In this document: positions 1-64,000 of the stretch, piece by piece
Numbering within the stretch: position 1 is the first letter of the stretch
How the letters are laid out: each line of letters opens with the position of its first letter
DNA from: Pseudomonadota bacterium
GTDB taxonomy: Bacteria; Pseudomonadota; Alphaproteobacteria; Micavibrionales; CSBR16-224
Assembly: GCA_013285465.1 (NCBI GenBank)
Contig: CP053449.1
Coordinates: 675,179-739,178, forward strand
Direction of reading: 5' to 3'
Length of the DNA stretch: 64,000 nt
The notes under the pieces: model-generated
Seen by the model: the letters and a program-made list of their open reading frames with translations, nothing else
Told to the model about the DNA's origin: nothing
Database searches by the model: none
Translations under genes and position numbers: made by a program

Positions 1-2
1 AA

Positions 3-464
3 AAAGGTAACCAGCCGGAATATGGTGCACGTCCGCTGCAGGCGGAAGTCCAGCGTAACCTGGCACAGCCTCTCGGCCGCTGGTTGATGAAAGGCAAATC
101 CGAATACAACAGTAAAATCGCCGCAGGCGAGGAAGTATCGGACGAGCTGAAAGCAATCTTCGACAAACGCTCGAAAGCTGAAATCTTCATCGATGAAACG
201 GGTAAAACCATGACGCCGAAAATCAAGGTGATCGAACTGGCAAAAGAAGAAGAGCCTGTTCTGGAAACCGTCGGCGCGGATGATGAACCCGCAGTTGAAG
301 AAAAAACCACACCGGCACAGCATGTCGAGAAGAAAGACAAGCCGGATACGGGCAAGATCGACATCCCTGTCAAAAGCAATGACAATGACAAAGCACAGGA
401 TGTGCCGATCAAAACAAAACCGCCGCGTATTCGTCCCCGCTCGAATGGTGGGCCGAAGAAATAA
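3..464 (+). CDS. Clp-family AAA+ ATPase, C-terminal fragment
   Basis: The reading frame is open from the window edge, so only the C-terminus is present. The first residues contain PEYGARPLQAEVQRNL, which matches the conserved D2 small-domain segment (YGARPLKR...IQ) of ClpA/ClpB-type unfoldases. These are hexameric ATPases that unfold proteins for a protease or for disaggregation. After this domain comes an unusual tail of about 110 residues rich in Lys, Glu, Asp and Pro, ending in PPRIRPRSNGGPKK. The usual ClpB ends soon after the YGARPL segment, so the tail is an extension. Whether this is ClpA, ClpB or a variant cannot be told from the fragment. Confidence 0.75.
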   Translation, partial: KGNQPEYGARPLQAEVQRNLAQPLGRWLMKGKSEYNSKIAAGEEVSDELKAIFDKRSKAEIFIDETGKTMTPKIKVIELAKEEEPVLETVGADDEPAVEEKTTPAQHVEKKDKPDTGKIDIPVKSNDNDKAQDVPIKTKPPRIRPRSNGGPKK

Positions 465-539
465 ACGGAAATAGTAAGAGGTTTCTGCGACAACCGTAAC
501 CTATCAACCATCCAACTGGGGTTTAGCAGAAGTTCTTGA

Positions 540-566
540 GGGGATATGTCCATTGGACATGTCCCC
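540..566. terminator. Hairpin between convergent clp and tfoX-like genes
   Basis: Two 12-base arms (540-551 and 555-566) pair around a 3-base loop with one G-U wobble. The hairpin sits exactly between the end of the Clp gene and the stop codon of the convergent TfoX-like gene. Neither side has a strong T-run, so it could end transcription from both sides weakly or act as a 3'-end stabiliser. Confidence 0.5.
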
Positions 567-911
567 TTATTTCCTGTTCGGGTTCCGGATAGTCTGAGCA
601 TATGACTGTTCCGCATAATCCAGCAAAATCTCCTGATCTTCCAGCCATTCGGCAGGCACACGCCAATAAGATGACAGTGTGACATCCTTTCCCTGTTTTT
701 TGTACGAAAACGGGGTGCTGCAGGCCTTTTGGTAAGTCTCTCTTGTGTCGGCCTCCGTGACTTTGAAATACAGCGTATCATCGCTTATTAGCGCAAAAAA
801 CACATGGTCTTTATACAGCCCGCAACCGCCGAACATGCGGCGCGATGTTATGCCGTCCAGCGGGGATAACAGGTCCAGAATGTAATCAAGATATTCGGAG
901 GATATCGCCAT
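567..911 (-). CDS. TfoX/Sxy N-terminal domain protein
   Basis: The 114-residue product has the TfoX N-terminal fold signature: a start like SSEYLDYILDLLSPL, then ITSRRMFGGCGLYKDHVFFALI, then a DTLYFKV strand. In gamma-proteobacteria the full-length protein (Sxy) activates competence genes with CRP. Stand-alone N-terminal domains like this one are widespread and mostly uncharacterised, so a competence role is not implied. The gene is monocistronic, running toward the Clp gene. Confidence 0.85.
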   Translation of the reverse strand: MAISSEYLDYILDLLSPLDGITSRRMFGGCGLYKDHVFFALISDDTLYFKVTEADTRETYQKACSTPFSYKKQGKDVTLSSYWRVPAEWLEDQEILLDYAEQSYAQTIRNPNRK

Positions 912-966
912 GCTTTAAGTCTATCCCGCTTGCGGGCGCGGTGCAATCGGGCATGAAAGAGCGGCG

Positions 967-1001
967 AAAAAAAACAAGGAGCCGGAAAATCCGGCTCCTT
1001 G
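967..1001 (-). terminator. Rho-independent terminator of rpsF-rpsR-rplI
   Basis: A perfect 12-bp stem (975-986 with 990-1001) with a 3-base loop is followed on the minus strand by eight T (A-run 967-974). It lies just past the rplI stop codon. Confidence 0.92.
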
Positions 1002-1032
1002 CATCAATTCATCGCCTGCGGCGCAAAAGCTT

Positions 1033-1620
1033 TTAGGCTTCTGCCGCTGCGGCTTCTTCTTCCGTCACTTCTTCTTCAACGACGGCAAGAATGGCTGCTT
1101 CGGCCAGAGAGGGCTCATCCGTCTCATCGGTGCTGATGAGGGCTTTGCCACGCTCTTTCTGAATAACGGCTTCTTCTTCCGAACGCGCAATATTCATCGT
1201 GATTTCAACCGTCACTTCCGGGTGAAGCGTGATTTTGACAGGATACAGACCCAGCATTTTAAAGCTGCGATCCAGTGTGACCTGTTTGCGGTCGATTGTG
1301 ATGCCAGCAGCTGTGACAGCGTCGGAAATGTCACGTGTGGTGACGGAACCGTAAAGCTGTCCGCCTTCCGAAGCCTGACGAATAACGGAAACGGTCAACC
1401 CGTCCAGTTTTTTCGCGACTTGCTCGGCTTCTTTGCGGCGGTCAAGGCTGTTTGCTTCCAGCTGCTTTTTCTGTGCTTCAAAATAGGTGACATTGTCTTT
1501 TGTCGCACGCAAAGCTTTGTTTTGCGGCAGCAGGTAATTACGTGCATATCCGGAGCGGACGGTGACTACATCGCCCATTTGACCGAGATTTTCAACACGT
1601 TCTAAAAGAATGATCTGCAT
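1033..1620 (-). CDS. rplI: 50S ribosomal protein L9
   Basis: The product begins [21 protein letters not shown] and contains the L9 N-terminal signature [13 protein letters not shown], followed by the long connecting helix and the C-terminal rRNA-binding domain. L9 binds 23S domain V and helps keep the reading frame. At 195 residues it is longer than the E. coli protein (about 149). The surplus is an Ala/Glu-rich acidic tail from about residue 155, a feature common in Alphaproteobacteria. It is the last gene of the rpsF operon. Confidence 0.98.
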
Positions 1621-1626
1621 TGTTCA

Positions 1627-1914
1627 CTATTTCCTTTCCGTCCAGGATGCCGTGCGCTCGACGACATAAGGCAGCAAAGCAAGGTAACGGGCGCGTTTGA
1701 TCGCTTGCGACAGACGGCGCTGTTTCTTGCGTGAGATACCGGTGATACGGCTGGGGATCATCTTGCCGCGTTCGGAGATATAACGGCGCAGCATTTTGAT
1801 GTCCTTGTAATCAATATCCAGCGCATTTTCACCACTGAAAGGGCATTGTTTTTTGCGTTTGAATAACCCGCGGCGAACCGGCAGGCGTGCTTTCTTTTCG
1901 TTATCTGCACTCAT
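1627..1914 (-). CDS. rpsR: 30S ribosomal protein S18
   Basis: S18 binds the platform of the 30S subunit as a heterodimer with S6. The core motif [26 protein letters not shown] is intact, followed by [20 protein letters not shown]. The predicted 95 residues exceed the usual 75-82 because of a basic N-terminal segment ([16 protein letters not shown]). The start codon overlaps the rpsF stop (ATGA), so the two are probably translationally coupled. Confidence 0.98.
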
Positions 1915-2261
1915 GCTGCTTCTCCTTTGCGGTCATAATCGCTTTTGCGCATCATAATGGTGGCGTCGGTCGGCATTTCTTCCAGGCTGACAGACATGAA
2001 GCGCAGGATATCCTCGCTCAGGCGCATTTGACGTTCCATTTCCGCGACAGCGGCGGGAGCGGCATCAATATGCATCAGAACATAGTGACCTTTGCGGTTT
2101 TTGCGGATGCGGTAGGCGAGGGTGCGAAGACCCCATTGCTCGACACGGACGACTTTGCCGCCGTTATCGGCAATAATTTTGCTGTAATCGCTTGTCAGTC
2201 CTTCGACCTGCTTTTCAGACAGATCCTGACGAACGATAAACACCGTTTCGTAAAAAGACAT
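1911..2261 (-). CDS. rpsF: 30S ribosomal protein S6
   Basis: The 116-residue product starts [22 protein letters not shown] and contains [22 protein letters not shown], which is typical of S6, the partner of S18. It is the first gene of the rpsF-rpsR-rplI operon. A good ribosome-binding site (AGGAAGGA on the minus strand) precedes the ATG. The promoter and a structured leader lie upstream. Confidence 0.98.
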
Positions 2262-2298
2262 GTTTATTTATCCTTCCTATGGTTGATCAAGCATGCAA

Positions 2299-2353
2299 CC
2301 CGCGTCCATCGCGGGACATGTGACAGCCGAGACCACGCGGTATCTTTAGATAC
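2299..2353 (-). promoter_or_regulatory. Structured rpsF mRNA leader, possible S6:S18 regulatory element
   Basis: The leader of about 140 bases between the promoter and rpsF contains two clear hairpins: CCCGCG/CGCGGG around a 5-base loop (2299-2315) and GTATCT/AGATAC (2340-2353). In many bacteria the S6:S18 complex represses its own operon through a leader structure that mimics its 16S site. The location fits that, but the conserved CCG bulge was not verified here. Confidence 0.35.
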
Positions 2354-2405
2354 ATCAAAGGGAATCGGCAGGAATCCGGAGCTGCAAACAGCCCGGTCGG
2401 AGGCG

Positions 2406-2433
2406 ATTATACGTATTTCAGGTTTGAAAGCAA
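2406..2433 (-). promoter_or_regulatory. sigma70-type promoter of the rpsF operon
   Basis: On the minus strand there is a TTGCTT -35 box (2428-2433), a 16-base spacer and a perfect TATAAT -10 box (2406-2411). Transcription would start near 2398 and enter the rpsF leader. Confidence 0.75.
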
Positions 2434-2447
2434 GCTTTTTCCATGAC

Positions 2448-3845
2448 TTAACGTGAGAAAAAGCCCGTCTTTTCCTTCACCATCTGATTGGAGCGGTATA
2501 TTCTGAACGGCGGCCCGGTATCGTCAGTCTGCATATGCGACATCAGCAATCCGCTTTTATACAGTTCAGGGATATAGGCGCTTTGGCCTGCACCCAGCGG
2601 GGTAAGGTTTTCAGGGCCGATCGGCTTAAAATACTGCATGACTTTCAGGCGGCCTTTTTTGTCTCTGGCCAGCTTTGCCTCGGCAATATCGGCAAATTTG
2701 AAGATATGGGTTCCCTGATGTTCTTGCTTTTGATCGCCGAAGCTGGCCATAAGATAAATGTTCTCGTCCTGTTCAAACAGATAGCCGCTGTCGACGCGGG
2801 TGTATTTGCCGAGCTTTGGCGCATCTTCAGTGCTGAGAACGGCGCCGAGATAGCCCCAGCTTGCGCCGTGATCGGTCGAGGCCAGCAAAATAATGCGGTC
2901 CGGTTTGTTCTCTTCCATATAAACCGTCAGGGTCATGAAAAGTACGCCGGCCGTTTTCGAATAAAGCGCGCTGGGCTGGGAGTAATACAGAACCTTTTCG
3001 AGCGAGGGGTCAAGCTCGTTGAGGCGCAGCTGGACAAATTCGCTGTAAGGCGCGGGCGGCTGGTCCTGCGTGGCGCTGAAAAGCCAGTGCTCGCGCGACC
3101 AGTTTTTCAAGGCGATATTCTCTGCATAACGGTAGACAATCGCACTGTAGCGGCGCGCCGAGGTAACATCGCCATCCCAGTAATAGCGGTAGGCATAGAT
3201 CTTCCATTCCCGCCCCTTATCCTCCGGATCATAGACCAGTGAGGGTGTTTCATAGCGCCACATACCGTCATTTTCCAGGACATTGCCGTTGGGGCCGTGC
3301 AGGACGGCTTTGCGGCTTTCAAAAACATTGTGGTGGAAGGCCCATCTGCCGCCGCCTGCAAGGCTGGTGGCGAGGTTGATATCAATGCGGGGATGGCTTT
3401 CCTCCGGTTTTTGCGTAATGGCGGCATAGGCCATCCAGATCCAGCTTGCGCGCGGTTCAAACATGACACTGGGGGAGTGGATGCCCAATGTGGCTCTTTC
3501 GCCGGAGATGCCGATGGCAAAAGGTGCCGAGAACTGTACGACTTTCGTAAAGACGAAATAACTGACAAAGGCAATCAGGAAGATTCCCGAGAAGACAATA
3601 GTCAGGATATGTTTGCGTTTGAGCGGAGAATGCGTGATGAAATAAGGGTTTTCGTCATAGCCGTAATCCTCGTAATACTGGTATTCGGCGATATCCTGCT
3701 GCGGGGTTTGCTCCCCCTGTTGCGGTGCTGATGCGGATTGTTGCGGAGCAGGCGCCGCAGCATCCGGTTTTTCAGCCGGCTTTTCGGTTTTTTTTGCCGG
3801 TTTGTCGCCGCTTTTCGGTGCGTTATTCTGCTCGGGTATATCCAT
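2448..3845 (-). CDS. Membrane-anchored Asp-box (BNR-like) protein
   Basis: Unrecognised as a named family. The 465-residue product has a Pro/Ala/Gln-rich cytoplasmic segment (residues 1-60), a Tyr/Asp-rich stretch, one hydrophobic segment at about 78-100 (ILTIVFSGIFLIAFVSYFVF) and a large exported domain. That domain contains one clear Asp-box, STDHGASW near residue 327, the S-x-D-x-G-x-x-W turn of sialidase-type beta-propellers. Many Trp and Tyr residues and a repeated strand pattern (SLVYDPEDKG, VLFMTLTVYM, IYLMASFG) support a propeller. Catalytic sialidase residues were not identified, so glycan binding is only a possibility. It has no obvious operon partner. Confidence 0.6.
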   Translation of the reverse strand: MDIPEQNNAPKSGDKPAKKTEKPAEKPDAAAPAPQQSASAPQQGEQTPQQDIAEYQYYEDYGYDENPYFITHSPLKRKHILTIVFSGIFLIAFVSYFVFTKVVQFSAPFAIGISGERATLGIHSPSVMFEPRASWIWMAYAAITQKPEESHPRIDINLATSLAGGGRWAFHHNVFESRKAVLHGPNGNVLENDGMWRYETPSLVYDPEDKGREWKIYAYRYYWDGDVTSARRYSAIVYRYAENIALKNWSREHWLFSATQDQPPAPYSEFVQLRLNELDPSLEKVLYYSQPSALYSKTAGVLFMTLTVYMEENKPDRIILLASTDHGASWGYLGAVLSTEDAPKLGKYTRVDSGYLFEQDENIYLMASFGDQKQEHQGTHIFKFADIAEAKLARDKKGRLKVMQYFKPIGPENLTPLGAGQSAYIPELYKSGLLMSHMQTDDTGPPFRIYRSNQMVKEKTGFFSR

Positions 3846-3886
3846 TTTTTCGGTAAAAGTCCCTTACTGTCCGGTTTTCCGGGGGA

Positions 3887-4114
3887 TCAGCCTGTCGCTG
3901 ACAGATCAATATCCAAAATAGACATGTTCAAATCGTAAGAGGTTTCGCCCTCTTCGACATTTTTGTAAATCACGGCAAGAAACTCTTCACCCAGCAGAAC
4001 CTCAACGGAATCAGGTGCTTCTTTTCGCTGCATCAGGCGCAGGCGGTCGGTTCCGAAGGTCTTGCGCAGATAGTTTTGCAGTTGAATGACTTCTTGTTGT
4101 TCAATATTTGACAT
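3887..4114 (-). CDS. DUF3126 family protein
   Basis: The 75-residue product matches the alphaproteobacterial DUF3126 pattern: QNYLRKTFGTDRLRLMQR, then SVEVLLGEEFLAVIYK, ending SYDLNMSILDIDL. The function of the family is unknown. It stands alone on the minus strand between the Asp-box protein and a DUF3147-like membrane protein. Confidence 0.8.
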   Translation of the reverse strand: MSNIEQQEVIQLQNYLRKTFGTDRLRLMQRKEAPDSVEVLLGEEFLAVIYKNVEEGETSYDLNMSILDIDLSATG

Positions 4115-4164
4115 GTTTTGGGCACTCTTTTCTTATAGACAAATTTTTGTTTCTGCTCTTCTGC

Positions 4165-4506
4165 CTATGATAGCAGGCCGGTCAAATATTGATAGCCAAA
4201 ATATCCGACCGTCAGCAGTCCAAGACCGGAGATATAACATTGCCAGAAGGTTAAATGCAACAGCCCCGCCAGTAAAAACGGTACAAAAAACAGCAGCGAG
4301 GCCGGAATCGCCATAAAGACATTACGGGCAAAGGCGATCGAGGTTTCCGGTGACTGGTATTCCGCATAGGAAAACAACAGCGCCAGCAGCGTTGTCAAAG
4401 GCAATGCGACGATAAAACCCGCCACATGCGGCAGTTTCCCCGACAAATACGAGGCCAGAGAGATAATTCCCGCGGCAATAAAGATTTTGGCAATGGCAAA
4501 TCCCAT
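4165..4506 (-). CDS. DUF3147-like inner-membrane protein
   Basis: A 113-residue protein with about four hydrophobic helices (roughly 3-20, 29-47, 65-85, 90-109). The pattern GKLPHVAGFIVALPLTTLLALLFSYAEYQSPE resembles DUF3147 proteins, which have no known activity. Its start codon overlaps the thrC stop by one base (TAATG), so it is probably co-translated with thrC. The family call rests on pattern recognition only. Confidence 0.6.
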   Translation of the reverse strand: MGFAIAKIFIAAGIISLASYLSGKLPHVAGFIVALPLTTLLALLFSYAEYQSPETSIAFARNVFMAIPASLLFFVPFLLAGLLHLTFWQCYISGLGLLTVGYFGYQYLTGLLS

Positions 4507-5918
4507 TATTTCTGTTCCCTGATAAAGGCTTTCAACTGTTGCAGATCATTCGGTAATACGGTCAGCCGTTCCTCCTGCCGGTGTAATCCGGCCAGACGGG
4601 CGGGCAGGGTGGGGAAATGCCCCGTGGCGTCTTCTACCGCTTCGGGGAATTTCGCCGGATGCGCGGTGGCCAGCGCGACAACGGCATCTGTTGCGGCAAG
4701 CGGGCTGTTCCAGATATATTTTTCGGCGGCGCCGATACCGATGGCTGTATGCGGGTCGGCGATATAGCCGGACCGGTTATGCAGGCGGCGCATAATTTCT
4801 TTTGTAGCGGCATCGTCAAAACGGTAGGCGGAAAAAATGTCGCACAGACGGGTCATCATGGCCTCATCCAGCGCAAAAGGGCCTTTGCTGCGGAAATACT
4901 GCATGGTGCCGGTTACGGCCTCACCGTCGCGTCCGTACAGGTCAAACAGCACACGTTCGAAATTGCTGGATATCTGTATATCCATACTGGGGCTGGTCGT
5001 CGGCACGACAGTTTCGGTTTTCATCGTGCCGCTCTCCAAAAAGCGGAACAGGATATCGTTACTATTGGTGCCGATCAGCAGTTTTTTCACCGGCACGCCC
5101 ATAGAGGAGGCGACATATCCGGCATAAATATTGCCGAAATTCCCCGTCGGCACGGCAAAGACGATATTTTCCGTACCTTTTTCGGCAGAGAGTTTCAAAT
5201 AAGCGTAAACGTAATAGGCGATTTGCGCGACAATACGCCCCCAATTGATGGAATTGACGGCTGACAGGTTTTTCTCCCTGCGGAAGGCTTTATCGGCAAA
5301 CAGCGCTTTGACCAGATCCTGACAATCGTCAAAACTGCCTTCAATGGCGATATTGTGGATATTCGGGGATAAAACCGTTGTCATCTGGCGACGCTGTACC
5401 TCCGAAACGCGGTCTTTCGGATGCAGCATAAACACATCCATCGTGTCCTTGTCGCGGCAGGCCTCAATGGCGGCAGAGCCGGTGTCGCCTGATGTCGCAC
5501 CGACAATGGTCAGCTTGTTATCGCGTTTTTGCAGGATATGGTCAAACAGATGCCCCAGAAATTGCAGCGCCATATCTTTAAAGGCCAGCGTCGGGCCGTG
5601 GAACAGCTCCATCACGTAAAGATCTTTTTCAACGGGAACCAGCGGCGCAATCTCGGGATGGTCGAAATTCTTATAGGCTTTGTCGATAATCCGGTACAGC
5701 GCATCGCTGTCGATACAGCCTTCGGTAAAGGGCTGGATCACGCGGTGGGCAATGCCGGTATAAGGCACATTCCGCATGCTGTGCATGTCGTCGGGCGTGA
5801 TGACGGGGCAGGCGGCAGGGACATAAAGCCCGCCATCGGCAGCCAGCCCTTCCAGCACAACCTCTTCAAAATTTTTCACGACATCATCGCGGCGGCGCGT
5901 ACTGATATAGTCAAGCAT
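4506..5918 (-). CDS. thrC: Threonine synthase
   Basis: It converts O-phosphohomoserine to threonine with pyridoxal phosphate. The product begins MLDYISTRR, the normal start of the family, so ATG at 5918 is preferred to an upstream TTG. HGPTLAFKDMALQFLG holds the PLP-binding lysine, and GATSGDTGSAAI the phosphate-binding loop. The length of 470 residues is typical of the long, bacterial/fungal form. It follows the M32 peptidase gene by 9 bases in the SURF1-M32-thrC run. SURF1 next to thrC is a common alphaproteobacterial arrangement. Confidence 0.97.
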   Translation of the reverse strand: MLDYISTRRRDDVVKNFEEVVLEGLAADGGLYVPAACPVITPDDMHSMRNVPYTGIAHRVIQPFTEGCIDSDALYRIIDKAYKNFDHPEIAPLVPVEKDLYVMELFHGPTLAFKDMALQFLGHLFDHILQKRDNKLTIVGATSGDTGSAAIEACRDKDTMDVFMLHPKDRVSEVQRRQMTTVLSPNIHNIAIEGSFDDCQDLVKALFADKAFRREKNLSAVNSINWGRIVAQIAYYVYAYLKLSAEKGTENIVFAVPTGNFGNIYAGYVASSMGVPVKKLLIGTNSNDILFRFLESGTMKTETVVPTTSPSMDIQISSNFERVLFDLYGRDGEAVTGTMQYFRSKGPFALDEAMMTRLCDIFSAYRFDDAATKEIMRRLHNRSGYIADPHTAIGIGAAEKYIWNSPLAATDAVVALATAHPAKFPEAVEDATGHFPTLPARLAGLHRQEERLTVLPNDLQQLKAFIREQK

Positions 5919-5927
5919 GTTCTTCAA

Positions 5928-7469
5928 TCAGCCTTCCAGATAGCGGGCGGTTAGATGGTTCTGGAAGTTTTCCAGTTTCAGATAATCGCCTGTTGCCTCT
6001 TTGATAATATCGCGCGGCATATTCAGGCAGCCGCGGGAATGAATATTCTCGCGCAGCCAAATGCGCACAGGATCGAATTTTCCGGCGGCGATGTCCGTGT
6101 CGATTTCGGGAATATCGCGGCGGATGGACTGGAAAACCTGCGCGGCATTCATCGCCCCCAGAAGATAGGAGGGGAAATAACCGAAATGTCCGCCATACCA
6201 ATGCACATCCTGCATACAGCCTTGCGCGTCATTCGGCGGGGTAATGCCGAATTTGTCCTGCATCTCGTCATTCCATGCGGCGGGAAGGTCTTTGATTTCC
6301 AGATCGCCGTCAATCATCGCCTTTTCCAGTTTGGTGCGCAGCAGGATATGCAGCGGATAGGTCATTTCGTCAGCTTCAACGCGGATCAGGTCCTTTTTGA
6401 CCATATTGACGTTGCGGTACAGGTTTTCAGGCTGGAAGGCCGGATCATCATCGGCGCGTCCGAACAGATCGCGGCAATAAGGCGCAAGGAACCGCCACAG
6501 CGGCAGTGACTGGCCGATCTGGCGTTCCCAGACCATAGCCTGCGATTCATGTACCGCCATGCTTAAATCAAACACGCCGCCGACGGGCTGTTCATCCCAT
6601 TCTTCGGGAACCTGCATATCATACAGCCCGTGTCCGGCTTCGTGCATCACAGTCAGCACGCCGTCAACGGTGAAATCATCGCTGGTATAGCGTGTGGTAA
6701 TCCTTACATCACCGTGGCGGCCTGTTGAAAACGGGTGCGAAGAGGTATCAAAACGGCCGTGATAGCCCATTTTCTCCAGCAGGAAGCGGCCCAGCTTTTC
6801 CTGCAGGGCAACGGAAGGCGTTTGCCCCAGCGGCAGCGGCGGAGTCTGTTTTTCAATGGCGCGGTTGACGGCATCGGGCAGCCATTTTTCCAGATCGGCA
6901 AAGAGCGGCGCAATATCCTGATAGCGTGCGCCCATATCAAATTCATCGAGCATGGCATCGTAAATATTATCCATGCCGCAGGCATCGGCGATGGCCTGAC
7001 CGCTTTGCCGCGTCAGGGACAGCAGCTCCAGCAGATAGGGCTCAACGCCTGCAAAATCATTTTCAGGCCGTGCCTCTTCCCATTTGGTTTCGCAGGCATT
7101 GGCGGCGCGGCTCAGCGCGGCGGCAAGATCATTCGGCACGGCAACGGCGCGGCGGTACAGCCGCGTCATTTCGCGCAGATTGGCGTGTTGCCAGTCCGAC
7201 ATTGCTGCAGTTTCCGTCGCGGCAGCCTGCAGCAAATCACCGATTTTTTCATCCGTCAGTTTCTTGTGGCGGATTTGCACCAATGTGCTGCACTGCTTGC
7301 CGCGGGCGGCGGCACCGGTTTTTGGCATCATCACGGCGCGGTCCCATGACAGGAGGGACAAGGCGCGGCCCAGATGACACAATTCGGCGAAATGTCCTTC
7401 CAGCGCGTGATAGGCGGCAAGGCGCGGCGAGGAATCGGCAGTTGTGCGGTGTAAAGCGGTGTCGGTCAT
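5928..7469 (-). CDS. Carboxypeptidase Taq, M32 family metallopeptidase
   Basis: The zinc motif HEAGHGLYD lies near residue 275 (HExxH), with the downstream glutamate in SMAVHESQAMVWE. Other family marks are HPFSTGRHGDVRITTRY and YRNVNMVKKDLIRVEADEMTYPLHILLR. The length of 513 residues is normal for M32 enzymes, which are cytoplasmic and remove C-terminal residues. The start codon overlaps the SURF1 stop (ATGA), so translation is coupled. It takes the position between SURF1 and thrC that other genes occupy in related genomes. Confidence 0.95.
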   Translation of the reverse strand: MTDTALHRTTADSSPRLAAYHALEGHFAELCHLGRALSLLSWDRAVMMPKTGAAARGKQCSTLVQIRHKKLTDEKIGDLLQAAATETAAMSDWQHANLREMTRLYRRAVAVPNDLAAALSRAANACETKWEEARPENDFAGVEPYLLELLSLTRQSGQAIADACGMDNIYDAMLDEFDMGARYQDIAPLFADLEKWLPDAVNRAIEKQTPPLPLGQTPSVALQEKLGRFLLEKMGYHGRFDTSSHPFSTGRHGDVRITTRYTSDDFTVDGVLTVMHEAGHGLYDMQVPEEWDEQPVGGVFDLSMAVHESQAMVWERQIGQSLPLWRFLAPYCRDLFGRADDDPAFQPENLYRNVNMVKKDLIRVEADEMTYPLHILLRTKLEKAMIDGDLEIKDLPAAWNDEMQDKFGITPPNDAQGCMQDVHWYGGHFGYFPSYLLGAMNAAQVFQSIRRDIPEIDTDIAAGKFDPVRIWLRENIHSRGCLNMPRDIIKEATGDYLKLENFQNHLTARYLEG

Positions 7470-8191
7470 GTCTTGTCCTGCTCCTTTGGGGGCTCATGGG
7501 ATAGATGCGATAAAATATACACGACAATCAGCGTGAAGGCCATGCCCAGCCAGAACAGCATATAAGCAAAATGGTCATTGGGATATTCCGTTCTGAGCTG
7601 TCCGGGCAGGGGATATTTCTCCTGCTGCGTATCGTCTTCCGTGACGAATAGCAGGTAATCGCGCGTGGAGGTGTTGAAATGCCTGTCGGCGGCGGCTTTT
7701 TCAAACCAGTACCATGCTTCCTTTTCAGGACTGTTGGGCGGGGTGAAGGTTCCGGCAACAGGCAGTTTTCCGATCAGTGCCGTCAGTGTGACATCCCCTG
7801 CCGGACGGGGGAATTCCTGTTGCTCCTGCGGCAGCCAGCCGCGATTGACAAAAACAGGTAAACCTTCCGCAGGCTGAAACAATGTGACGACATGCCCGCC
7901 GGGGCGGTCGTGATGCGTGCGCGGATGCAGAATCATGGTCTTGTCATGGAGGAACCGGCCCGTCACGCTGACAGGACGGTATTCCCATGCGGCGGGATGA
8001 TCGATTGTGGCAGGCAGCGGGGTAAGCGGTGCGGACAGACCTGTTTCGATGCGGTTTAAAAGAGCGGTCTTCCAGCCCAGCCGTTTATGCTGCCAGCCTC
8101 CCAGCAGCAGCAGCAGGGTCAGACAGACCAGCATGAAAAGGGTTGTTCCCCATCCGGGCTTTCTAAAATGCAGTGTTTTCATAGAAGGCAT
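7466..8191 (-). CDS. SURF1 family cytochrome oxidase assembly protein
   Basis: SURF1 (Shy1) helps insert haem a into subunit I of cytochrome c oxidase. The 241-residue product has the family topology: an N-terminal membrane helix (about 12-33), a periplasmic domain with WEYRPVSVTGRFLHDKTM and FVNRGWLPQ, and a second helix near the C-terminus (HFAYMLFWLGMAFTLIVVYIL). The usual upstream cox/cta genes are absent. Instead the leader holds a promoter and an intrinsic terminator. Starts at 8191 or 8182 are both possible and neither has a strong Shine-Dalgarno. Confidence 0.9.
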   Translation of the reverse strand: MPSMKTLHFRKPGWGTTLFMLVCLTLLLLLGGWQHKRLGWKTALLNRIETGLSAPLTPLPATIDHPAAWEYRPVSVTGRFLHDKTMILHPRTHHDRPGGHVVTLFQPAEGLPVFVNRGWLPQEQQEFPRPAGDVTLTALIGKLPVAGTFTPPNSPEKEAWYWFEKAAADRHFNTSTRDYLLFVTEDDTQQEKYPLPGQLRTEYPNDHFAYMLFWLGMAFTLIVVYILSHLSHEPPKEQDKT

Positions 8192-8232
8192 TATTAAAGG
8201 AAACGGTGCGAAACAAAAGAGGAAAAGGGGGT

Positions 8233-8269
8233 AAAAAAAAATGTCCGGAGAATTGGCATTCTCCGGACA
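8233..8269 (-). terminator. Intrinsic terminator in the SURF1 leader
   Basis: A perfect 11-bp stem (8242-8252 with 8259-8269, loop of 6) is followed on the minus strand by nine T (8233-8241). It lies 42 bases before the SURF1 start and about 25 bases after the predicted transcription start. No annotated minus-strand gene ends here, so it either defines a short RNA or attenuates SURF1. Confidence 0.85.
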
Positions 8270-8298
8270 AACGGCGGTAATAGAGGGTGTGTATCTAT

Positions 8299-8327
8299 TT
8301 TATAGCGCAAAATAAGAAGCAATGCAA
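8299..8327 (-). promoter_or_regulatory. sigma70-type promoter upstream of SURF1
   Basis: On the minus strand there is TTGCAT (8322-8327), a 17-base spacer and TATAAA (8299-8304). The start site would be near 8292, giving an RNA of about 58 bases if it stops at the terminator at 8233-8269, or the SURF1-M32-thrC message if it reads through. Confidence 0.65.
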
Positions 8328-8640
8328 GCATTTTTTTAAAATATAATTCCTCAAACCGGCAAAAAACTAACATTTTCGCAAAAAATCGCCAAAATCATGA
8401 AAAATGGCAGCTGCGATAATGATATAACATATTAGAAAAACATCATATTCCGGCGATTGCTTTTTTTCGCGTTTTGCAGTGCAGCAAATGCGTTATTTTG
8501 TCATTTTTTTGTTTTACGGAATGGTTTTCTGAAACTTTTTTCGGCTTTTCATCGAAAAAGATTATGAGTCGCATGGAGGGTTTATTCGCAAATGATTCTC
8601 TGGCACAATGAAAACGCATAAGAAAGGCTGGTATGCTGAT
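8328..8640. other. AT-rich intergenic stretch upstream of msrB
   Basis: This stretch is markedly AT-rich, with several T-runs and A-runs. No convincing gene was found. A 67-codon minus-strand frame (8443-8646) has no family resemblance and no ribosome-binding site. The plus-strand promoter of msrBA should lie here but no good pair of boxes was found. Confidence 0.5.
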
Positions 8641-9162
8641 ATGCAAAGACGATATTTTTTATATGCTTCCGCAGGATTAATCGCGGCGCTGTTATTATCG
8701 CCCAAAGATATGGTGTTCGCCGATCACGGGGAAATTGAAAAAATGACACTCAGTAAAGATGAATGGGAAAAACGCCTGACGCCGGAACAGTTCCGCGTTT
8801 TGCGCAAGGAGGGGACGGAGCCGTCAGGCACCAGCCCGCTGAATAATGAAAAGCGCAAAGGCACATATGTCTGTGCGGGCTGCGGGTTTGAGCTGTTTAG
8901 CTCCGATATGAAATATGACAGCGGTACGGGCTGGCCCAGTTTTTTCGACACGATTGAAGGCCATGTCGAAACCAGCACTGATTTCAAACTGCTTTATCCG
9001 CGCACGGAATATCACTGCGCCCGTTGCGGCGGCCATCAGGGGCATGTCTTCAAGGACGGTCCCAAACCGACGGGGCTACGGTATTGCAATAACGGCGTGG
9101 CGCTGAAATTTGTTCCGGCGGAGAAAAAGACCGGAGAAGAGATAAAGGAGAAGACGGAATGA
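8641..9162 (+). CDS. msrB: Exported peptide-methionine (R)-S-oxide reductase
   Basis: MsrB reduces the R form of methionine sulfoxide in proteins. The catalytic cysteine is in GLRYCNNGVALKF. Two zinc pairs are present (CAGC near residue 79, CARC near 125). The family core YVCAGCGFELFSSDMKYDSGTGWPSFF is intact. The N-terminus QRRYFLYASAGLIAALLL looks like a Tat signal (RRxFL) and implies periplasmic repair. ATG 8641 was chosen because the signal begins there; an in-frame ATG at 8608 would add 11 residues. It overlaps msrA by 4 bases. Confidence 0.95.
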   Translation: MQRRYFLYASAGLIAALLLSPKDMVFADHGEIEKMTLSKDEWEKRLTPEQFRVLRKEGTEPSGTSPLNNEKRKGTYVCAGCGFELFSSDMKYDSGTGWPSFFDTIEGHVETSTDFKLLYPRTEYHCARCGGHQGHVFKDGPKPTGLRYCNNGVALKFVPAEKKTGEEIKEKTE

Positions 9163-9854
9163 GGAAAATAGCAGTCATGATGATGGCCGTTCTGGTCAGT
9201 TTCGGCATTTATACGGCAAAAGCGGAGGATGCGATGAAAAAAGAAGCGGCAGTTACTGAAAATCACAAAACCGCGGTTTTTGCGGGCGGGTGTTTCTGGT
9301 GTCTTGAATCTGATCTGAAAGAGGTGGCGGGTGTCATCAGCGTTTATTCCGGCTATAGCGGCGGCAATATCGCCGATCCGAGCTATGAGATGGTCTCCAG
9401 CGGTACGACAGGGCATTTGGAAGCCGTCGAGGTGACCTATGATCCGGAAAAAATCAGCTATGAAACGCTGCTGGATTATTTCTGGCAGAATGTCGATCCG
9501 CTGGATGAAGGCGGGCAGTTCTGTGACCGCGGCGATCAATACCGCGCGGCTATTTTCTATGCCGATGATGCGGAAAAATCGGCGGCGGAAAAATCGCGCG
9601 ATCATGTCGCCGAAGTTCTGGGAGAGGAAGTTAAAACCCTGCTATTGGAGAGCAAGGCTTTTTACCGCGCCGAGGATTATCATCAGGGCTATTCCAAGAA
9701 AAACCCGATCCGCTATAAATATTACCGCCAAAGCTGCGGCCGCGACCGTCGCATGAAGGAACTCTGGGAAGAGAAAGATATCAATGCCCCGGCTCCTGTG
9801 CAGGATGAGGGCGTGCAGGAAGAGAAAGCGGAAGAAAAAAGCGGGACGGAGTAA
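9159..9854 (+). CDS. msrA: Exported peptide-methionine (S)-S-oxide reductase
   Basis: MsrA reduces the S form of methionine sulfoxide. The catalytic motif GCFWC is at about residues 47-51, followed by the family pattern GVISVYSGYSGG and FWQNVDPLDEGGQFCDRGDQYRAAIF. A Sec-type signal peptide (MRKIAVMMMAVLVSFGIYTAKA) predicts export with MsrB. The last 35 residues are a Glu/Lys-rich tail outside the catalytic domain. The ATG overlaps the msrB stop, so the pair forms a coupled periplasmic repair module. Confidence 0.96.
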   Translation: MRKIAVMMMAVLVSFGIYTAKAEDAMKKEAAVTENHKTAVFAGGCFWCLESDLKEVAGVISVYSGYSGGNIADPSYEMVSSGTTGHLEAVEVTYDPEKISYETLLDYFWQNVDPLDEGGQFCDRGDQYRAAIFYADDAEKSAAEKSRDHVAEVLGEEVKTLLLESKAFYRAEDYHQGYSKKNPIRYKYYRQSCGRDRRMKELWEEKDINAPAPVQDEGVQEEKAEEKSGTE

Positions 9855-9882
9855 CACTCCGCCCCGCGCCCCTCTATTTTTC
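9841..9882 (+). terminator. Terminator of msrBA overlapping the msrA stop
   Basis: Arms 9841-9852 and 9856-9867 pair around a 3-base loop with one mismatch, and T-rich sequence follows from 9872. The TAA stop codon of msrA lies inside the hairpin top. Confidence 0.65.
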
Positions 9883-9904
9883 TTATTATTTTTTGTTGTC
9901 GTTA

Positions 9905-10423
9905 TTATTTTTTGGGGTTCAAAAGACCGCGGCGTACTTCGGGGCTGTTTAAAACAGCGCCGGTATTGGCGGCTTTGATCGGACGTTCATTCTGTTCGAA
10001 AATGGCGACCAGATGGCGCATCACTGCCGGTGACTGTTCTCCTGCAGGGTGCGTTGCGTTGCCGTAATAACGTTCGTGATAGGCCGTATGACGGCGCATG
10101 CGTTCTTCCGCCGCTTTCAAGGACAGCCCGTCATCTTCCGCCGCTTTCAGGCAGCCCAGCACCAGCGCCTCCGTATGGACGCGCAGCTTTGAGGCTGTTG
10201 CTGAAAAGGCGCAGACAAAATCGCTGTAATCCGAAAAATCGGGCAGCGCGGCAATGCCGCCTTCCGCATGTAGCATCACCATTTCTTTGTAAAAATTATT
10301 TCTTAAGTCACGTATCTGCTCATGGGATAATGCGGCACCATCGTAACGCATCATCTCGTTCCAATCGGCAATACGGGTCATAATCCCGCCAAGGGCGGGA
10401 TGCGGGGCTTGTTGTTCAGTCAT
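9905..10423 (-). CDS. Hypothetical protein
   Basis: Unrecognised. The 172-residue, mostly alpha-helical soluble product has no signal peptide or membrane segment. It contains His/Tyr-rich HTAYHERYYGNATHPAGEQSPAVMRHL near residue 110, without an obvious metal motif. ATG 10423 is chosen because AAGG is 10 bases upstream on the minus strand, and a GTG at 10432 would be too close. It is monocistronic with its own promoter containing an inverted repeat. Confidence 0.6.
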   Translation of the reverse strand: MTEQQAPHPALGGIMTRIADWNEMMRYDGAALSHEQIRDLRNNFYKEMVMLHAEGGIAALPDFSDYSDFVCAFSATASKLRVHTEALVLGCLKAAEDDGLSLKAAEERMRRHTAYHERYYGNATHPAGEQSPAVMRHLVAIFEQNERPIKAANTGAVLNSPEVRRGLLNPKK

Positions 10424-10458
10424 GATCGTCACACCTTAATTCTATTACTTTTTTATTG

Positions 10459-10471
10459 TTTTTTTTTTTTT
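10459..10471. repeat. Homopolymer T13 tract
   Basis: Thirteen consecutive T on the plus strand lie in the leader of the hypothetical gene at 9905-10423, between its promoter and ribosome-binding site. Such a tract is prone to slippage and could vary in length between cells. Confidence 0.9.
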
Positions 10472-10506
10472 GCTTATACGGCGCGACTCAGCCGTGCCGT
10501 TAATGG

Positions 10507-10535
10507 AGTATTGTGCGGCGCACAAAATCTGTCAA
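10507..10535 (-). promoter_or_regulatory. Promoter with inverted repeat, gene at 9905-10423
   Basis: A perfect TTGACA (10530-10535) is followed after exactly 17 bases by AATACT (10507-10512) on the minus strand. The spacer includes the palindrome TTGTGC-GGC-GCACAA (10511-10525), a good position for a repressor. A second palindrome, ATAACA-TGC-TGTTAT, lies at 10546-10560, just upstream of the -35 box. Confidence 0.65.
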
Positions 10536-10591
10536 CGAATTTCGTATAACATGCTGTTATATAATGAAAATAATGGGTAGAAAAACGGTAT

Positions 10592-10897
10592 TTAATAGGT
10601 TAAAAAACACATAAACAGGATCAGCCCGACCATGGTGAATTTTTTATAAAGCTGTTTGCGCAGCGTCTGTTTCAGCATGGCGTGGGTGATCATACCGTTA
10701 CGGATCAGAATGGAACCCAGCGGACGTTTGGTCTGTGCCTGCTCGACAAGTGCGGCATGCAAATCCTCCGGTGTGATCATATTGTTTGACATCAAAAGCT
10801 CGCCGATTCTGTTTTCGGTCATGCTGCGGCGCAGGCGCGTCATCAGGCCGGCTTTACGCCTTTTGCGCGGTGCGGTGTTTTCTGCCGTTTCGCTCAC
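10592..10897 (-). CDS. Mini-protein with MshEN-like domain and C-terminal membrane helix
   Basis: The 101-residue product is mostly one MshEN/GspE-N-like unit: RIGELLMSNNMITPEDLHAALVEQAQTKRPLGSILIRNGMIT at about residues 31-72. In type II secretion and type IV pilus ATPases this domain can bind cyclic di-GMP. Here it is preceded by a basic segment (RKRRKAGLMTRLRRS) and followed by a single hydrophobic helix (FTMVGLILFMCFLTY), with no ATPase domain. The start is GTG with AAGGA 9 bases upstream. A sensor or tether role at the membrane is inference. Confidence 0.65.
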   Translation of the reverse strand: MSETAENTAPRKRRKAGLMTRLRRSMTENRIGELLMSNNMITPEDLHAALVEQAQTKRPLGSILIRNGMITHAMLKQTLRKQLYKKFTMVGLILFMCFLTY

Positions 10898-11009
10898 TCT
10901 CTAATATCCTTCGAAAATCTTTGAAATATTGATAAATATCATAATGTTAAGAAACGCTTCTGTCCCTTCTATCAAGATAGCAGTAAAGAATTAAAGTTCG
11001 GTTAAGTGG

Positions 11010-11762
11010 TCACTTCCAGCTTTTGCGGCCCGAGAGGGCGCTGATAATCCCGTGCAGGGTCATGATTTCCTGCGCGGTCAGATCCATGCGGCCGAACATG
11101 TTATGCAGGCTGCGCATGGTTTTCGGACGGCGGTCGGGTGCTTTGAAAAAGCCGCCGGCTTCCAGCTCGTCTTCCAGATGGGTCAGCATATGCTGTAATT
11201 CTTTTTTTGTCGCGGGGACGGTATCGCCATGCTGTAGCTGTTTTGCAGGGCGGTCGGGGTCTGTGGCGCGTCCGTACCAGCAATATCCCAGCAGCAAGAC
11301 GGCTTGCGCCAGATTAAGCGAAGAAAAATCAGGGTTGACCGGAATATTCAGCACCGCATCGGCGCAGGCAACATCTTCATTGACCAGTCCCGAGCGCTCC
11401 GGTCCGAATAAAATGCCGCATTTCTGGCCGTTTTGCGTGCGGCTGATGCATTCCGTCGCGCCGCCTTCGGGCGTGAAAACAGGCTTAATCATGTCGCGGC
11501 TGCGTGCCGTGGTGGCCAGAATGAATTGCAGATCGGCAATGGCTTCTGCCGTTGTGTCGAAAAGACGGGCATTTTCAAGAATGGTTTCCGCCCCGGCGCT
11601 CATAGCGGTGGCGGCCTCATTCGGCCAGCCGTCGCGCGGGGCGACAATGCGCATCTCGGTCATGCCGCAATTCAGCATGGCGCGCGCGGCGGCACCGATA
11701 TTCTCGCCCATTTGCGGGCAGACCAGAATAATGGCAGGTGCGGCAGGGAGAGGCGTATCCAT
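11010..11762 (-). CDS. trmJ: tRNA (cytidine/uridine-2'-O)-methyltransferase, TrmJ type
   Basis: A SPOUT-family enzyme that methylates the ribose at position 32 of tRNA. Family marks are the N-terminal PAIILVCPQMGENIGAAARAM, the SAM-binding knot ILFGPERSGLVNEDVA, and FSSLNLAQAVLLLGYCWY near the C-terminal half. The length of 250 residues is normal. The start overlaps the stop of the HAD phosphatase gene by one base, so the two are co-expressed. Confidence 0.93.
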   Translation of the reverse strand: MDTPLPAAPAIILVCPQMGENIGAAARAMLNCGMTEMRIVAPRDGWPNEAATAMSAGAETILENARLFDTTAEAIADLQFILATTARSRDMIKPVFTPEGGATECISRTQNGQKCGILFGPERSGLVNEDVACADAVLNIPVNPDFSSLNLAQAVLLLGYCWYGRATDPDRPAKQLQHGDTVPATKKELQHMLTHLEDELEAGGFFKAPDRRPKTMRSLHNMFGRMDLTAQEIMTLHGIISALSGRKSWK

Positions 11763-12424
11763 CAGGACAGGTCGGTAATATAGGACATGACTTCATCATA
11801 ATCGCGGCTGGCGATATTGTGTGCGCCGGCTTCCGTCAACCGGTTGGCGCAATGATTGCCCCATGTCACGCCGATCGTATGTGCGCCGGCGGCAAGACCC
11901 ATATGGATATCCATGGTGGTATCACCGATCATCACGGTTTGTTCCGGCGTGAAGGATAATTCCTTGGCGAGGCTTAACAGCTGGTCGGGCGCGGGTTTCT
12001 CACGCTCTTTGCGCAACCGCACGTCGCAGGATGTCCGTACACCGCAGAAAACCGGCTCCAGATCATAATGTTTCAATACGGCCGCCATTGGTTCCGAGGG
12101 TTTGGAGGTGACGATACCGAGCGTATAGCCGCGCTTTTTCAGCGCTTGCAGAAATTCCAGTGCGCCGTCATACAGGGGCGGAATAACGCCGGCGACATGT
12201 TCGTCAATACGGCGATAAACATTATGCAGATGCGGTTTTTGCTCATGCAGTTCCAGCCCCCATTTGAAATCAACTTCATGGGGAAAGGCGTATCCGTGAC
12301 GGATGCTGTCCAGGCAGGGCTGCGGCATATTCTGTTCTGCGGAATATTTTACCATTTCCTGCTCGAAAACCGGCCAGGAATTTAAAATTGTTCCATCAAC
12401 ATCAAAGGCGATAAATTTACTCAT
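11762..12424 (-). CDS. HAD-superfamily phosphatase (Gph-like)
   Basis: The 220-residue product begins MSKFIAFDVDGTILNSW, the HAD motif I with nucleophile Asp8 and acid/base Asp10. Motif II is in LGIVTSKPSE, and motif III/IV in EQTVMIGDTTMDIHMGLAAGAHTIGVTWG. The size and cap position resemble phosphoglycolate phosphatases and other small-metabolite phosphatases. The substrate cannot be told. It sits upstream of trmJ and downstream of gatB on the same strand. Confidence 0.88.
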   Translation of the reverse strand: MSKFIAFDVDGTILNSWPVFEQEMVKYSAEQNMPQPCLDSIRHGYAFPHEVDFKWGLELHEQKPHLHNVYRRIDEHVAGVIPPLYDGALEFLQALKKRGYTLGIVTSKPSEPMAAVLKHYDLEPVFCGVRTSCDVRLRKEREKPAPDQLLSLAKELSFTPEQTVMIGDTTMDIHMGLAAGAHTIGVTWGNHCANRLTEAGAHNIASRDYDEVMSYITDLS

Positions 12425-12445
12425 AATCTCTCTTGGTTCTTAATT

Positions 12446-13897
12446 TTAGTTTAGTTTGTCTTTTAAAATCTGGTTGACCATCGCGGGGTTGGCCTTGCCT
12501 TGCGTTTTTTGCATGACCTGCCCGACAAAGAAGCCGAACAGCTTGTCCTTGCCGCCCTTATATTGTTCAACCTTATCGGCATTGGCGGCCAAAACTTCGT
12601 CAATCACGGCTTCAATCGCGCCGGTATCGGTGACCTGTTTTAAGCCTTTTTCCTCGACGATGGCGGCGGCATCCTTGCCGGTCGCGAACATCTCGGCAAA
12701 CACATCTTTGGCAATCCGGCCGGAGATCGTGTCATCGGCAATCAGTTCGATTAAACCGCCCAGCTGTGCGGCTGTAATCGGGCTTTCGTCCAGCGTTTTT
12801 TCCGCCTTGTTCAACGCGCCCATCAGCTCGGTCGTCAGCCATGTGACAGCCAGTTTCGGGTCGCGCCCGTCGGCGACTTGCTCAAAAAATGCGGCGCGGC
12901 TTTTTTCCGCGACCAGCACGCCCGCATCATAGGCATTCATGCCGTAATCATTGATATAGCGGCGCTTTTTCGCATCCGGCAGTTCCGGCATATTGTCATT
13001 AATGCTGTCGATCAGACTTTGTTCGACAATCAGCGGCAGCAGATCGGGGTCGGGGAAGTAACGGTAATCATGCGCATCTTCTTTTGAACGCATGGAGCGG
13101 GTGATCCCCTTCGCGACATCAAACAACCGTGTTTCCTGCTGGATTTTATGACCGGATTCAATCAGTTCAATCTGGCGCTGCGCTTCATATTCAATCGCCT
13201 GCTGGATAAAGCGGATCGAGTTCATGTTCTTGATCTCGCAACGCGTACCGAATTCCGCACCGGGGCGGCGGACGGACAAATTGACGTCGCAACGCATCGA
13301 TCCTTCATCCATATTGCCGTCACAGGTTTCAAGATAACGCAGGATGGAGCGGATTTTCGTGACATAGGCCGCGACTTCCTCGCCCGAACGCAGATCGGGG
13401 CGGGAAACGATTTCCATCAGCGCGTTACCGCTGCGGTTCAGATCGACAAAGCTTTTTGTCGGATGCTGGTCATGCATGGATTTACCGGCATCCTGCTCCA
13501 GATGCAGGCGTTCAATACCGATCATTTTCGTCGTGCCGTCAGCCAGATCAATTTCAATCGCCCCTTCGCCGACAATCGGAATTTCATATTGTGAAATCTG
13601 ATAGCCCTGCGGCAGATCGGCATAGAAATAGTTCTTACGCTCGAAAACCGAATGTTTGTTGATTTTCGCGTTCAGCCCCAATCCGGTTTTGACGGCCTGT
13701 TCCACACAATGTTTATTGATGACGGGCAGCATGCCGGGCATCGCGGCATCGACAAGGCTAACCTGCGAATTTGGTGCTGCGCCGAATTCCGTCGCAGCGC
13801 CCGAGAACAGTTTTGATTTGGCGGTTACCTGCGCATGGATCTCAAGACCCATGACAACTTCCCATTCACCGGTTTCACCCTGTATCAATTCAGCCAT
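12446..13897 (-). CDS. gatB: Aspartyl/glutamyl-tRNA amidotransferase subunit B
   Basis: GatB binds misacylated Glu-tRNAGln or Asp-tRNAAsn and works with GatA and GatC to form the amide. The product contains [53 protein letters not shown] and the C-terminal YqeY-like helical domain. ATG 13897 ([10 protein letters not shown]) is preferred because GGAG lies about 12 bases upstream; a longer frame would add 12 residues. The length of 483 residues is typical. It is separated from gatC-gatA by a patatin gene and ruvX and lies on the opposite strand. Confidence 0.97.
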
Positions 13898-13990
13898 TGT
13901 TTTTGTTTCTCCGTTGGAAAGATAAAAATGCAACGCACCTTAGCAGGAACAAGGCCTGCGGGCAAGAGTTATGACATTTATAGCTTTTGG

Positions 13991-15085
13991 TTATTTCGGC
14001 GTCGTGCCGCGGCGTTTTCCGGTCATGGAGGGCGGCATCGCACGTTCACGCGTGAAACTGCTCTTTTTACCAAGGTCGTCGAAATGCTGCGCCAGCCATT
14101 CATCAGCGGCCTGACGTCCGGCCTCAAACAACTCGTCCAGATGGTCGCGGTCAAAGCACAGCATATGCTCGGCTTTCAGTTCTTTGCCGATTTTGACGAC
14201 ATGGGTATGGATTTCCCTCAAGCCCAGCGCTGCCGCGGCTTCCGGATTTTTGGTCACCAGCTTGTTGTCGCGGTCGATTTCTTCCAGATCGCGGCGCAGC
14301 GAGGCGTTATTGGTAAATTCCATCACGCGGTCAATGCTGGAATTGACGACGGCCATGCCGTCGCGCTCATGCATTTCAATGGTCTGGATAATCAGCAGAT
14401 CGCCGTCGCATTCTTTCAAAGGGGCAATTGCGGGGTTGGCGGTATAGCCCCCGTCCAGATATTTGCGTCCGTCAATTTCGACCTCGCCGATGACGACGGG
14501 TAGGGCGCAAGAAGCTTTGACGGCTGTCGCCGTAATATCGCTGCGGTCGAAAATCCGTTCCTTATGCGCGTTGACATCGGTGGCGGCAATAAACAGCGGC
14601 ACGCCTTTTTTGTTTTTTTTCAGCGCGGCAAAATCGATGATTTTCTCCAGCGCCGCTTCAAACAAGCCTTCTCGTCCGTTCAATACGGAGAGCGTTGCGC
14701 CTTGTGTGACGGCTTTCAGGCTTTTCATGAAATCACCTGCGGCGGTTTCCGGCATCAGCTGTTTGAACATTTTTGCCAAGGCGCGGTTTGATTTGCTGCC
14801 TGCCGTGCCGACATAAGGCATTTGCTTGACGGCCTCGTCATAGGCAAGGCTGTTCCACAGGCTGCGGAGGGTGTCGCGTGCGCCTTCATTGCCGTTTTCG
14901 GCCAGCCCGTGGGCAATGGCAACAGCATTCATCGCACCGGCGCTGGTGCCGCTGATGGCGCTGACGTCAATACGGTCATCTTCCAAAAGCCGGTCGAGTA
15001 CGCCCCATGTGAACGCACCAAAAGCGCCGCCGCCCTGCATGGCGAGCATTACTTTTTTCTTTTCAGCTGTTTTCTTTTTTGTCAT
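13991..15085 (-). CDS. Patatin-like phospholipase (paralogue 1)
   Basis: A 364-residue lipid acyl hydrolase of the patatin/RssA type. The oxyanion-hole motif GGGAFGAFTWGVLD is followed by the nucleophile elbow GTSAG (Ser near residue 50) and the dyad Asp in DGGYTANPA. ATG 15085 has AAAGG 7 bases upstream on the minus strand and is preferred to 15121. A close paralogue lies at 19287-20471. It follows ruvX on the same strand with a 36-base gap and has no signal peptide. Confidence 0.92.
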   Translation of the reverse strand: MTKKKTAEKKKVMLAMQGGGAFGAFTWGVLDRLLEDDRIDVSAISGTSAGAMNAVAIAHGLAENGNEGARDTLRSLWNSLAYDEAVKQMPYVGTAGSKSNRALAKMFKQLMPETAAGDFMKSLKAVTQGATLSVLNGREGLFEAALEKIIDFAALKKNKKGVPLFIAATDVNAHKERIFDRSDITATAVKASCALPVVIGEVEIDGRKYLDGGYTANPAIAPLKECDGDLLIIQTIEMHERDGMAVVNSSIDRVMEFTNNASLRRDLEEIDRDNKLVTKNPEAAAALGLREIHTHVVKIGKELKAEHMLCFDRDHLDELFEAGRQAADEWLAQHFDDLGKKSSFTRERAMPPSMTGKRRGTTPK

Positions 15086-15121
15086 GGAAATACCTTTACC
15101 ATATAATATTGATTTTGGCAA

Positions 15122-15628
15122 TTATGCCGGTTTCAAATTTTTCAAATAATCCAGTGCGCCTTGCAGAATATGTGCGGCGGCCAGTTTATCAACCACTTCG
15201 CCGCGCCGCTTGCGGCTGAGATCGGCTTCATCAATCAGCATACGCTCTATGGCGGCGCTGGACATGCGCTCATCCCAGAAAGCGATGACAGGCTCCGCGC
15301 CGAAGAAATCGGCACGGCTGACAAGATTGCGTCCAAAAGCGCGCACCGACTGACAGCGCGGCCCTTCCGTGCCGTCCATATTCACCGGCAACCCGATGAT
15401 AAGGGCCGCAGGCTGATATTCATCCATGACGCGTTTTAAATGTTCGATGTCTTTTGAAAATTTTTCCACGCGGATCGTGTCCAGCGGCGTGGCGATATTG
15501 CGGTCGGGGTCAGAGACGGCAATACCGATATTTTTGCTGCCGTGGTCAAGGCCAAGAAGCCGCGCCCGCCGTGGCAAAACCGCATTTAATTCTTCCAAAG
15601 ATTGCAATCCCATGCTATAGCTCTGCAT
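15122..15628 (-). CDS. ruvX: RuvX/YqgF family RNase H-fold nuclease
   Basis: The 168-residue product has the YqgF motif RLLGLDHGSKNIGIAVSD with the first catalytic Asp, then ALIIGLPVNMDGTEGPR, WDERMSSAAIERML and the last acidic cluster VVDKLAAAHILQGAL. The family processes the 5' end of pre-16S rRNA and was first proposed as a Holliday-junction resolvase. It is divergent from gatC with only 43 bases between the start codons, so the promoters must be very compact or overlap. Confidence 0.93.
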   Translation of the reverse strand: MQSYSMGLQSLEELNAVLPRRARLLGLDHGSKNIGIAVSDPDRNIATPLDTIRVEKFSKDIEHLKRVMDEYQPAALIIGLPVNMDGTEGPRCQSVRAFGRNLVSRADFFGAEPVIAFWDERMSSAAIERMLIDEADLSRKRRGEVVDKLAAAHILQGALDYLKNLKPA

Positions 15629-15671
15629 TGATGTTTTTGCTCATAAGTCTATATAGAGAGGTTAACGGCAA

Positions 15672-15959
15672 ATGTCTATTGATACCGGAACCGTTGAGAA
15701 AATCGCCCGTCTTGCCCGCATTCGCGTGAGCGAGGAGGAAAAGGTCAAATTTGCAGGCGAGTTGAACGGCATTATGCAGTGGATCGAACAGCTTCAGGAT
15801 GTTGACACCGAAGGTGTGGAGCCGATGACATCCGTGGTTGATATGAGCCTTCACATGCGTGAGGATGAAGTCACGGATGGCGGTATGCAGGAAAAAATTC
15901 TGGCCAATGCACCGGAAGCCGCAGAAGGTTTCTTTGTTGTGCCGAAAGTGGTGGAGTAA
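15672..15959 (+). CDS. gatC: Aspartyl/glutamyl-tRNA amidotransferase subunit C
   Basis: The 95-residue product has the GatC pattern [45 protein letters not shown], followed by LREDEVTDG and VVPKVVE. GatC wraps between GatA and GatB and stabilises the complex. It is the first gene of gatC-gatA with a 5-base gap to gatA. Confidence 0.97.
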
Positions 15960-15964
15960 AAGAT

Positions 15965-17452
15965 ATGACAGCATTAACGGATTTGACAATCAAACAGGCG
16001 CTGGACGGTTTAGAGAAAGGCGATTTCACTTCTGTGGAGCTGGCATCTGCGCATATCGCGGCAGTGGAAGCGGCGCGCGGCCTCAACGCCTTTATCGTGG
16101 AAACGCCGGAACAGGCGCTGGAACAGGCAAAGGCCAGCGATGCCCGCCGCAGCAAGGGCGAAGCAGGCATTCTGGATGGTATTCCGGTTGCGATCAAAGA
16201 CCTGTTCTGTACTGAAAATGTGCAGACAACCGCCGCCAGTAAAATTCTGGAAGGTTTCAAACCGCAATACGACTCGACCGTTACAAGAAACATGTTCGAT
16301 CAGGGCGCGGTCATGCTGGGTAAGACCAATCTGGACGAATTCGCGATGGGGTCTGCGAATGTCACCAGCGGCTACGGCAATGTGATCAGCCCGTGGAAAC
16401 GCAAGGGTGATGAGACCGATCTCGTTCCCGGTGGTTCTTCCGGCGGGTCTTCCGCCGCAGTCTCCGCACGTCTTGCGATGGGCGCAACAGGAACGGATAC
16501 CGGCGGCTCAATCCGTCAGCCGGCGTCTTTCTGCGGTATTTCCGGTATTAAACCGACTTATGGCCGTTGCTCACGCTGGGGTGTCATTGCCTTTGCCTCC
16601 TCGCTGGATCAGCCGGGCTGTTTCGCCCGCACGGTCGAGGATAACGCGCTCTTCCTGCGTGCCATGGCGGGCTATGACCCGAAGGATTCCACCTCCGTCA
16701 ACCGCGATGTGCCTGATTACGCTGCCGCAATGACAGGCGATATCCGCGGGTTGAAAATCGGTATTCCGAAAGAATACCGTGTTGACGGTATGAATAGCGA
16801 AGTTGAGGAAATCTGGCAAAAAGGCATTGAATGGGCAAAAGACGCGGGTGCGGAAATTGTCGAGGTCAGCCTGCCGCATACGAAATATGCGCTGCCGACC
16901 TATTACATTATCGCGCCTGCGGAATGTTCCTCCAACCTTGCCCGTTATGACGGCGTGCGTTACGGCCTGCGCGTTGACGAGGGGAAAACGCTGGATGATA
17001 TGTATGAGCTGACCCGCGCCGCAGGTTTCGGTGATGAGGTCAAACGCCGCATCATGATCGGCACCTATGTTCTCTCCGCCGGTTATTACGATGCCTATTA
17101 CAACAAGGCGCGGAAAATTCGCAAGAAAATCTGGAATGATTTTGATCAGGCTTATAAACAATGCGATGCATTGCTGACGCCGACCGCACCTTCTGCCGCT
17201 TTCGGCATCGGTGAAAATATGGATGATCCGGTGACGATGTATCTGAATGACGTCTTCACGGTGCCGGCCTCATTGGCGGGCATGCCCGGCATGTCAATTC
17301 CGGCAGGTCTTGATAAAGACGGTTTGCCGCTGGGCTTGCAGATTATCGGTCGCCCCTTTGACGAGGAAACGGTTTTCCGGACTGCAGGCGTGCTGGAAAA
17401 AGCCGCCAATTTCACGGCAGTACCGCAGCTGGCTGTCCAAAAAGCCGCCTGA
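15965..17452 (+). CDS. gatA: Aspartyl/glutamyl-tRNA amidotransferase subunit A
   Basis: The glutaminase subunit, which releases ammonia for transamidation. The amidase signature holds the Ser-cisSer-Lys triad: Lys in [10 protein letters not shown] (near residue 78), and the two serines in [13 protein letters not shown] with [16 protein letters not shown]. The length of 495 residues is normal. It is co-transcribed with gatC. A hairpin downstream at 17487-17513 may end the message. Confidence 0.98.
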
Positions 17453-17486
17453 TTGTTTGACAATTGTTAAATTATTATGTAAGGTT

Positions 17487-17513
17487 GCCTCCTTTCAAAA
17501 CGATGAAGGAGGC
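17487..17513 (+). promoter_or_regulatory. Hairpin that occludes the ribosome-binding site of the tandem-family gene 1
   Basis: GCCTCCTT (17487-17494) pairs perfectly with AAGGAGGC (17506-17513) around an 11-base loop. The right arm is the strong Shine-Dalgarno of the gene that starts at 17520. The same hairpin followed by TTCTTT could also work as a weak terminator for gatA. A TTGACA box lies at 17457-17462, but no convincing -10 box is seen at the right distance. Confidence 0.65.
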
Positions 17514-17519
17514 TTCTTT

Positions 17520-18035
17520 ATGGCCGATACACCGAAACGCAGTATTTTAAATATTTTTCAATCTGTTACCCAATCCGAAAATATGGAATCGTTGAAAACG
17601 GCGCTCGATTCAGTCGCCGCTTATGATGAATCCGACAAGGCGCAGCTGATAGACGCGCTGGAAGCACATGCCATTGAGTCTATTCAAGGCGATGTGGCCA
17701 CCAAAGAAGACTGGGATCAGGTCGCGGAATATATCGGTGTCTCCAATGCCCTGATGGGCGGCGGTGACCGCAGTGATGACGAAGCGCTGTTCCCGATGCA
17801 CAGTATTCTGGCGATTGCCGATAAAGTCGCCGATGCGAAAGGTGAGGAAACGGCACCATTACTGAAAGATATGCTGGAAACGGTCTCCGGTCTTTCCAAT
17901 GGCGATTATCACAGCCAGATGACTCTGTCGCTGACTTTTATCGATGTCGCGCGGAAACATACTCCCAGCCGGAAAGATCTGACCTCCAAGCCAAATCCGT
18001 TTCGCGGCAAAGGCTATGGCGGTCCGCACAAATAA
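17520..18035 (+). CDS. Tandem-family protein 1 (unknown)
   Basis: Unrecognised 171-residue protein, first of three tandem paralogues. It has no signal peptide or membrane segment and is acidic and probably all-helical. Features shared with the next two genes are LIDALE near residue 40, a block ADKVADAKGEETAPLLKDML near residue 101, SGLSNGDY, and the tail NPFRGKGYGGPHK at the very end. Note the first residues are MADTPKRSILNIFQ. The ATG is preceded by a perfect GGAGG sequestered in a hairpin. Confidence 0.75.
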   Translation: MADTPKRSILNIFQSVTQSENMESLKTALDSVAAYDESDKAQLIDALEAHAIESIQGDVATKEDWDQVAEYIGVSNALMGGGDRSDDEALFPMHSILAIADKVADAKGEETAPLLKDMLETVSGLSNGDYHSQMTLSLTFIDVARKHTPSRKDLTSKPNPFRGKGYGGPHK

Positions 18036-18074
18036 AAATTATCTATCAACCGCAATATAAAAGGAATTTTACGC

Positions 18075-18593
18075 ATGTCCGAAAATAACAAAACCAACCC
18101 GCAGCAAACTTTTAATGCCATTGCCCGCGCCGGCGATATTCCGACGCTGCAACATGCCCTGCGCCAAATTGACAGCCATGATGCCGATGCAAAAGCGGCG
18201 CTGGTCGATGCGCTGGAAAAATACACGATTCAGGAATTTAATGCCGATATGGAAAGCGGTGATCTGGAAATCGTCGAAGGTCTGATGGGGCTTGCCGACA
18301 TTCTTGGTGATGATCTGCTGGATGCTGTTGGCGATGATGATCTTTATGACTTCCATTCGCTGCTCTTGATGGCAGATAAAGTGGATGAAATCAAAGGCGA
18401 TAAAACCGCGCCGGTGCTGGTTGATCTGCTGGATGCCGCGTCCCGGCTGTCAGATAAGGACTATAACAGCATGACCAAACTGGCCAAAACCTTTATGGGC
18501 GTTGCCAAAAAGCATTTGTCGAACACTACGGATGCGGCGGAAAAACCGTCCAACCCGTTCCGCGGCAAAAAATTCGGCGGTCCGAACGCATAA
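18075..18593 (+). CDS. Tandem-family protein 2 (unknown)
   Basis: Unrecognised 172-residue paralogue of the flanking genes. Shared marks are TFNAIARAGDIPTLQHALRQ near residue 12, LVDALE, the block ADKVDEIKGDKTAPVLVDLL, RLSDKDYNS, and the C-terminal tail NPFRGKKFGGPNA. It is acidic in the middle (AVGDDDLYD) and basic at the end. AAAAGGA precedes the ATG. The gap from gene 1 is 39 bases, consistent with one operon. Confidence 0.75.
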   Translation: MSENNKTNPQQTFNAIARAGDIPTLQHALRQIDSHDADAKAALVDALEKYTIQEFNADMESGDLEIVEGLMGLADILGDDLLDAVGDDDLYDFHSLLLMADKVDEIKGDKTAPVLVDLLDAASRLSDKDYNSMTKLAKTFMGVAKKHLSNTTDAAEKPSNPFRGKKFGGPNA

Positions 18594-18626
18594 TTTATAC
18601 ATCTCATCTTTTAAGGAGCAAAACGA

Positions 18627-19112
18627 ATGTCTGATAAAAAACCTACCGTTCAGGAAACCTTTAACGCCATTGCCATGGCGGGCGATCTGAAGGCACTGGA
18701 ATCAAGCCTGACACAGATTGATCTGTTTGACGGCAATGAAAAAACAAAACTGATTGATGCACTGGAAACGGAATTTATCGAAGGCTTCTCCGAAGGTCTG
18801 CCGTCTCCGCAACAGATGGAGATGCTATTGGCGCTTAGCTCAATGGTTGGTGAAGGACCGGATGCGGAAGATGCGGAAATGATTCAGGGCTGCCTGTTGA
18901 TCGCTGATAAAATCCTGACGGAGAAAGGCGATAAAGCCTCGCCGCTGGTGCAAAAGCTGATCGAAAAAGCCGCGGGTCTGACGGATGAGGAATATAATAA
19001 CCCCTCAGCCCTGTTGAAAGCGGCTGTCGAAGCAGCAAGCGAAGCTAAAGCTGCGGCTCCGAAAACAACAAACCCGTTCCGTAACCGCGGCAATAAAGGC
19101 CCGAACGCTTAA
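18627..19112 (+). CDS. Tandem-family protein 3 (unknown)
   Basis: Unrecognised 161-residue paralogue, closest to gene 2 at the N-terminus (ETFNAIAMAGDLKALESSL). It keeps LIDALE, IADKILTEKGDKASPLVQKL, AGLTDEEYNN and the tail NPFRNRGNKGPNA. The region before the tail is Ala/Lys-rich and probably flexible. AAGGAG sits 9 bases before the ATG. A strong terminator follows, so the three genes end as one unit. Confidence 0.75.
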   Translation: MSDKKPTVQETFNAIAMAGDLKALESSLTQIDLFDGNEKTKLIDALETEFIEGFSEGLPSPQQMEMLLALSSMVGEGPDAEDAEMIQGCLLIADKILTEKGDKASPLVQKLIEKAAGLTDEEYNNPSALLKAAVEAASEAKAAAPKTTNPFRNRGNKGPNA

Positions 19113-19140
19113 GAAAAAGCGGGATATAAATTGAAAGAAA

Positions 19141-19169
19141 ACGCCCTTCCTTTGCGGAGGGCGTTTTTT
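19141..19169 (+). terminator. Terminator of the three-gene tandem family
   Basis: ACGCCC pairs with GGGCGT (extended to nine pairs with one G-U) around a 6-base loop, followed by six T (19164-19169). It lies 28 bases after the stop of gene 3. Confidence 0.88.
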
Positions 19170-19286
19170 ATTGCACCGCAAGATAAATACAAAAAACAAA
19201 TATATACGGTAATTTTTTACTGGAAATTCTGCCGCTGCTCCTTATAATAAAGCCTCACTTCAGGAATATGAAACAAAGGAGCCCGC

Positions 19287-20471
19287 GTGTCAGGGAAATT
19301 GCCGCCGAAATCGACGAAGAAAGCGCTGTCTGCAAAAGCGCCCAAAAAGAAGGTGACGCTCGCCCTGCAAGGCGGCGCATCCTATGGCGCATTTACATGG
19401 GGCGTGCTGGATCGTCTTTTGGAAGATGACCGTATTGAAGTCGTCGGCATCAGCGGTGCATCGGCAGGGGCTTTGAATGCGGTTGCCGTGGCTTACGGCA
19501 TGGATGAAAACGGGCCTGAAGGCGCACGTAATGCGTTGCGTCAAATCTGGCACCGCCTCAGCTATGAGGAAATCGCCAAAGACATGCCCGTACTGGGTAA
19601 GAAAAGCGCGGCCATGAATAAAGGTCTTAGCGCGGTTTTTAACGCGCTGGGTAAAATCGGCAACGGCACCAAAGTCAAAGCCGCCCATGCCAAAATTCAG
19701 GCCGCCATCATTGCGATGACGACCGGAAAAGGCGATTTTTTCGAGGATAATATCGGTCAGGTTATTGATTTTGAATCGATGAAGAAAAAACGTGACGGCT
19801 TGCCGCTGTTCATTACGGCCACCGATATCCATAATCACAAATCCCGTATTTTTGACCGTACTGATATTTCGGCGAAATCGGTCAAAGCGTCCTGCGCTTT
19901 GCCGGAATTGTTCAACGATGTCGTCATCAATGGCCGTCTGTACTGGGATGGCGGCTTTACCGAAAACCCGGCGATTACCCCGCTGAAAGAATGCGACGCG
20001 GATGATATCATCATTATCCAGACGCTGCCGTTCTTAAAACGCAACGGCGCAGATGATAAATCAACCGATGATGATATGCTTTATGAATTGCTGTTCAATT
20101 CATCGGTGCGTAAAGATGTGCAATATATTCAATATGATAACGCGCGCTATGACCGTGACCCCGAAGCGGCGAAAAAGCTGGGCATCAAAAAAATCAACAC
20201 CCATATCATCAATTCCGGGCAGGTCATGCCCAGCAAATTGACGATGTGTTTTGACCGCGATCATTTGCAAACCCTGCATGATATGGGCTATATGGCCGCC
20301 GATAAATTTATCGAAGATCATTTTGATGCCATCGGCAAACACAGCTCCTTCACCATGAATACGGCGCGGCCGCCTTCGGCGCATAAGCGTTATAAAAAGG
20401 AAAATATCCCCGCACCGAAAATGCCCGAGCCGAAAAAGAAAAAAGGTTTCTGGGGCAGTTTGTTCGGTTAA
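19287..20471 (+). CDS. Patatin-like phospholipase (paralogue 2)
   Basis: A 394-residue patatin. VTLALQGGASYGAFTWGVLDRLLEDDRI is nearly the same as in paralogue 1, the nucleophile elbow is GASAG, and the dyad Asp is in DGGFTENPA. The oxyanion motif has GGAS in place of the usual GGG. The start is GTG at 19287 with AAGGAG 6 bases upstream. It has basic ends (KSTKKALSAKAPKKK and PEPKKKKGFWGSLFG). A TATAAT at 19243-19248 may be its -10 box. It lies just after the tandem family, on the same strand. Confidence 0.92.
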   Translation: MSGKLPPKSTKKALSAKAPKKKVTLALQGGASYGAFTWGVLDRLLEDDRIEVVGISGASAGALNAVAVAYGMDENGPEGARNALRQIWHRLSYEEIAKDMPVLGKKSAAMNKGLSAVFNALGKIGNGTKVKAAHAKIQAAIIAMTTGKGDFFEDNIGQVIDFESMKKKRDGLPLFITATDIHNHKSRIFDRTDISAKSVKASCALPELFNDVVINGRLYWDGGFTENPAITPLKECDADDIIIIQTLPFLKRNGADDKSTDDDMLYELLFNSSVRKDVQYIQYDNARYDRDPEAAKKLGIKKINTHIINSGQVMPSKLTMCFDRDHLQTLHDMGYMAADKFIEDHFDAIGKHSSFTMNTARPPSAHKRYKKENIPAPKMPEPKKKKGFWGSLFG

Positions 20472-20503
20472 GCCTTTGGTGAAATATAGTTTGAGTGACT
20501 GCC

Positions 20504-21571
20504 ATGACGTATCCTGCAAAAGAAGAAAATAGAGACATTACGATCGGTGATACCACTGTCTCAGAGAAAACCATTGAAAAGTGGGCTAGCAAAGGAGCCT
20601 CAAAAATCCGCGATGTGGCTCTTGCGTGCGGAGCATATTTTTATCCTGCACAATTTTTAAAGGGAGCAGAGGCAACGACAAAGGCGCTTAAACATCAAGC
20701 TTTAACAGATGCGCAAACAAATCAGGAAATTGAAGCTATTCGCGAGGGGCGAAAAGAATATATTGATGGTGAGTTGAAAGATGTGGTTGTACGTGAAGAG
20801 CCCGATCTGCAAAAAGCCATGCTAGAGCAAGCAGCCAGAAACGTTTTGGCTGATGATTTAAGGAAACAATTCACCTTGAATCAGGTGGTTCTTGAAGCAG
20901 AAAGCATCGTTGCAGAACAAGCAGATGCAGAAATTAGTGATGAGCCCATCGATCCAGATTGGTTTCAAGCATTTAAATCGTACGCTGAGAATGCTCAAAA
21001 AACAGATTTAAAAGTCTTATGGTCTAAAGTTCTGGCGGGAGAAGCTATAAAGCCGGGAACATACAGTCTAAGGACATTTCATTTTCTGCAACATCTCTCC
21101 AAGAATGAAGCCCAGCTTATTGAAAAGCTGATGGCTGTAACTCTGGAGGGGAGAGTGATTTTAACAAATACAAGCGGCAAACTTGGCTTGGAAAACTATA
21201 TAACCGTTGACGAGATATTAGAGCTAGTCAATATGGGGGTGGTCATAGGCCACAATGCTGAGTTATCGATCACTCCAGTATTAAAACCCGATTCTTATTT
21301 GACGTTGCTTAATGCAAATAGAGGAATCTCTATAAAAAACAATACGCAAGAAGAGATACACGTTCGTATTTCTAATATGCTTCTAACGGCGTTAGGACTT
21401 AATCTCCTTAGTCTTATGGATGATGTGTGTATTGATGAGAGTTACCTTATCCAAGTAGCTCAACATTTCAGCAAGACAGTTGCCGATGCTGAAATATATA
21501 TCAGCATCAAGCGCGATGAAGAAACCATATCGTATCCTTTGGAGAATTATATTAAAAACAATAATCTTTAA
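20504..21571 (+). CDS. DUF2806-like protein, AT-rich gene
   Basis: The 355-residue product has the DUF2806 pattern: DPDWFQAFKSYAENAQKTDLKVLWSKVLAGEAIKPGTYSLRTFHFLQHLSKNEAQLIEKL near residues 150-210, preceded by a charged coiled-coil-like region. The family has no known biochemical function and is often found in variable genomic regions. The base composition is clearly more AT-rich than both neighbours, suggesting transfer. No good ribosome-binding site is seen; an in-frame GTG at 20495 is an alternative start. Its end overlaps the addA stop by 4 bases on opposite strands. Confidence 0.7.
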   Translation: MTYPAKEENRDITIGDTTVSEKTIEKWASKGASKIRDVALACGAYFYPAQFLKGAEATTKALKHQALTDAQTNQEIEAIREGRKEYIDGELKDVVVREEPDLQKAMLEQAARNVLADDLRKQFTLNQVVLEAESIVAEQADAEISDEPIDPDWFQAFKSYAENAQKTDLKVLWSKVLAGEAIKPGTYSLRTFHFLQHLSKNEAQLIEKLMAVTLEGRVILTNTSGKLGLENYITVDEILELVNMGVVIGHNAELSITPVLKPDSYLTLLNANRGISIKNNTQEEIHVRISNMLLTALGLNLLSLMDDVCIDESYLIQVAQHFSKTVADAEIYISIKRDEETISYPLENYIKNNNL

Positions 21572-24500
21572 CGCCGCGGATTGCGCGGTTTGCGCTGTAC
21601 CGGTTTTTTATTGGCCGCGGGTTTCTTCGCATCCTGCTTCGTTTTCGGCGTAATACCGGCCTTGATGCAGGCATCATCCAGCATCGCATCGGGGACGGGC
21701 TGCAGCATGGCTTTCCGCGTCCACAGCAGGGCGCATTTGACCTCTTTATCCGGATAGATATCCTTCATCGCCTCGCGATATGCGGCAAGCTGCAGCATAT
21801 ATTGCGGCGAGATTTTATCCGCCGTTTTCGGGATATATTTACTGTTTTTGTAATCGACAATCCAGACGGTTTTCTCACCGACGACAAGGCGGTCAATATT
21901 ACCGGAAAGGAGTTTTTCCTCGCCGTTCTGGATGATCTTGCCGCTGATCGAGACCTCGGGGCGTGAATTCGGGCCGAACATGATACCGAATTCAGGGTCA
22001 TTGATAATGCGGTCGATCTGGTCGTAAATGCGTTTCTGCTCTTCCTGCGGCAGATCCCATGCGGGTTTGGCGACATAGTTTTTCGCCGCGTCCATTTGTT
22101 GTTCCTGCGGGATTTGCGGCAGGAATTCCAGCAATTGGTGGACGATATTACCGATTTTCTGATCGCGGGTTTCCTGCAGCCCGTCCAGCGGCGAGGGCGC
22201 GGTTTTCGGCTTGCTGTCAGGTGCCGGGGCATTCGCTTTATTATCATTCGCCGTGCTCTTGGCCTGATAAAAGGCCATAGAAGGCGTGAATTTCTTGATC
22301 GGCGGCACCGGATCGGGGGCCTGCTGTTTTGCCCACATCGGCAAGCCGGATTTGCGGCGTTTTTTCACAGGGCGGACACCGTCATCTTTCGGGCGTGCGG
22401 TCTGCGGCGCGGTAAAGCGCATAATCGGGCCGTTTTCGCCTTCTTCAAAGCTCAGGGATTTCCCCAGATTTTCTTCCATACCTTTGCGCGCCAGCTCGTA
22501 CCAGCAATCTTCGCGGCGGTTTTTGCTGTTCTGATAACCGAAGATCATCAAACGGTCTTCAGCGCGGGTCATCGCAACATAGAGCAAGCGGCGGTATTCC
22601 TGATCGCGCTCTTTTTCGATCTTCTCGCGCTCGGCTTGGAAATATTTGTTTTCATTTTCGGCGCGCGGCACCCAGAGCGGCACGGTGCGGTCGCCTTTCG
22701 GCCACAGCAGTTTCGGGCGCGTTTTCGAATTATTGGCGGGAACCGTTGTCGTATCGGGCATAATGACGATCGGTGCTTCCAGACCTTTCGCGCCATGTAC
22801 TGTCATAATACGGATTTTCGGATTGCTGCTGTCACCGTCGATCTCGCGTTTGATCTCGGATTCTCCGGCATTCATCCATGAAATAAAGCCCTGCAATGCG
22901 GGGGTGTTCATTTTCTCGAACCGCTCCAGCGCATTCATAAATTCGACAATCGCATCTTCCGCTTCAAAGCCCAGACGTCCGTAAAGACCATACAGACCGG
23001 AATTTTCATCACCGGGGCAGGGCTTCATCAGCACATCGGCATAGAAATCATAGGGGCGGCGTGCTTTGGCGGCTTCTTTGCGCTCGGTCAGATAATCGAC
23101 GATACCTTTATGTTTTGTGCTGGTTTCCGCTTTTTCCTTCAGCGCATCCCAGAGCGAGCCTTCACGGCCCAGTGCCAGTTCTTCTAGCTCTTTGTCATTC
23201 AGCCCGATCAGCGGCGATTTCAGTAATGCGGCCAGTTTGAAATCATCACGCGGGAACAGCGAGAATTCTCCGACAGCCAGCAAATCCATCACGGCAATCT
23301 GGTCACGTAGCGTAATACGGTCAGCGCCGGAAACGGGAATATCGCGTTTTTTCAGGGCGCGGATCATGTCATCGACAAAGCGTGAGCGGCGGCGGACCAA
23401 AATCATAATATCCGACGGTGCAATCGCACGTCCGCGGGCTTTCAGTTTCTCACCGCTTTTCAGCCAGCCGTCAATCTGGTCGGCAATATTTTCGGCAAGA
23501 TCGACGGAAGGATCATAACTGTCTTCCTTTTCCGTCGGCAGCGGCCAAGGCGGCAGCGGGCGCATACCGCGTGATTCAAAAGGCGGATGAATTTCAACAA
23601 CGCCGCTTTGTCCCGTACGGAACGGCTTGTGCTTGATGTCTTTTTCTTTGTCTTCAAAAGACAAGCCGTCACAGGCTTCCTGATTTTTAAAGACGGCGTC
23701 AACGGCGGACATGATCGCAGGGCTGGAACGGAAGGTGACTTCCATTTGCACATGTTCCCATTTTCCTCCGGCTTTTTTGACCTGATCGGCGAAAAATTCG
23801 CGGCGGCGTTTGAATTCCTGCGGGTCGGCGCGCTGAAAGCTGAAAATCGACTGTTTTTCATCGCCGACAACGAACATGGTGCGGGTTTTTGAGTCGCGGG
23901 CTTTCGCATCCGGCTTTTTCCCGTTATCGGGATTAAAGAATTCTTTGGTCAGGGCGGCGATAATTGACCACTGGTCGGGGTTGGTATCCTGCGCTTCATC
24001 CACCAGAACATGTTCCAGATTGCCTTCCAGTTTTTGCAAGGCCCAGGCCGCACCGTCATTTTCTTCCAAAAAGACCAATGTGCGGTAAATCAGATCATCA
24101 TAATCCAGCGCGTTAATCGCGCGCTTGCGTTCTTTATAATTGTCTAAAATGGCATTGGACAAAACCAGTAGCGCTTCGGTGCTGCGGGCAACGCTGACGG
24201 TGCGTATGGCTTCCAGCCCGTCCAGTACGCGGTTTTGCTCCGCTTCCAGAATTTCCTGTGCGGCGGCGCTGGCTTTGGTGGTCAGACGTTTGCGCGGCTC
24301 ATTGGCCTCCGTCAGGAAGGTCTTGATATAATCATCCAGCATTTCCAGACGCTCATGCGGTTTGGCATCAAGGAAGGCGCGGATGGTGGCGCCGCGTTCC
24401 TTATCGGCATCCGTTCCGGTCTCCAGAATATCGCAGGCATTATAAAGGGCGCTGATGGCGGGTGCCTGTCCGTTCAGACCGGCATCTTCACACATCGCTT

Positions 24501-25260
24501 TGCGCAGGCTGCTTTCGCCTGTGCCGCGTGCGGCACCCAGCTGTTTGTAAATCGCGTCCAATGCGCCGTTGATTGTGCCGGAGCCGTCATCATGGTTCTG
24601 GAAGACGCTCAGCAGCTCGCCGCGGCGATAGGTAATCTCGCCGATCAGGGACATGAAATCCTCTTCCGAGACATTCGGCGTAATACGGCGTACGGCTTTT
24701 GCCAGATCGGAGTCCGGCTCGTCCTGCACCTGTTGCAGAATATCGGCCTGTGACTGGCGCAGCAATTCGCGCGCGCTCTGGTCATCCAGTACGTCGAAAT
24801 AGGGCGGGATGCCCGTTTCAACGGGGAAACGTTTCAAAAGCGACTGGCAGAATGAGTGAATGGTCTGGATTTTCATGCCGCCCGGTGTGTCCAGATATTC
24901 GGCAAACAGTCGGCGTGCCTGCTGGCGTGTTTTCACATCGGGAGATTTTCCCGTCAGTTTTTTCAGTCGCGTATTCAGCATCGCATCCGAACAGGTCGCC
25001 CAGCGCTCCAGCTCTTCACGGATACGGTTTTTCATGACCGAGGCACCGGCATTGGTGAAGGTGACGCAAAGAATATTTTCCGGCTCTGCCCCCTCCAGCA
25101 TCAGGCGCAGCACGCGGTCAGTCAAAACTTTTGTTTTACCCGTTCCGGCAGAGGCGGTAACCCAGACACTGGTATTGGGGTTGGAGGCGCGGCGCTGAAC
25201 CACATTCGGGTCAGGCTTGCGGCTGCGTTTTTGCGCGGGTGTTTTTTTCGGTGCGGCCAT
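21568..25260 (-). CDS. addA: Double-strand break repair helicase AddA
   Basis: A UvrD/Rep-type helicase-nuclease, 1230 residues. Walker A is TASAGTGKT at residues 35-43. The helicase motif II is in VLVDEAQDTNPDQW, motif III in VVGDEKQSIFSFQRADP, and motif VI in YVAMTRAEDRL. The C-terminal RecB-type nuclease has WIVDYKNSKY near residue 1140. With AddB it resects double-strand ends for RecA loading. The last 30 residues are a Lys/Pro/Arg-rich tail. It follows addB by 8 bases. Confidence 0.97.
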   Translation of the reverse strand: MAAPKKTPAQKRSRKPDPNVVQRRASNPNTSVWVTASAGTGKTKVLTDRVLRLMLEGAEPENILCVTFTNAGASVMKNRIREELERWATCSDAMLNTRLKKLTGKSPDVKTRQQARRLFAEYLDTPGGMKIQTIHSFCQSLLKRFPVETGIPPYFDVLDDQSARELLRQSQADILQQVQDEPDSDLAKAVRRITPNVSEEDFMSLIGEITYRRGELLSVFQNHDDGSGTINGALDAIYKQLGAARGTGESSLRKAMCEDAGLNGQAPAISALYNACDILETGTDADKERGATIRAFLDAKPHERLEMLDDYIKTFLTEANEPRKRLTTKASAAAQEILEAEQNRVLDGLEAIRTVSVARSTEALLVLSNAILDNYKERKRAINALDYDDLIYRTLVFLEENDGAAWALQKLEGNLEHVLVDEAQDTNPDQWSIIAALTKEFFNPDNGKKPDAKARDSKTRTMFVVGDEKQSIFSFQRADPQEFKRRREFFADQVKKAGGKWEHVQMEVTFRSSPAIMSAVDAVFKNQEACDGLSFEDKEKDIKHKPFRTGQSGVVEIHPPFESRGMRPLPPWPLPTEKEDSYDPSVDLAENIADQIDGWLKSGEKLKARGRAIAPSDIMILVRRRSRFVDDMIRALKKRDIPVSGADRITLRDQIAVMDLLAVGEFSLFPRDDFKLAALLKSPLIGLNDKELEELALGREGSLWDALKEKAETSTKHKGIVDYLTERKEAAKARRPYDFYADVLMKPCPGDENSGLYGLYGRLGFEAEDAIVEFMNALERFEKMNTPALQGFISWMNAGESEIKREIDGDSSNPKIRIMTVHGAKGLEAPIVIMPDTTTVPANNSKTRPKLLWPKGDRTVPLWVPRAENENKYFQAEREKIEKERDQEYRRLLYVAMTRAEDRLMIFGYQNSKNRREDCWYELARKGMEENLGKSLSFEEGENGPIMRFTAPQTARPKDDGVRPVKKRRKSGLPMWAKQQAPDPVPPIKKFTPSMAFYQAKSTANDNKANAPAPDSKPKTAPSPLDGLQETRDQKIGNIVHQLLEFLPQIPQEQQMDAAKNYVAKPAWDLPQEEQKRIYDQIDRIINDPEFGIMFGPNSRPEVSISGKIIQNGEEKLLSGNIDRLVVGEKTVWIVDYKNSKYIPKTADKISPQYMLQLAAYREAMKDIYPDKEVKCALLWTRKAMLQPVPDAMLDDACIKAGITPKTKQDAKKPAANKKPVQRKPRNPRR

Positions 25261-25268
25261 GTTTTCCG

Positions 25269-28200
25269 TTACCTTTTACGTGTGCGTGTTGCGGCGCGTT
25301 TTTTCGCGGCAGCCGTTTGCGTTTTTGTTGCCGTTTTTGTCGGCTTTTTTGCTTTCGGCTTGGCTGTTGTTTTCTTTTTTGTCGCCGGTTTTTTGGCTTT
25401 GGCGCGCGCCTGTTTGCTGGCTTCGCGCTGTTCGTATTTCCACTCTTCCTCGCGGGAGAGATGCGTGAAATTGTTGAAGCGCGGCGCAAGGCGCGGACGC
25501 GGCGTCGGCAGGAAAGGCGTATCTTCATCAAGGAAGGTTTCCATCAGCGCGGTCAATCCTTCCAGCGCTTCCTGTTCCAGACGGTTGATATCGTCATTGA
25601 TCGGCGTAATCTTGCCGGGCGGCTGTCCGCCGGAAATTTTCCAATATTCCAGTGATCCGACTTTACCGGCATTTACGCCTTTGAATCCGCCTGCCAGTGC
25701 GATCAGCGCCTCCAGCGTCAACTGCGGCGAAAATCCGCGGACAACGGCGCTTTTTGCCGGAACGGTTCCGGTTTTATAATCAATGATTGCCAGACGGTCA
25801 TCATTCAGTTTGTCAATGCGGTCGGCAATTGCCGTCAGGGTGAATTTACCGTTTTTGGTTTCGATCTCCAGACGACCCCCGGCTTCGGTACCGATGGTGT
25901 GGGCATATTCACGGCGCTTGGTTTCCTCGGCGATGAACCATTCGGCGATATATTCAAAGCGCGGCCACCAGAAAGCGCGCACGGTCGGATTATCCAGACG
26001 CGTGTCAAAGACTTCCTTGCCGATATCAATCAGCTTTTCATAGCCGTCTTTGGGGATTTCATCGGGATATTGCGTGACGAATTTTTCAAGAATTTCGTGG
26101 ATGAAGTTACCGCGTTCACGGGCGCTCGGCTCTGAATCCAGCGCTTCGCGCGGGTTCAGTTTCAAAATCTGGCGGGCGTAAAGCGAATAGGGGTCACGCA
26201 GCAGCGTTTCAATCGCCGTTGCCGACAGCTGTGTCGGGCGAGCCTCTTTCGGCGGCTTCGGCGCGGGCGGTGCAATCGGTTTCACGACAGACGGCTTGTG
26301 CAATGCCTCATTGATGGAGGCCATCTGGTTTTTGCTTTCCAGATTTTCATTCAATCCGGTTTTCCCCAAGACCATGCGCAACCGCGTCAGGAAGGGGGAG
26401 GATACGGTCGGCACATCACCGTCGCGTTCGGCGCGGGTCAGCAGAACATCGGGGGAAGCCATCGCCTGCGTAAAGTCGTTTGCCGCCTTGCCCAGATGCA
26501 GGTCGGAAGAGGGCAGGTTCAGTTTTTCCAGCATATCGCGCGACAGCCAGTTGATATCGGGCGGCGAGCTGGGCCATGTGTTTTCGTTCAAGCCGGAGAC
26601 AATCATCGTATCGGCCTTGAACAGACGCGCTTCACGCGGGCTTAGAATATATAAATTGCTGTGCGACGGCGGCTGCGGACGCACGGCGACGGAGCGCAGC
26701 AGTGTGCTGACCACGCCGACATATTCCTCACCCGTGACAGGCGGCATGCAATCGGCATATTTGCGCAGCTCGGTAAAGAAATTCATGGCCTTTTTACCGG
26801 CGCGGCCTGTCCACATTTTCGAACGGCCATCAGCGCCGGGTTCGCCTGCCATCATTTCGGCAAAGGAAATGTGCTTATCCAAGAGTTCGGCAAAATTCTG
26901 TTTTTCGCCGCTTTGCATGGCTTCAAGGAAGGGATGCGACATTTCCGCAATTTCCTCCAGCCATTCCTGCAATTCGTTCAGCTCCGCCTGACGTTTTTCG
27001 GCACGCGGCGACGTCGGGCGGTCTTTCAAATCCTGTTTTTCGGCGCGCGGGTTGAAGGCGTTTTTCAGGCGCTTTTTCAAACCGTCCAATCCGGGCTCGG
27101 GGCGCGGACCGTGCAGGAGGTAATCTTCCAGACGGTCAACATTTTCCAGCGTTTCCTCACGTTCTTTCCCCAATGTGGCGAAAGGGTGCTTCAGAGTCGA
27201 AAGCAATGTAATCGGGGAGAGCTCATCTGCGGCCATCGCAGCCGTCAGGCGCATCCAGATACCGGTTTTGGTATCGGCAAGGGCGCGTTCAACGGAATCC
27301 TGCACATTGATGCCCCAATGTTTCAAACGGGCGCCAACGCGGCGGGCCAGTGAGCGGTCAGGCGTGACCAGTGCAACGGTGCGGCCTTCCGTTTCCAGCG
27401 TTTCCCGCATTTTCAGCGCGATAATGCTGGCTTCCTGCTGCGGTGTTGAACAGGTGGCAAGCTCCATACCGGTCAGCGAACGGACGTCTATCATCTGGCT
27501 GTTTTTGGTATCGGTCTTGCGGTGGCTTTTTTTGGCGGTCGGGTCCGGCGCTTTTTCCAGCTTCAGCCATTTATCCGCCGTCGCGGCAGGACGCATGGTT
27601 TCGGAAATCAGTTTCCGGCGCGCTTTGGCGTTTTCCGTCAGGCTTTGCTGTTTTGCGGTTTTGTTGCTTGCACCGTCATCCCATTCTTTCATGTCATCGC
27701 GGGAAATCGCCAAAGCATCCAGCATCTGTTTGAAACCGTATTGCGGATGCGCTTCGTCAATGCTTTCCCAGCTTTCATCATCAAGGTCCAGATCAACGCC
27801 CGGCAGAACAATCCGCCCTTTCGGGGAGCTGGCAACGGCATCGACAAGTTCCATCTCGGCATTGCTGACATGGGTAAAGCCCGCCATGATGACAGGATGT
27901 TTGGGCGGTGTATGTTTCCAATGTGCGGCCTGAATAGCGGTTACGGCGTTTTTGTGATCCTGCGGATCAATCATGCCGTGTTCCGACAAAATCTGCGGCC
28001 AGCGCTCTGTCAGGATTTTCAGGAATTCATGGGTTTTTTGCCATTGTGCGGAGAATTCGTCCGGAGCCAGCGTTTCCAGATTTTTCAGTTCGACGCCGTG
28101 TTTTTGCGTGAAATCAAGAAAACGCCCCAGCTCTTCCCCAAGGCGAATGGCTTTTTCAGGAGAGCTTGCCATGCCCGGCACGGCCAAAATCTCTTTGGCC

Positions 28201-28607
28201 AGCAGCAGTTTTCTTTGCATCTGCGGAATGGCAGGCGGCAGGTCCATCAGAGCCTCTGACAAAATCGGATCCTGCGCAATTTTCAAACTGGCGACCTCAT
28301 CATCGAAATCGCGCGGCGTATAAATTTGCGGCAGAACGGCGGATTTTCCTTTGGAAAGCGAGACAAGAGATTCGCGCAAGGCGGTTGCATTGCTGCGCGT
28401 CGGCAAAATAATTGTGTAATCGGCCAGCGCCAGTGCGTCATCGCCGACTTCATTCAGGATGCCTTCCGCCAGATTGGTAATGAAGTTATGTTCGGCGGGA
28501 ATATTGTATACATCAAAGAGGGCAGGGGTTTTTCCACCGGTGCTGCCGTTTTTTCCGGCACCGTTTTCAGCGCCGTTGTTTTGACTTTTTGGGTTGTTGG
28601 GCAGCAT
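25269..28607 (-). CDS. addB: Double-strand break repair protein AddB, alphaproteobacterial type
   Basis: The 1112-residue partner of AddA. The N-terminal half looks like an inactivated helicase (IILPTRSNATALRESLVSLS near residue 67), and the C-terminal PD-(D/E)XK nuclease has RLAIIDYKTGTVP near residue 945. The order addB then addA is usual in the class. Its end is an unusual Lys/Ala/Thr-rich, histone-H1-like tail of about 55 residues after REEEWKYEQREAS. A promoter candidate lies at 28668-28694. Confidence 0.95.
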   Translation of the reverse strand: MLPNNPKSQNNGAENGAGKNGSTGGKTPALFDVYNIPAEHNFITNLAEGILNEVGDDALALADYTIILPTRSNATALRESLVSLSKGKSAVLPQIYTPRDFDDEVASLKIAQDPILSEALMDLPPAIPQMQRKLLLAKEILAVPGMASSPEKAIRLGEELGRFLDFTQKHGVELKNLETLAPDEFSAQWQKTHEFLKILTERWPQILSEHGMIDPQDHKNAVTAIQAAHWKHTPPKHPVIMAGFTHVSNAEMELVDAVASSPKGRIVLPGVDLDLDDESWESIDEAHPQYGFKQMLDALAISRDDMKEWDDGASNKTAKQQSLTENAKARRKLISETMRPAATADKWLKLEKAPDPTAKKSHRKTDTKNSQMIDVRSLTGMELATCSTPQQEASIIALKMRETLETEGRTVALVTPDRSLARRVGARLKHWGINVQDSVERALADTKTGIWMRLTAAMAADELSPITLLSTLKHPFATLGKEREETLENVDRLEDYLLHGPRPEPGLDGLKKRLKNAFNPRAEKQDLKDRPTSPRAEKRQAELNELQEWLEEIAEMSHPFLEAMQSGEKQNFAELLDKHISFAEMMAGEPGADGRSKMWTGRAGKKAMNFFTELRKYADCMPPVTGEEYVGVVSTLLRSVAVRPQPPSHSNLYILSPREARLFKADTMIVSGLNENTWPSSPPDINWLSRDMLEKLNLPSSDLHLGKAANDFTQAMASPDVLLTRAERDGDVPTVSSPFLTRLRMVLGKTGLNENLESKNQMASINEALHKPSVVKPIAPPAPKPPKEARPTQLSATAIETLLRDPYSLYARQILKLNPREALDSEPSARERGNFIHEILEKFVTQYPDEIPKDGYEKLIDIGKEVFDTRLDNPTVRAFWWPRFEYIAEWFIAEETKRREYAHTIGTEAGGRLEIETKNGKFTLTAIADRIDKLNDDRLAIIDYKTGTVPAKSAVVRGFSPQLTLEALIALAGGFKGVNAGKVGSLEYWKISGGQPPGKITPINDDINRLEQEALEGLTALMETFLDEDTPFLPTPRPRLAPRFNNFTHLSREEEWKYEQREASKQARAKAKKPATKKKTTAKPKAKKPTKTATKTQTAAAKKRAATRTRKR

Positions 28608-28634
28608 GGTCCGGCCTTAGCCTTCCTTTAGCAT

Positions 28635-28668
28635 TGTCATAAACGATGTTCCAAATGTGCTTATGACA
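28635..28668. repeat. Inverted repeat in the addB leader
   Basis: TGTCATAA (28635-28642) and TTATGACA (28661-28668) form 8-base arms separated by 18 bases, between the predicted addB -10 box and its start. It could be an operator or a leader hairpin. Confidence 0.5.
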
Positions 28669-28694
28669 TTATAATATTATTACCCCAAGGTCAA
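28668..28694 (-). promoter_or_regulatory. Candidate promoter of addBA
   Basis: On the minus strand, TTGACC (28689-28694) is followed after 15 bases by TATAAT (28668-28673). The spacer is short, but both boxes are close to consensus. It lies 61 bases before the addB start. Confidence 0.55.
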
Positions 28695-28840
28695 GAAAAT
28701 TACACGGATTATCACGAGATGCGGTTTTCACTTTCATTTGCATTTCTCTCGCTGTGCCCGCTTGATTTTAATGAAATAACTGTGTCAGAATGAATAAATT
28801 TTGCGCAATTCTCGAATAGTCCGGAAGATTGTCAGACGCT

Positions 28841-29359
28841 ATGCGGTATGTAAGGATCATAATTGTTTCATTGATGTTGCTCACGACACAGCTTCTTGCC
28901 GGCTGTGAGGAGCAGGAAGCAGGTGTGACCACAAAACTGGAACAACGGGGTGAATTGATGTATCAGCCCGGCGCGCGGGAGCCTTATACCGGCAAATATC
29001 ACGAATTCTACGAAAACGGCCAGATGAAAAGCGAAATCATGTATTTTCAGGGGCAGAAATACGGCATTATGACGCTTTGGCATAGTGACGGTACCAAAGC
29101 ATATGAAGGGGAGTTCCGTGCGGATAAACGTTTCGGCACGCATATGGAATGGTTCAAGGACAGCACAAAAAAATCACAGACACGCTATGATAACGATCAT
29201 AAACACGGCGTGGAAATCATCTGGTATCCGAACGGCAATAAAATGTCCGAAATCGAATATAAATTTGACCAGAAAGACGGTCGTGCGCAGGGCTGGTTTC
29301 AGGACGGCAAGCCCATCTATGACAATCATTACCGCCGCGGCATCCAGCGTCTGGAATAG
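28841..29359 (+). CDS. Lipoprotein with MORN-like (YwqK-type) repeats
   Basis: A 172-residue lipoprotein. The signal ends in the lipobox LLAGC (Cys22), so it should be lipidated and kept at a membrane. It has four or more copies of a G-x-x-x-x-(W/F)-Y/H-x-(N/D)-G-x-x repeat: YHEFYENGQMKSE, LWHSDGTKAYEG, MEWFKDSTKKSQ, IIWYPNGNKMSE, GWFQDGKP. Such repeats (MORN_2, called YwqK antitoxin in databases) are usually structural. ATG 28841 is chosen because it gives a normal signal peptide. Confidence 0.85.
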   Translation: MRYVRIIIVSLMLLTTQLLAGCEEQEAGVTTKLEQRGELMYQPGAREPYTGKYHEFYENGQMKSEIMYFQGQKYGIMTLWHSDGTKAYEGEFRADKRFGTHMEWFKDSTKKSQTRYDNDHKHGVEIIWYPNGNKMSEIEYKFDQKDGRAQGWFQDGKPIYDNHYRRGIQRLE

Positions 29360-29378
29360 GAATTTGTCTTTCATTCAT

Positions 29379-29422
29379 TTGTAGAAAATCCGCAGAGATG
29401 TTATAATGCAGGTTATAACATC
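29379..29422 (+). promoter_or_regulatory. Promoter and palindromic operator of the AbrB/Doc module
   Basis: TTGTAG (29379-29384), a 17-base spacer and a perfect TATAAT (29402-29407) form a strong promoter. A perfect 10-bp inverted repeat, GATGTTATAA (29397-29406) and TTATAACATC (29413-29422), covers the -10 box. This is the expected place for autorepression by the antitoxin. The hairpin followed by GTTTTATTTTT could also act as a terminator of the preceding lipoprotein gene. Confidence 0.8.
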
Positions 29423-29445
29423 GTTTTATTTTTGAGAGGCTCGTG

Positions 29446-29670
29446 ATGCATAAAACCGTGATCCGCAAAATCGGCAATTCCGACGGCTTGATCCTGACCA
29501 AGGAAGATTTGTCCCATCTGCATGTGAAGGAGGGGGATGAGGTTTTTATCATCAAAACGCCGGACGGTTTGTCCATTACCTCCTATGATCCCGATTTTGA
29601 AAAACAGCTGGATAGCGCAGATAAAATTATGAGCAAATATAAAAACGCCTTGCACGAGCTTGCCAAATGA
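29446..29670 (+). CDS. AbrB/MazE-type antitoxin
   Basis: The 74-residue product has the swapped-hairpin DNA-binding pattern MHKTVIRKIGNSDGLILTKEDLSHLHVKEGDEVFII in its first half and a toxin-binding acidic/helical second half. It should bind the operator at 29397-29422 and neutralise the Doc-like toxin encoded next. ATG 29446 has GAGAGG about 7 bases upstream. Its stop overlaps the toxin start (ATGA). Confidence 0.88.
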   Translation: MHKTVIRKIGNSDGLILTKEDLSHLHVKEGDEVFIIKTPDGLSITSYDPDFEKQLDSADKIMSKYKNALHELAK

Positions 29671-30143
29671 CAGAACAAAAAGAGCCGGCATGGATTAAAA
29701 AGAAACTGGCCGTTGCCATTCATCACGAACTTTTGGAGCGGCATGGCGGCGCACGCGGGCTGCGTGATGAAAAGCTGCTGGAATCGGCGCTGGCGCGTCC
29801 GCAAAATCTGTATGCTTATGCCAAACCTGATCTATGCGATATGGCGGGCGCCTATGCAGCCGGTATTATCCGCAATCATCCCTTTGCTGATGGAAATAAA
29901 CGCACGGGCTTTGTTGTGGCCGCGGTCTTTCTTGACAGTAACGGGGTGGAACTGACCGCCACGGAAGAAGAAGTTGTTGCGATGACACAAGCCTTTGCCG
30001 CAGGCGACGTGGAGGAGAGCGGTTACACGCAATGGCTGAAAGATAAAACCCGCCCGCTTGCGCCGGCAGATACGCCGTTGCCAAAACCGCATCAAGGCAG
30101 TGCGAAAAAGAAAGCCTCTCCGCGCCCCCGCAGGAAAAGATAA
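29667..30143 (+). CDS. doc: Death-on-curing (Fic/Doc family) toxin
   Basis: The 158-residue product carries the full Doc active-site motif HPFADGNKRTG near residue 71 (H-x-F-x-D-G-N-K-R). Doc of phage P1 phosphorylates EF-Tu and stops translation. The N-terminal half has HHELLERHGGARGLRDEKLLESALARPQ, also typical of Doc. The C-terminal 30 residues are a Pro/Lys/Arg-rich extension (KPHQGSAKKKASPRPRRKR) not seen in P1 Doc. It is paired with an AbrB-type, not Phd-type, antitoxin. Confidence 0.92.
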   Translation: MTEQKEPAWIKKKLAVAIHHELLERHGGARGLRDEKLLESALARPQNLYAYAKPDLCDMAGAYAAGIIRNHPFADGNKRTGFVVAAVFLDSNGVELTATEEEVVAMTQAFAAGDVEESGYTQWLKDKTRPLAPADTPLPKPHQGSAKKKASPRPRRKR

Positions 30144-30154
30144 AATTTCTGGAC

Positions 30155-30184
30155 GTATGGTTTTGAAAGGTCTATTTTAAAACC
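30155..30184. repeat. Inverted repeat between doc and sdhC
   Basis: ATGGTTTT (30155-30162) pairs with AAAACCAT (30177-30184) around a 14-base loop just after the doc stop. It has no T-run, so it is a weak terminator candidate or an operator of sdh. Confidence 0.4.
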
Positions 30185-30236
30185 ATCAAATCCGTCTTTC
30201 GGAGCAATCGTAACAAAAACAAAGCGGTAAGCGTTG

Positions 30237-30614
30237 ATGAACAAGCGACCATTATCTCCCCATTTACAGATTTACAGACCTCAAATCACATCGGTTTTGT
30301 CGATTATGCATCGTATAACAGGTGTCGGGCTGACCTTTGGCCTTTTGCTGATGGCTTGGGGGCTGTGGGCGCTGGCGCATGGCCCGTCCGCCTATGAAGG
30401 TTTTCGCGATTGTGCGACAAGCCCGCTGGGAAAACTTGTCCTGATCGGTTTTGTCTTGTCGCTGAGCTATCATATGCTCAACGGTGTACGCCATCTGTTC
30501 TGGGATGCCGGGCTGGGCTTTAAAATGGAAGCGGTGCGTGCCAGCGGCTGGGCGGTTGTAATTTTCTCTTTTCTGATGACGGCGTTTTTCGCCTGTTTCT
30601 ACATGTTCTTTTAA
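30237..30614 (+). CDS. sdhC: Succinate dehydrogenase cytochrome b556 subunit
   Basis: A 125-residue membrane anchor with three helices and the family start MNKRPLSPHLQIYRPQITSVLSIMHRITG. The haem-ligand histidine is in LSLSYHMLNGVRHLFWD. With SdhD it anchors the complex and carries electrons to ubiquinone. ATG 30237 is preferred to TTG 30234. First gene of sdhCDAB. Confidence 0.96.
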   Translation: MNKRPLSPHLQIYRPQITSVLSIMHRITGVGLTFGLLLMAWGLWALAHGPSAYEGFRDCATSPLGKLVLIGFVLSLSYHMLNGVRHLFWDAGLGFKMEAVRASGWAVVIFSFLMTAFFACFYMFF

Positions 30615-30627
30615 AGGAGCTTCGAAT

Positions 30628-31029
30628 ATGCGCGAATGCTGTTCAAAACAGGAAAAAATACAATCCCCGCTGGCGAAAGCGCGCGGACTGGGTTCGGCAA
30701 AATCCGGCTATCACCACTGGTGGATGCAGCGGGTAACGGCGCTGGCGCTTGTGCCGCTGTCGCTCTGGATGCTTTTGCATCTGCCCCGCCTTTTTGCAGC
30801 CACTTATACGGATGCGCTGACATGGATGGCACATCCGTGGAACAGCCTTGCCCTGCTGTTATTCCTGTGGATGGCTTTTTATCATGCTGTTCTCGGTCTT
30901 GAAGTGGTGATCGAGGATTACATTCACTGCAAGGTTGGAAAACCTTTCATGCTGCTTTTGACCCGTTTTGTGTTCGGGCTGGCGGGAATTATGGCGGGTT
31001 ATGCCGTCCTGTTGATCAATTTCGGTTGA
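30628..31029 (+). CDS. sdhD: Succinate dehydrogenase membrane anchor subunit
   Basis: A 133-residue protein with three membrane helices. [22 protein letters not shown] and [18 protein letters not shown], with the second haem histidine, mark SdhD. The first ten residues include the unusual ECC pair. A GGAGC ribosome-binding site precedes the start, and sdhA follows after 13 bases. Confidence 0.95.
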
Positions 31030-31042
31030 AGGAAATAACAAA

Positions 31043-32836
31043 ATGACAAAACCGGCTTATGAGATTATTGACCATGAATATGATGTCGTCGTTGTCGGCG
31101 CAGGCGGCGCAGGGTTGCGCGCCACATTCGGCATGGCGGAAAAAGGGCTGAAAACAGCTTGTATCAGTAAGGTTTTTCCGACACGCAGCCACACCGTTGC
31201 GGCGCAGGGCGGTATCAGTGCCGCATTGGGAAATGTCGGCGAGGATGACTGGCGCTGGCATATGTATGACACGATCAAAGGCTCGGACTGGCTCGGCGAT
31301 CAGGATGCGATTGAATATATGTGCCGCGAGGCGATCCCTGCCGTGATCGAGCTGGAACATTACGGCGTGCCGTTCAGCCGCACGCCCGAGGGCAAAATCT
31401 ATCAACGTGCTTTTGGCGGTATGACGACCCATTACGGCAAGGGCACGGCACAGCGCACCTGCGCAGCTGCCGACCGTACGGGACACGCCATTCTGCATAC
31501 GCTGTATCAGCAAAGTCTGAAACATCATGCCGAATTCTTTATCGAATATTTCGCGCTGGACCTGCTGATGGATGAAGACGGCACCTGCCGCGGCGTCATG
31601 GCATGGAATCTGGATGACGGCACATTGCACCGCTTCCGCGCCCATCAGACGGTGATGGCGACGGGCGGCTACGGACGCACTTTCTTCTCCTGCACCTCGG
31701 CGCATACCTGCACGGGTGACGGTAACGGCATGATTTTGCGTGCCGGTCTGCCATTGCAGGATATGGAGTTTATCCAGTTCCACCCCACCGGCATTTACGG
31801 CGCGGGCTGCCTGATTACCGAGGGCGTGCGCGGCGAGGGCGGTTATCTGACCAACAGCGAAGGCGAACGCTTTATGGAGCGTTATGCGCCATCGGCGAAA
31901 GACCTTGCCAGCCGCGATGTCGTCAGCCGCTCCATGACGATTGAAATCAATGAAGGACGCGGTGTTGGCCCTGAAAAAGACCATATTCATCTGCATCTGG
32001 AACATCTGGAACCGGCGGTGATCCATGAACGTCTGCCCGGTATTGCGGAGACGGCGAAAATTTTCTCCAATGTCGATGTGACGAAAGAGCCGATTCCGGT
32101 GCTGCCGACCGCGCATTACAATATGGGCGGTATTCCGACCAATTATCATGCGGAAGTCATCAATCCGACGAAAAAGAACCCCGATGCCGTCGCGCAGGGT
32201 TTGATGGCAATCGGCGAGGCGGCTTGCGTTTCCGTCCATGGTGCCAACCGTCTGGGTTCGAACTCGCTGCTTGATCTCGTCGTCTTCGGACGCGCCGCAG
32301 CCATCCGCGCGGCAGAGCTGGTGAAGCCGAACACACCGCATAAAACGCTCAGCAAAGATGCCGATTCCCGCGCTTTGGAACGTCTTGACCGTCTGCGTTA
32401 CGCTGACGGCGGCACGACAACGGCGGAATTGCGTCTGGATATGCAGAAAACCATGCAGAGCCATTGTGCGGTCTTCCGCGATGCAAAAACGCTGAAGGCG
32501 GGCTGCAAGAAAATGGCTGATCTTTGGAAAAAGCTTGGCGATATCAAAGTGCATGACCGTTCGATGATCTGGAACAGCGATCTTGTTGAAACGCTGGAGC
32601 TGGATAATCTGATGCATCAGGCCGTCGCTTCGATCAATGCCGCCGAAAGCCGTCATGAAAGCCGCGGCGCACATGCGCGGGAGGATTTCCCCGACCGCGA
32701 TGATGAAAACTGGCTGAAACATTCAACCGTCTGGGTGGATGATAAAGGTAAAGTGAAATTGGGCGACCGTCCGGTACATCTGAATACATTGACGGATGAG
32801 GTCGATGCCGTGCCGCCGAAAGCACGGGTCTATTGA
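31043..32836 (+). CDS. sdhA: Succinate dehydrogenase flavoprotein subunit
   Basis: The catalytic subunit, oxidising succinate to fumarate in the TCA cycle. [17 protein letters not shown] is the FAD-binding fold. [17 protein letters not shown] contains the histidine that carries covalent FAD. The active-site region [15 protein letters not shown] and [19 protein letters not shown] are intact. The length of 597 residues is normal. Confidence 0.98.
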
Positions 32837-32874
32837 TCGGGCCGATACAGGGATAAGTCAAAAGGATTAAAAAA

Positions 32875-33675
32875 ATGGCAGAGTTCAAACTTCCGAAAAA
32901 TTCCAAAGTCACCGAAGGGAAAACATTCAAACTCGACGGTGATGTCAAAAACAAAAAATCCTTCCGCGTTTATCGCTGGAACCCGGATGGCGAAGAAAAT
33001 CCGCGTCTTGATACCTATGAAATCGACATGGATAATTGCGGTCCGATGGTTCTGGATGCGCTGCTTTACATCAAAAACAAAATTGACCCGACACTGACCT
33101 TCCGCCGCTCCTGCCGTGAGGGGATTTGCGGTTCCTGCGCCATGAATATTGACGGCACAAATACGCTGGCCTGCACGAAAGCCATCGAGGATTGTCCCAG
33201 CAAGGATGATATCAAAATCACGCCGCTACCGCATTTGCCGGTGGTGAAAGACCTTGTCCCCGATCTGAACCATATGTATGCGCAATATGCCTCGATCGAA
33301 CCCTGGATGAAAACCGACAGCCCCGCCCCGACGAAGGAGCGTCTGCAATCACCCGAGGATGCCAACCGTCTGAACGGCGCGGAAGGCCACGGCCCCGCCA
33401 TGTGTATTCTGTGCTATTGCTGCACGACCTCCTGCCCCAGCTATTGGTGGAACGGCGACCGCTATCTCGGCCCCTCCACATTGCTGCAAGCCAGCCGCTG
33501 GGTGCATGATACGCGTGATGAAGCCACAGGCGAACGCCTTGACGCACTGGAAGACCCGTTCAAGCTTTATCGTTGCCATACGATCATGAACTGCACCAGC
33601 GCCTGCCCGAAAGGCCTGAACCCGGCAAAAGAAATCGCCGAGGTTAAAAAGCGCATCGCAGAGCGTCAGCATTAA
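32875..33675 (+). CDS. sdhB: Succinate dehydrogenase iron-sulfur subunit
   Basis: A 266-residue protein with the three clusters: [2Fe-2S] in [13 protein letters not shown], [4Fe-4S] in [12 protein letters not shown], and [3Fe-4S] in [17 protein letters not shown]. It passes electrons from SdhA to quinone. Last gene of sdhCDAB. An unrelated AT-rich gene follows after 53 bases without a visible terminator. Confidence 0.98.
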
Positions 33676-33728
33676 TTAGGACTAATATCAAGTCATGGCA
33701 GATAATCCCTTGCCAAGAAGTCAAGAAA

Positions 33729-34226
33729 ATGGATTTCAGTACTGTTGATGCTATAAAAGCGAATGGTTTTGAAGGTTTCTTATCCATTCAGAACCTAAGT
33801 GAGAAAAAGTGTCGACAGATACCTGAAACTCAAGGCGTTTACATGGTTTTATGCCTTGAACAGGAACGCCCGCAATTTATTCACCCTGGTACAGGTGGTT
33901 TTTATAAAAATAAAAATCCAAATGTTGCTACTGCAATACTTCAGAAAAACTGGGTGGATAATAGCGTTGTACTTTACATCGGTAAGGCTGGTGGCACGAA
34001 ATGCAAGACAAGCTTAAAAAAACGCATTCAAACATACCTGAAATTTGGAAGGGGAAAGAAGGTTGCCCATCAAGGCGGGAGATTTATTTGGCAGTTAGAG
34101 GGGGCAGAGAACTTATTATTTTGCTGGAAAACAACCACGATTGATGCACAGGAAGTTGAGCAATCTTTAATTGATAGCTTTGTTGAACAATATAACCAAA
34201 TGCCGTTTGCAAATCACCGCCGTTAG
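33729..34226 (+). CDS. GIY-YIG-like protein, AT-rich gene
   Basis: The 165-residue product fits a stand-alone GIY-YIG nuclease fold. GVYMVL (residues 37-42) and VLYIGKAGG (near 80) correspond to the GIY and YIG strands, KKRIQTYLKFG (near 97) supplies the conserved arginine helix, and [10 protein letters not shown] with a final PFANHR supplies the acidic residue and asparagine. Base composition is clearly more AT-rich than sdhB upstream and the flagellar genes downstream, so it was probably acquired. Its target is unknown. Confidence 0.7.
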   Translation: MDFSTVDAIKANGFEGFLSIQNLSEKKCRQIPETQGVYMVLCLEQERPQFIHPGTGGFYKNKNPNVATAILQKNWVDNSVVLYIGKAGGTKCKTSLKKRIQTYLKFGRGKKVAHQGGRFIWQLEGAENLLFCWKTTTIDAQEVEQSLIDSFVEQYNQMPFANHRR

Positions 34227-34310
34227 CGTCTCTACAATGCGTAAACAGTTCTGCTTAGCCATAGCGTTGTTAAAAGGTTTTACTGGTTGCAAGAGTTGTG
34301 TGGCGAGTTG

Positions 34311-34733
34311 TTATTCCGCATTGCGGCGGAAGGTCTCGAGGGCGATTTCGTCGAGGGATTTTGTTTCGGCAAGGCGGCGCTCATCGGCTTCCAGACGCAG
34401 GCGTAGCTCTTGCGCGATGTCATAGCGTTTCATCTCGCCGAAAATATCCAGCATCTCGTCACGGGTTTTGAAAATCTTTTCTTCCAGTTTTTGCATGTCT
34501 TTTGCCAGCGCGGCGCGTTCCAGATCGGCTTTGCGGCGGAAACCGGCATAGGTGAAATGAACATCATCGCCGCTTTCCTCCACGGCGCGCTTTTCACGCT
34601 CCATCGCCTCCTGTAATTGCTGCTGTTTTTCCTCCAGCTGCTCCATCCGGTCATAAAGTTCTTTCAGCTCTTTTTGCTTTTCATCGAGTTCGTGTTTGTG
34701 CAGACGGATCAGCACGGATAAATCACCCGCCAT
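34311..34733 (-). CDS. fliJ: FliJ-like flagellar export chaperone
   Basis: A 140-residue protein that is almost wholly coiled coil (HELDEKQKELKELYDRMEQLEEKQQQLQEAM and ALAKDMQKLEEKIFKTRDEMLDIFGEMKR). FliJ is the stalk-like partner of the FliI ATPase. Sequence identity in this family is low, so the call rests on the coiled-coil pattern and its place 3 bases after fliI. Confidence 0.75.
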   Translation of the reverse strand: MAGDLSVLIRLHKHELDEKQKELKELYDRMEQLEEKQQQLQEAMEREKRAVEESGDDVHFTYAGFRRKADLERAALAKDMQKLEEKIFKTRDEMLDIFGEMKRYDIAQELRLRLEADERRLAETKSLDEIALETFRRNAE

Positions 34734-34736
34734 AGG

Positions 34737-36071
34737 TTATCCCCCTTGCGCAAGAATGCCGGCCAGCATTTTATAGCCGTCATCCAAAGACATATGTTCC
34801 TCGGCCTTCTGGGACAGGAAATTCTCCAGCTTCGGATACAGCGCAATGGCTTCATCCACCTTCGGATTGCTGCCTTTTTTATAGGCGCCAAGCCGGATCA
34901 GTTCCGCCATGTCTTCATAGGTCGAAATCACCTGCCGCGCTTCGCGCACCAGTTTTTCCTGTTCGGGTGTCAGGCATTTGGGCATGGAACGCGACACGCT
35001 TTTTAAAACATCAATGGCGGGATAACGTCCGCGGTCTGCGATGGAACGGTCCAGCACGATATGACCGTCAATGATGCCGCGCACGGCATCGGAAACAGGT
35101 TCGTTATGGTCATCGCCTTCGACCAGAACAGTGAAATAACCGGTAATATCACCTTCGCCTTCCACGCCGGGGCCTGCGCGTTCCAGCAGCTGTGCAAGCT
35201 CGCTGAAAGTGGTCGGCGGATAGCCTTTGGTGGTCGGCGGCTCGCCTGCCGATAAGCCGATCTCCCGCTGTGCCATGGCAAAGCGGGTGACGGAATCGAT
35301 CATGCACAAGACCTGTTTGCCCTGTCCGCGGAAATATTCGGCAACCGCCATCGTCATATAAGCGGCCTGACGGCGGGTTAGCGGCGGTTCATCCGATGTG
35401 GCGACAATGACGACGGATTTTGCCAGCCCGTCTTCACCCAGCTCATCCTTCAAAAATTCCTGCACTTCGCGGCCGCGCTCACCGACCAGACCGATGACAT
35501 TCACATCCGCGCCGCCATAACGCGCCAGCATTGACATCAGCACGGATTTCCCGACACCTGATCCGGAGAAAATCCCCATCCGCTGTCCCTGACAGGTGCT
35601 GAGAAAGGTATTGATGGCACGGATGCCAAGGTCAAGTTTCGGCCCCAGCCTCTTGCGGCTGTGCGCGGGAGGAGGGGAGTTGCGCAGCGGAATGCCGACA
35701 TCACCTTCGGGCAGCGGGCCTTTGCCGTCCAATGGCGCAGCAAAAGCGTTAATGACGCGCCCCAGCCATGCTTCGGACGGGTAGGTATGGATTTGTTCTG
35801 CGCCGACTTCGGCACGGCAGCCCAGCCCGACGCGTTGCAGATTGCCGAACGCCATCAGCATGACATGACCGTCGCGGAAACCGACAACCTCGCAAGGCAC
35901 GGGTTCTGCGCCGCGCGGTTTTAAAATACAGAGACTGCCGATGGAAAGTTCTTTTTCAATACCGCCGATTTCGACCATCATGCCCAGAATTTTGGTCACG
36001 CGCCCGAACAGACGATATGCGGAGATATCGTCAATTTTCTCGGTCAGTTTTTCAACAAATTGATTGCTCAT
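34737..36071 (-). CDS. fliI: Flagellum-specific ATP synthase
   Basis: The ATPase of the flagellar type III export apparatus, homologous to F1-beta. Walker A is SGSGVGKS near residue 167, Walker B is in VLCMIDSVTRFAMAQREIGL, and the family loop GEPPTTKGYPPTTFSELAQLLERAGP is intact. The length of 444 residues is typical. No other flagellar genes adjoin except fliJ, so flagellar genes are scattered in this genome. Confidence 0.96.
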   Translation of the reverse strand: MSNQFVEKLTEKIDDISAYRLFGRVTKILGMMVEIGGIEKELSIGSLCILKPRGAEPVPCEVVGFRDGHVMLMAFGNLQRVGLGCRAEVGAEQIHTYPSEAWLGRVINAFAAPLDGKGPLPEGDVGIPLRNSPPPAHSRKRLGPKLDLGIRAINTFLSTCQGQRMGIFSGSGVGKSVLMSMLARYGGADVNVIGLVGERGREVQEFLKDELGEDGLAKSVVIVATSDEPPLTRRQAAYMTMAVAEYFRGQGKQVLCMIDSVTRFAMAQREIGLSAGEPPTTKGYPPTTFSELAQLLERAGPGVEGEGDITGYFTVLVEGDDHNEPVSDAVRGIIDGHIVLDRSIADRGRYPAIDVLKSVSRSMPKCLTPEQEKLVREARQVISTYEDMAELIRLGAYKKGSNPKVDEAIALYPKLENFLSQKAEEHMSLDDGYKMLAGILAQGG

Positions 36072-36107
36072 ACTCTTTCCATTTTACATGAAAAGAGGAG
36101 GGCTGCG

Positions 36108-38813
36108 TCATTTTTTCTTGCCGGATTTTGACGTTTTCGCAGGTTTTTTGGCGGTGGATTTCTTGGCTTTTGTCTTTTTGCCGGTTTTTCCCGCCGCTTT
36201 GTCTTTTTCGGCTTTCTTGGCCAGCAGTTCCAGCGCCTGTTCCATTGTCACGTCATTGATTTCCACATCCTTGGGCAGGGAGGCATTCATCTTGCCGTGT
36301 TTGATATAAGGGCCGAAACGTCCGCGATTAATGCTGACAGGCGTGCCGTCTTCGGGGTGGTCGCCGATTTTGCGCAGCTCGCCAAAGCCGCCGCGCGCGC
36401 TTTCCTGTGCCAGAATGTCGACGGCACGATTCAGACCGATGGTCAGTACGGCATCGGGTTCATCCTTGGGCAGGGATTTAAATTTGCCCTGATGCACCAG
36501 ATAGGGGCCGAAACGTCCGATACCGGCCTTGATCATCTCACCCGTTTCGGGATGCAAGCCGACATCGCGCGGCAGGGTCAGCAATTTTACGGCCTGATTT
36601 AAATCAACCTGATCCAGCGCAAAACCGCGCGGAATCGCCATACGTTTTGGCTTCGGCACTTTCGGTTTCTTCGGCTTTTTCGGTTTCTTGGGCTTGCCCT
36701 TACTGTCCAGCGCCGGTTCTTCCGCAGGCGGTTCCGGCAGTTCTTCAACAGGTTCAGGTTCCATTTGCACGTAATAGCCGTAAGGGCCGCGTCGCAGTGA
36801 TACAGGTCGTCCTGTTTCGGGATGCAGGCCAAGCTCTTTCGGCTGTCCGCCGTCCAGAACGCCGTCATCATCGCCGCCTTCTTCCGCCGCCATAAAGGGG
36901 CGGGTATGTTTACATTCGGGATAGTTCGAACAACCGATAAAGCCGCCGAATTTCCCCAGCTTCAGCCCCAGCCTGCCATCGGCGCAGGACGGACATTTGC
37001 GCGGGTCGCTGCCGTCTTCCGACGGCGGGAACAGCATATGTTCCAACTCCGCATCCAGCGCATTGATGACATCGGTGATGCGCAGCTCTTTCGTTTCCTC
37101 GACCGTGGCGGAAAATTCGCGCCAGAAATCGCCCAGAACCTGCCGCCACTCCATATCTCCGGCAGAGACATGGTCAAGCTGGTCTTCCAGATTGGCGGTG
37201 AAATCATATTCGACATATTTGCCGAAGAAATTGGTCAGGAAGGTGGTGACAACACGGCCGCGGTTTTCAGCGAAGAAGCGTTTTTTCTCCAGCTTTACGT
37301 AGTTTCTGTCCTGCAGAACCTGCAAAATGGAGGCATAGGTCGAGGGGCGGCCGATGCCGAGCTCTTCCATTCTTTTGACCAGCGTGGCCTCGGTATAACG
37401 CGGCGGCGGCTGTGTGAAATGCTGCTGCGGACGCACTTCCTCCGCAGCCAGATGATCCTTGGCATTCAGAACCGGCAGACGTTTATCATCATCATCGCTT
37501 TCGGCATCATCATCGCGGCCTTCCATGTAAAGTACATAGTATCCGTCAAAGGCGATGGAAGAGCCAGTCGCGCGCAAGACAAGATCACCCTTGTCATTGG
37601 AGATATCGGCCTTGGTCTGATCCAGCACGGCATTGGCCATCTGGCAGGCCACAGTCCGCTTCCAGATCAGCGTATAAAGTTTTCTTTCATCATCATTCAG
37701 AAACCCGGCGACATCGTCCGGCGTACGGAATGCATCAGTCGGGCGGATGGCTTCGTGCGCTTCTTGCGCATTTTTGGCTTTTGATTTGTAAAAGCGCGGC
37801 TGTTCCGGCACGTAATTTGCACCGAAATTTTTACCGATCAGGTCGCGGAGGCTGTTCATCGCTTCGCCGCTTAAGGTCACACCATCGGTACGCATATAGG
37901 TGATCAGACCGACGGTTTCGCCGCCCAGTGTGATGCCTTCGTAAAGCTTTTGCGCGGTGCGCATGGTTTTTGTGGCGCTGAAACCAAGCTTGCGCGAGGC
38001 TTCCTGCTGCAAAGTCGAGGTAATAAAGGGCGGCGGCGGATTGCGGCGTACCTGTTTCTTTTCAACATCCGTGACCGTCAATGCGGTTTTGCAGGCTTCA
38101 AGACGTTTGGACAGTGCGGCGGCTTCAGCCTCGTTATGAATGTCCATTTTTTGCAGTTTTTTACCGTCAACCTGCGTCAGTTTTGCCGTAAAAGTTTCGG
38201 CATTGTCGGTTTTCAGCAGAGCCTCGATCGACCAGTATTCTTCTTCGCGGAAGGCTTCGATCTCGCTTTCGCGTTCGCAGACAAGACGCAGCGCGACGGA
38301 TTGTACGCGTCCGGCGGAGCGGGAACCGGGAAGTTTGCGCCATAAAATCGGCGACAGCGTAAAGCCGACCAGATAATCCAGCGCACGCCGCGCCAGATAG
38401 GCTTCAACCAGATGGTTGTCGATATCGCGGGCATGGGTAAAGGCTTCCTGCACCGCTTTTTTCGTGATTTCGTTAAAGGCAACGCGTTTTAAGCCCGCCT
38501 TGATTTTTTTATCGCGGAAAATTTCGGCGATATGCCATGAAATGGCTTCCCCTTCGCGGTCAGGGTCAGTCGCCAGATAAACAGTGTCGGATGTTTTGGC
38601 TAGTTTGAGGATTTCATTAACCTGCTTTTTGGCGCGCTCATTCATTTCCCATGACATCGCAAAGCCGTTATCGGGCTGGACGGAGCCGTCTTTTGGCGGC
38701 AAATCGCGGACATGGCCATAGCTGGCGATGACTTGGTAATCCTTGCCGAGATATTTATTGATGGTTTTTGCCTTCGCGGGAGATTCCACGATGACCAGGT
38801 TATGTGCGGTCAT
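36108..38813 (-). CDS. topA: DNA topoisomerase I
   Basis: A type IA topoisomerase of 901 residues that relaxes negative supercoils. The TOPRIM domain starts MTAHNLVIVESPAKAKTINKYLG. The active-site tyrosine is in GLITYMRTDGVTLS near residue 300. One zinc-ribbon unit (CPSCADGRLGLKLGKFGGFIGCSNYPEC) and several C-terminal GLHPETG...GRFGPY repeats follow. The end is a Lys/Ala/Thr-rich H1-like tail. It lies downstream of dprA, as in many Alphaproteobacteria. Confidence 0.98.
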   Translation of the reverse strand: MTAHNLVIVESPAKAKTINKYLGKDYQVIASYGHVRDLPPKDGSVQPDNGFAMSWEMNERAKKQVNEILKLAKTSDTVYLATDPDREGEAISWHIAEIFRDKKIKAGLKRVAFNEITKKAVQEAFTHARDIDNHLVEAYLARRALDYLVGFTLSPILWRKLPGSRSAGRVQSVALRLVCERESEIEAFREEEYWSIEALLKTDNAETFTAKLTQVDGKKLQKMDIHNEAEAAALSKRLEACKTALTVTDVEKKQVRRNPPPPFITSTLQQEASRKLGFSATKTMRTAQKLYEGITLGGETVGLITYMRTDGVTLSGEAMNSLRDLIGKNFGANYVPEQPRFYKSKAKNAQEAHEAIRPTDAFRTPDDVAGFLNDDERKLYTLIWKRTVACQMANAVLDQTKADISNDKGDLVLRATGSSIAFDGYYVLYMEGRDDDAESDDDDKRLPVLNAKDHLAAEEVRPQQHFTQPPPRYTEATLVKRMEELGIGRPSTYASILQVLQDRNYVKLEKKRFFAENRGRVVTTFLTNFFGKYVEYDFTANLEDQLDHVSAGDMEWRQVLGDFWREFSATVEETKELRITDVINALDAELEHMLFPPSEDGSDPRKCPSCADGRLGLKLGKFGGFIGCSNYPECKHTRPFMAAEEGGDDDGVLDGGQPKELGLHPETGRPVSLRRGPYGYYVQMEPEPVEELPEPPAEEPALDSKGKPKKPKKPKKPKVPKPKRMAIPRGFALDQVDLNQAVKLLTLPRDVGLHPETGEMIKAGIGRFGPYLVHQGKFKSLPKDEPDAVLTIGLNRAVDILAQESARGGFGELRKIGDHPEDGTPVSINRGRFGPYIKHGKMNASLPKDVEINDVTMEQALELLAKKAEKDKAAGKTGKKTKAKKSTAKKPAKTSKSGKKK

Positions 38814-38844
38814 ATTATTCTATTTATCCCAAGTCCTAAAGTCA

Positions 38845-40047
38845 TTAAAACGAATCATCTTCTATCAGGTTTACTCTATTTCCGTGATGTCTTTCAAGCC
38901 GTCCGGCAAGTTCCAGTTCCAAAAGTACCGATAAAACCTCCGGCACGGATGCCCCTATGGAGGCGTGCAAGGCGCGGATTAACTCGTCTACATGAACAGG
39001 AGAGGTGCTGAGCTGCGACAGGATTTCATCATGTAACTCTACGCTGTTTTCTTCCGCCGTATCGGGCAGTCCGGTGTCGAATCCGTCAAAATTGAAACTG
39101 CCGCCTGCTTCAAACAGCGGCGATATGCGCAAATCATTCAGCACATTCAGCACATCATCCGCATGTGTGACCAGATGCGCCGCGCCTTCTTTCAAGAGCT
39201 TATTGGTGCCTGCCGCACGCGGATCCAGCGGCGAACCGGGAATGCAGAATAATTCGCGGTTCTGCTCCAGCGTCATGCGGGCGGTAATCAGCGAACCGGA
39301 TTTCAGATTGGCCTCGACCACCAGCGTGCCCAGCGAAATACCGGAGATAATCCGGTTGCGGCGCGGGAAGTGCCGCGCCTGCGGCTGTGTGCCGATAGGG
39401 TTTTCCGCGATGATCGCACCGCTATGGCTTAAGATGTCATTATATAAAGACTCGTTTTCCGCCGGATAAATCACATCAACGCCGCCTGCCAATACGGCAA
39501 TGGTGCCGCTGTCCAAAGCGGCCTGATGTGCGCAGGTATCAATGCCGCGCGCCAGTCCCGAGGCAATGTAATAACCCGCCATCCCGACGCGGGCGGCGAT
39601 ATCCTGTGTGATTTTGCGTCCGTTGATCGAGGCGTTACGCGTGCCGACAATGGCCAGCGATTTCTGCGACAAGGCATTTAAATTGCCTTTGACAGTTAAA
39701 GCGGGGGGCGCGTCTTCCAGCTGTGCCAGCAGATAGGGATAATCTTCTTCCCCCTTCACAACCAGATGCGCACCTGCTTTTTCAATTGCGGCAATTTCAT
39801 CTTCGATCATATTTTGCGGGCAGGCGATGAGCGGTTTTTTACGGCCGCCGCGCGCCGCCAGATGAGGCAGGGCTTCCAAAGCGCGGATTGCCGTGCCGTA
39901 ACGCGCCAGCAGCTTTGTAAAGGTGATCGGGCCGATATTATCCGTGCGGGACAAACGCAGGCGTGCGAATTTTTCCTGCGCGGTGATGGTTTGTTCACTT
40001 GAAAAGGTCGGGCTGTCTTCAGCAAGTCCGAAATTACTTTTTGCCAA
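38845..40047 (-). CDS. dprA: DNA-processing protein DprA
   Basis: DprA/Smf binds single-stranded DNA and loads RecA in natural transformation. The Rossmann-like core is SLAIVGTRNASINGRK, then SGLARGIDTCAHQAAL, and GGVDVIYPAENESLY. A C-terminal winged-helix domain is in SPVHVDELIRALHASIGASVPEVLSVLLELELAGRLERHHGN. The length of 400 residues is normal. The start overlaps the plsY stop by 14 bases. Confidence 0.96.
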   Translation of the reverse strand: MAKSNFGLAEDSPTFSSEQTITAQEKFARLRLSRTDNIGPITFTKLLARYGTAIRALEALPHLAARGGRKKPLIACPQNMIEDEIAAIEKAGAHLVVKGEEDYPYLLAQLEDAPPALTVKGNLNALSQKSLAIVGTRNASINGRKITQDIAARVGMAGYYIASGLARGIDTCAHQAALDSGTIAVLAGGVDVIYPAENESLYNDILSHSGAIIAENPIGTQPQARHFPRRNRIISGISLGTLVVEANLKSGSLITARMTLEQNRELFCIPGSPLDPRAAGTNKLLKEGAAHLVTHADDVLNVLNDLRISPLFEAGGSFNFDGFDTGLPDTAEENSVELHDEILSQLSTSPVHVDELIRALHASIGASVPEVLSVLLELELAGRLERHHGNRVNLIEDDSF

Positions 40048-40639
40048 TTTTGGGTTCCTCCCCTTTCAAAAGCCGCCGGATATTGCTGTGATGGCGGATA
40101 AAGACCAGTATTGCAATCACGCCTGCGATTGACAAGGTTAGAATATCCACATCGGGCCGGAGCGCATAAAGCAGCAGCGGCGCGCTTCCGACAGCGACCA
40201 GCGCGGAGAGAGAGGAATAACGGAAAAGAACAGCCGTGGCAAGCCAAATCCCGCAAAGCAAGCCGCCCAGCGGGAAATGCAGCGCAAGGAAACCGCCCAA
40301 AGTTGTGGCAACGCCTTTGCCGCCTTTGAATTTTAGCCAGACGGGAAACATATGTCCCAGCACCGCGCCCAGAAAAGCAGGCGCCCCCAGTGTAAAACAG
40401 ACGGAAACGCCAAGCATAACCGGCAATGCGGCTTTGCCGCCATCCAGAAACAGTGTGAGTGCAGCCAGTTTCTTACCGCCTGTACGCAGCATATTGGTTG
40501 CACCGATATTGCCTGATCCGGTTTTGCGGATATCGCCAAGACCGGAGAATTTTCCGACCAGCAACCCGAAAGGAATACTGCCGAACAGATAGCCTAAGGC
40601 AAGATAGAGCAGAATTTGCGAAAGCGTTGTGTCACACAT
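40034..40639 (-). CDS. plsY: Glycerol-3-phosphate acyltransferase PlsY
   Basis: An inner-membrane enzyme that transfers the acyl group from acyl-phosphate to glycerol-3-phosphate, the first step of phospholipid synthesis. Motif GSGNIGATNMLRTGGK, motif FKGGKGVATTLGGFLAL and motif IFIRHHSNIRRLLKGEE-like (VFIRHHSNIRRLLKGEEP) are present, with several membrane helices over 201 residues. Its start overlaps the pyrB stop by one base. Confidence 0.96.
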   Translation of the reverse strand: MCDTTLSQILLYLALGYLFGSIPFGLLVGKFSGLGDIRKTGSGNIGATNMLRTGGKKLAALTLFLDGGKAALPVMLGVSVCFTLGAPAFLGAVLGHMFPVWLKFKGGKGVATTLGGFLALHFPLGGLLCGIWLATAVLFRYSSLSALVAVGSAPLLLYALRPDVDILTLSIAGVIAILVFIRHHSNIRRLLKGEEPKIGKK

Positions 40640-41556
40640 CAGGCGGCCTCGCGCATATGGTTTTGCAGGACATGTTCCAGACAGGCCATGCGCACGGCGA
40701 CACCCGCCTCGACCTGTTGCAGAATCAGGGAGCGGTGCTCGTCATCCGCCACATCGCCGGCAATTTCCACGCCGCGGTTCATCGGGCCGGGATGCAGCAC
40801 AACGGCATGTTCCGCTGCATGACGCAGTCTTTCCCGCGTTAGCCCGTAATGTTTGAAATAATCCGCATCGCTCATTTCCAGATTTTGCTGCAGACGTTCT
40901 TTTTGAATGCGCAGCATCATCACGGCATCGGCACCGGCAATACCGTCATCCATTTCAATAAATTGGCGGATGCCTGTTTGCGGCGCGGGCAGAAGAATTT
41001 CAGGGCCGACAAGGCGGATATCCGCGCCGAATTTCTGCAGCAGCAGAATATTTGATCCGGCAACGCGGCTGTGGCGGATATCGCCGCAGATGGCGATTTT
41101 CAGCCCGTCCAGCTTGCCGAAATGCCGCCGCAGCACCAGCGCATCCAGCAAGGCCTGTGTCGGATGTTCTTTTGTACCGTTCCCCGCATTCAGCACGGGG
41201 CAGGGCATGAATTGTTTTGCGCGTTCGGGCATGTCATCCGCACCCGCCCGCACGATGAAGGCATCGGGATGCATCATGGCAAGGGTCTTGAGCGTATCGT
41301 CGAATGTTTCGCCTTTTTTTAAGGAGGAGGCGGCAGCGGAAAAATTGATCACCTTTGCACCAAGACGCAGCGCCGCAGTTTCAAAAGACACGCGGGTACG
41401 CGTTGAATCTTCAAAAAAACCGTTTAACACGATTTTTCCGTCCAGCGCAGGGGCGATTTTTTTGCCCAGCCGGATGGCATCCAGATAGGTATCCGCCTGA
41501 TCCAGCAAGGCGGTGATATCGTCGCGTGAGAGAGAGGTGATCGAGGTAATGCTCAT
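40639..41556 (-). CDS. pyrB: Aspartate carbamoyltransferase catalytic subunit
   Basis: The enzyme makes carbamoyl-aspartate in pyrimidine synthesis. FFEDSTRTRVSFETAALRLG is the carbamoyl-phosphate-binding STRTR motif, HPTQALLDALVLRRHFG is the second motif, and HPGPMNRGVEIAGD lies near the end. 305 residues is normal. In many Alphaproteobacteria pyrC lies between pyrB and plsY; here pyrB and plsY touch directly. Confidence 0.97.
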   Translation of the reverse strand: MSITSITSLSRDDITALLDQADTYLDAIRLGKKIAPALDGKIVLNGFFEDSTRTRVSFETAALRLGAKVINFSAAASSLKKGETFDDTLKTLAMMHPDAFIVRAGADDMPERAKQFMPCPVLNAGNGTKEHPTQALLDALVLRRHFGKLDGLKIAICGDIRHSRVAGSNILLLQKFGADIRLVGPEILLPAPQTGIRQFIEMDDGIAGADAVMMLRIQKERLQQNLEMSDADYFKHYGLTRERLRHAAEHAVVLHPGPMNRGVEIAGDVADDEHRSLILQQVEAGVAVRMACLEHVLQNHMREAA

Positions 41557-42803
41557 GCAGGGCCGCCTTTCGGTCGAATATTGTGAACATTGTCTTCGCC
41601 AAGCCAGTCGCGCAGGATGTCATCATGGTGCTGATCCAGAAAAGGCGGGGCATGGCGGTATTTGGCAGGGGTTTCCGACAGCTTGAGCGGGCAGCCGAGC
41701 AGTTTGACTGTTTCAGAGGAAAGCGGGTGTTTCATTTTGATCACCATATCCCGCGCCAAGACTTGCGGGTTCTCAAAAACCTGCTCAAGATTATTGACCG
41801 GGCCGCAGGGGACATCAATTTTTTCAAGATTTTCGATCCAGAATTGCTGCGGATGCTGTTTGGTAATATCGCGCAGCATCGGCACCAGAATTTTGCGGTT
41901 TTCAACCCGCGCCTGATTGGTTTTAAAGCGGGAATCTTCTGCCAGCTCTGTACATTTGGCGAAATTACAGAAAGCGGAGAATTGTTTGTCATTGCCGATG
42001 GCCAGAATCATATGCCCGTCCGCGGCGGGAAAGACCTCATAAGGTACAATGGTCGGATGGGCATTGCCCATGCGCGGCGTGACTTTACCGCCGGTCAGAT
42101 AATATTGCGCGGCATTGGACAGCCAGGCCACTTGCGTATCCAGCAGCGCAACATCGACAAATTGCCCGCGTCCGGTTTTGTCACGGTAATGCAATGCGGC
42201 AAGAATGCCCGTGGCCGCATACATGCCTGCCATCAGATCGGCGATGGCAACGCCGGTTTTATAGGGTGTGCCGCCCTCCTGTTCTGGCCCCGTCAGGCTC
42301 ATAATGCCGCCCATGCCTTGAATTAAAAAGTCATAACCGGATTTGTCGCGATAGGGGCCTGTCTGCCCGAAACCCGTCAGCGAGCAGTAAATCAGCCCCG
42401 GGAATTTTTCCTTCACATCCTCATAACCAAGACCGTAACGCGCCAGCGTTCCGGTGCGGTAATTTTCAATCAGCACATCGGCCTTTTCCATCAGCTTCAG
42501 CAGCAGATCGCGGCCTTCGGGCTGTGTGTAATCAATCGCGATGGAACGCTTGTTGCGGTTGGCCGAAAGGTAATAGCTACTTTCACTTGTGTTATTGCCA
42601 TCAGCATCCTTGACGAAGGGCGGCCCCCATTTGCGCGTGTCGTCACCGGCTGCGGGGCGTTCGATTTTCACCACATCCGCACCCAGATCGCCCAGCAGCT
42701 GTGTTGCGCTGGGCCCTGCCAGAATGCGTGACATATCCAATATGCGCAGACCGGCCAGGGAAGATGGTTGGAGGGCGGATGGCTGAATGTCGCTTTGCGT
42801 CAT
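41553..42803 (-). CDS. CaiB/BaiF family CoA-transferase
   Basis: A 416-residue class III CoA-transferase. The N-terminus GLRILDMSRILAGPSATQLLGDLGADVVKIERPAAGDDTR is typical. NRNKRSIAIDYTQPEGRDLLLKLMEKADVLIENYRTG and the catalytic Asp in GVAIADLMAGMYAATGIL fit the family. The substrate pair (formyl, succinyl, carnitinyl or other acyl-CoA) cannot be read from sequence. It overlaps pyrB by 4 bases and xthA by 4 bases. Confidence 0.93.
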   Translation of the reverse strand: MTQSDIQPSALQPSSLAGLRILDMSRILAGPSATQLLGDLGADVVKIERPAAGDDTRKWGPPFVKDADGNNTSESSYYLSANRNKRSIAIDYTQPEGRDLLLKLMEKADVLIENYRTGTLARYGLGYEDVKEKFPGLIYCSLTGFGQTGPYRDKSGYDFLIQGMGGIMSLTGPEQEGGTPYKTGVAIADLMAGMYAATGILAALHYRDKTGRGQFVDVALLDTQVAWLSNAAQYYLTGGKVTPRMGNAHPTIVPYEVFPAADGHMILAIGNDKQFSAFCNFAKCTELAEDSRFKTNQARVENRKILVPMLRDITKQHPQQFWIENLEKIDVPCGPVNNLEQVFENPQVLARDMVIKMKHPLSSETVKLLGCPLKLSETPAKYRHAPPFLDQHHDDILRDWLGEDNVHNIRPKGGPA

Positions 42804-43612
42804 TTTTTCACCTTAAAATCTATGATAACGGGCACATGGTCACTGGGGCGTTCCCAACCGCGCGCATCGCGCAGGACTTTACAGCTTTTCAGCATCTCCG
42901 CCAGCGGTTCCGTAACCCAGACATGATCCAGCCGCCGTCCGCGGTCAGAGGCCGCCCAGTCACGGGCGCGGTAGCTCCACCATGAATAGAGCTTTTCCTC
43001 TTCCGGTACGAAATGCCGCATGGCATCCGTCCAGTTCATGGATTTGTAAAATTCTGCAAAACGTTCTGTTTCGGCGGGCGTGTGCGAGATGATTTTCAAC
43101 ATCTGCTTATGAGACCAGACATCGTTCTCCAGCGGCGCAATATTCATATCGCCCAGCGCGATGACGGGCGCATCGGCATTTTCATTGGAGGGGAACCATT
43201 CCGTCAGCTCTTCGACAAAATCGAGTTTGTGCCGGAATTTGTCATTTGCCTCCGCATCGGGGATGTCACCGCCTGCCGGAACATATAAATTATGAATGCT
43301 GACAGGTGTTTTAAATTGCGGATGCATGATATTGGCGGAAATATGGCGGCAATCCTCCTTGCCGGTACGGGCATGGGTACGGATGTTTTCCAGCGGGAAT
43401 TTCGACAGAATCGCCACGCCATTATAGCCCTTCATGCCGTGAAAGGCGAGATGCTTGTAGCCAAAGCCTGCAATAGCCTCTGCCGGAAAGAATTCATCCG
43501 GCGTTTTGGTTTCCTGCAGACAGACGACATCCGGCATCTCCTCGGAAACAAGTTTTTCGAGAAGGTTGATGCGCAGACGCACCGAATTAATGTTCCATGT
43601 TAAAACACGCAT
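42800..43612 (-). CDS. xthA: Exodeoxyribonuclease III
   Basis: An AP endonuclease and 3'-5' exonuclease for base-excision repair. MRVLTWNINSVRLRINLLEKL, VVCLQETKT with the metal-binding Glu, YNGVAILSKFPLE, GDMNIAPLENDVW and the catalytic SDHVPV are all present. 270 residues is normal. It is the first gene of the xthA-CoA-transferase-pyrB-plsY-dprA-topA run. Confidence 0.96.
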   Translation of the reverse strand: MRVLTWNINSVRLRINLLEKLVSEEMPDVVCLQETKTPDEFFPAEAIAGFGYKHLAFHGMKGYNGVAILSKFPLENIRTHARTGKEDCRHISANIMHPQFKTPVSIHNLYVPAGGDIPDAEANDKFRHKLDFVEELTEWFPSNENADAPVIALGDMNIAPLENDVWSHKQMLKIISHTPAETERFAEFYKSMNWTDAMRHFVPEEEKLYSWWSYRARDWAASDRGRRLDHVWVTEPLAEMLKSCKVLRDARGWERPSDHVPVIIDFKVKK

Positions 43613-43726
43613 GGCATTTTTTTAGCGCGCCTAGCGCGAAAAATCCACAAGCAAATGGAAATGACTTGTAATTTTGTTATAAAAACAGTATCGTTCCTGT
43701 ACGAAATCAAAACATCGGGCCTGATA

Positions 43727-44488
43727 ATGGCAAAAAAGAAAAAAACAATATTCAACCTGTTCAGCAACGCCAACCGTCGCGATGACAATGGCCGGACGGA
43801 GCTTTATAAGGCCGCCAAAGCCGGGAATGTGCAGAAAGTCAAATCCTGCATTAAATCCGGTACTGATCCCGATATTCCGAATTTTCAAGGGCTGACCCCG
43901 CTGCACCAGGCCGCTTATTGGGGCGAGGTCGAAATCGTCAAAGAATTGCTGGCTGCAGGTGCTGACCCGAATGCCGATAACGGACGCGGATGGACGCCGC
44001 TGCACAGTGCGGCGCTGGCGGCAGGGCTGGATCGCCGTGCCGAGGTTATTAAATTATTGATTGATGCCGGATGTGATTGCAAAACGCCTGACAATTATGG
44101 CTGGTCTGCGGAAGATTACATGCGTCTGTGGATCGAGCATGATGATAAAAACCTCGAAAAAATGCGTAAGGTCTTTCAGGATGAAAGCTTCCTTGATAAG
44201 ACGCAGCAGCCCGATATGGATAAGCTGGGCGTAAAAAAGGATAACAAACAGCCGCCATCACATGCGAAAAGTAATGATGCCGCCAATGACGATTCCGATA
44301 TTGCGGATCTTCTGCGCCGGATTGAAGACAGAAGCGCTGAAAAACGCAAGGAAAGCGGCAGTGCCATGAAGCGCCCGGGCAAGGACGAGTCCGAAATTGA
44401 AGATCTGCTCCGCCGGATCGACGAGAAAAATCCGCCAGCGTCTTCCGGTAAATCCGGCGCGGCAAAGCGGAATAATCCGAAGCCTTAA
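43727..44488 (+). CDS. Ankyrin-repeat protein with charged tail
   Basis: A 253-residue protein with about three ankyrin repeats: NGRTELYKAAKAGNVQKVKSCIKSGTDPDI, QGLTPLHQAAYWGEVEIVKELLAAGADPNA and RGWTPLHSAALAAGLDRRAEVIKLLIDAGCD. A second half is low-complexity and carries a duplicated segment, DSDIADLLRRIEDRSAEK and ESEIEDLLRRIDEKN. ATG 43727 (MAKKKK) is preferred to a longer frame starting at 43655. It has no signal peptide. Binding partner unknown. Confidence 0.85.
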   Translation: MAKKKKTIFNLFSNANRRDDNGRTELYKAAKAGNVQKVKSCIKSGTDPDIPNFQGLTPLHQAAYWGEVEIVKELLAAGADPNADNGRGWTPLHSAALAAGLDRRAEVIKLLIDAGCDCKTPDNYGWSAEDYMRLWIEHDDKNLEKMRKVFQDESFLDKTQQPDMDKLGVKKDNKQPPSHAKSNDAANDDSDIADLLRRIEDRSAEKRKESGSAMKRPGKDESEIEDLLRRIDEKNPPASSGKSGAAKRNNPKP

Positions 44489-44497
44489 ATCACCCTA

Positions 44498-45514
44498 TTA
44501 TTTCGAATGTTTGATGACGAAGGTTGTACGCTTCGACATTTCTTTCATCTTATAGGCACCGACATAGGTGCAGGATGATCTGAGGCCGCCCAGAATAGCC
44601 AAAATCGTGTTTTTGACATCACCGCGGAAGGGAATGGAGGCGACACGACCTTCGCTGGCACGGTGTGCGGCAACACCGCCGCTGTATTTTTCCATCGCTT
44701 CGGTGCTGCTCATCCCGTAATATTCGATCATATTGTTGTTTTCGGCCAGCGCCTGCAGTTGTTCTTCATTCAGGCATTCGGTGTGTCCGGCCAGCATACC
44801 GCCCAGCATGACGAAATCGGCACCGGCGCCGAAGGCTTTGGCAACATCACCCGATGTGCGGCAGCCGCCGTCAGCGCAGATCAGACCGCCCAATCCATGC
44901 GCGGCATCGGCACATTCGATAATTGCGGAAAGCTGCGGAATACCGACACCGGTGACCGAACGTGTTTCACAGACGGATCCCGGGCCGATACCGATTTTGA
45001 CGATATCGGCACCGGCGATAATGAGGGCTTCGGTCATATCCGCCGTTGCGACATTCCCCGCCATGATGACGCAGTCGGGATGTTGTGCGCGGACTTTCTT
45101 AATGAAATTGACGAAAATTTCGGTATAGCCGTTTGCAACATCCAGACAGATTTTATTGATGCCTTTATCTTTGACGGCATCCATGACGTTTTGGATATGG
45201 CTTAAATCTTCCATCAGACCGAAAGTCATAAAATGGTAATCACCGGACAGGTCGGCGGCTTTCAGATCGTCCAGATCATAATGTTTGTGAATGGCGGTAT
45301 ACATGTCGTGCTGTGCCAGAACGCCGGCCATCGGTAATGTGCCGACCGTATCCATATTGGCGGCAATAATCGGGATACCCGTCATTTCAAACCCGGCATG
45401 GGGCAGGCGGAAGGTGCGTTTCAGTTCGACCTCTGCGCGTGTTTCAAGACGGCTGCGTTTGGGCCGGATCAGGACATCGTCAAAATCCAGTTTACGGTCG
45501 TTCTCGATTCTCAT
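44498..45514 (-). CDS. guaC: GMP reductase
   Basis: The enzyme converts GMP to IMP with [40 protein letters not shown] and the catalytic cysteine in [19 protein letters not shown] identify the IMPDH/GMPR fold without CBS domains. The start region [21 protein letters not shown] and 338 residues agree with GuaC over IMP dehydrogenase. AAAGGA precedes the ATG on the minus strand. Confidence 0.93.
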
Positions 45515-45546
45515 GGCGGTTTTCCTTTCTGAAGGGTTGCAACCTG

Positions 45547-46539
45547 TTACATTGTTCCGGGCGCAGGTCCCGATTGGCCGATATACAGCATATAAAGATA
45601 GACGGCATATGTCGCTAATAAAAATCCGCCTTCAATCCGCGTGATATTCAGTTTGCGCAGCGCAAAAACGGCGAGCAGGATTGTCGCGAGTATCATCACC
45701 CATAAATCAAAGCGCAGAATTTCCGTTGGAATGGTCAGCGGGTCAACCAAAGCCGTGATGCCGAGGATGCCGAGAATGTTATAGATGTTACTGCCCAGAA
45801 TATTCCCCAGCGATACATCACCGTGATTGCGCAGTCCTGCGACAATAGCAGTCACCAGTTCCGGCAGCGAGGTACCGATGGCAACAATCGTCAAGCCGAT
45901 GACGGTTTCGGAAATTCCGGCTTTTTGTGCGAGCGTAATCGCACCGGTCACCAGCAATTTTGCACCCAGAATGGTCAGAGTAATGCCACCGACAGCCAGT
46001 ATGCCGGAGAGCGGCATGGTCATCGGGCGTCCCATAAAGGTTTCCATTTCTTTCAGCTCTTCGACAAGATGCTGTTTTTCCACGCGTTTCAGCTTGGCTT
46101 TCTCGCTGAAATAGATAAAAGCGACATAGCCGAGAAGTGACAGGACAAAAAATGCGCCGATCATGCGTCCGACCTCTCCGAAAAACAGGGCGGCAAGGGC
46201 GAAAACCAATGTGGATGCGGCGACAGCTGTACCGTCACGTTTGAATTCTGAAATCGGGGTGACAATCGGTATCAGGAGGGCGCCGACACCGGCAACCAGC
46301 AGGATATTGGCAATATTGCTGCCGACGACATTGCCGACGGCAATATCGGGCGATCCTTCCAGCGCTGCGGCAACGCAGGTGACAAGCTCGGGCATTGATG
46401 TTCCGAATCCGACCAGCACGATTCCGATAATCAGCGGCGGCATTTTCAGGCGGCGGGCAAGAGCAACCGATCCTTTGACGAGAATTTCTCCGCCAAACAG
46501 CAGCAACAGGAAACCGGAAATCAGCAAAAGCCAGACCAT
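45547..46539 (-). CDS. Calcium/sodium antiporter, CaCA family (YrbG type)
   Basis: A 330-residue membrane protein with ten or so helices and the two alpha repeats of the family: [16 protein letters not shown] near residue 75 and [16 protein letters not shown] near residue 248, each with [11 protein letters not shown] or [13 protein letters not shown] nearby. It exchanges Ca2+ or another cation for Na+/H+. It lies 3 bases after the exonuclease gene on the same strand. Confidence 0.93.
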
Positions 46540-46542
46540 TGT

Positions 46543-47106
46543 TTATGCGACCTTCACCGGCAGTTTTTTATGCAGCGCACACAGTGCCTGCGTCAGGGAA
46601 TCGACATCATGCATGGCATTATGGACATGACCGGGCAAATCAATGTCAAAGGCTTTGGAAACCGTGCCGCTGGTATATTGGCGGACGTCAATACCGGCAT
46701 TTTTAATGAAAACAGTCGCGTCCAGGAACGGGCAGCGCAGGTCATAAACCATATCGTTTAACACGCAGCCTTCCTGCAAAATGACGCAATCCATGCCATA
46801 GGAAAAACAGGGCGTGTCACCGGCAAATTCCTTGAATTGCTGATAGGCTTCTGCGAAAGACAGACCTTGTTTATCAACCTGCTCCTGAGTAATTGCCGTC
46901 AAGTCCTTAAAGCAATCGGACAGTTCCGGGTTGCGGACAGGGCGGACGAAGATATCCATTACATCAAGAATTTCGCCGCTGCTCAGGTCAAGCTTTTGCG
47001 CGGCAAGCTGAACCAGTTCCCGGTATTCACCTTCACCTGACCAGCCGCGCGCCATTGCGCCGTCCCATGTGGTGTACTCGGTATCCCAGACAATAATGAT
47101 CGGCAT
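46543..47106 (-). CDS. DnaQ-like 3'-5' exonuclease family protein
   Basis: The 187-residue product has the ExoI motif as IIVWDTEYTTW (Asp8, Glu10), the Exo II region near FSYGMDCVILQEG, and the ExoIII motif HNAMHDVDSLTQAL with its His and Asp. This is the KapD/DnaQ-like group that acts on DNA or RNA 3' ends. ATG 47106 (MPIIIVWD) is chosen because AAGGAG lies 13 bases upstream; the longer frame starts inside fdxA. It is coupled to the upstream fdxA gene. Confidence 0.82.
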   Translation of the reverse strand: MPIIIVWDTEYTTWDGAMARGWSGEGEYRELVQLAAQKLDLSSGEILDVMDIFVRPVRNPELSDCFKDLTAITQEQVDKQGLSFAEAYQQFKEFAGDTPCFSYGMDCVILQEGCVLNDMVYDLRCPFLDATVFIKNAGIDVRQYTSGTVSKAFDIDLPGHVHNAMHDVDSLTQALCALHKKLPVKVA

Positions 47107-47114
47107 TTTAGGGG

Positions 47115-47453
47115 TCAGTCTCCTTCCCCGGGTTCGGGGCTGAAATATTTTTCGAACTTTCCTTCCATGCCTGCAAATTCTGCGGCATCTTTCGGATGTT
47201 CTTTGCTTTGCGTGATATTCGGCCATTTTTCCGCATATTCGCGGTTCAGTTCCAGATATTTTGCCGCGCGGTCATCAATGTCCGAGACGATGGCTTCCTC
47301 CGGGCATTCCGGTTCACAGACGCCGCAGTCAATGCATTCATCCGGATGGATGACCAGCATATTCTCGCCTTCATAAAAACAATCCACCGGACAGACGTCA
47401 ACGCAGTCCGTGTATTTGCATCGAATACATGTATCAAGCACAACATAGGTCAT
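47115..47453 (-). CDS. fdxA: 7Fe ferredoxin FdxA
   Basis: A 112-residue ferredoxin with a [3Fe-4S]/[4Fe-4S] pair, as in alphaproteobacterial Fdx[26 protein letters not shown] and the second cluster [12 protein letters not shown] are present, with the usual acidic C-terminal extension [23 protein letters not shown]. It is an electron carrier of unknown partner. The exonuclease gene follows. Confidence 0.96.
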
Positions 47454-47505
47454 CGCTGTTTACACCCTTGCAATAAAATTTGTCGTTACAGTGTTCTTTT
47501 TATTC

Positions 47506-48444
47506 TTATTCCGACGTTTCCGCAAGCTTTCGCAGTAATGTCATGCGCACAATATCCGCACGGTCATTGGCGACCTGACAGGTTCCCGCCGCAACATGCC
47601 CGCCGCCGCCATGTTCCAGCATCAGCTTGCCGATATTGGCTTTCGAGGATTTGTTCAAAATGGATTTTCCGAGGGCGAAAACCGTGTTCTTTTTCTCGCG
47701 TCCCCACATCACATGCATCGACACATTTGTGTCGGGATAAAGCGCATAGATCATAAAGCGGTTGCCGACATAGATGGTTTCTTCTTTGCGAATATCCAGA
47801 ATGACGGTTTTCCCGTCAACACTGCTGCAGCGGCGCAGCTGTTGCTCAAAAGGACCGGCATGTTCACGGTACAGCGCAACACGTTCAGCAACATCGGGAT
47901 GCTCCAGAATTTCTTCAATATCGGTTTTTTCGCGGCAGTAATCGATCAGGTCCATCATCAGCTGATAGTTGGAAATGCGGAAATGGCGGAAACGTCCAAG
48001 TCCGGTGCGGGCATCCATCAGGTAACCCAGAAGAATCCAGCCATCGGGTTTCAGGATTTCGTCTTTGCTCAGATTGGCGGCATCAATTTTATCCACCGCT
48101 TTCATCATATCCAGCGACAGATTCTGATAAGTCTGGCGACCGCCGTAATAATCATATACCACCCGTGCCGCGGAAGGGGCGTGCGGATCAAGGATATGGT
48201 TCGGGCGCGACCCGCCGACCCGCATCATCTCGCTGGCATGGTGGTCAAAGACCAGATGCGCATTTTCGACATAGGGCAGATTGGTGATAATGTCGTTGGA
48301 GGTCACCTCGATCAGCCCGTCCTGCATATCTTTGGGGTGAACAAACAGAATATCGTCAACGATGTCGATTTCTTTCAATAAAACCGCACAAACGAGACCA
48401 TCCATGTCACTGCGGGTAATCAGGCGAAATTTTTGTTCGGACAT
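47506..48444 (-). CDS. DHH-superfamily phosphoesterase
   Basis: A 312-residue protein with the DHH signature: LITRSDMDGLVCAVLL (first metal motif), HLVFDHHASE (DHH) and the DHHA1-like GGGGHVAAGTCQV near the C-terminus. Related proteins include exopolyphosphatase, oligoribonuclease NrnA and cyclic-dinucleotide phosphodiesterase; which reaction applies is not clear. It is transcribed away from the 5'-nucleotidase gene. Confidence 0.88.
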   Translation of the reverse strand: MSEQKFRLITRSDMDGLVCAVLLKEIDIVDDILFVHPKDMQDGLIEVTSNDIITNLPYVENAHLVFDHHASEMMRVGGSRPNHILDPHAPSAARVVYDYYGGRQTYQNLSLDMMKAVDKIDAANLSKDEILKPDGWILLGYLMDARTGLGRFRHFRISNYQLMMDLIDYCREKTDIEEILEHPDVAERVALYREHAGPFEQQLRRCSSVDGKTVILDIRKEETIYVGNRFMIYALYPDTNVSMHVMWGREKKNTVFALGKSILNKSSKANIGKLMLEHGGGGHVAAGTCQVANDRADIVRMTLLRKLAETSE

Positions 48445-48549
48445 TTTGCTGCCTTTTTAATTTTTACTTTTGCGCCGGAACCTTAATATTAAGACATATC
48501 TTAGATTTTACGGCGCGAAGCTTCAAGCGGTAATCACGGTTTTCTGATA

Positions 48550-48582
48550 TTGACAATAGGCGGATTGTGAAATATGTATAGT
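48550..48582 (+). promoter_or_regulatory. Candidate promoter of the HAD/5'-nucleotidase gene
   Basis: TTGACA (48550-48555) is followed after 17 bases by TATGTA (48573-48578), with a better TATAGT overlapping at 48577-48582 but at 21 bases. A clear AGGAGA ribosome-binding site precedes the ATG at 48609. Confidence 0.5.
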
Positions 48583-48608
48583 GCTTATTTTAATTAGGAG
48601 ATGTTCCC

Positions 48609-49178
48609 ATGACCAAACCCGCTGCAAATCATAATAATACCGAAGCCCCCGCCGTGACCATTTTTATTGATCTGGACGGTGTTCTTGCCGATTTTGACAC
48701 ACATGCGCAGGCGCAGGGCAAAATCAAAGCCGATGGCAAAACCGATTATGATGCGCTGGACACGGAATGGTGGCGGACAATGCCGGCTTTTGACGGGGCG
48801 GTGGAATTTCTGAAAGACCTGAAAAAGGAAGGGCAGACAAAATTTCTGACCGGTCCGATGGTTTCGCCGGAATGTCATTACGGCAAGGCGCAATGGATTA
48901 CGAATTTTGAACCCGGACGCGGAAAATGGGCGCTGATGGATCTGATTATCTGCCCCAGCAAAGATAAGCGCTTTCTGGCGGCGGAAGACCGCATTCTGGT
49001 CGATGACCGTATCGGCAATATCAAGGATTGGGAAGCGGCCGGCGGCGTCGGCATCCATCATACCGGCGATTTTGCCGATACGCTGGCGCGCACACAAAAA
49101 GCTGCGGCAAAAATTCGCGCAGCAAAGACAGCAAAAACCGCACCGGCCAACAGCCTGCGCCGGACCTTTAAAAGGTAA
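48609..49178 (+). CDS. HAD-superfamily 5'(3')-deoxyribonucleotidase-like protein
   Basis: A 189-residue protein with HAD motif I in IFIDLDGVLADFD (Asp nucleophile near residue 20), and the NT5C-type pattern TEWWRTMPAFDGAVEFLKDLK, FLTGPMVSPECHYGKAQWI and RILVDDRIGNIKDWEAAGGVGIHH. Family members dephosphorylate dNMPs. The C-terminus after residue 165 is Ala/Lys-rich. Confidence 0.78.
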   Translation: MTKPAANHNNTEAPAVTIFIDLDGVLADFDTHAQAQGKIKADGKTDYDALDTEWWRTMPAFDGAVEFLKDLKKEGQTKFLTGPMVSPECHYGKAQWITNFEPGRGKWALMDLIICPSKDKRFLAAEDRILVDDRIGNIKDWEAAGGVGIHHTGDFADTLARTQKAAAKIRAAKTAKTAPANSLRRTFKR

Positions 49179-49182
49179 TTTT

Positions 49183-49587
49183 TCAGCTTAATTCATCAAT
49201 CAGGTTTTTCTGGATTTCCGATTCCGTGCGCAATGCAAGGGTATTGGCTTTATAAGCGATTTTTGTTGCCAAAAGATCGGTAATTTCCTTTTCCAGCGAA
49301 ATATTCGGCACGGCCACGGAACCGTTTTCATCGGCAAAAGGCGAGGACGGGTCAAAAACCAGCAATGTGCCGTTTTCATCCTGCGAAATCGTGGCTGTCG
49401 TGCCGCCTGCCGGCGAAACTGCGCTTTGCGAGACCTTCAGGGGTTTGAACACCTCGGGGCCTGATGCCGTCTGGCTGTCGGGGTTGACGCCCGAAGAGGT
49501 CAGATTGGCAATATTGGAAGATGCCGCCGCAAGACGCTGGCTTTGCGCTTTTAAGCCGCTAAGAGAGATTTGCAGGGAATCCGCCAT
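49183..49587 (-). CDS. FlgC-like flagellar basal-body rod protein
   Basis: A 134-residue protein with the two hallmarks of rod/hook proteins: an N-terminal LQISLSGLKAQSQRLAAASSNIANLTSSG (the SNIAN motif) and a C-terminal PNISLEKEITDLLATKIAYKANTLALRTESEI. The size matches FlgC (about 138). The usual flgB and fliE neighbours are absent, so this may be a second or displaced copy. Confidence 0.75.
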   Translation of the reverse strand: MADSLQISLSGLKAQSQRLAAASSNIANLTSSGVNPDSQTASGPEVFKPLKVSQSAVSPAGGTTATISQDENGTLLVFDPSSPFADENGSVAVPNISLEKEITDLLATKIAYKANTLALRTESEIQKNLIDELS

Positions 49588-49652
49588 GTTTCATACCCGT
49601 CTTAAAAAATTGTCGAATATATTTATTATAACAAAAAAGCTTTAACGGAGCG

Positions 49653-49679
49653 TTTAAAAATTTGCGCTTTAAAAATTTG
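49653..49679. repeat. Two tandem copies of a 12-base unit
   Basis: TTTAAAAATTTG occurs at 49653-49664 and again at 49668-49679, separated by CGC. It lies in the AT-rich gap between the FlgC-like gene and the exported protein at 49725, where a divergent promoter region is expected. Confidence 0.8.
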
Positions 49680-49724
49680 TCCCTAGACCGCCTTTCTATC
49701 AACGTGTAAACTTATTCCTGCGAC

Positions 49725-50321
49725 ATGGATAAATTTACTGATAAGGGAATGGTTTTAGAGATGCTGAATAAACGATTTACGGGTCTTTTTGCCTTTACGG
49801 CGGCAGCGCTGGTTTTTTGTACGCCGGTCAATACTGCAACAGCACAGTCTATGGTGGACGGTAAGGATACGCGCATGGCAAACCGCACGGTTGATGCGAC
49901 AGGTGCGAGCCTGCCGCTGCATCTGCGTATGAATAAGCGCAAAAAATACAGCTGGTCCTATCAGCCGGCACTGGATCCCATCTGGGCGAAATACAGACAT
50001 CAGCAGCAATGGCAAGGCCTGTACTGGGACACATCACGCTGGCCCGAGGATATGTCCGAAGAGCAGGTTTTGAAAGCTTTTTACGGGGCAGATATCTTCC
50101 GCCGCCAATATATGGTCGAGAAGCAATACAAGTCCAAAGCCGTGCTGGTTGTCGGACCGACTTTCTATAAATTATCCGATCTGGATCGCCACCGCTCTTT
50201 GCAACTGGTATCCGACCATTTCAATTTCTTTGAAAGCGGTCTCACGGGCTTTGACGTGACGGATTGGCGTACAGGCTATAAAATCGGCGAATTTAATGCA
50301 AAAGGCTTCCAGCTGTTTTAA
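49725..50321 (+). CDS. Exported hypothetical protein
   Basis: Unrecognised. The 198-residue product has a Sec-type signal (MLNKRFTGLFAFTAAALVFCTPVNTATA) that begins at residue 13, so ATG 49761 may be the real start. The mature part is Tyr/Trp/Lys-rich: KKYSWSYQPALDPIWAKYRHQQQWQGLYWDTSRWPEDMSEEQ. It contains FFESGLTGFDVTDWRTGYKIGEF near the end. It precedes the BepA-like protease by 18 bases, so the two are probably co-expressed in the periplasm. Confidence 0.7.
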   Translation: MDKFTDKGMVLEMLNKRFTGLFAFTAAALVFCTPVNTATAQSMVDGKDTRMANRTVDATGASLPLHLRMNKRKKYSWSYQPALDPIWAKYRHQQQWQGLYWDTSRWPEDMSEEQVLKAFYGADIFRRQYMVEKQYKSKAVLVVGPTFYKLSDLDRHRSLQLVSDHFNFFESGLTGFDVTDWRTGYKIGEFNAKGFQLF

Positions 50322-50339
50322 GGAAGCCGGAAAGTAATC

Positions 50340-51749
50340 ATGGGATATTTACGGAGGCGGCGCTTCTTTTCGGGAATTGTCGCCTTTCTCTTTGCAGTCA
50401 CATTATGCTTTCTGGCGCAGGGTGAAACGGCCCGTGCGCAAGGGCTTAGTCTTATCCGTGATGCGGAAATCGAAAATGTAATCCGTGATATTTCCGCGCC
50501 GCTGTTTCAGGAGGCCGGATTCTCCCGCGATTCCATCCGCATTATTATTGTGCAAAGTAACGAACTGAATGCCTTTGTCGCGGGCGGCCATAATATTTTT
50601 CTGCATACCGGGCTGTTATTGCGTGCGGAAAATGCCGGCGAGCTTGCCGGCGTGATTGCGCATGAATTAAGCCATATCGCATCAGGTCATCTGGCACGCG
50701 GTCATGCCGCGATGGAAGGGATTTCCTTTCAGGCGATGCTGGCTGCGGTGCTGGGGATTGCCGCGGCGGTCGGCAGCGGTAATGCCGAAGCGGGCGCTGC
50801 GATTATGACCGGCGGACAGGCGGCGGCATTGGCCAGTTTTCTGAAATATAACCGGACGCAGGAAGCTTCCGCCGATCACGGTGCGATTTCCTATCTGAAT
50901 GGTGCAGGGCTTTCCGCGCGCGGTCTTCTGAGCTTCATGGAGAAGCTGGAAGGTGAGGAATTGCTTCCGTCCTCGCAACAATCGGAATATGTGCGCACAC
51001 ACCCGCTGACAGTGGACAGGATCAATTTTCTGCGCCATGCCGTGGGGCAATCGCGTTACAGTGACCGCCCGTTTCCGGCAGTGTGGAACAAAGATTTCCC
51101 GCGCGTGCAGGCCAAGCTTATGGGCTTTCTTTATCCCGAACGCGCCTTAAACCTGCGGGAAGGCATTACACATCCTATTGCGGCGCGCTATGCCAAAGCC
51201 ATCGCATTGTTCCGCAAGGGCAAATTGACGGAAGCCGTCAGCATGATGGATGATTTGATCGAAGAAGAGCCGGAAAACGGCTATTTCCATGAATTAAAGG
51301 GCGATATCCTGTTTGAGGCAGGAAACGCCTTACATGCTGCAAAATCCTATCAAAAGGCTGTGGAATTACAGCCGGATAGCGGTTTGATTAAAATTGATTA
51401 CGCGCATGTGCTGACAGGCATTGCGCGGGCACGGCAGAGCCGTGACGGCAAAGCCCCTGCGGATGTGCTGGATAAAGCCATTGGTCTGCTGCAGCAGGCC
51501 AAAGAGGATGAAAATTTGAACCCCAGCCTGTACCGCTTTCTGGCGGTGGCATATGGTATGAAAGGGGAGGATGGTTACGCCCGCTTGAATCTGGCGGAAG
51601 AGGCCGTTTTGCGGAATGATCTGGATGTTGCGGAACGTCAGATTTCCTATGCAGAGGCGAATTTACCTGAAAAAGCGGCGCAGGCGCGGCTGCGTGTTGC
51701 CGATTTGAAAGAAGTGGTGGCACAGCGCCGTGCGGAAATGAAAAAATAA
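50340..51749 (+). CDS. M48-family periplasmic protease with TPR domain (BepA/LoiP type)
   Basis: A 469-residue zinc metalloprotease. The active-site HELSHIASGHLARGH is near residue 108, with the third zinc ligand in QEASADHGAISYL. An N-terminal hydrophobic segment (FSGIVAFLFAVTLCFLAQG) is a signal. From about residue 280 there are tetratricopeptide repeats (HPIAARYAKAIALFRKGKLTEAVSMMDDLIEEEPENGYFHELKGDILFEAGNALHAAKSYQKAVELQPDS). In E. coli BepA assists LPS transport protein LptD assembly and degrades misfolded outer-membrane proteins. Confidence 0.93.
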   Translation: MGYLRRRRFFSGIVAFLFAVTLCFLAQGETARAQGLSLIRDAEIENVIRDISAPLFQEAGFSRDSIRIIIVQSNELNAFVAGGHNIFLHTGLLLRAENAGELAGVIAHELSHIASGHLARGHAAMEGISFQAMLAAVLGIAAAVGSGNAEAGAAIMTGGQAAALASFLKYNRTQEASADHGAISYLNGAGLSARGLLSFMEKLEGEELLPSSQQSEYVRTHPLTVDRINFLRHAVGQSRYSDRPFPAVWNKDFPRVQAKLMGFLYPERALNLREGITHPIAARYAKAIALFRKGKLTEAVSMMDDLIEEEPENGYFHELKGDILFEAGNALHAAKSYQKAVELQPDSGLIKIDYAHVLTGIARARQSRDGKAPADVLDKAIGLLQQAKEDENLNPSLYRFLAVAYGMKGEDGYARLNLAEEAVLRNDLDVAERQISYAEANLPEKAAQARLRVADLKEVVAQRRAEMKK

Positions 51750-51808
51750 GGTTGCTTTTCGGCGGGGCAGGCTTTTAGATTGATTAAGGAATATATGTTA
51801 GAATAATC

Positions 51809-51836
51809 AAATGTCTTTTTCTTAAAAGACATTTTT
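51809..51836 (+). terminator. Terminator between bepA-like and dsbA-like genes
   Basis: An 11-bp perfect stem AAATGTCTTTT (51809-51819) with AAAAGACATTT (51824-51834), 4-base loop, then TT and A. It lies 60 bases past the protease stop and 28 bases before the DsbA-like start. Confidence 0.6.
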
Positions 51837-51863
51837 ACGGAACAGGAAAAAGGAAATTTGATC

Positions 51864-52625
51864 ATGTGGAAAAAAGGCTCCCGGCTTTCTTTGGCAACAT
51901 TTTTTACGCTTGCCGCGATGTGTGCGGCAATGTTGACGGTAGACAGCCGCACAGCATCTGCTCAAACAGCGGCAGCGCCGGATCGCGCGGCGATTGAGGC
52001 CATTGTGCTGGATGTGATCAAGGATAACCCGCAGGTGATTTTGGAAACGGTAAACGCCTATCTGCAAAAACAGCAGGGGGAGCGCCAGCAGGTTGCCCTG
52101 GAAGAACATTCAAGCCGTCTTTTCAAAGGCTCGCCGATTGCCGGTAACCCCGAGGGGGATGTAACGGTTGTGGAGTTTTTTGATTACCGTTGCGGCTATT
52201 GTAAACGCGCATGGGAAACCGTAGACCGTTTGATGAAAGAAGATAAAAACCTCCGCGTTGTTTTTAAAGACTTCCCGATTCTCGGCCCCGAATCGGAAAC
52301 GGCGGCACGTTGGGCTCTGGCTGCCGAAAAACAGGGAAAATATCTGGAGTTTCACCATGAATTGATGACGCATCGCGGTGCTTTTGACGTGGATACGCTG
52401 TCTGCTATGGCTGAGAAACTCGGCCTGAATGCGGGACGTATGCGTCAGGATGCGCAAAGCGCCGATGTGTCGACGACGATCCAGATGAACCGCGCTTTGG
52501 CGAATGATCTTGGTATTACAGGAACGCCGGGTTTTGTCGTCGAAGATCAGCTGATCTCCGGTGCGGTACCATATGAAAGCATGGTGGATGCCATCAGTAA
52601 GAAAAGAAAAGAAAAAAAGCTTTAA
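51864..52625 (+). CDS. DsbA-family thiol oxidoreductase
   Basis: A 253-residue exported thioredoxin-fold protein. The signal is MWKKGSRLSLATFFTLAAMCAAMLTV, and the redox motif FFDYRCGYCKRAWETV holds CGYC near residue 110. A cis-proline TPGFVVE follows at about residue 222. An N-terminal helical segment (IEAIVLDVIKDNPQVILETVNAYLQKQ) before the fold is typical of the BdbD/ScsC/DsbA-like group. AAAAGG is 10 bases before ATG 51864. Confidence 0.92.
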   Translation: MWKKGSRLSLATFFTLAAMCAAMLTVDSRTASAQTAAAPDRAAIEAIVLDVIKDNPQVILETVNAYLQKQQGERQQVALEEHSSRLFKGSPIAGNPEGDVTVVEFFDYRCGYCKRAWETVDRLMKEDKNLRVVFKDFPILGPESETAARWALAAEKQGKYLEFHHELMTHRGAFDVDTLSAMAEKLGLNAGRMRQDAQSADVSTTIQMNRALANDLGITGTPGFVVEDQLISGAVPYESMVDAISKKRKEKKL

Positions 52626-52652
52626 GTCCTTCTTTTTAAAAAGAGTTTTACG

Positions 52653-52934
52653 TTATTTATCACGCTGTCCGGAGCCCGCTTCGGACAGCGTCGGTATATT
52701 GCGGATCTTTCTGTTGTCATCCAGGGACTGCAATATCTCTTGATACAGATCCGTGCATCTCTCCCAGGTACCTGCACCGCCATGCTGTTCTTCATAGGTC
52801 GCGATGATTTTTAGCAATGCGTCATCCAGTACGGGAACAATCTCGCTCATTCCCTCGCGGTCGGCTTCAGCCAACGCATAAAGGATTAGGGATAAAATAT
52901 GTTCGGTAACGTTTTTCTTTATGTGGTCGCTCAT
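52653..52934 (-). CDS. Small helical protein coupled to the LuxI-type synthase
   Basis: Unrecognised. The 93-residue product (MSDHIKKNVTEHILSLILYALAEADREGMSEIVPVLDDALLKIIATYEEQHG) is predicted to be all-helical, acidic and soluble. ATG 52934 overlaps the luxI stop as ATGA and has AAGGGG 8 bases upstream, so it is translated from the same message. An in-frame GTG at 52943 is less likely. Its dependence on luxI suggests a role linked to the signal or its response, but there is no known family. No LuxR-type helix-turn-helix was seen in it. Confidence 0.75.
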   Translation of the reverse strand: MSDHIKKNVTEHILSLILYALAEADREGMSEIVPVLDDALLKIIATYEEQHGGAGTWERCTDLYQEILQSLDDNRKIRNIPTLSEAGSGQRDK

Positions 52935-53584
52935 TCCATACACCCCTTTTTCTGAATGGTTTCAATCTCGTTAAACGGCGCCGTCAGCAGAACCGGATGA
53001 GAAATGCCTGTCTTCTCCCTGACCCGCTCCAGCGCTTCTGCGGACACATGCATCTGTCCCGCGATATTTTTGCGCCCGCCGCCGTAATGTCCGGCTTTTC
53101 CCAAAAATTCGACATCCCAGCCTGCATTGATGAAAACAGACTTCCAGATCAGCGGCGGCATAATGCCGATAATGGCGGTGATGTTCCGGGCCAAGGCGAA
53201 TTCCAGATAGGCGCAGACAATTTCCGCCGTGATACGGCGGCGCAGAAATTGCGGCAATTTACGGTCAATACAAAAGCGTGACCCTTCCCAGATGCGGGCG
53301 GAGGCGGGTAAGGCGATGTTTTCGACGCTTTCCGGCCACAAATCTTTCAGCATATAGGGGCGGTCTGTCGGCATCAGGCGCGATGCGCCGCGTACATCAC
53401 CGTTTTCATCCTGCCAGACAAGATAGCTGGTGGCAGGTGTATCGTAACAGTCATATTCCATGCCGCGAAAGCTGGACAGCTCCCAATCCTGCCGGTCGAC
53501 AAAGGAGCGGTAGCGCAGACGGTATTGTGATGAGAGTGCTTTGCCGAAATACTGTGCCGTTTCGCAGTTTACACAGTTAATCAT
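52931..53584 (-). CDS. LuxI-family N-acyl-homoserine lactone synthase
   Basis: The enzyme makes an AHL signal from SAM and an acyl-carrier protein. With ATG 53584 (MINCVNCETAQ), the classical invariant residues fall exactly at their standard positions: Arg24, Phe28, Trp34, Asp45, Asp48, Arg69, Glu100 and Arg103, seen in RYRSFVDRQDW, YDCYD, GASR and EGSR. This supports the start and rejects a longer frame to 53797. GGAG lies about 11 bases upstream. 217 residues is typical. No luxR gene is in the window. A lux-box-like palindrome lies upstream at 53701. Confidence 0.93.
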   Translation of the reverse strand: MINCVNCETAQYFGKALSSQYRLRYRSFVDRQDWELSSFRGMEYDCYDTPATSYLVWQDENGDVRGASRLMPTDRPYMLKDLWPESVENIALPASARIWEGSRFCIDRKLPQFLRRRITAEIVCAYLEFALARNITAIIGIMPPLIWKSVFINAGWDVEFLGKAGHYGGGRKNIAGQMHVSAEALERVREKTGISHPVLLTAPFNEIETIQKKGCME

Positions 53585-53700
53585 TGGCGGGATGTCTCCT
53601 TCAAGAAGCGGTGTTCCTTTGAATAGGGAGGCGTGGAATGGACGAAATGAAGGGAGTCCTGCCCCCATCTGAAATGACAGCAAATTGCGGAGCTTTGTGA

Positions 53701-53720
53701 AACTGCAAAACTTTGCAGTT
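53701..53720. promoter_or_regulatory. lux-box-like palindrome between luxI and ydcF-like gene
   Basis: AACTGCAAAACTTTGCAGTT is a 20-bp inverted repeat with the CTG-N10-CAG core of LuxR-family binding sites. It is 116 bases upstream of the luxI-type start. A weak -10 candidate (TGTCAT, 53674-53679) lies 21 bases away on the luxI side, close to the spacing of class-II lux promoters, and TATATA (53742) is 21 bases away on the other side. Confidence 0.75.
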
Positions 53721-53753
53721 GCATTGGCGGGTATTTTCCTGTATATATTTATT

Positions 53754-54413
53754 ATGGATAATAAAAGGCAAAAGCAAGACGATATCAAGCACATCACGGA
53801 TTATATGCTGGTGGAAACCGCATTGCGTCCGGCGGATATTTGTTTTGTTTTTGGCGGCCAGAATGCCGATCATCTGGCTGATCACGCCGCCAAGCTGTAT
53901 CATCAGGGGCTTTTTAAACATATCATTGTCTCCGGCGGCGTTGCCACCGATGACGGGCGGCTGGAATGTGACCGTATGCGCGACCGTCTGGTGGAAAAAG
54001 GCGTGCCGGAAGATTGCATTCTGGTGGAAAATCAGGCGACCAATACCGGCGAAAATGTCACATACGGTATGCAGCTGATTGAGAAGGAGATCGGTCTGGA
54101 TAATATCGGCTCCGTCATCGGTATCGGGCAGATACACGCTTCGCGCCGCTTTATCATGACATTGGAAAAACATTGGCCGGATGTCGTGAAAATGTTCTCC
54201 ACACCCAATTATTACCCCGTCGATAAAAAGGACTGGCACAAAGATAAGAAATTCCGCAGTGATGTCATGCGCGAATTTAACAAGGTCGCCCCTTATAAGA
54301 AAAAGGGCTTTATCGCCGAAGTTGATCTGGACGAGATCGCCGAAAAAATTGAAAAACTTCCCGACACACCGCCTGCGCGTCCGCCTATTAAAAAGCGCCG
54401 TTATCGCCGCTGA
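53754..54413 (+). CDS. YdcF-family (DUF218) protein
   Basis: The 219-residue product has the DUF218 pattern: ADICFVFGGQ, LYHQGLFKHIIVSGG, ERMRDRLVEKGVPEDCILVENQATNTGENV (present as RLECDRMRDRLVEKGVPEDCILVENQ) and VIGIGQIHASRRF. YdcF binds SAM and its biological role is unknown. ATG 53754 is chosen, but a frame open upstream to 53685 would add a hydrophobic segment (FAVALAGIFLYIFI), so a membrane-anchored form is possible. The end is basic (PPARPPIKKRRYRR). It is divergent from luxI and next to the lux box. Confidence 0.8.
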   Translation: MDNKRQKQDDIKHITDYMLVETALRPADICFVFGGQNADHLADHAAKLYHQGLFKHIIVSGGVATDDGRLECDRMRDRLVEKGVPEDCILVENQATNTGENVTYGMQLIEKEIGLDNIGSVIGIGQIHASRRFIMTLEKHWPDVVKMFSTPNYYPVDKKDWHKDKKFRSDVMREFNKVAPYKKKGFIAEVDLDEIAEKIEKLPDTPPARPPIKKRRYRR

Positions 54414-54419
54414 AAAAGA

Positions 54420-54454
54420 ACGCGCCCCTGATATTATCAGAGACGCGTCTTTTT
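54420..54454. terminator. Bidirectional terminator between ydcF-like and acidic exported protein genes
   Basis: Outer arms ACGCG (54420-54424) and CGCGT (54444-54448) and inner arms CTGAT/ATCAG enclose a 3-base loop. T5 follows on the plus strand (54450-54454), and the A-rich flank before it supplies a T-run on the minus strand. It can serve both convergent genes. Confidence 0.7.
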
Positions 54455-54474
54455 AAAATCTGTTCAGCGCTACG

Positions 54475-54786
54475 TTATTCGCTTTCATCTTCCATACTGT
54501 CATCCGCTGCGCCGTCATCACTCTCGCCGGCATCTTCGGGCATGGTCGTGTCATCGCTGTCCGTATCGTCCATGTCGTCCATATCATCCATGTCGTCATC
54601 ACCGGCATCTTCACCGGGGCAGGGGGCGAATTCGCAATTCGGCCCCGTGCGTCCGACGGCGCTGCCGTCAGGACAGAGTTTGGCATCCATGGTACACATC
54701 ACGCTGTCGGCCTCTGCCGTTTGCGGGATACCGAAAGAAACAAACGAAGCAAGTGCTGTTGTCAGAATAAGAGAACGAATCGTCAT
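54475..54786 (-). CDS. Exported Cys-containing acidic protein
   Basis: Unrecognised. A signal peptide MTIRSLILTTALASFVSFGIPQTAEA precedes a small four-cysteine module (MCTMDAKLCPDGSAVGRTGPNCEFAPCP, residues 29-57) that resembles the C-x-D-x-x-x-C-P-D-G-x-x-V-G-R-T-G-P-N-C-x-F modules seen in other secreted bacterial proteins. The rest is an Asp/Glu/Ser-rich, strongly acidic tail with DDM repeats that probably stays unfolded or binds cations. It reads toward the bidirectional terminator. Confidence 0.7.
   Translation of the reverse strand: MTIRSLILTTALASFVSFGIPQTAEADSVMCTMDAKLCPDGSAVGRTGPNCEFAPCPGEDAGDDDMDDMDDMDDTDSDDTTMPEDAGESDDGAADDSMEDESE
54562..54600 (-). repeat. 9-base tandem repeat coding Asp-Asp-Met
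   Basis: Imperfect 9-base units of the GTCGTCCAT/ATCATCCAT type recur about four times on the plus strand. They code the DDM repeats of the exported acidic protein. Confidence 0.75.
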
Positions 54787-54877
54787 GTTATGTTACCTCC
54801 TTGGTATCTTCAGTTTACCAAAAATCATTTAAAAATTATGTATGAACAGGAGGGGGGGATGAAAAATATTTTCTTTT

Positions 54878-55255
54878 TTAATTCAGTTTGTTATCGCAGG
54901 CGTCCTGCAGGTATTTCCAGGCCTTGTCCGCGTCTTTTTCATCATAATATTCCAGATCGGACGGGGTAATCCAATCGGTGAATTCCGTTGCAAATTTCAT
55001 CCATTTTTCATCGCCGACAACAACGACATAGGTGAAATTCCAGTAATATTTAAGGCTTGTCAGGAAATCATCCAGCATGGCATGCGGGGTCATGCCTTCA
55101 AAGGAAGTGATGTCAATATAAAGGCCGATATGGCTTTCGGTATTGATCGTGGCATCCAGCGCGGGCAGAAAATTTTCGTAATCCTCATGGGTCAGAATAC
55201 CGGAGGCCTTCACAGCCAGAATTTTATCGGTGGTTTTTTCGAGGATTTCGATCAT
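54878..55255 (-). CDS. SpoIIAA-like (STAS-fold) protein
   Basis: A 125-residue protein with the SpoIIAA-like pattern: MIEILEKTTDKILAVKASGILTHEDYENFLPALDATI, IGLYIDITSFEGMTPHAMLDDFLTSLKYYWNFTYVVVVGDEKW. The fold is that of anti-sigma-antagonist-type STAS proteins, but the serine used for phosphorylation is not obvious. The gene lies between the acidic protein and nnr. Confidence 0.8.
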   Translation of the reverse strand: MIEILEKTTDKILAVKASGILTHEDYENFLPALDATINTESHIGLYIDITSFEGMTPHAMLDDFLTSLKYYWNFTYVVVVGDEKWMKFATEFTDWITPSDLEYYDEKDADKAWKYLQDACDNKLN

Positions 55256-55291
55256 CGTGTTTGTTCCTTTTGTCGTCGCATTTCTTTTTGT

Positions 55292-56764
55292 TTAACGGCT
55301 TGGCGCGCTGTTGTCCAGCTCTTTCAAAATAGGAGGAAGATATTCGGCAAGGTCTTCGGCAACTAGACCGCGTCCGCATTTTTGCGCCGCTGCGCCATGC
55401 AGCCATGCCGCCGCCGCCGCCGCTTCGAAGGCAGGCATATGTTGTGCCAGCAAGCCTGTTATGATCCCTGCCAGCACATCGCCTGCGCCTGCCGTGGCAA
55501 GAAAAGCGGGGGCGTTGGTATTAATCACGGCGCGCCCGTCCGGCGCGGCAATCACCGTATCAGCGCCTTTCAGCAAAACAACGGCACCGGATTTTTCAGC
55601 GGCTTTGCGTGTGCGGGCAATTTTATCGCCTTCAATGCTGCCGAACAGCCGCGCGAATTCGCCGTCATGCGGCGTTAAAATACAATTGTCATGCAAGGCG
55701 GAGAACAGCACATCGGGCGTATCGTGAAAAACGCTGAGCGCATCGGCATCAAGACAGACGGCTTTGTCTTTTGCCGCAAGTGCTGCCAGTACGGCGTCGC
55801 GCGTTTCGTCGGTGACACCCAGCCCCGGGCCGATCAGCACGGCATTTTTGCGCGGGTCTTGCAGGAAGGCGGTTTTCTCGCCAATGTCTGCCAGCGGTTC
55901 CACCAGCAGATGCGCTTTATATTCCGCATAAATGTCAAAGCTTTCGGGCGGGCATAAAATTGTGGCCAGTCCTGCACCGCTGCGCATGGCGGCATGAGCC
56001 GCCAGTTTTGCCGCGCCGGTCATTTTTGCGCCGCCGAAAATCACGGCATGACCGTGGCTGTATTTATTGTCGCCCGTTTGCGGCTGCGGGAATAGGGGGT
56101 ACCACAAGGCCGGGCTGTTTTCGTATAGCGGCGGCGCGGTGTGTTCCTCATGCGTGATGCCGATATCCGTGATATGAATCTGCCCGCAATAAGCGCGTCC
56201 GGGCAGCAGCAGATGCCCCGGTTTTTTTGCGTGGAATGTGACGGTATGGAGGGCTTTCAGTGTCGCAGGATCGGCAGCGCCGGTGTCGCCGTTGACACCG
56301 CTGGGAATATCCACCGCGATGACAGGCAGGCCTGCCGCCGCAATGTTTTGCAGCATTTCCGCCAGCGGCGGTGCGAGCGCTTTGGAAAATCCGGTGCCGA
56401 ACAGCGCATCAATGACCAGTGCCGTCTCTTTCAAATCGATATTTCCAGACAGCGCTTCAAATTTTTCGCCGCATTTTTTCGCCATCAGCGCGGCATCACC
56501 TTGATAATCCGCCGCCGCTTTCATCGCGGCAATCCGCACAGCCCATCCGACCTCTTGCAAAAGGCGCGCAATCACAAAACCGTCACCGCCGTTATTGCCG
56601 GGGCCGCACAGTACCAGCACGGGGCAGGGGGCGTAATTCTGTATGATGATATCAACAACACTCTGGCCCGCCTGTTCCATCAGTACGGCGCCTGCCGTGC
56701 CTGCGGCAATGGTTTTGCGGTCACTTTCCTGCATTTCCGCGACTGTCAGAATACGCGCCGTCAT
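55292..56764 (-). CDS. nnr: Bifunctional NAD(P)HX epimerase/dehydratase
   Basis: This repairs hydrated NADH/NADPH. The N-terminal YjeF epimerase domain has VLVLCGPGNNGGDGFVIARLL and VIAVDIPSGVNGDTGAADP; the C-terminal ADP-dependent dehydratase has NAVLIGPGLGVTDETRDAVL, ILTPHDGEFARLFGS and ATAGAGDVLAGIITGLLAQ. 490 residues is normal for the fused form. It follows the MBL gene by 3 bases on the same strand. Confidence 0.95.
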   Translation of the reverse strand: MTARILTVAEMQESDRKTIAAGTAGAVLMEQAGQSVVDIIIQNYAPCPVLVLCGPGNNGGDGFVIARLLQEVGWAVRIAAMKAAADYQGDAALMAKKCGEKFEALSGNIDLKETALVIDALFGTGFSKALAPPLAEMLQNIAAAGLPVIAVDIPSGVNGDTGAADPATLKALHTVTFHAKKPGHLLLPGRAYCGQIHITDIGITHEEHTAPPLYENSPALWYPLFPQPQTGDNKYSHGHAVIFGGAKMTGAAKLAAHAAMRSGAGLATILCPPESFDIYAEYKAHLLVEPLADIGEKTAFLQDPRKNAVLIGPGLGVTDETRDAVLAALAAKDKAVCLDADALSVFHDTPDVLFSALHDNCILTPHDGEFARLFGSIEGDKIARTRKAAEKSGAVVLLKGADTVIAAPDGRAVINTNAPAFLATAGAGDVLAGIITGLLAQHMPAFEAAAAAAWLHGAAAQKCGRGLVAEDLAEYLPPILKELDNSAPSR

Positions 56765-56767
56765 TTT

Positions 56768-58123
56768 TTAAAATTCCACCTGTTCCAGATGTTCGGGAAT
56801 ATGGACATCCCAGCCGAATTTTTTGCTGATTTTGTCTTTGAGAGAGGTCGCGGCGTTTTCCTCGCCATGCACGATAAAGACCTTTCGCGGATCGGCGTTA
56901 AAGCCCTCAAGCCAGCCAAGTATTTCATTGTAATCGGCATGGGCGGAAACGCTGCGCATATAGCGGATTTCGGCACGGACGGGATACATTTCGCCGTGTA
57001 TTTTAATTTCCGTCTCACCGCGGACAAGGCGGTCACCGCGCGTTTCGGCAGCTTGAAACCCTGCCAGCAGGATGGTGTTGCGCTCATCCCCCAATGTGTT
57101 TTTCAAATGATGCAAAACGCGTCCGCCTGTGGCCATGCCGCTGGCGGAGATAATGACGCAGGGCATATGATGTTCGTTAATGGCCTTGGATTCCTCGCGG
57201 CTGCGCGTATAGATCACCATATCGCACATGGCGCGGCAGACACCGGGGGACAGGCGGTGCTCGCTTTTGTGCTTATGCAGAAGCTCGGTGACATTGATAG
57301 CCATCGGACTGTCCAGATAAACCGGAATATCGGGTATTTGCTTCGTTTGTTTCAGCACATGCAGATAATAAATCAGGCTCTGCGCCCGCCCGACGGCAAA
57401 GGCGGGACACACCAGCGTTCCGCCGCGTTTGATGGTTTTATTGACGATATGGCGGATGGTTTTCATCGGGTCTGTTTTTTCATGGGCGCGGTCGCCATAG
57501 GTGGATTCCACGACCAGATAATCGGCTTGCTGAATATGGGCGGGCGGAATAATGACGGCATCATGCGGGCGGCCCAGATCGCCGGAAAACAAAATCGATG
57601 CGCTGTCATTCATCACTTTGATAAAAGAGGCGCCGAGAATATGCCCCGCATGGTGCAGGGTAAAGCGCAGCTCGTCATCCAGCCATGTTTCGGTGCCGAA
57701 ATCGACGGGATGAAATGATTTCAGCGACTCGCGGGCATCCTCCTCGGTGTAAAGCGGCAGGGCAGGGTGGTGCTTGGTATAGTGGTAGCGGTTGGCGCGC
57801 TCCGCGTCCTCCTCCTGCAAATAGCCGCTATCGGGCAGCATGATGCTGCAAAGATCGCGTGTGGCTTCGGAGCAATAGATTTTACCCTTAAAACCGCTTT
57901 TGACCAGCAGGGGCAGATAACCGCTATGGTCGATATGGGCATGGGTCAGCAAGACCGCATCAATATCGGCAGGGTTCACGGGCGGTTTATCCCAGTTGCG
58001 CAGACGCAGGTTCTTTCTACCCTGAAACAAACCGCAATCAATCAGAATTTTCTTGCCCGCCGTTTCCAGCAAAAACTTCGAGCCCGTAACCGTGCCCGCC
58101 GCGCCGAGGAATTGTAACTTCAT
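56768..58123 (-). CDS. MBL-fold beta-CASP ribonuclease-like protein
   Basis: A 451-residue metallo-beta-lactamase of the RNA-processing (CPSF73/YsiH-like) type. The zinc motif LLTHAHIDHSGYLPLL (HxHxDH) is near residue 58. A beta-CASP domain follows, with FSGDLGRPHDAV, VESTYGDRAHE, RGGTLVCPAFAVGRAQSLIYYL, SGMATGGRVLHHL, and RYMRSVSAHADYNEILGWLEG near the end. ATG 58123 with GGGAG 7 bases upstream replaces a longer frame. RNA or tRNA processing is inferred from the family. Confidence 0.9.
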   Translation of the reverse strand: MKLQFLGAAGTVTGSKFLLETAGKKILIDCGLFQGRKNLRLRNWDKPPVNPADIDAVLLTHAHIDHSGYLPLLVKSGFKGKIYCSEATRDLCSIMLPDSGYLQEEDAERANRYHYTKHHPALPLYTEEDARESLKSFHPVDFGTETWLDDELRFTLHHAGHILGASFIKVMNDSASILFSGDLGRPHDAVIIPPAHIQQADYLVVESTYGDRAHEKTDPMKTIRHIVNKTIKRGGTLVCPAFAVGRAQSLIYYLHVLKQTKQIPDIPVYLDSPMAINVTELLHKHKSEHRLSPGVCRAMCDMVIYTRSREESKAINEHHMPCVIISASGMATGGRVLHHLKNTLGDERNTILLAGFQAAETRGDRLVRGETEIKIHGEMYPVRAEIRYMRSVSAHADYNEILGWLEGFNADPRKVFIVHGEENAATSLKDKISKKFGWDVHIPEHLEQVEF

Positions 58124-58210
58124 GGAAAAGCTCCCTTTCTTTTTCGCATTATAGTAACGCCGCAAAGCGAAAGAGGAAAGAGAGGAAAACCTTTTATACC
58201 GGACACACAA

Positions 58211-58236
58211 AAGCCGCGATTTTCAGGCCGCGGCTT
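58211..58236 (-). terminator. Weak hairpin after the small gene at 58265
   Basis: AAGCCGCG (58211-58218) and CGCGGCTT (58229-58236) pair around a 10-base loop. The minus-strand tail TTTGTGTGT is only moderately T-rich. It lies between the small gene and the MBL gene. Confidence 0.45.
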
Positions 58237-58264
58237 CGTAGTACTCGTTTCTTATTATATGGTC

Positions 58265-58459
58265 TTAACGGTAAGAACCTGCACGGAGCGTTCCGATTGT
58301 GAAGCTTGTGCCATGGCTGCTGCCGCGTGCCATTTTTTGTGCATCACGCTGGATCTGGAACTTTTCGAATTCTGTCATCTCATAAGGCTTTTTGCTGACA
58401 GAGCCGAAGGTCTCGGAGGTTTTTCCGTTTTCTGCAAGTTTCGTTTTGTTGTTTTCCAT
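58265..58459 (-). CDS. Small hypothetical protein with operator-controlled promoter
   Basis: Unrecognised 64-residue product, MENNKTKLAENGKTSETFG at the start, basic and Ser/Gly-rich at the end (ARGSSHGTSFTIGTLRAGSYR), with no membrane helix. It is supported as a gene by AGGAG 8 bases before the ATG and by a well-formed promoter with palindrome at 58533-58561. Its function is unknown. Confidence 0.6.
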   Translation of the reverse strand: MENNKTKLAENGKTSETFGSVSKKPYEMTEFEKFQIQRDAQKMARGSSHGTSFTIGTLRAGSYR

Positions 58460-58532
58460 TATATTTACTCCTACTGGTTTTAAGTTTGCTAGGCCAGGAG
58501 ATTCTGTTTGTTTTTGTTATTGCCTCCCTTGA

Positions 58533-58561
58533 TTAATAAGTTAACATAATGTTAATGTCAA
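58533..58561 (-). promoter_or_regulatory. Promoter with palindromic operator for the small gene
   Basis: On the minus strand there is a perfect TTGACA (58556-58561), a 17-base spacer and TATTAA (58533-58538). The spacer contains TTAACATAATGTTAA (58541-58555), a perfect palindrome of 7-1-7, placed where a repressor would block RNA polymerase. Confidence 0.75.
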
Positions 58562-58631
58562 AGTCAACAAAAATTTATGGAAAATTAACAATTTTTTCCG
58601 CATTATTATCAATATGATACAGGGATTATTT

Positions 58632-59270
58632 TTACGATTTGGGAAAATCGAGGCGGAAAATCTGCCACAACGTATCCGCATCGCCTGTAAAGACCTCTTT
58701 TGCGGTGATGGCGGCAGGGTAAAACGCCTCCAGACGGGCTGTTAAGACATCATGCGGCAGCGACTGATTGTAAAAATCATAATGCTCCTGCAAATAGGCA
58801 TCATAGGCCTGCATCATGTCGCCGTCACAGGCAAAGCAGGACAGAAAAGCCGTGCCGCCGGCTTTGCCCAATTGCCGCAACAGGCGCAGATGGGCGTCAA
58901 TATCGGCCATATGATGCAGAATGCCGAGCGACAGGACGATATCGGCCTGCGGCAATGTGGCGGTAAAGGCGTCATCCTCGATATCGCCGCTGATAATCTC
59001 CGCATCAGGGGCGGCTTTGCGCGCGATCTCCAGCATCGCGGGGCTGAAATCGCTACCGTATAAAGACATGGCGGGATGCGCGGCAGATAGATGTTTCAGC
59101 ATCCATCCCGTGCCGCAGCCAAGGTCGAGAGCCGTGCCGTTTTCCGGACAAGCCGCAGGCCAATGCGCCGCAATCCATTCCTGATGGCTACGGATATGCA
59201 AGGGCCAGCCGGCATCGAAATCGCTTGCGAAATCTTCGTAGGCTGCTTTCACCGCGTCTTTATCAAACAT
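58632..59270 (-). CDS. SAM-dependent methyltransferase, BioC-like fold
   Basis: A class I methyltransferase of 212 residues. Motif I is TALDLGCGTGWMLKHLS near residue 50, motif II in GSDFSPAMLEIARKAAP, and motif IV around IVLSLGILHHMADIDAHLRLLRQL. It begins FDKDAVKAAYEDFASDFDAGWPLHI, similar to BioC, but no biotin genes are near, so the substrate is unknown. It follows the nitrilase-family gene by 3 bases. Confidence 0.82.
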   Translation of the reverse strand: MFDKDAVKAAYEDFASDFDAGWPLHIRSHQEWIAAHWPAACPENGTALDLGCGTGWMLKHLSAAHPAMSLYGSDFSPAMLEIARKAAPDAEIISGDIEDDAFTATLPQADIVLSLGILHHMADIDAHLRLLRQLGKAGGTAFLSCFACDGDMMQAYDAYLQEHYDFYNQSLPHDVLTARLEAFYPAAITAKEVFTGDADTLWQIFRLDFPKS

Positions 59271-59273
59271 TCT

Positions 59274-60146
59274 TTAAGAGGCGATATCGGTCAGGCACGG
59301 ATAGGTTTCCGGACGGCGGTCGCGGAAGAACTGCCACTGGTTGCGCACTTCGCGCACCACATCCATATCCATATCGGCGATCACCAGCTCATCCTTGTCT
59401 TCGCGGGCCTCAACCAGAAATTCGCCGCGCGGATTGACGATATAGGAGGAACCGTAGAATTTACCGATATTCCACGGTGCTTCCGTACCGGGGCGGTTGA
59501 TCGCACCGACATAATAGCCGTTTGCGACGGCGGAGGCAGGCTGCTCCAGCTTCCACAGATATTGGCTCAAACCCGCAACGGTGGCCGACGGGTTGACGAC
59601 ATATTCCGCGCCGCTTAAGGCCAATGCACGCCAGCCTTCGGGGAAGTGGCGGTCATAACAGATATAAACGCCAAGTTTCAGATAGGCGGTGTCAAAGACC
59701 GGCCAGTTCGAGAAACCGGGCTTAAAGAAGAATTTCTCCCAAAATCCGGAAACCTGCGGGATATGGGTTTTGCGGTATTTGCCTAAGTATTTGCCGTCGG
59801 CATCAATGACGGCGGCGGTGTTGTAATAAACGCCGGTGATGTCTTCCTCGTAAATCGGGACGACAATGACCATATTGTATTTTTTCGCATATTCCTGCAT
59901 CAGCCTTGTCGTGTGCCCGTCCGGAATCTGTTCGGCGGCGGCATACCATTTTTTATCCTGACTGGGACAGAAATAAGGCTGGGTGAAAACCTCCTGAAAG
60001 CTTAAGACCTGAACACCTTTTTTGCCCGCTTCCTCGATCAGCGGGATATGTGCCGCCAGCATTTTGTCGCGGATTTGATCGGGTGTGTCCTTTTCGGCAT
60101 CCCCTTTCAGGCTCATTTGAATAAGACCGGCTTTAACAATAGACAT
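59274..60146 (-). CDS. Nitrilase-family amidohydrolase, probable beta-ureidopropionase
   Basis: A 290-residue member of the nitrilase superfamily. The Glu-Lys-Cys triad is in VLSFQEVFTQPYF, KYRKTHIPQ and GVYICYDRHFPEGWR. The closest-looking relatives, with NPSATVAGLSQYLWKLEQPASAVANGYYVGAINRPG, are N-carbamoyl-beta-alanine amidohydrolases. ATG 60146 has AGGAG 8 bases upstream. The divergent gene encodes dihydropyrimidinase, so the pair covers steps two and three of reductive pyrimidine breakdown. Confidence 0.87.
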   Translation of the reverse strand: MSIVKAGLIQMSLKGDAEKDTPDQIRDKMLAAHIPLIEEAGKKGVQVLSFQEVFTQPYFCPSQDKKWYAAAEQIPDGHTTRLMQEYAKKYNMVIVVPIYEEDITGVYYNTAAVIDADGKYLGKYRKTHIPQVSGFWEKFFFKPGFSNWPVFDTAYLKLGVYICYDRHFPEGWRALALSGAEYVVNPSATVAGLSQYLWKLEQPASAVANGYYVGAINRPGTEAPWNIGKFYGSSYIVNPRGEFLVEAREDKDELVIADMDMDVVREVRNQWQFFRDRRPETYPCLTDIAS

Positions 60147-60179
60147 ATGCATCTCTCCTGCGATAAAGGGCTAAAAACC

Positions 60180-60195
60180 TTGACCCTTGGGTCAA
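60180..60195. promoter_or_regulatory. RutR-like operator between pyrimidine-degradation genes
   Basis: TTGACCCTTGGGTCAA is a perfect 16-base palindrome (arms TTGACCC/GGGTCAA). It matches the E. coli RutR consensus (TTGACCA-NN-TGGTCAA) in length and in 12 of the 14 specified bases; RutR is the pyrimidine-sensing TetR regulator of pyrimidine breakdown. It lies 34 bases before the ureidopropionase start and 88 bases before the dihydropyrimidinase start. Confidence 0.75.
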
Positions 60196-60223
60196 AAAAG
60201 CGATAGATTTATGCCTATTATAA

Positions 60224-61747
<1,524 letters not shown>

Positions 61748-61763
61748 TATGGATTTTGTTTGA

Positions 61764-62930
61764 TTAAGGCGACGGGCGGCGCAGGAATTGACGCATTTTC
61801 TGGCGCTGCTGTTCCTGCTGGCTCTGCTTTTGCTGCAGGCGGGCAACGGCAAATTCGCGGCGCAGGCTGTTTTCGCCCGCTTCCCATTCGGTAAATAATT
61901 TCACGGCCTTATGGCCGTTGCCGTTGCGGCGCGCCATATCTTTGGCGGTCAGCCCTTCATTGTTGGTCAGGCGGAGGCTGCTGTTTTCTTTCGCCAGCGT
62001 TGCGGCGTCCCAGCACAGCAGCGTTTCAATCATTTTTTCATTGGCACTGCGTCCGGCAAAATGCAGCGGCGTATTGCCGTCATTTTCCTGATGCGTCAGG
62101 CTGGCATTGTAATCCAGCAGTATTTCGGCAATATCCGTCTGTCCGGTCACGGCGGCCCAGTGCAGGGCGGTACGGCCGTTGCTGTTGGTAATCTCCGTAT
62201 CCGCACCCGCGCCCAGCAACAGGGAGACCATATTCAGATTGCGTTTCAAGATGGCACGGACAAGGGCGGTATCGCCATGTTTATCTGTTTCTTTCAGGAG
62301 GTCCGCAGCGCGCTTTTTATCGCTCAGCAAAAATCCGACGGCTTTTTCGCTGTTTCTTTCCACCGCAATATCCAGCGCCGTCAAGCCGTGAATATTTTTT
62401 TGAAAAACATCCGCACCGTTATCAATCAACAATTGCATAATGCAAGTATCATTTTTAATGGCGGCGCGCATCAGGGCGGTCATGCCGGCTTTATCAGCGG
62501 CATTGATATTCGCGCCTTGCCCGCCTGTGGCGGCGCTGTGTTCGATCAGCGCCTGCACGATATTCAACCGTCCTGCCGCAACGGCGACGGAAAGCGGCAG
62601 CATATCATTCATATTGCCTTTTTCAGGGTCGGCGCCCTCTTTCAGCAATGTACGGATCAGCGAGTCATTACCGCTGGAAACGGCCCACCATAGCGGGGTG
62701 GCGCGGTTGCCTTTGCGGTCACGCAGATTGGGATCGGCACCATAGGCCAGCAGCAGGGCGGCGGTTTTGGAATGACCGCGGTAACTGGCGGCGCAAAGCG
62801 GTGTCCAGTCCTTGCTGCCGGGCTCGCCATCCGGATTGGCACCGCCGTCAAGCAGTTTGCGGGTTTTTTCAACATCGCCTTTTTTTGCGGCCTCAATTAA
62901 GGCCTCTGCTGGGGTCTTGGCTGGCTGCAT
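61764..62930 (-). CDS. Ankyrin-repeat protein
   Basis: A 388-residue protein made of about ten ankyrin repeats, including DWTPLCAASYRGHSKTAALLLAYGADPNL, AGMTALMRAAIKNDTCIMQLLIDNGADVF, HGLTALDIAVERNSEKAVGFLL, NGRTALHWAAVTGQTDIAEILLDYNA and GNTPLHFAGRSANEKMIETLL. ATG 62930 has a GGGAC upstream; a longer frame reaches into the mdh terminator. It has a Gln-rich end (RLQQKQSQQEQQRQKMRQ), no signal, and an unknown partner. Confidence 0.88.
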   Translation of the reverse strand: MQPAKTPAEALIEAAKKGDVEKTRKLLDGGANPDGEPGSKDWTPLCAASYRGHSKTAALLLAYGADPNLRDRKGNRATPLWWAVSSGNDSLIRTLLKEGADPEKGNMNDMLPLSVAVAAGRLNIVQALIEHSAATGGQGANINAADKAGMTALMRAAIKNDTCIMQLLIDNGADVFQKNIHGLTALDIAVERNSEKAVGFLLSDKKRAADLLKETDKHGDTALVRAILKRNLNMVSLLLGAGADTEITNSNGRTALHWAAVTGQTDIAEILLDYNASLTHQENDGNTPLHFAGRSANEKMIETLLCWDAATLAKENSSLRLTNNEGLTAKDMARRNGNGHKAVKLFTEWEAGENSLRREFAVARLQQKQSQQEQQRQKMRQFLRRPSP

Positions 62931-62972
62931 TTTGCGTCCCTGTGTTTCAATGTAGGAGCGGCATATTATCGT

Positions 62973-63005
62973 AAAAAAACGCGCCCCGCAAGAGAGCGGG
63001 GCGCG
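62973..63005 (-). terminator. Rho-independent terminator of mdh
   Basis: A perfect GC-rich 10-bp stem (62980-62989 with 62996-63005), 6-base loop, followed on the minus strand by T7 (62973-62979). It lies 28 bases after the mdh stop. Confidence 0.93.
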
Positions 63006-63033
63006 GGACATGCAAATTTATTCAGTCCGGTTT

Positions 63034-63999
<966 letters not shown>

Positions 64000-64000
64000 T

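What the first reader, a model, noticed from the sequence alone, without database searches (positions are those of the whole stretch)
17520..19112. Three tandem paralogues of an unrecognised acidic helical family with a shared NPFR...GP tail
Seen: three genes of 161-172 residues in a row share LIDALE, an (I/M)ADK-x4-KG-x3-(A/S)P block, a (G/R)L(S/T)-x-x-(D/E)Y motif, and end in NPFR[GN][KR]..GP[HN][KA]. They share one terminator. Inference: tandem duplication with a fixed C-terminal tail suggests the tail is a recognition or anchoring signal, and the family may be a lineage-specific structural or effector set.
Basis: seen in the sequence. Interest (0 to 1): 0.7.

Follow-up and report, generated by a model that had tools for sequence, protein, structure and literature searches.

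The report
Tandem helical proteins with docking tail
Three neighbouring genes make small acidic helical proteins of an undescribed family found only in one order of Alphaproteobacteria; each ends in a conserved flexible Asn-Pro-Phe tail that is probably a docking signal, though its partner and the family's job are still unknown.

Summary
Three tandem genes (17520-18035, 18075-18593, 18627-19112, +) encode diverged paralogues (28-40% identical, own-genome E down to 1e-29). They are followed by one strong terminator and share the C-terminal NPFR..GP tail. They match no Pfam, NCBIfam, PHROGs, PADLOC, PDB, phage or plasmid entry.

The family is real and wider than seen. It occurs in 17 of 142 genomes of the order and was not convincingly found in a 385-genome sample of the class outside it. 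Copies come and go: G001 has a different trio at the same site, G026 has a dead copy, and a second locus here holds a distant NPF-bearing pair. AlphaFold gives a confident all-helical domain and a disordered tail. NPF[R/K] is among the best conserved stretches, so the docking-tail inference is supported, though some copies in one genus have lost it.

Best guess: soluble cytosolic adaptors that dock through the tail. Circumstantial evidence links them to acyl-CoA/polyhydroxyalkanoate (PHA) physiology: conserved patatin neighbour, prpB operon, co-occurrence with class III PHA synthase (15 of 17), one copy inside a PHA cluster, an NPFK-tailed thiolase. Phylogeny confounds this, and G003 contradicts it. 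A T4SS-effector role is unlikely (no VirB4).

The parts
17520..18035 (+). paralogue 1 (171 aa, P0003), tail NPFRGKGYGGPHK
   Evidence: own-genome E 1.4e-29 to paralogue 2; no ortholog at this site in G001
18075..18593 (+). paralogue 2 (172 aa, P0001), tail NPFRGKKFGGPNA; AlphaFold all-helical domain residues 9-148, tail disordered
   Evidence: 91-92% identical ortholog in G001; dN 0.045, dS 0.66
18627..19112 (+). paralogue 3 (161 aa, P0002), tail NPFRNRGNKGPNA; AlphaFold all-helical domain, tail disordered
   Evidence: ortholog in G001 with identical tail
17457..17470 (.). TTGACAATTGTTAA near-palindrome upstream of the first gene, perfect palindrome TTGACAATTGTCAA at the same site in G001; possible operator over a -35 box
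   Evidence: function inferred
17487..17513 (+). hairpin GCCTCCTTTC...GAAGGAGGC whose 3' arm contains the Shine-Dalgarno (AAGGAGG) of paralogue 1; a hairpin is also predicted at this site in G001
   Evidence: (z -2.96; G001 z -3.24); regulatory role inferred
19136..19170 (+). intrinsic terminator ending the cluster
   Evidence: z -4.02
19287..20471 (+). patatin-like phospholipase (Pfam PF01734), downstream neighbour also in G001 and, after prpB, in G003
13991..15121 (-). second patatin-like gene upstream of the gat genes; context only

Best explanation
This is a lineage-restricted family of small soluble cytosolic proteins: an acidic all-helical domain, a variable flexible linker and a basic C-terminal tail with an NPF[R/K] short linear motif, usually followed by a Gly-Pro. 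Shown: the family, its tandem birth-and-death evolution, the predicted helical domain with disordered tail, and selection on the tail. Inferred: the NPF[R/K]..GP tail binds a partner shared by all copies of a genome, and the helical domain provides the specific function, so the copies act as interchangeable adaptors. Weaker inference: the setting is acyl-CoA and polyhydroxyalkanoate carbon-storage physiology.
For: Tail: in a 21-member alignment NPFR averages 3.36 bits, against 1.87 for the core and 1.36 for the linker just before it. N, P and F are 3 of 10 invariant columns among 12 members. Paralogues in G014 share an 11/11 tail over a 32% identical core. AlphaFold models of two paralogues give helical cores with many residues above pLDDT 90 and tails below 60. 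Most members have an acidic core (-5 to -19) and a last-20 charge of +2 to +8. Two unrelated proteins of this genome also end in the motif: a thiolase (..SWNPFKRG, kept in G001 and G002) and an ankyrin protein (..INPFRPKPPQ) (chance about 0.015). Setting: a family gene overlaps prpB (TAATG) and is followed by a patatin gene in G003. Neighbours elsewhere are prpC, acetate-CoA ligase and acyl-CoA dehydrogenase. Class III PhaC occurs in 15 of 17 family-bearing genomes against 7 of 125 others. A family member lies between phaR and the phasin gene in G140.
Against: No binding partner was identified and no physical evidence exists. Extra copies in genus g17 have lost or changed the NPF motif while the domain is kept. 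The PHA association rests on about two clades, so shared ancestry can explain it. G003 has the family but no detectable PHA synthase, and seven genomes have class III PhaC without the family. In this genome the family genes lie far from the pha cluster (C1:692,698 against 1,550,930). Tail DNA of the G014 pair is nearly identical (1 of 36 nt differs), so gene conversion could explain that pair.
Confidence: 0.45

Rival explanations
1. PHA-granule-associated, phasin-like accessory proteins: the helical domain or the tail sits on the carbonosome surface and the patatin neighbour is a depolymerase.
For: Class III PhaC/PhaE/PhaB/PhaR cluster in this genome; co-occurrence 15/17 against 7/125; a member inside the PHA cluster of G140; NPFK tail on a thiolase, a precursor-pathway enzyme class; a patatin-like protein is a granule depolymerase in Haloferax mediterranei (PMC6631277, citing Liu 2015).
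Against: No match to phasin families; canonical Phasin_2 proteins already exist in such genomes; G003 lacks a synthase; the association is confounded by phylogeny; the predicted fold is globular, not a long amphipathic phasin helix.
Confidence: 0.2
2. Secreted effectors whose C-terminal basic tail is an export signal (as for type IV secretion).
For: Multi-copy, fast-evolving, lineage-specific; basic hydrophilic C-terminal tail.
Against: No VirB4 (PF03135) in the host genome; only 4 of 55 relatives have one, and G029 is the only family-bearing genome among them. No host-like domains. The tail motif is also on a cytosolic thiolase.
Confidence: 0.06
3. The shared tail is simply inherited and homogenised by local gene conversion, without a binding role.
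For: Tail DNA of the G014 pair differs at 1 of 36 nt over a 32% identical core.
Against: In this window the tails differ at synonymous sites while the residues are kept. NPF is kept across families f1, f3 and f4 of the order behind a hypervariable linker. An unrelated thiolase keeps WNPFKR across three species.
Confidence: 0.15
4. The tail folds back and caps the helical domain (intramolecular function, oligomer switch).
For: Opposite charges of core and tail.
Against: AlphaFold places the tail with pLDDT 40-59, unpacked; the shallow alignment limits this.
Confidence: 0.15

Closest known systems
NPF short linear motifs (ligands of EH domains and POLE2, PMC12808100)
   Same: Asn-Pro-Phe in a disordered region
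   Different: Those receptors are eukaryotic; no bacterial NPF receptor was searched for here; the basic residues and the Gly-Pro extension are specific to this family
Phasins (PF09361 Phasin_2, PF05597)
   Same: Small helical multi-copy proteins that occur with PHA synthase
   Different: No sequence match; globular predicted domain plus tail; a canonical Phasin_2 protein is present separately in G140
SSB-type conserved C-terminal docking tails (from general knowledge)
   Same: Folded domain, variable disordered linker, invariant short C-terminal peptide
   Different: The SSB tail is acidic and ends in DDDIPF; here the tail is basic and the domain unrelated

Membership tests
Any described protein family (Pfam, NCBIfam, PHROGs, PADLOC) | profile match above the curated cut-off | tested here: not met
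   nothing above cut-off; the best are chance-level hits
Phasin | match to Phasin_2 or another phasin profile | tested here: not met
   no phasin hit, while a real phasin from G140 scores 1e-14
Phasin | co-occurrence with a PHA synthase | tested here: inconclusive
   15 of 17 family genomes have class III PhaC, but phylogeny confounds and G003 lacks it
Phasin | location on PHA granules | not testable with these tools
   needs proteomics or microscopy
Type IV secretion effector | VirB/D4-type secretion system in the genome | tested here: not met
   no PF03135 in G000
EH-domain-type NPF ligand | NPF in a disordered segment | tested here: met
   (tail pLDDT under 60)
EH-domain-type NPF ligand | an NPF-binding receptor in the same organism | not tested
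   no search for a receptor domain was run in the host genome
Known helical fold in PDB | significant structural match | tested here: inconclusive
   Foldseek best E 0.4; VIA Z at most 6.6, within the noise for helical models

The most novel reading that the evidence does not exclude
A bacterial NPF-tail addressing code: a hub protein of this order binds C-terminal NPF[R/K] peptides and gathers several unrelated proteins (this family, a thiolase, an ankyrin protein) at one place, possibly the PHA granule.
Probability: 0.12. Interest if true: 0.75.

Novelty: new variant of a known kind. Interest (0 to 1): 0.42.

Why it matters
If the tail is a docking code, these alphaproteobacteria have a modular way of sending different cytosolic proteins to one partner, comparable to the SSB tail or to eukaryotic NPF motifs. 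If the carbon-storage link holds, it adds a new protein class to PHA granule biology in a poorly studied lineage. As it stands it is a well-supported new orphan family with one testable motif.

Tried and rejected
T4SS effector: rejected for lack of VirB4. Mobile element or phage origin: no match in phages, plasmids or PHROGs. Defence system: no PADLOC match for the three proteins; the patatin genes give only weak hits to CBASS phospholipases. Phasin by sequence: no match. First PHA test with PF07167 (class I synthase) seemed to contradict the PHA link; repeating it with the class III profile reversed this. Fold matches to 14-3-3, ARM/HEAT and COPI-like solenoids have Z 4-6.6 and are treated as generic. 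Other GP-tailed NPF proteins in the genome: the pattern with GP gives only the three genes plus four other sites whose translations are not this tail; the looser NPF-before-stop pattern gave the thiolase and the ankyrin protein, but only 16 candidate places were read. A viral-contig search with A2 could not be run (alignment too diverse).

Full report
What is there. The three genes are real, adjacent, co-oriented and homologous. A strong intrinsic terminator lies after the third gene and none between the genes. Upstream, the gap to gatA carries a TTGACAATTGTTAA near-palindrome and a hairpin whose 3' arm is the Shine-Dalgarno of the first gene. The palindrome, and a hairpin at the same place, are found in the sister species G001, although a different family copy follows there.

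How widespread. The whole genome (2.67 Mb, one contig) holds these three plus a distant tandem pair at C1:2131762-2132920 with an RNPF motif and a C-terminal extension (hhalign E 1.8e-8). A profile finds the family at E below 1e-3 in 17 of 142 genomes of the order, with several copies per genome in genus g17. In a 385-genome sample of the class it gave no full-length match outside the order; the one other hit is a 64-position fragment at 1.8e-4. That sample also missed no known member, but it included few genomes of the order. Nothing matches in phage or plasmid records or in family libraries. The order may be Micavibrionales; this is my inference from genome sizes and was not tested.

How it evolves. 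G001 keeps orthologues of genes 2 and 3 (91-92% and 81% identical), lacks gene 1 and has a different third copy between them. G014 has two intact copies; G026 has one intact copy and one with two stop codons. This is birth-and-death in tandem. dN/dS is about 0.07 and 0.14, so the surviving copies are functional.

What the protein looks like. Two AlphaFold models from window and G001 sequences agree on an all-helical domain with a disordered tail. No solved structure matches significantly.

The tail. NPF[R/K] is among the best conserved stretches, behind a linker that is the least conserved stretch measured. The codons of the three window tails differ at synonymous positions while the residues stay. 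Lineages have their own versions (NPFKKPQGPKQ, NPFRKGPNPS, NPFRKGPAA), and paralogues in one genome tend to share theirs. In g17 some copies carry RRPNRGGSFDL or KKGGGSFDL instead. In the same genome a thiolase ends in SWNPFKRG, kept in all three species of the genus and absent from the other relatives whose tails could be read, and an ankyrin-repeat protein ends in INPFRPKPPQ. Expected by chance: about 0.2 such proteins. This supports a docking motif, but the partner is unknown.

The setting. The downstream neighbour in G000 and G001 is a patatin-like gene. In G003 the family gene overlaps prpB by TAATG, and prpB overlaps a patatin gene. Elsewhere the neighbours are acetate-CoA ligase (g11), acyl-CoA dehydrogenase (g17, g21) and, at the second locus of G003, 2-methylcitrate synthase. 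Other loci have unrelated neighbours (pnp in G042, valS in G076, mraZ/rsmH at the second locus of G000). The host has a class III PHA cluster, phaC-phaE with phaB and phaR. Class III PhaC is in 15 of 17 family-bearing genomes and in 7 of 125 others (Fisher p 3e-13 over genomes, 7e-4 over genera), but relatedness inflates this. In G140 a member sits between phaR and a Phasin_2 gene. Against it: G003 has no detectable synthase, g6 and several others have the synthase without the family, and most family loci are far from the pha genes. I therefore treat the storage link as a lead, not a conclusion.

Verdict. A genuine, undescribed, order-restricted protein family with a probable C-terminal docking motif. 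The structural or effector reading is not supported; the effector version is disfavoured by the absence of VirB4.

Noticed in passing
L074 10285-11311: In G029, four tandem small ORFs (71-90 aa); three of them share their own C-terminal tail NGMKLPGK(P/L): another tandem set with a shared tail in this order.
   Followed up: no
L072:8256-9074, L073:7288-8121, L074:4166-4984: 272-277 aa relatives in g17/g21 with the helical domain and a different conserved C-terminal half ending in NKPK, in G040 near flagellar genes.
   Followed up: partly
window 17457-17513: Palindrome conserved in G001 plus a hairpin that would sequester the Shine-Dalgarno of the first gene; possible regulated leader.
   Followed up: partly
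L126 (G000:C1:2653982-2655310): Thiolase with a genus-specific Lys/Pro/Ala-rich extension ending in WNPFKRG.
   Followed up: yes
window 20495-21571: DUF2806/TIGR03899-type protein next to the downstream patatin gene.
   Followed up: no

What the first reader, a model, noticed from the sequence alone, without database searches (positions are those of the whole stretch)
52653..53584. LuxI-type AHL synthase translationally coupled to an unknown 93-residue protein
Seen: a LuxI-family gene with all invariant residues at standard positions ends in ATGA, overlapping the start of a small acidic helical protein with its own ribosome-binding site. No luxR lies in the window. Known: LuxI partners are usually LuxR regulators. 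Inference: the small protein may be an accessory such as an antiactivator, a synthase-modulating protein or a target of the signal. This pairing was not recognised from known systems.
Basis: partly seen in the sequence, partly recalled or inferred. Interest (0 to 1): 0.75.

Follow-up and report, generated by a model that had tools for sequence, protein, structure and literature searches.

The report
Quorum-sensing synthase with linked antirepressor protein
Next to a gene that makes a bacterial population-density signal sits a small partner gene, probably switched on with it, that most likely works by neutralising a separate gene repressor, as the known rhizobial CinI-CinS pair does; the same arrangement turned up in about 40% of the signal-synthase loci examined, and no protein-family database consulted has a name for it.

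Summary
luxI (52931-53584, minus strand) overlaps by ATGA a real 93-residue gene (52653-52934; dN/dS 0.04 against the nearest ortholog); orthologs occur only next to luxI (5 of 193 genomes). The interpretation needs changing. Small proteins coupled to luxI are known: CinS (R. leguminosarum) and MmaP (Methylobacterium), both binding the XRE regulator PraR. The window protein looks like a divergent member of a family, unnamed in Pfam or NCBIfam, that follows luxI in 63 of 154 luxI loci and occasionally follows solo luxR genes. Family loci carry PraR-like genes more often than other luxI loci (27/63 vs 8/91), and the C-terminal module of long members matches the PraR-like repressor tail (a SinI/SinR-like arrangement). 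That module is not detectable in the window protein. The genome has a PraR ortholog and an unlinked luxR 22 kb away; a conserved LuxR-type box plus -10-like motif lies upstream of luxI. Best reading: a quorum-induced antirepressor of PraR. Binding to PraR is inferred, not shown, and sequence homology to CinS itself was not detected. New variant of a known kind.

The parts
52653..52934 (-). Gene for the 93-residue small helical protein ('S'), proposed antirepressor; N-terminal module residues 9-50 (two-helix hairpin), third helix 56-72, disordered tail
   Evidence: orthologs; dN/dS; AlphaFold2; profile match of N-module to the luxI-linked family
52931..53584 (-). luxI-type acyl-homoserine-lactone synthase, 217 aa
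   Evidence: Pfam PF00765 E 3.7e-28; conserved residues
52931..52934 (-). ATGA overlap of luxI stop and small-gene start (translational coupling)
   Evidence: sequence; cinI-cinS in R. leguminosarum has the same overlap
52943..52949 (-). Shine-Dalgarno-like AAAGGGG, 8 nt before the small gene's ATG
   Evidence: sequence
53701..53720 (-). LuxR-type box AACTGCAAAGTTTTGCAGTT (CTG-N10-CAG, 9 of 10 palindromic pairs), 116 bp before luxI ATG; its 18-bp core is the only such site in the genome within 2 mismatches
53674..53684 (-). -10-like motif TTTGCTGTCAT, 16 nt after the box; box + 16 nt + TYTGYTGTNAT is kept upstream of luxI in all five genomes with this small protein and found nowhere else in the fetched loci (2.5 Mb, both strands counted)

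Best explanation
luxI and the small gene form one quorum-induced operon. The unlinked LuxR (22 kb away; its counterpart is the only LuxR in the close relatives) binds the box upstream of luxI when AHL has accumulated; luxI and the coupled small protein are then made together. The small protein acts as the intracellular output: it binds a PraR-type XRE repressor (most likely the lnt-linked PraR ortholog at C1:1804093-1804596) and takes it off its promoters, so that PraR-controlled genes respond to cell density, as with CinS-PraR and MmaP-PraR. Shown: gene overlap, conservation, QS-type promoter elements, a profile match of the N-module to the family, presence of a PraR ortholog in all genomes with this small protein. 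Inferred: co-transcription, induction by AHL, binding to PraR, direction of the effect.
For: Close orthologs always directly follow luxI (5 of 5). N-module matches the family of luxI-linked small proteins: profile-profile score 16.0, above all 200 column-shuffled controls (highest 15.8), full-length in register. The family is linked to AHL sensing: 21 of 21 hits in 142 genomes lie directly after luxI (18) or a solo luxR (3). Loci with a family member have a PraR-like XRE gene within 1.4 kb in 27 of 63 cases against 8 of 91 others (Fisher p 1.1e-6), often in the order xre-luxR-luxI-small gene. Family HMM hits away from luxI are mostly C-terminal tails of XRE proteins (15 of 22 at E<=10, background 41 of 8058); profile of long members' C-module vs XRE tails 17.8, best of 200 shuffles 10.6; the reverse search agrees. 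The same genome's second luxI has its own small protein (family E 1e-7) facing two XRE genes. PraR ortholog by lnt synteny in this genome and in G001, G002, G003, G006, with lnt-praR-metK in relatives of the order. Precedents: CinS (PMC4149787) and MmaP (PMC10790750) bind PraR.
Against: By single-protein HMM the window clade is only marginal (E 0.24-0.66 against 10,838 sequences) and the N-module profile score only just tops the shuffles. Its C-terminal part shows no similarity to XRE tails (score 3.0, shuffles mean 3.1). CinS from R. leguminosarum is not detected by the family HMM at E<=10, so homology to the experimentally proven case is not shown. No XRE gene lies beside this luxI. The structural search found no PDB relative.
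Confidence: 0.58

Rival explanations
1. LuxR antiactivator: the small protein binds the AHL receptor and sets a threshold or shuts the circuit down, in the manner of TraM, QslA or QteE.
For: Small helical proteins of this size do this elsewhere (own knowledge); family members always sit next to luxI or luxR, and 3 follow a solo luxR with no luxI beside them.
Against: No Pfam match to TraM or any other family at E<=1. The family's statistical link and its tail similarity are to PraR-like XRE proteins, not LuxR. The two experimentally studied small proteins encoded directly after luxI in alphaproteobacteria that I found act on PraR (PMC4149787, PMC10790750).
Confidence: 0.18
2. Synthase accessory: the small protein binds or stabilises LuxI, or tunes AHL chain choice; tight ATGA coupling sets the stoichiometry.
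For: ATGA overlap and strict adjacency in close orthologs.
Against: Family members also occur after solo luxR genes with no luxI nearby; cinS mutation in R. leguminosarum left cinI expression and its AHL unchanged (as reported in PMC3356288).
Confidence: 0.1
3. Antirepressor of a different DNA-binding protein than PraR, for example another XRE regulator.
For: PraR-like XRE proteins have several paralogs in the order; R. leguminosarum CinS appears to act on a second, unknown regulator too (PMC4149787); xre-luxR-luxI operons of prophages use XRE proteins together with LuxR (PMC13345283).
Against: G001, G003 and G006 carry this small protein and only one detected PraR-family protein, the lnt-linked one.
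Confidence: 0.14

Closest known systems
CinI-CinS / PraR, Rhizobium leguminosarum (PMC4149787; locus read in L117)
   Same: Small gene directly after luxI with the same ATGA overlap, a two-helix pattern of similar spacing judged by eye, PraR-type repressor present in the genome.
   Different: CinS is 67 aa and not detectably homologous by HMM; window protein is 93 aa with a third helix; the luxR is unlinked here but adjacent to cinI.
MmaI-MmaP / PraR, Methylobacterium fujisawaense (PMC10790750)
   Same: Small ORF co-transcribed with luxI; its partner PraR was identified by metK synteny, the kind of criterion also used here (lnt, and metK in relatives).
SinI / SinR, Bacillus subtilis (PMC3163267)
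   Same: Small antagonist shares the two-helix hook of the repressor's C-terminal oligomerisation domain; long members of the luxI-linked family show the same kind of relation to PraR-like XRE tails.
   Different: Not linked to AHL signalling; the relation was not found for the window protein itself.
BCAM1871, Burkholderia cenocepacia (PMC3356288)
   Same: Gene co-transcribed downstream of luxI (cepI).
   Different: 254 aa, genus-specific, reported to have no homology to CinS.
xre-luxR-luxI operons of Roseobacter prophages (PMC13345283)
   Same: An XRE regulator gene coupled to luxR and luxI, the order seen in many family loci here.
   Different: XRE acts with or against LuxR at a lysogeny promoter; no small gene after luxI is described in the passages read.

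Membership tests
LuxI acyl-homoserine-lactone synthases | Pfam Autoind_synth over its cut-off with conserved residues | tested here: met
   98.8 bits vs cut-off 24; invariant R24, E43, D45, D48, R69, E100, R103 in an alignment of relatives
luxI-linked small-protein family (defined here, not in Pfam/NCBIfam) | directly follows luxI; two-helix N-module matching the family profile | tested here: met
   position 5 of 5 orthologs; hhalign 16.0 vs shuffles max 15.8, 0 of 200; single-sequence HMM only marginal
luxI-linked small-protein family (defined here, not in Pfam/NCBIfam) | C-module similar to PraR-like XRE tail (long members only) | tested here: not met
   score 3.0, shuffles mean 3.1; not a defining feature, since short members lack it
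CinS | sequence homology to R. leguminosarum CinS | tested here: not met
   no match between family HMM and CinS at E<=10; so it is not filed as a CinS
CinS | small gene co-encoded and overlapping with luxI | tested here: met
   ATGA overlap in both
CinS | PraR present as possible partner | tested here: met
   PraR ortholog by lnt synteny in all genomes with the window-type protein
CinS | binds PraR and removes it from DNA | not testable with these tools
   needs protein-protein and DNA-binding assays
CinS | induced by the AHL system | tested here: inconclusive
   conserved LuxR-type box and -10-like motif upstream of luxI; expression not measured
SinI-type antagonist (shares the repressor's oligomerisation hook) | sequence similarity to the C-terminal hook of the target repressor | tested here: not met
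   not met for the window protein; met for long members of the family (17.8 vs shuffles max 10.6)
TraM-type LuxR antiactivators | match to a known antiactivator family | tested here: not met
   no Pfam family at E<=1; only a citryl-CoA lyase chance match in NCBIfam

The most novel reading that the evidence does not exclude
Many alphaproteobacterial AHL circuits encode, right after luxI or luxR, a member of one unnamed family of quorum-induced antirepressors whose longer forms carry a copy or mimic of the PraR-type repressor's own C-terminal oligomerisation hook; the window protein is a diverged member that takes out PraR with a different third helix.
Probability: 0.4. Interest if true: 0.75.

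Novelty: new variant of a known kind. Interest (0 to 1): 0.58.

Why it matters
CinS was described in one rhizobium, and a 2023 study of Caulobacter PraR-type regulators found no CinS-like protein by BLAST and suggested undiscovered antirepressors (PMC10688885). A broad luxI/luxR-linked family with a built-in link to PraR-type XRE repressors would make antirepression a common output of alphaproteobacterial quorum sensing, and would give a directly testable partner for many hypothetical proteins next to luxI. It also gives uncultured Micavibrio relatives a concrete density-sensing circuit.

Tried and rejected
Database annotation of the 93-mer: nothing in Pfam or PDB sequences, one chance hit in NCBIfam. 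tblastn of both small proteins, of CinS and of a Methylobacterium small protein against plasmids: no distant relatives. Foldseek against PDB with both AlphaFold2 models: only generic helical matches, E>=2, so fold comparison gave nothing. The idea that the window protein itself carries a PraR-tail mimic was tested and rejected. The N-module of the family is not similar to XRE tails either (score 3.7, 77 of 200 shuffles as good). A first specificity scan of the box+promoter pattern used a wrong spacer and returned nothing; it was repeated correctly. Helix composition alone was considered as the cause of the XRE-tail hits; helices of LuxR and LuxI in the same ORF set are not enriched among the hits, which speaks against it.

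Full report
Observation. On the minus strand, luxI (52931-53584, 217 aa; Pfam Autoind_synth 98.8 bits) ends in ATGA, which is also the start of a 93-codon gene (52653-52934). AAAGGGG stands 8 nt before the ATG. The small gene is under strong purifying selection (5 nonsynonymous against 24 synonymous differences to the closest ortholog, dN/dS 0.042; luxI 0.086). Orthologs were found in 5 of 193 related genomes, counting the window's own, each time directly after luxI and nowhere else. AlphaFold2 predicts three helices, 3-26, 33-51 and 56-72, with pLDDT 86.

Organism. Micavibrio aeruginosavorus assemblies are among the more distant hits. The window's genome is a single 2.67-Mb contig.

Circuit. 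The window has no luxR, but G001, G002, G003 and G006 each have one detected LuxI and one LuxR, not adjacent. In G000 the corresponding LuxR lies at C1:751143-751577 (domain hit), 22 kb from luxI, in a setting shared with several relatives: an AMP-nucleosidase-like gene, luxR, a DUF2497 gene, truA (the first and last named from sequence by eye). Upstream of luxI is AACTGCAAAGTTTTGCAGTT, which fits the CTG-N10-CAG form of LuxR boxes (own knowledge); its core is the only such site in the genome within two mismatches. In all five genomes a box-like palindrome is followed, after exactly 16 nt, by TYTGYTGTNAT; this combination occurs nowhere else in the fetched loci (2.5 Mb, both strands counted). 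This is what a LuxR-activated promoter for luxI plus the small gene would look like; expression was not measured.

Second copy in the same genome. At C1:1066.4-1069.0 kb lies luxR-luxI, followed 1 nt later by a 96-residue gene, and facing it two XRE regulator genes of 80 and 143 aa. G001-G006 have only one LuxI each.

A wider family. From 154 non-redundant luxI loci an HMM was built from small downstream proteins without the window clade. Searched against 10,834 sequences (all-frame open reading frames of the loci plus four named small proteins) it returned about 75 strong hits, nearly all immediately downstream of luxI. 63 loci carry a member, the window clade being included by position. The 96-mer of the second locus is a clear member (E 1e-7). 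The window clade is marginal by HMM (E 0.24-0.66), but its N-terminal module aligns with the family module over the full 37 columns with a score above all 200 column-shuffled controls (16.0 against at most 15.8). No Pfam or NCBIfam family covers any of the small proteins tested.

Link to AHL sensing. In a whole-genome search of 142 genomes of the order, 21 hits were found: 18 directly after luxI and 3 (G046, G053, G092) directly after a luxR with no luxI.

Link to PraR-type repressors. A PraR-like XRE gene lies within 1.4 kb of luxI in 27 of 63 loci with a family member and in 8 of 91 without (Fisher p 1.1e-6; loci are related by descent, so the p-value is optimistic). The common order is xre-luxR-luxI-small gene. 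The family HMM's best hits away from luxI were mostly the C-terminal tails of these XRE proteins: 15 of 22 hits at E<=10, against 41 XRE among 8058 reading frames. Profile comparison of long members' C-module with XRE tails scored 17.8; 200 shuffles reached at most 10.6. The reverse search, from XRE tails, ranked small genes behind luxI high among non-XRE frames (5 of 7 at E<=1), including 64-residue proteins that look like a tail alone (L082, L091). This resembles SinI and SinR of Bacillus, where antagonist and repressor share a two-helix hook (PMC3163267).

What this means for the window protein. It has the N-module but no detectable tail module. CinS (67 aa) and MmaP (59 aa), too short for both modules, still bind PraR (PMC4149787, PMC10790750). 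The genome has a PraR ortholog next to lnt, in the lnt-praR-metK setting that the order keeps, and in three of the genomes with this small protein it is the only PraR-type protein found. Hence the best explanation: a quorum-induced antirepressor of PraR. What PraR controls here is unknown.

Limits. No complex could be predicted. Association tests do not correct for shared ancestry. The choice of starts for the small genes in other loci was automatic.

Noticed in passing
L243 (G000:C1:1056000-1075000): The second luxR-luxI-small gene-XRE locus sits in a defence-rich, apparently mobile island: a CBASS-like set (SAVED-HNH effector, cyclase, E2), AbiEi/AbiEii, and mobilisation- and ArdC-like genes (by eye).
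   Followed up: partly
L254 2648-2896, L255 2595-2831, L256 2219-2461: Family members directly after solo luxR genes (in L255 after a tandem luxR pair) with no luxI nearby.
   Followed up: partly
L082, L091 (downstream of luxI): 64-residue proteins that look like a free-standing PraR-type tail (RIKDPVKRRNVMRLIERV), possible tail-only antirepressors.
   Followed up: no
L128, L134, L156, L166: Two family members in a row after luxI, or a second copy nearby.
   Followed up: no
L155, L157, L163: LuxI proteins 42-47% identical to the window's in Vibrio pectenicida, V. hepatarius and a Pseudoalteromonas, without the small gene: possible horizontal transfer.
   Followed up: no
window 53701-53754: The LuxR-type box ends 33 bp before the likely ATG of the divergent DUF218 gene (53754-54413), so it may affect that gene too; the neighbours (DsbA-like, DUF218) are kept in G001 and G002 but not in G003 and G006.
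   Followed up: partly
G000:C1:751099-751830 (L242 7099-7830): Unlinked luxR in a conserved setting beside a DUF2497 (PopZ-like by motif) gene and truA in several relatives.
   Followed up: partly
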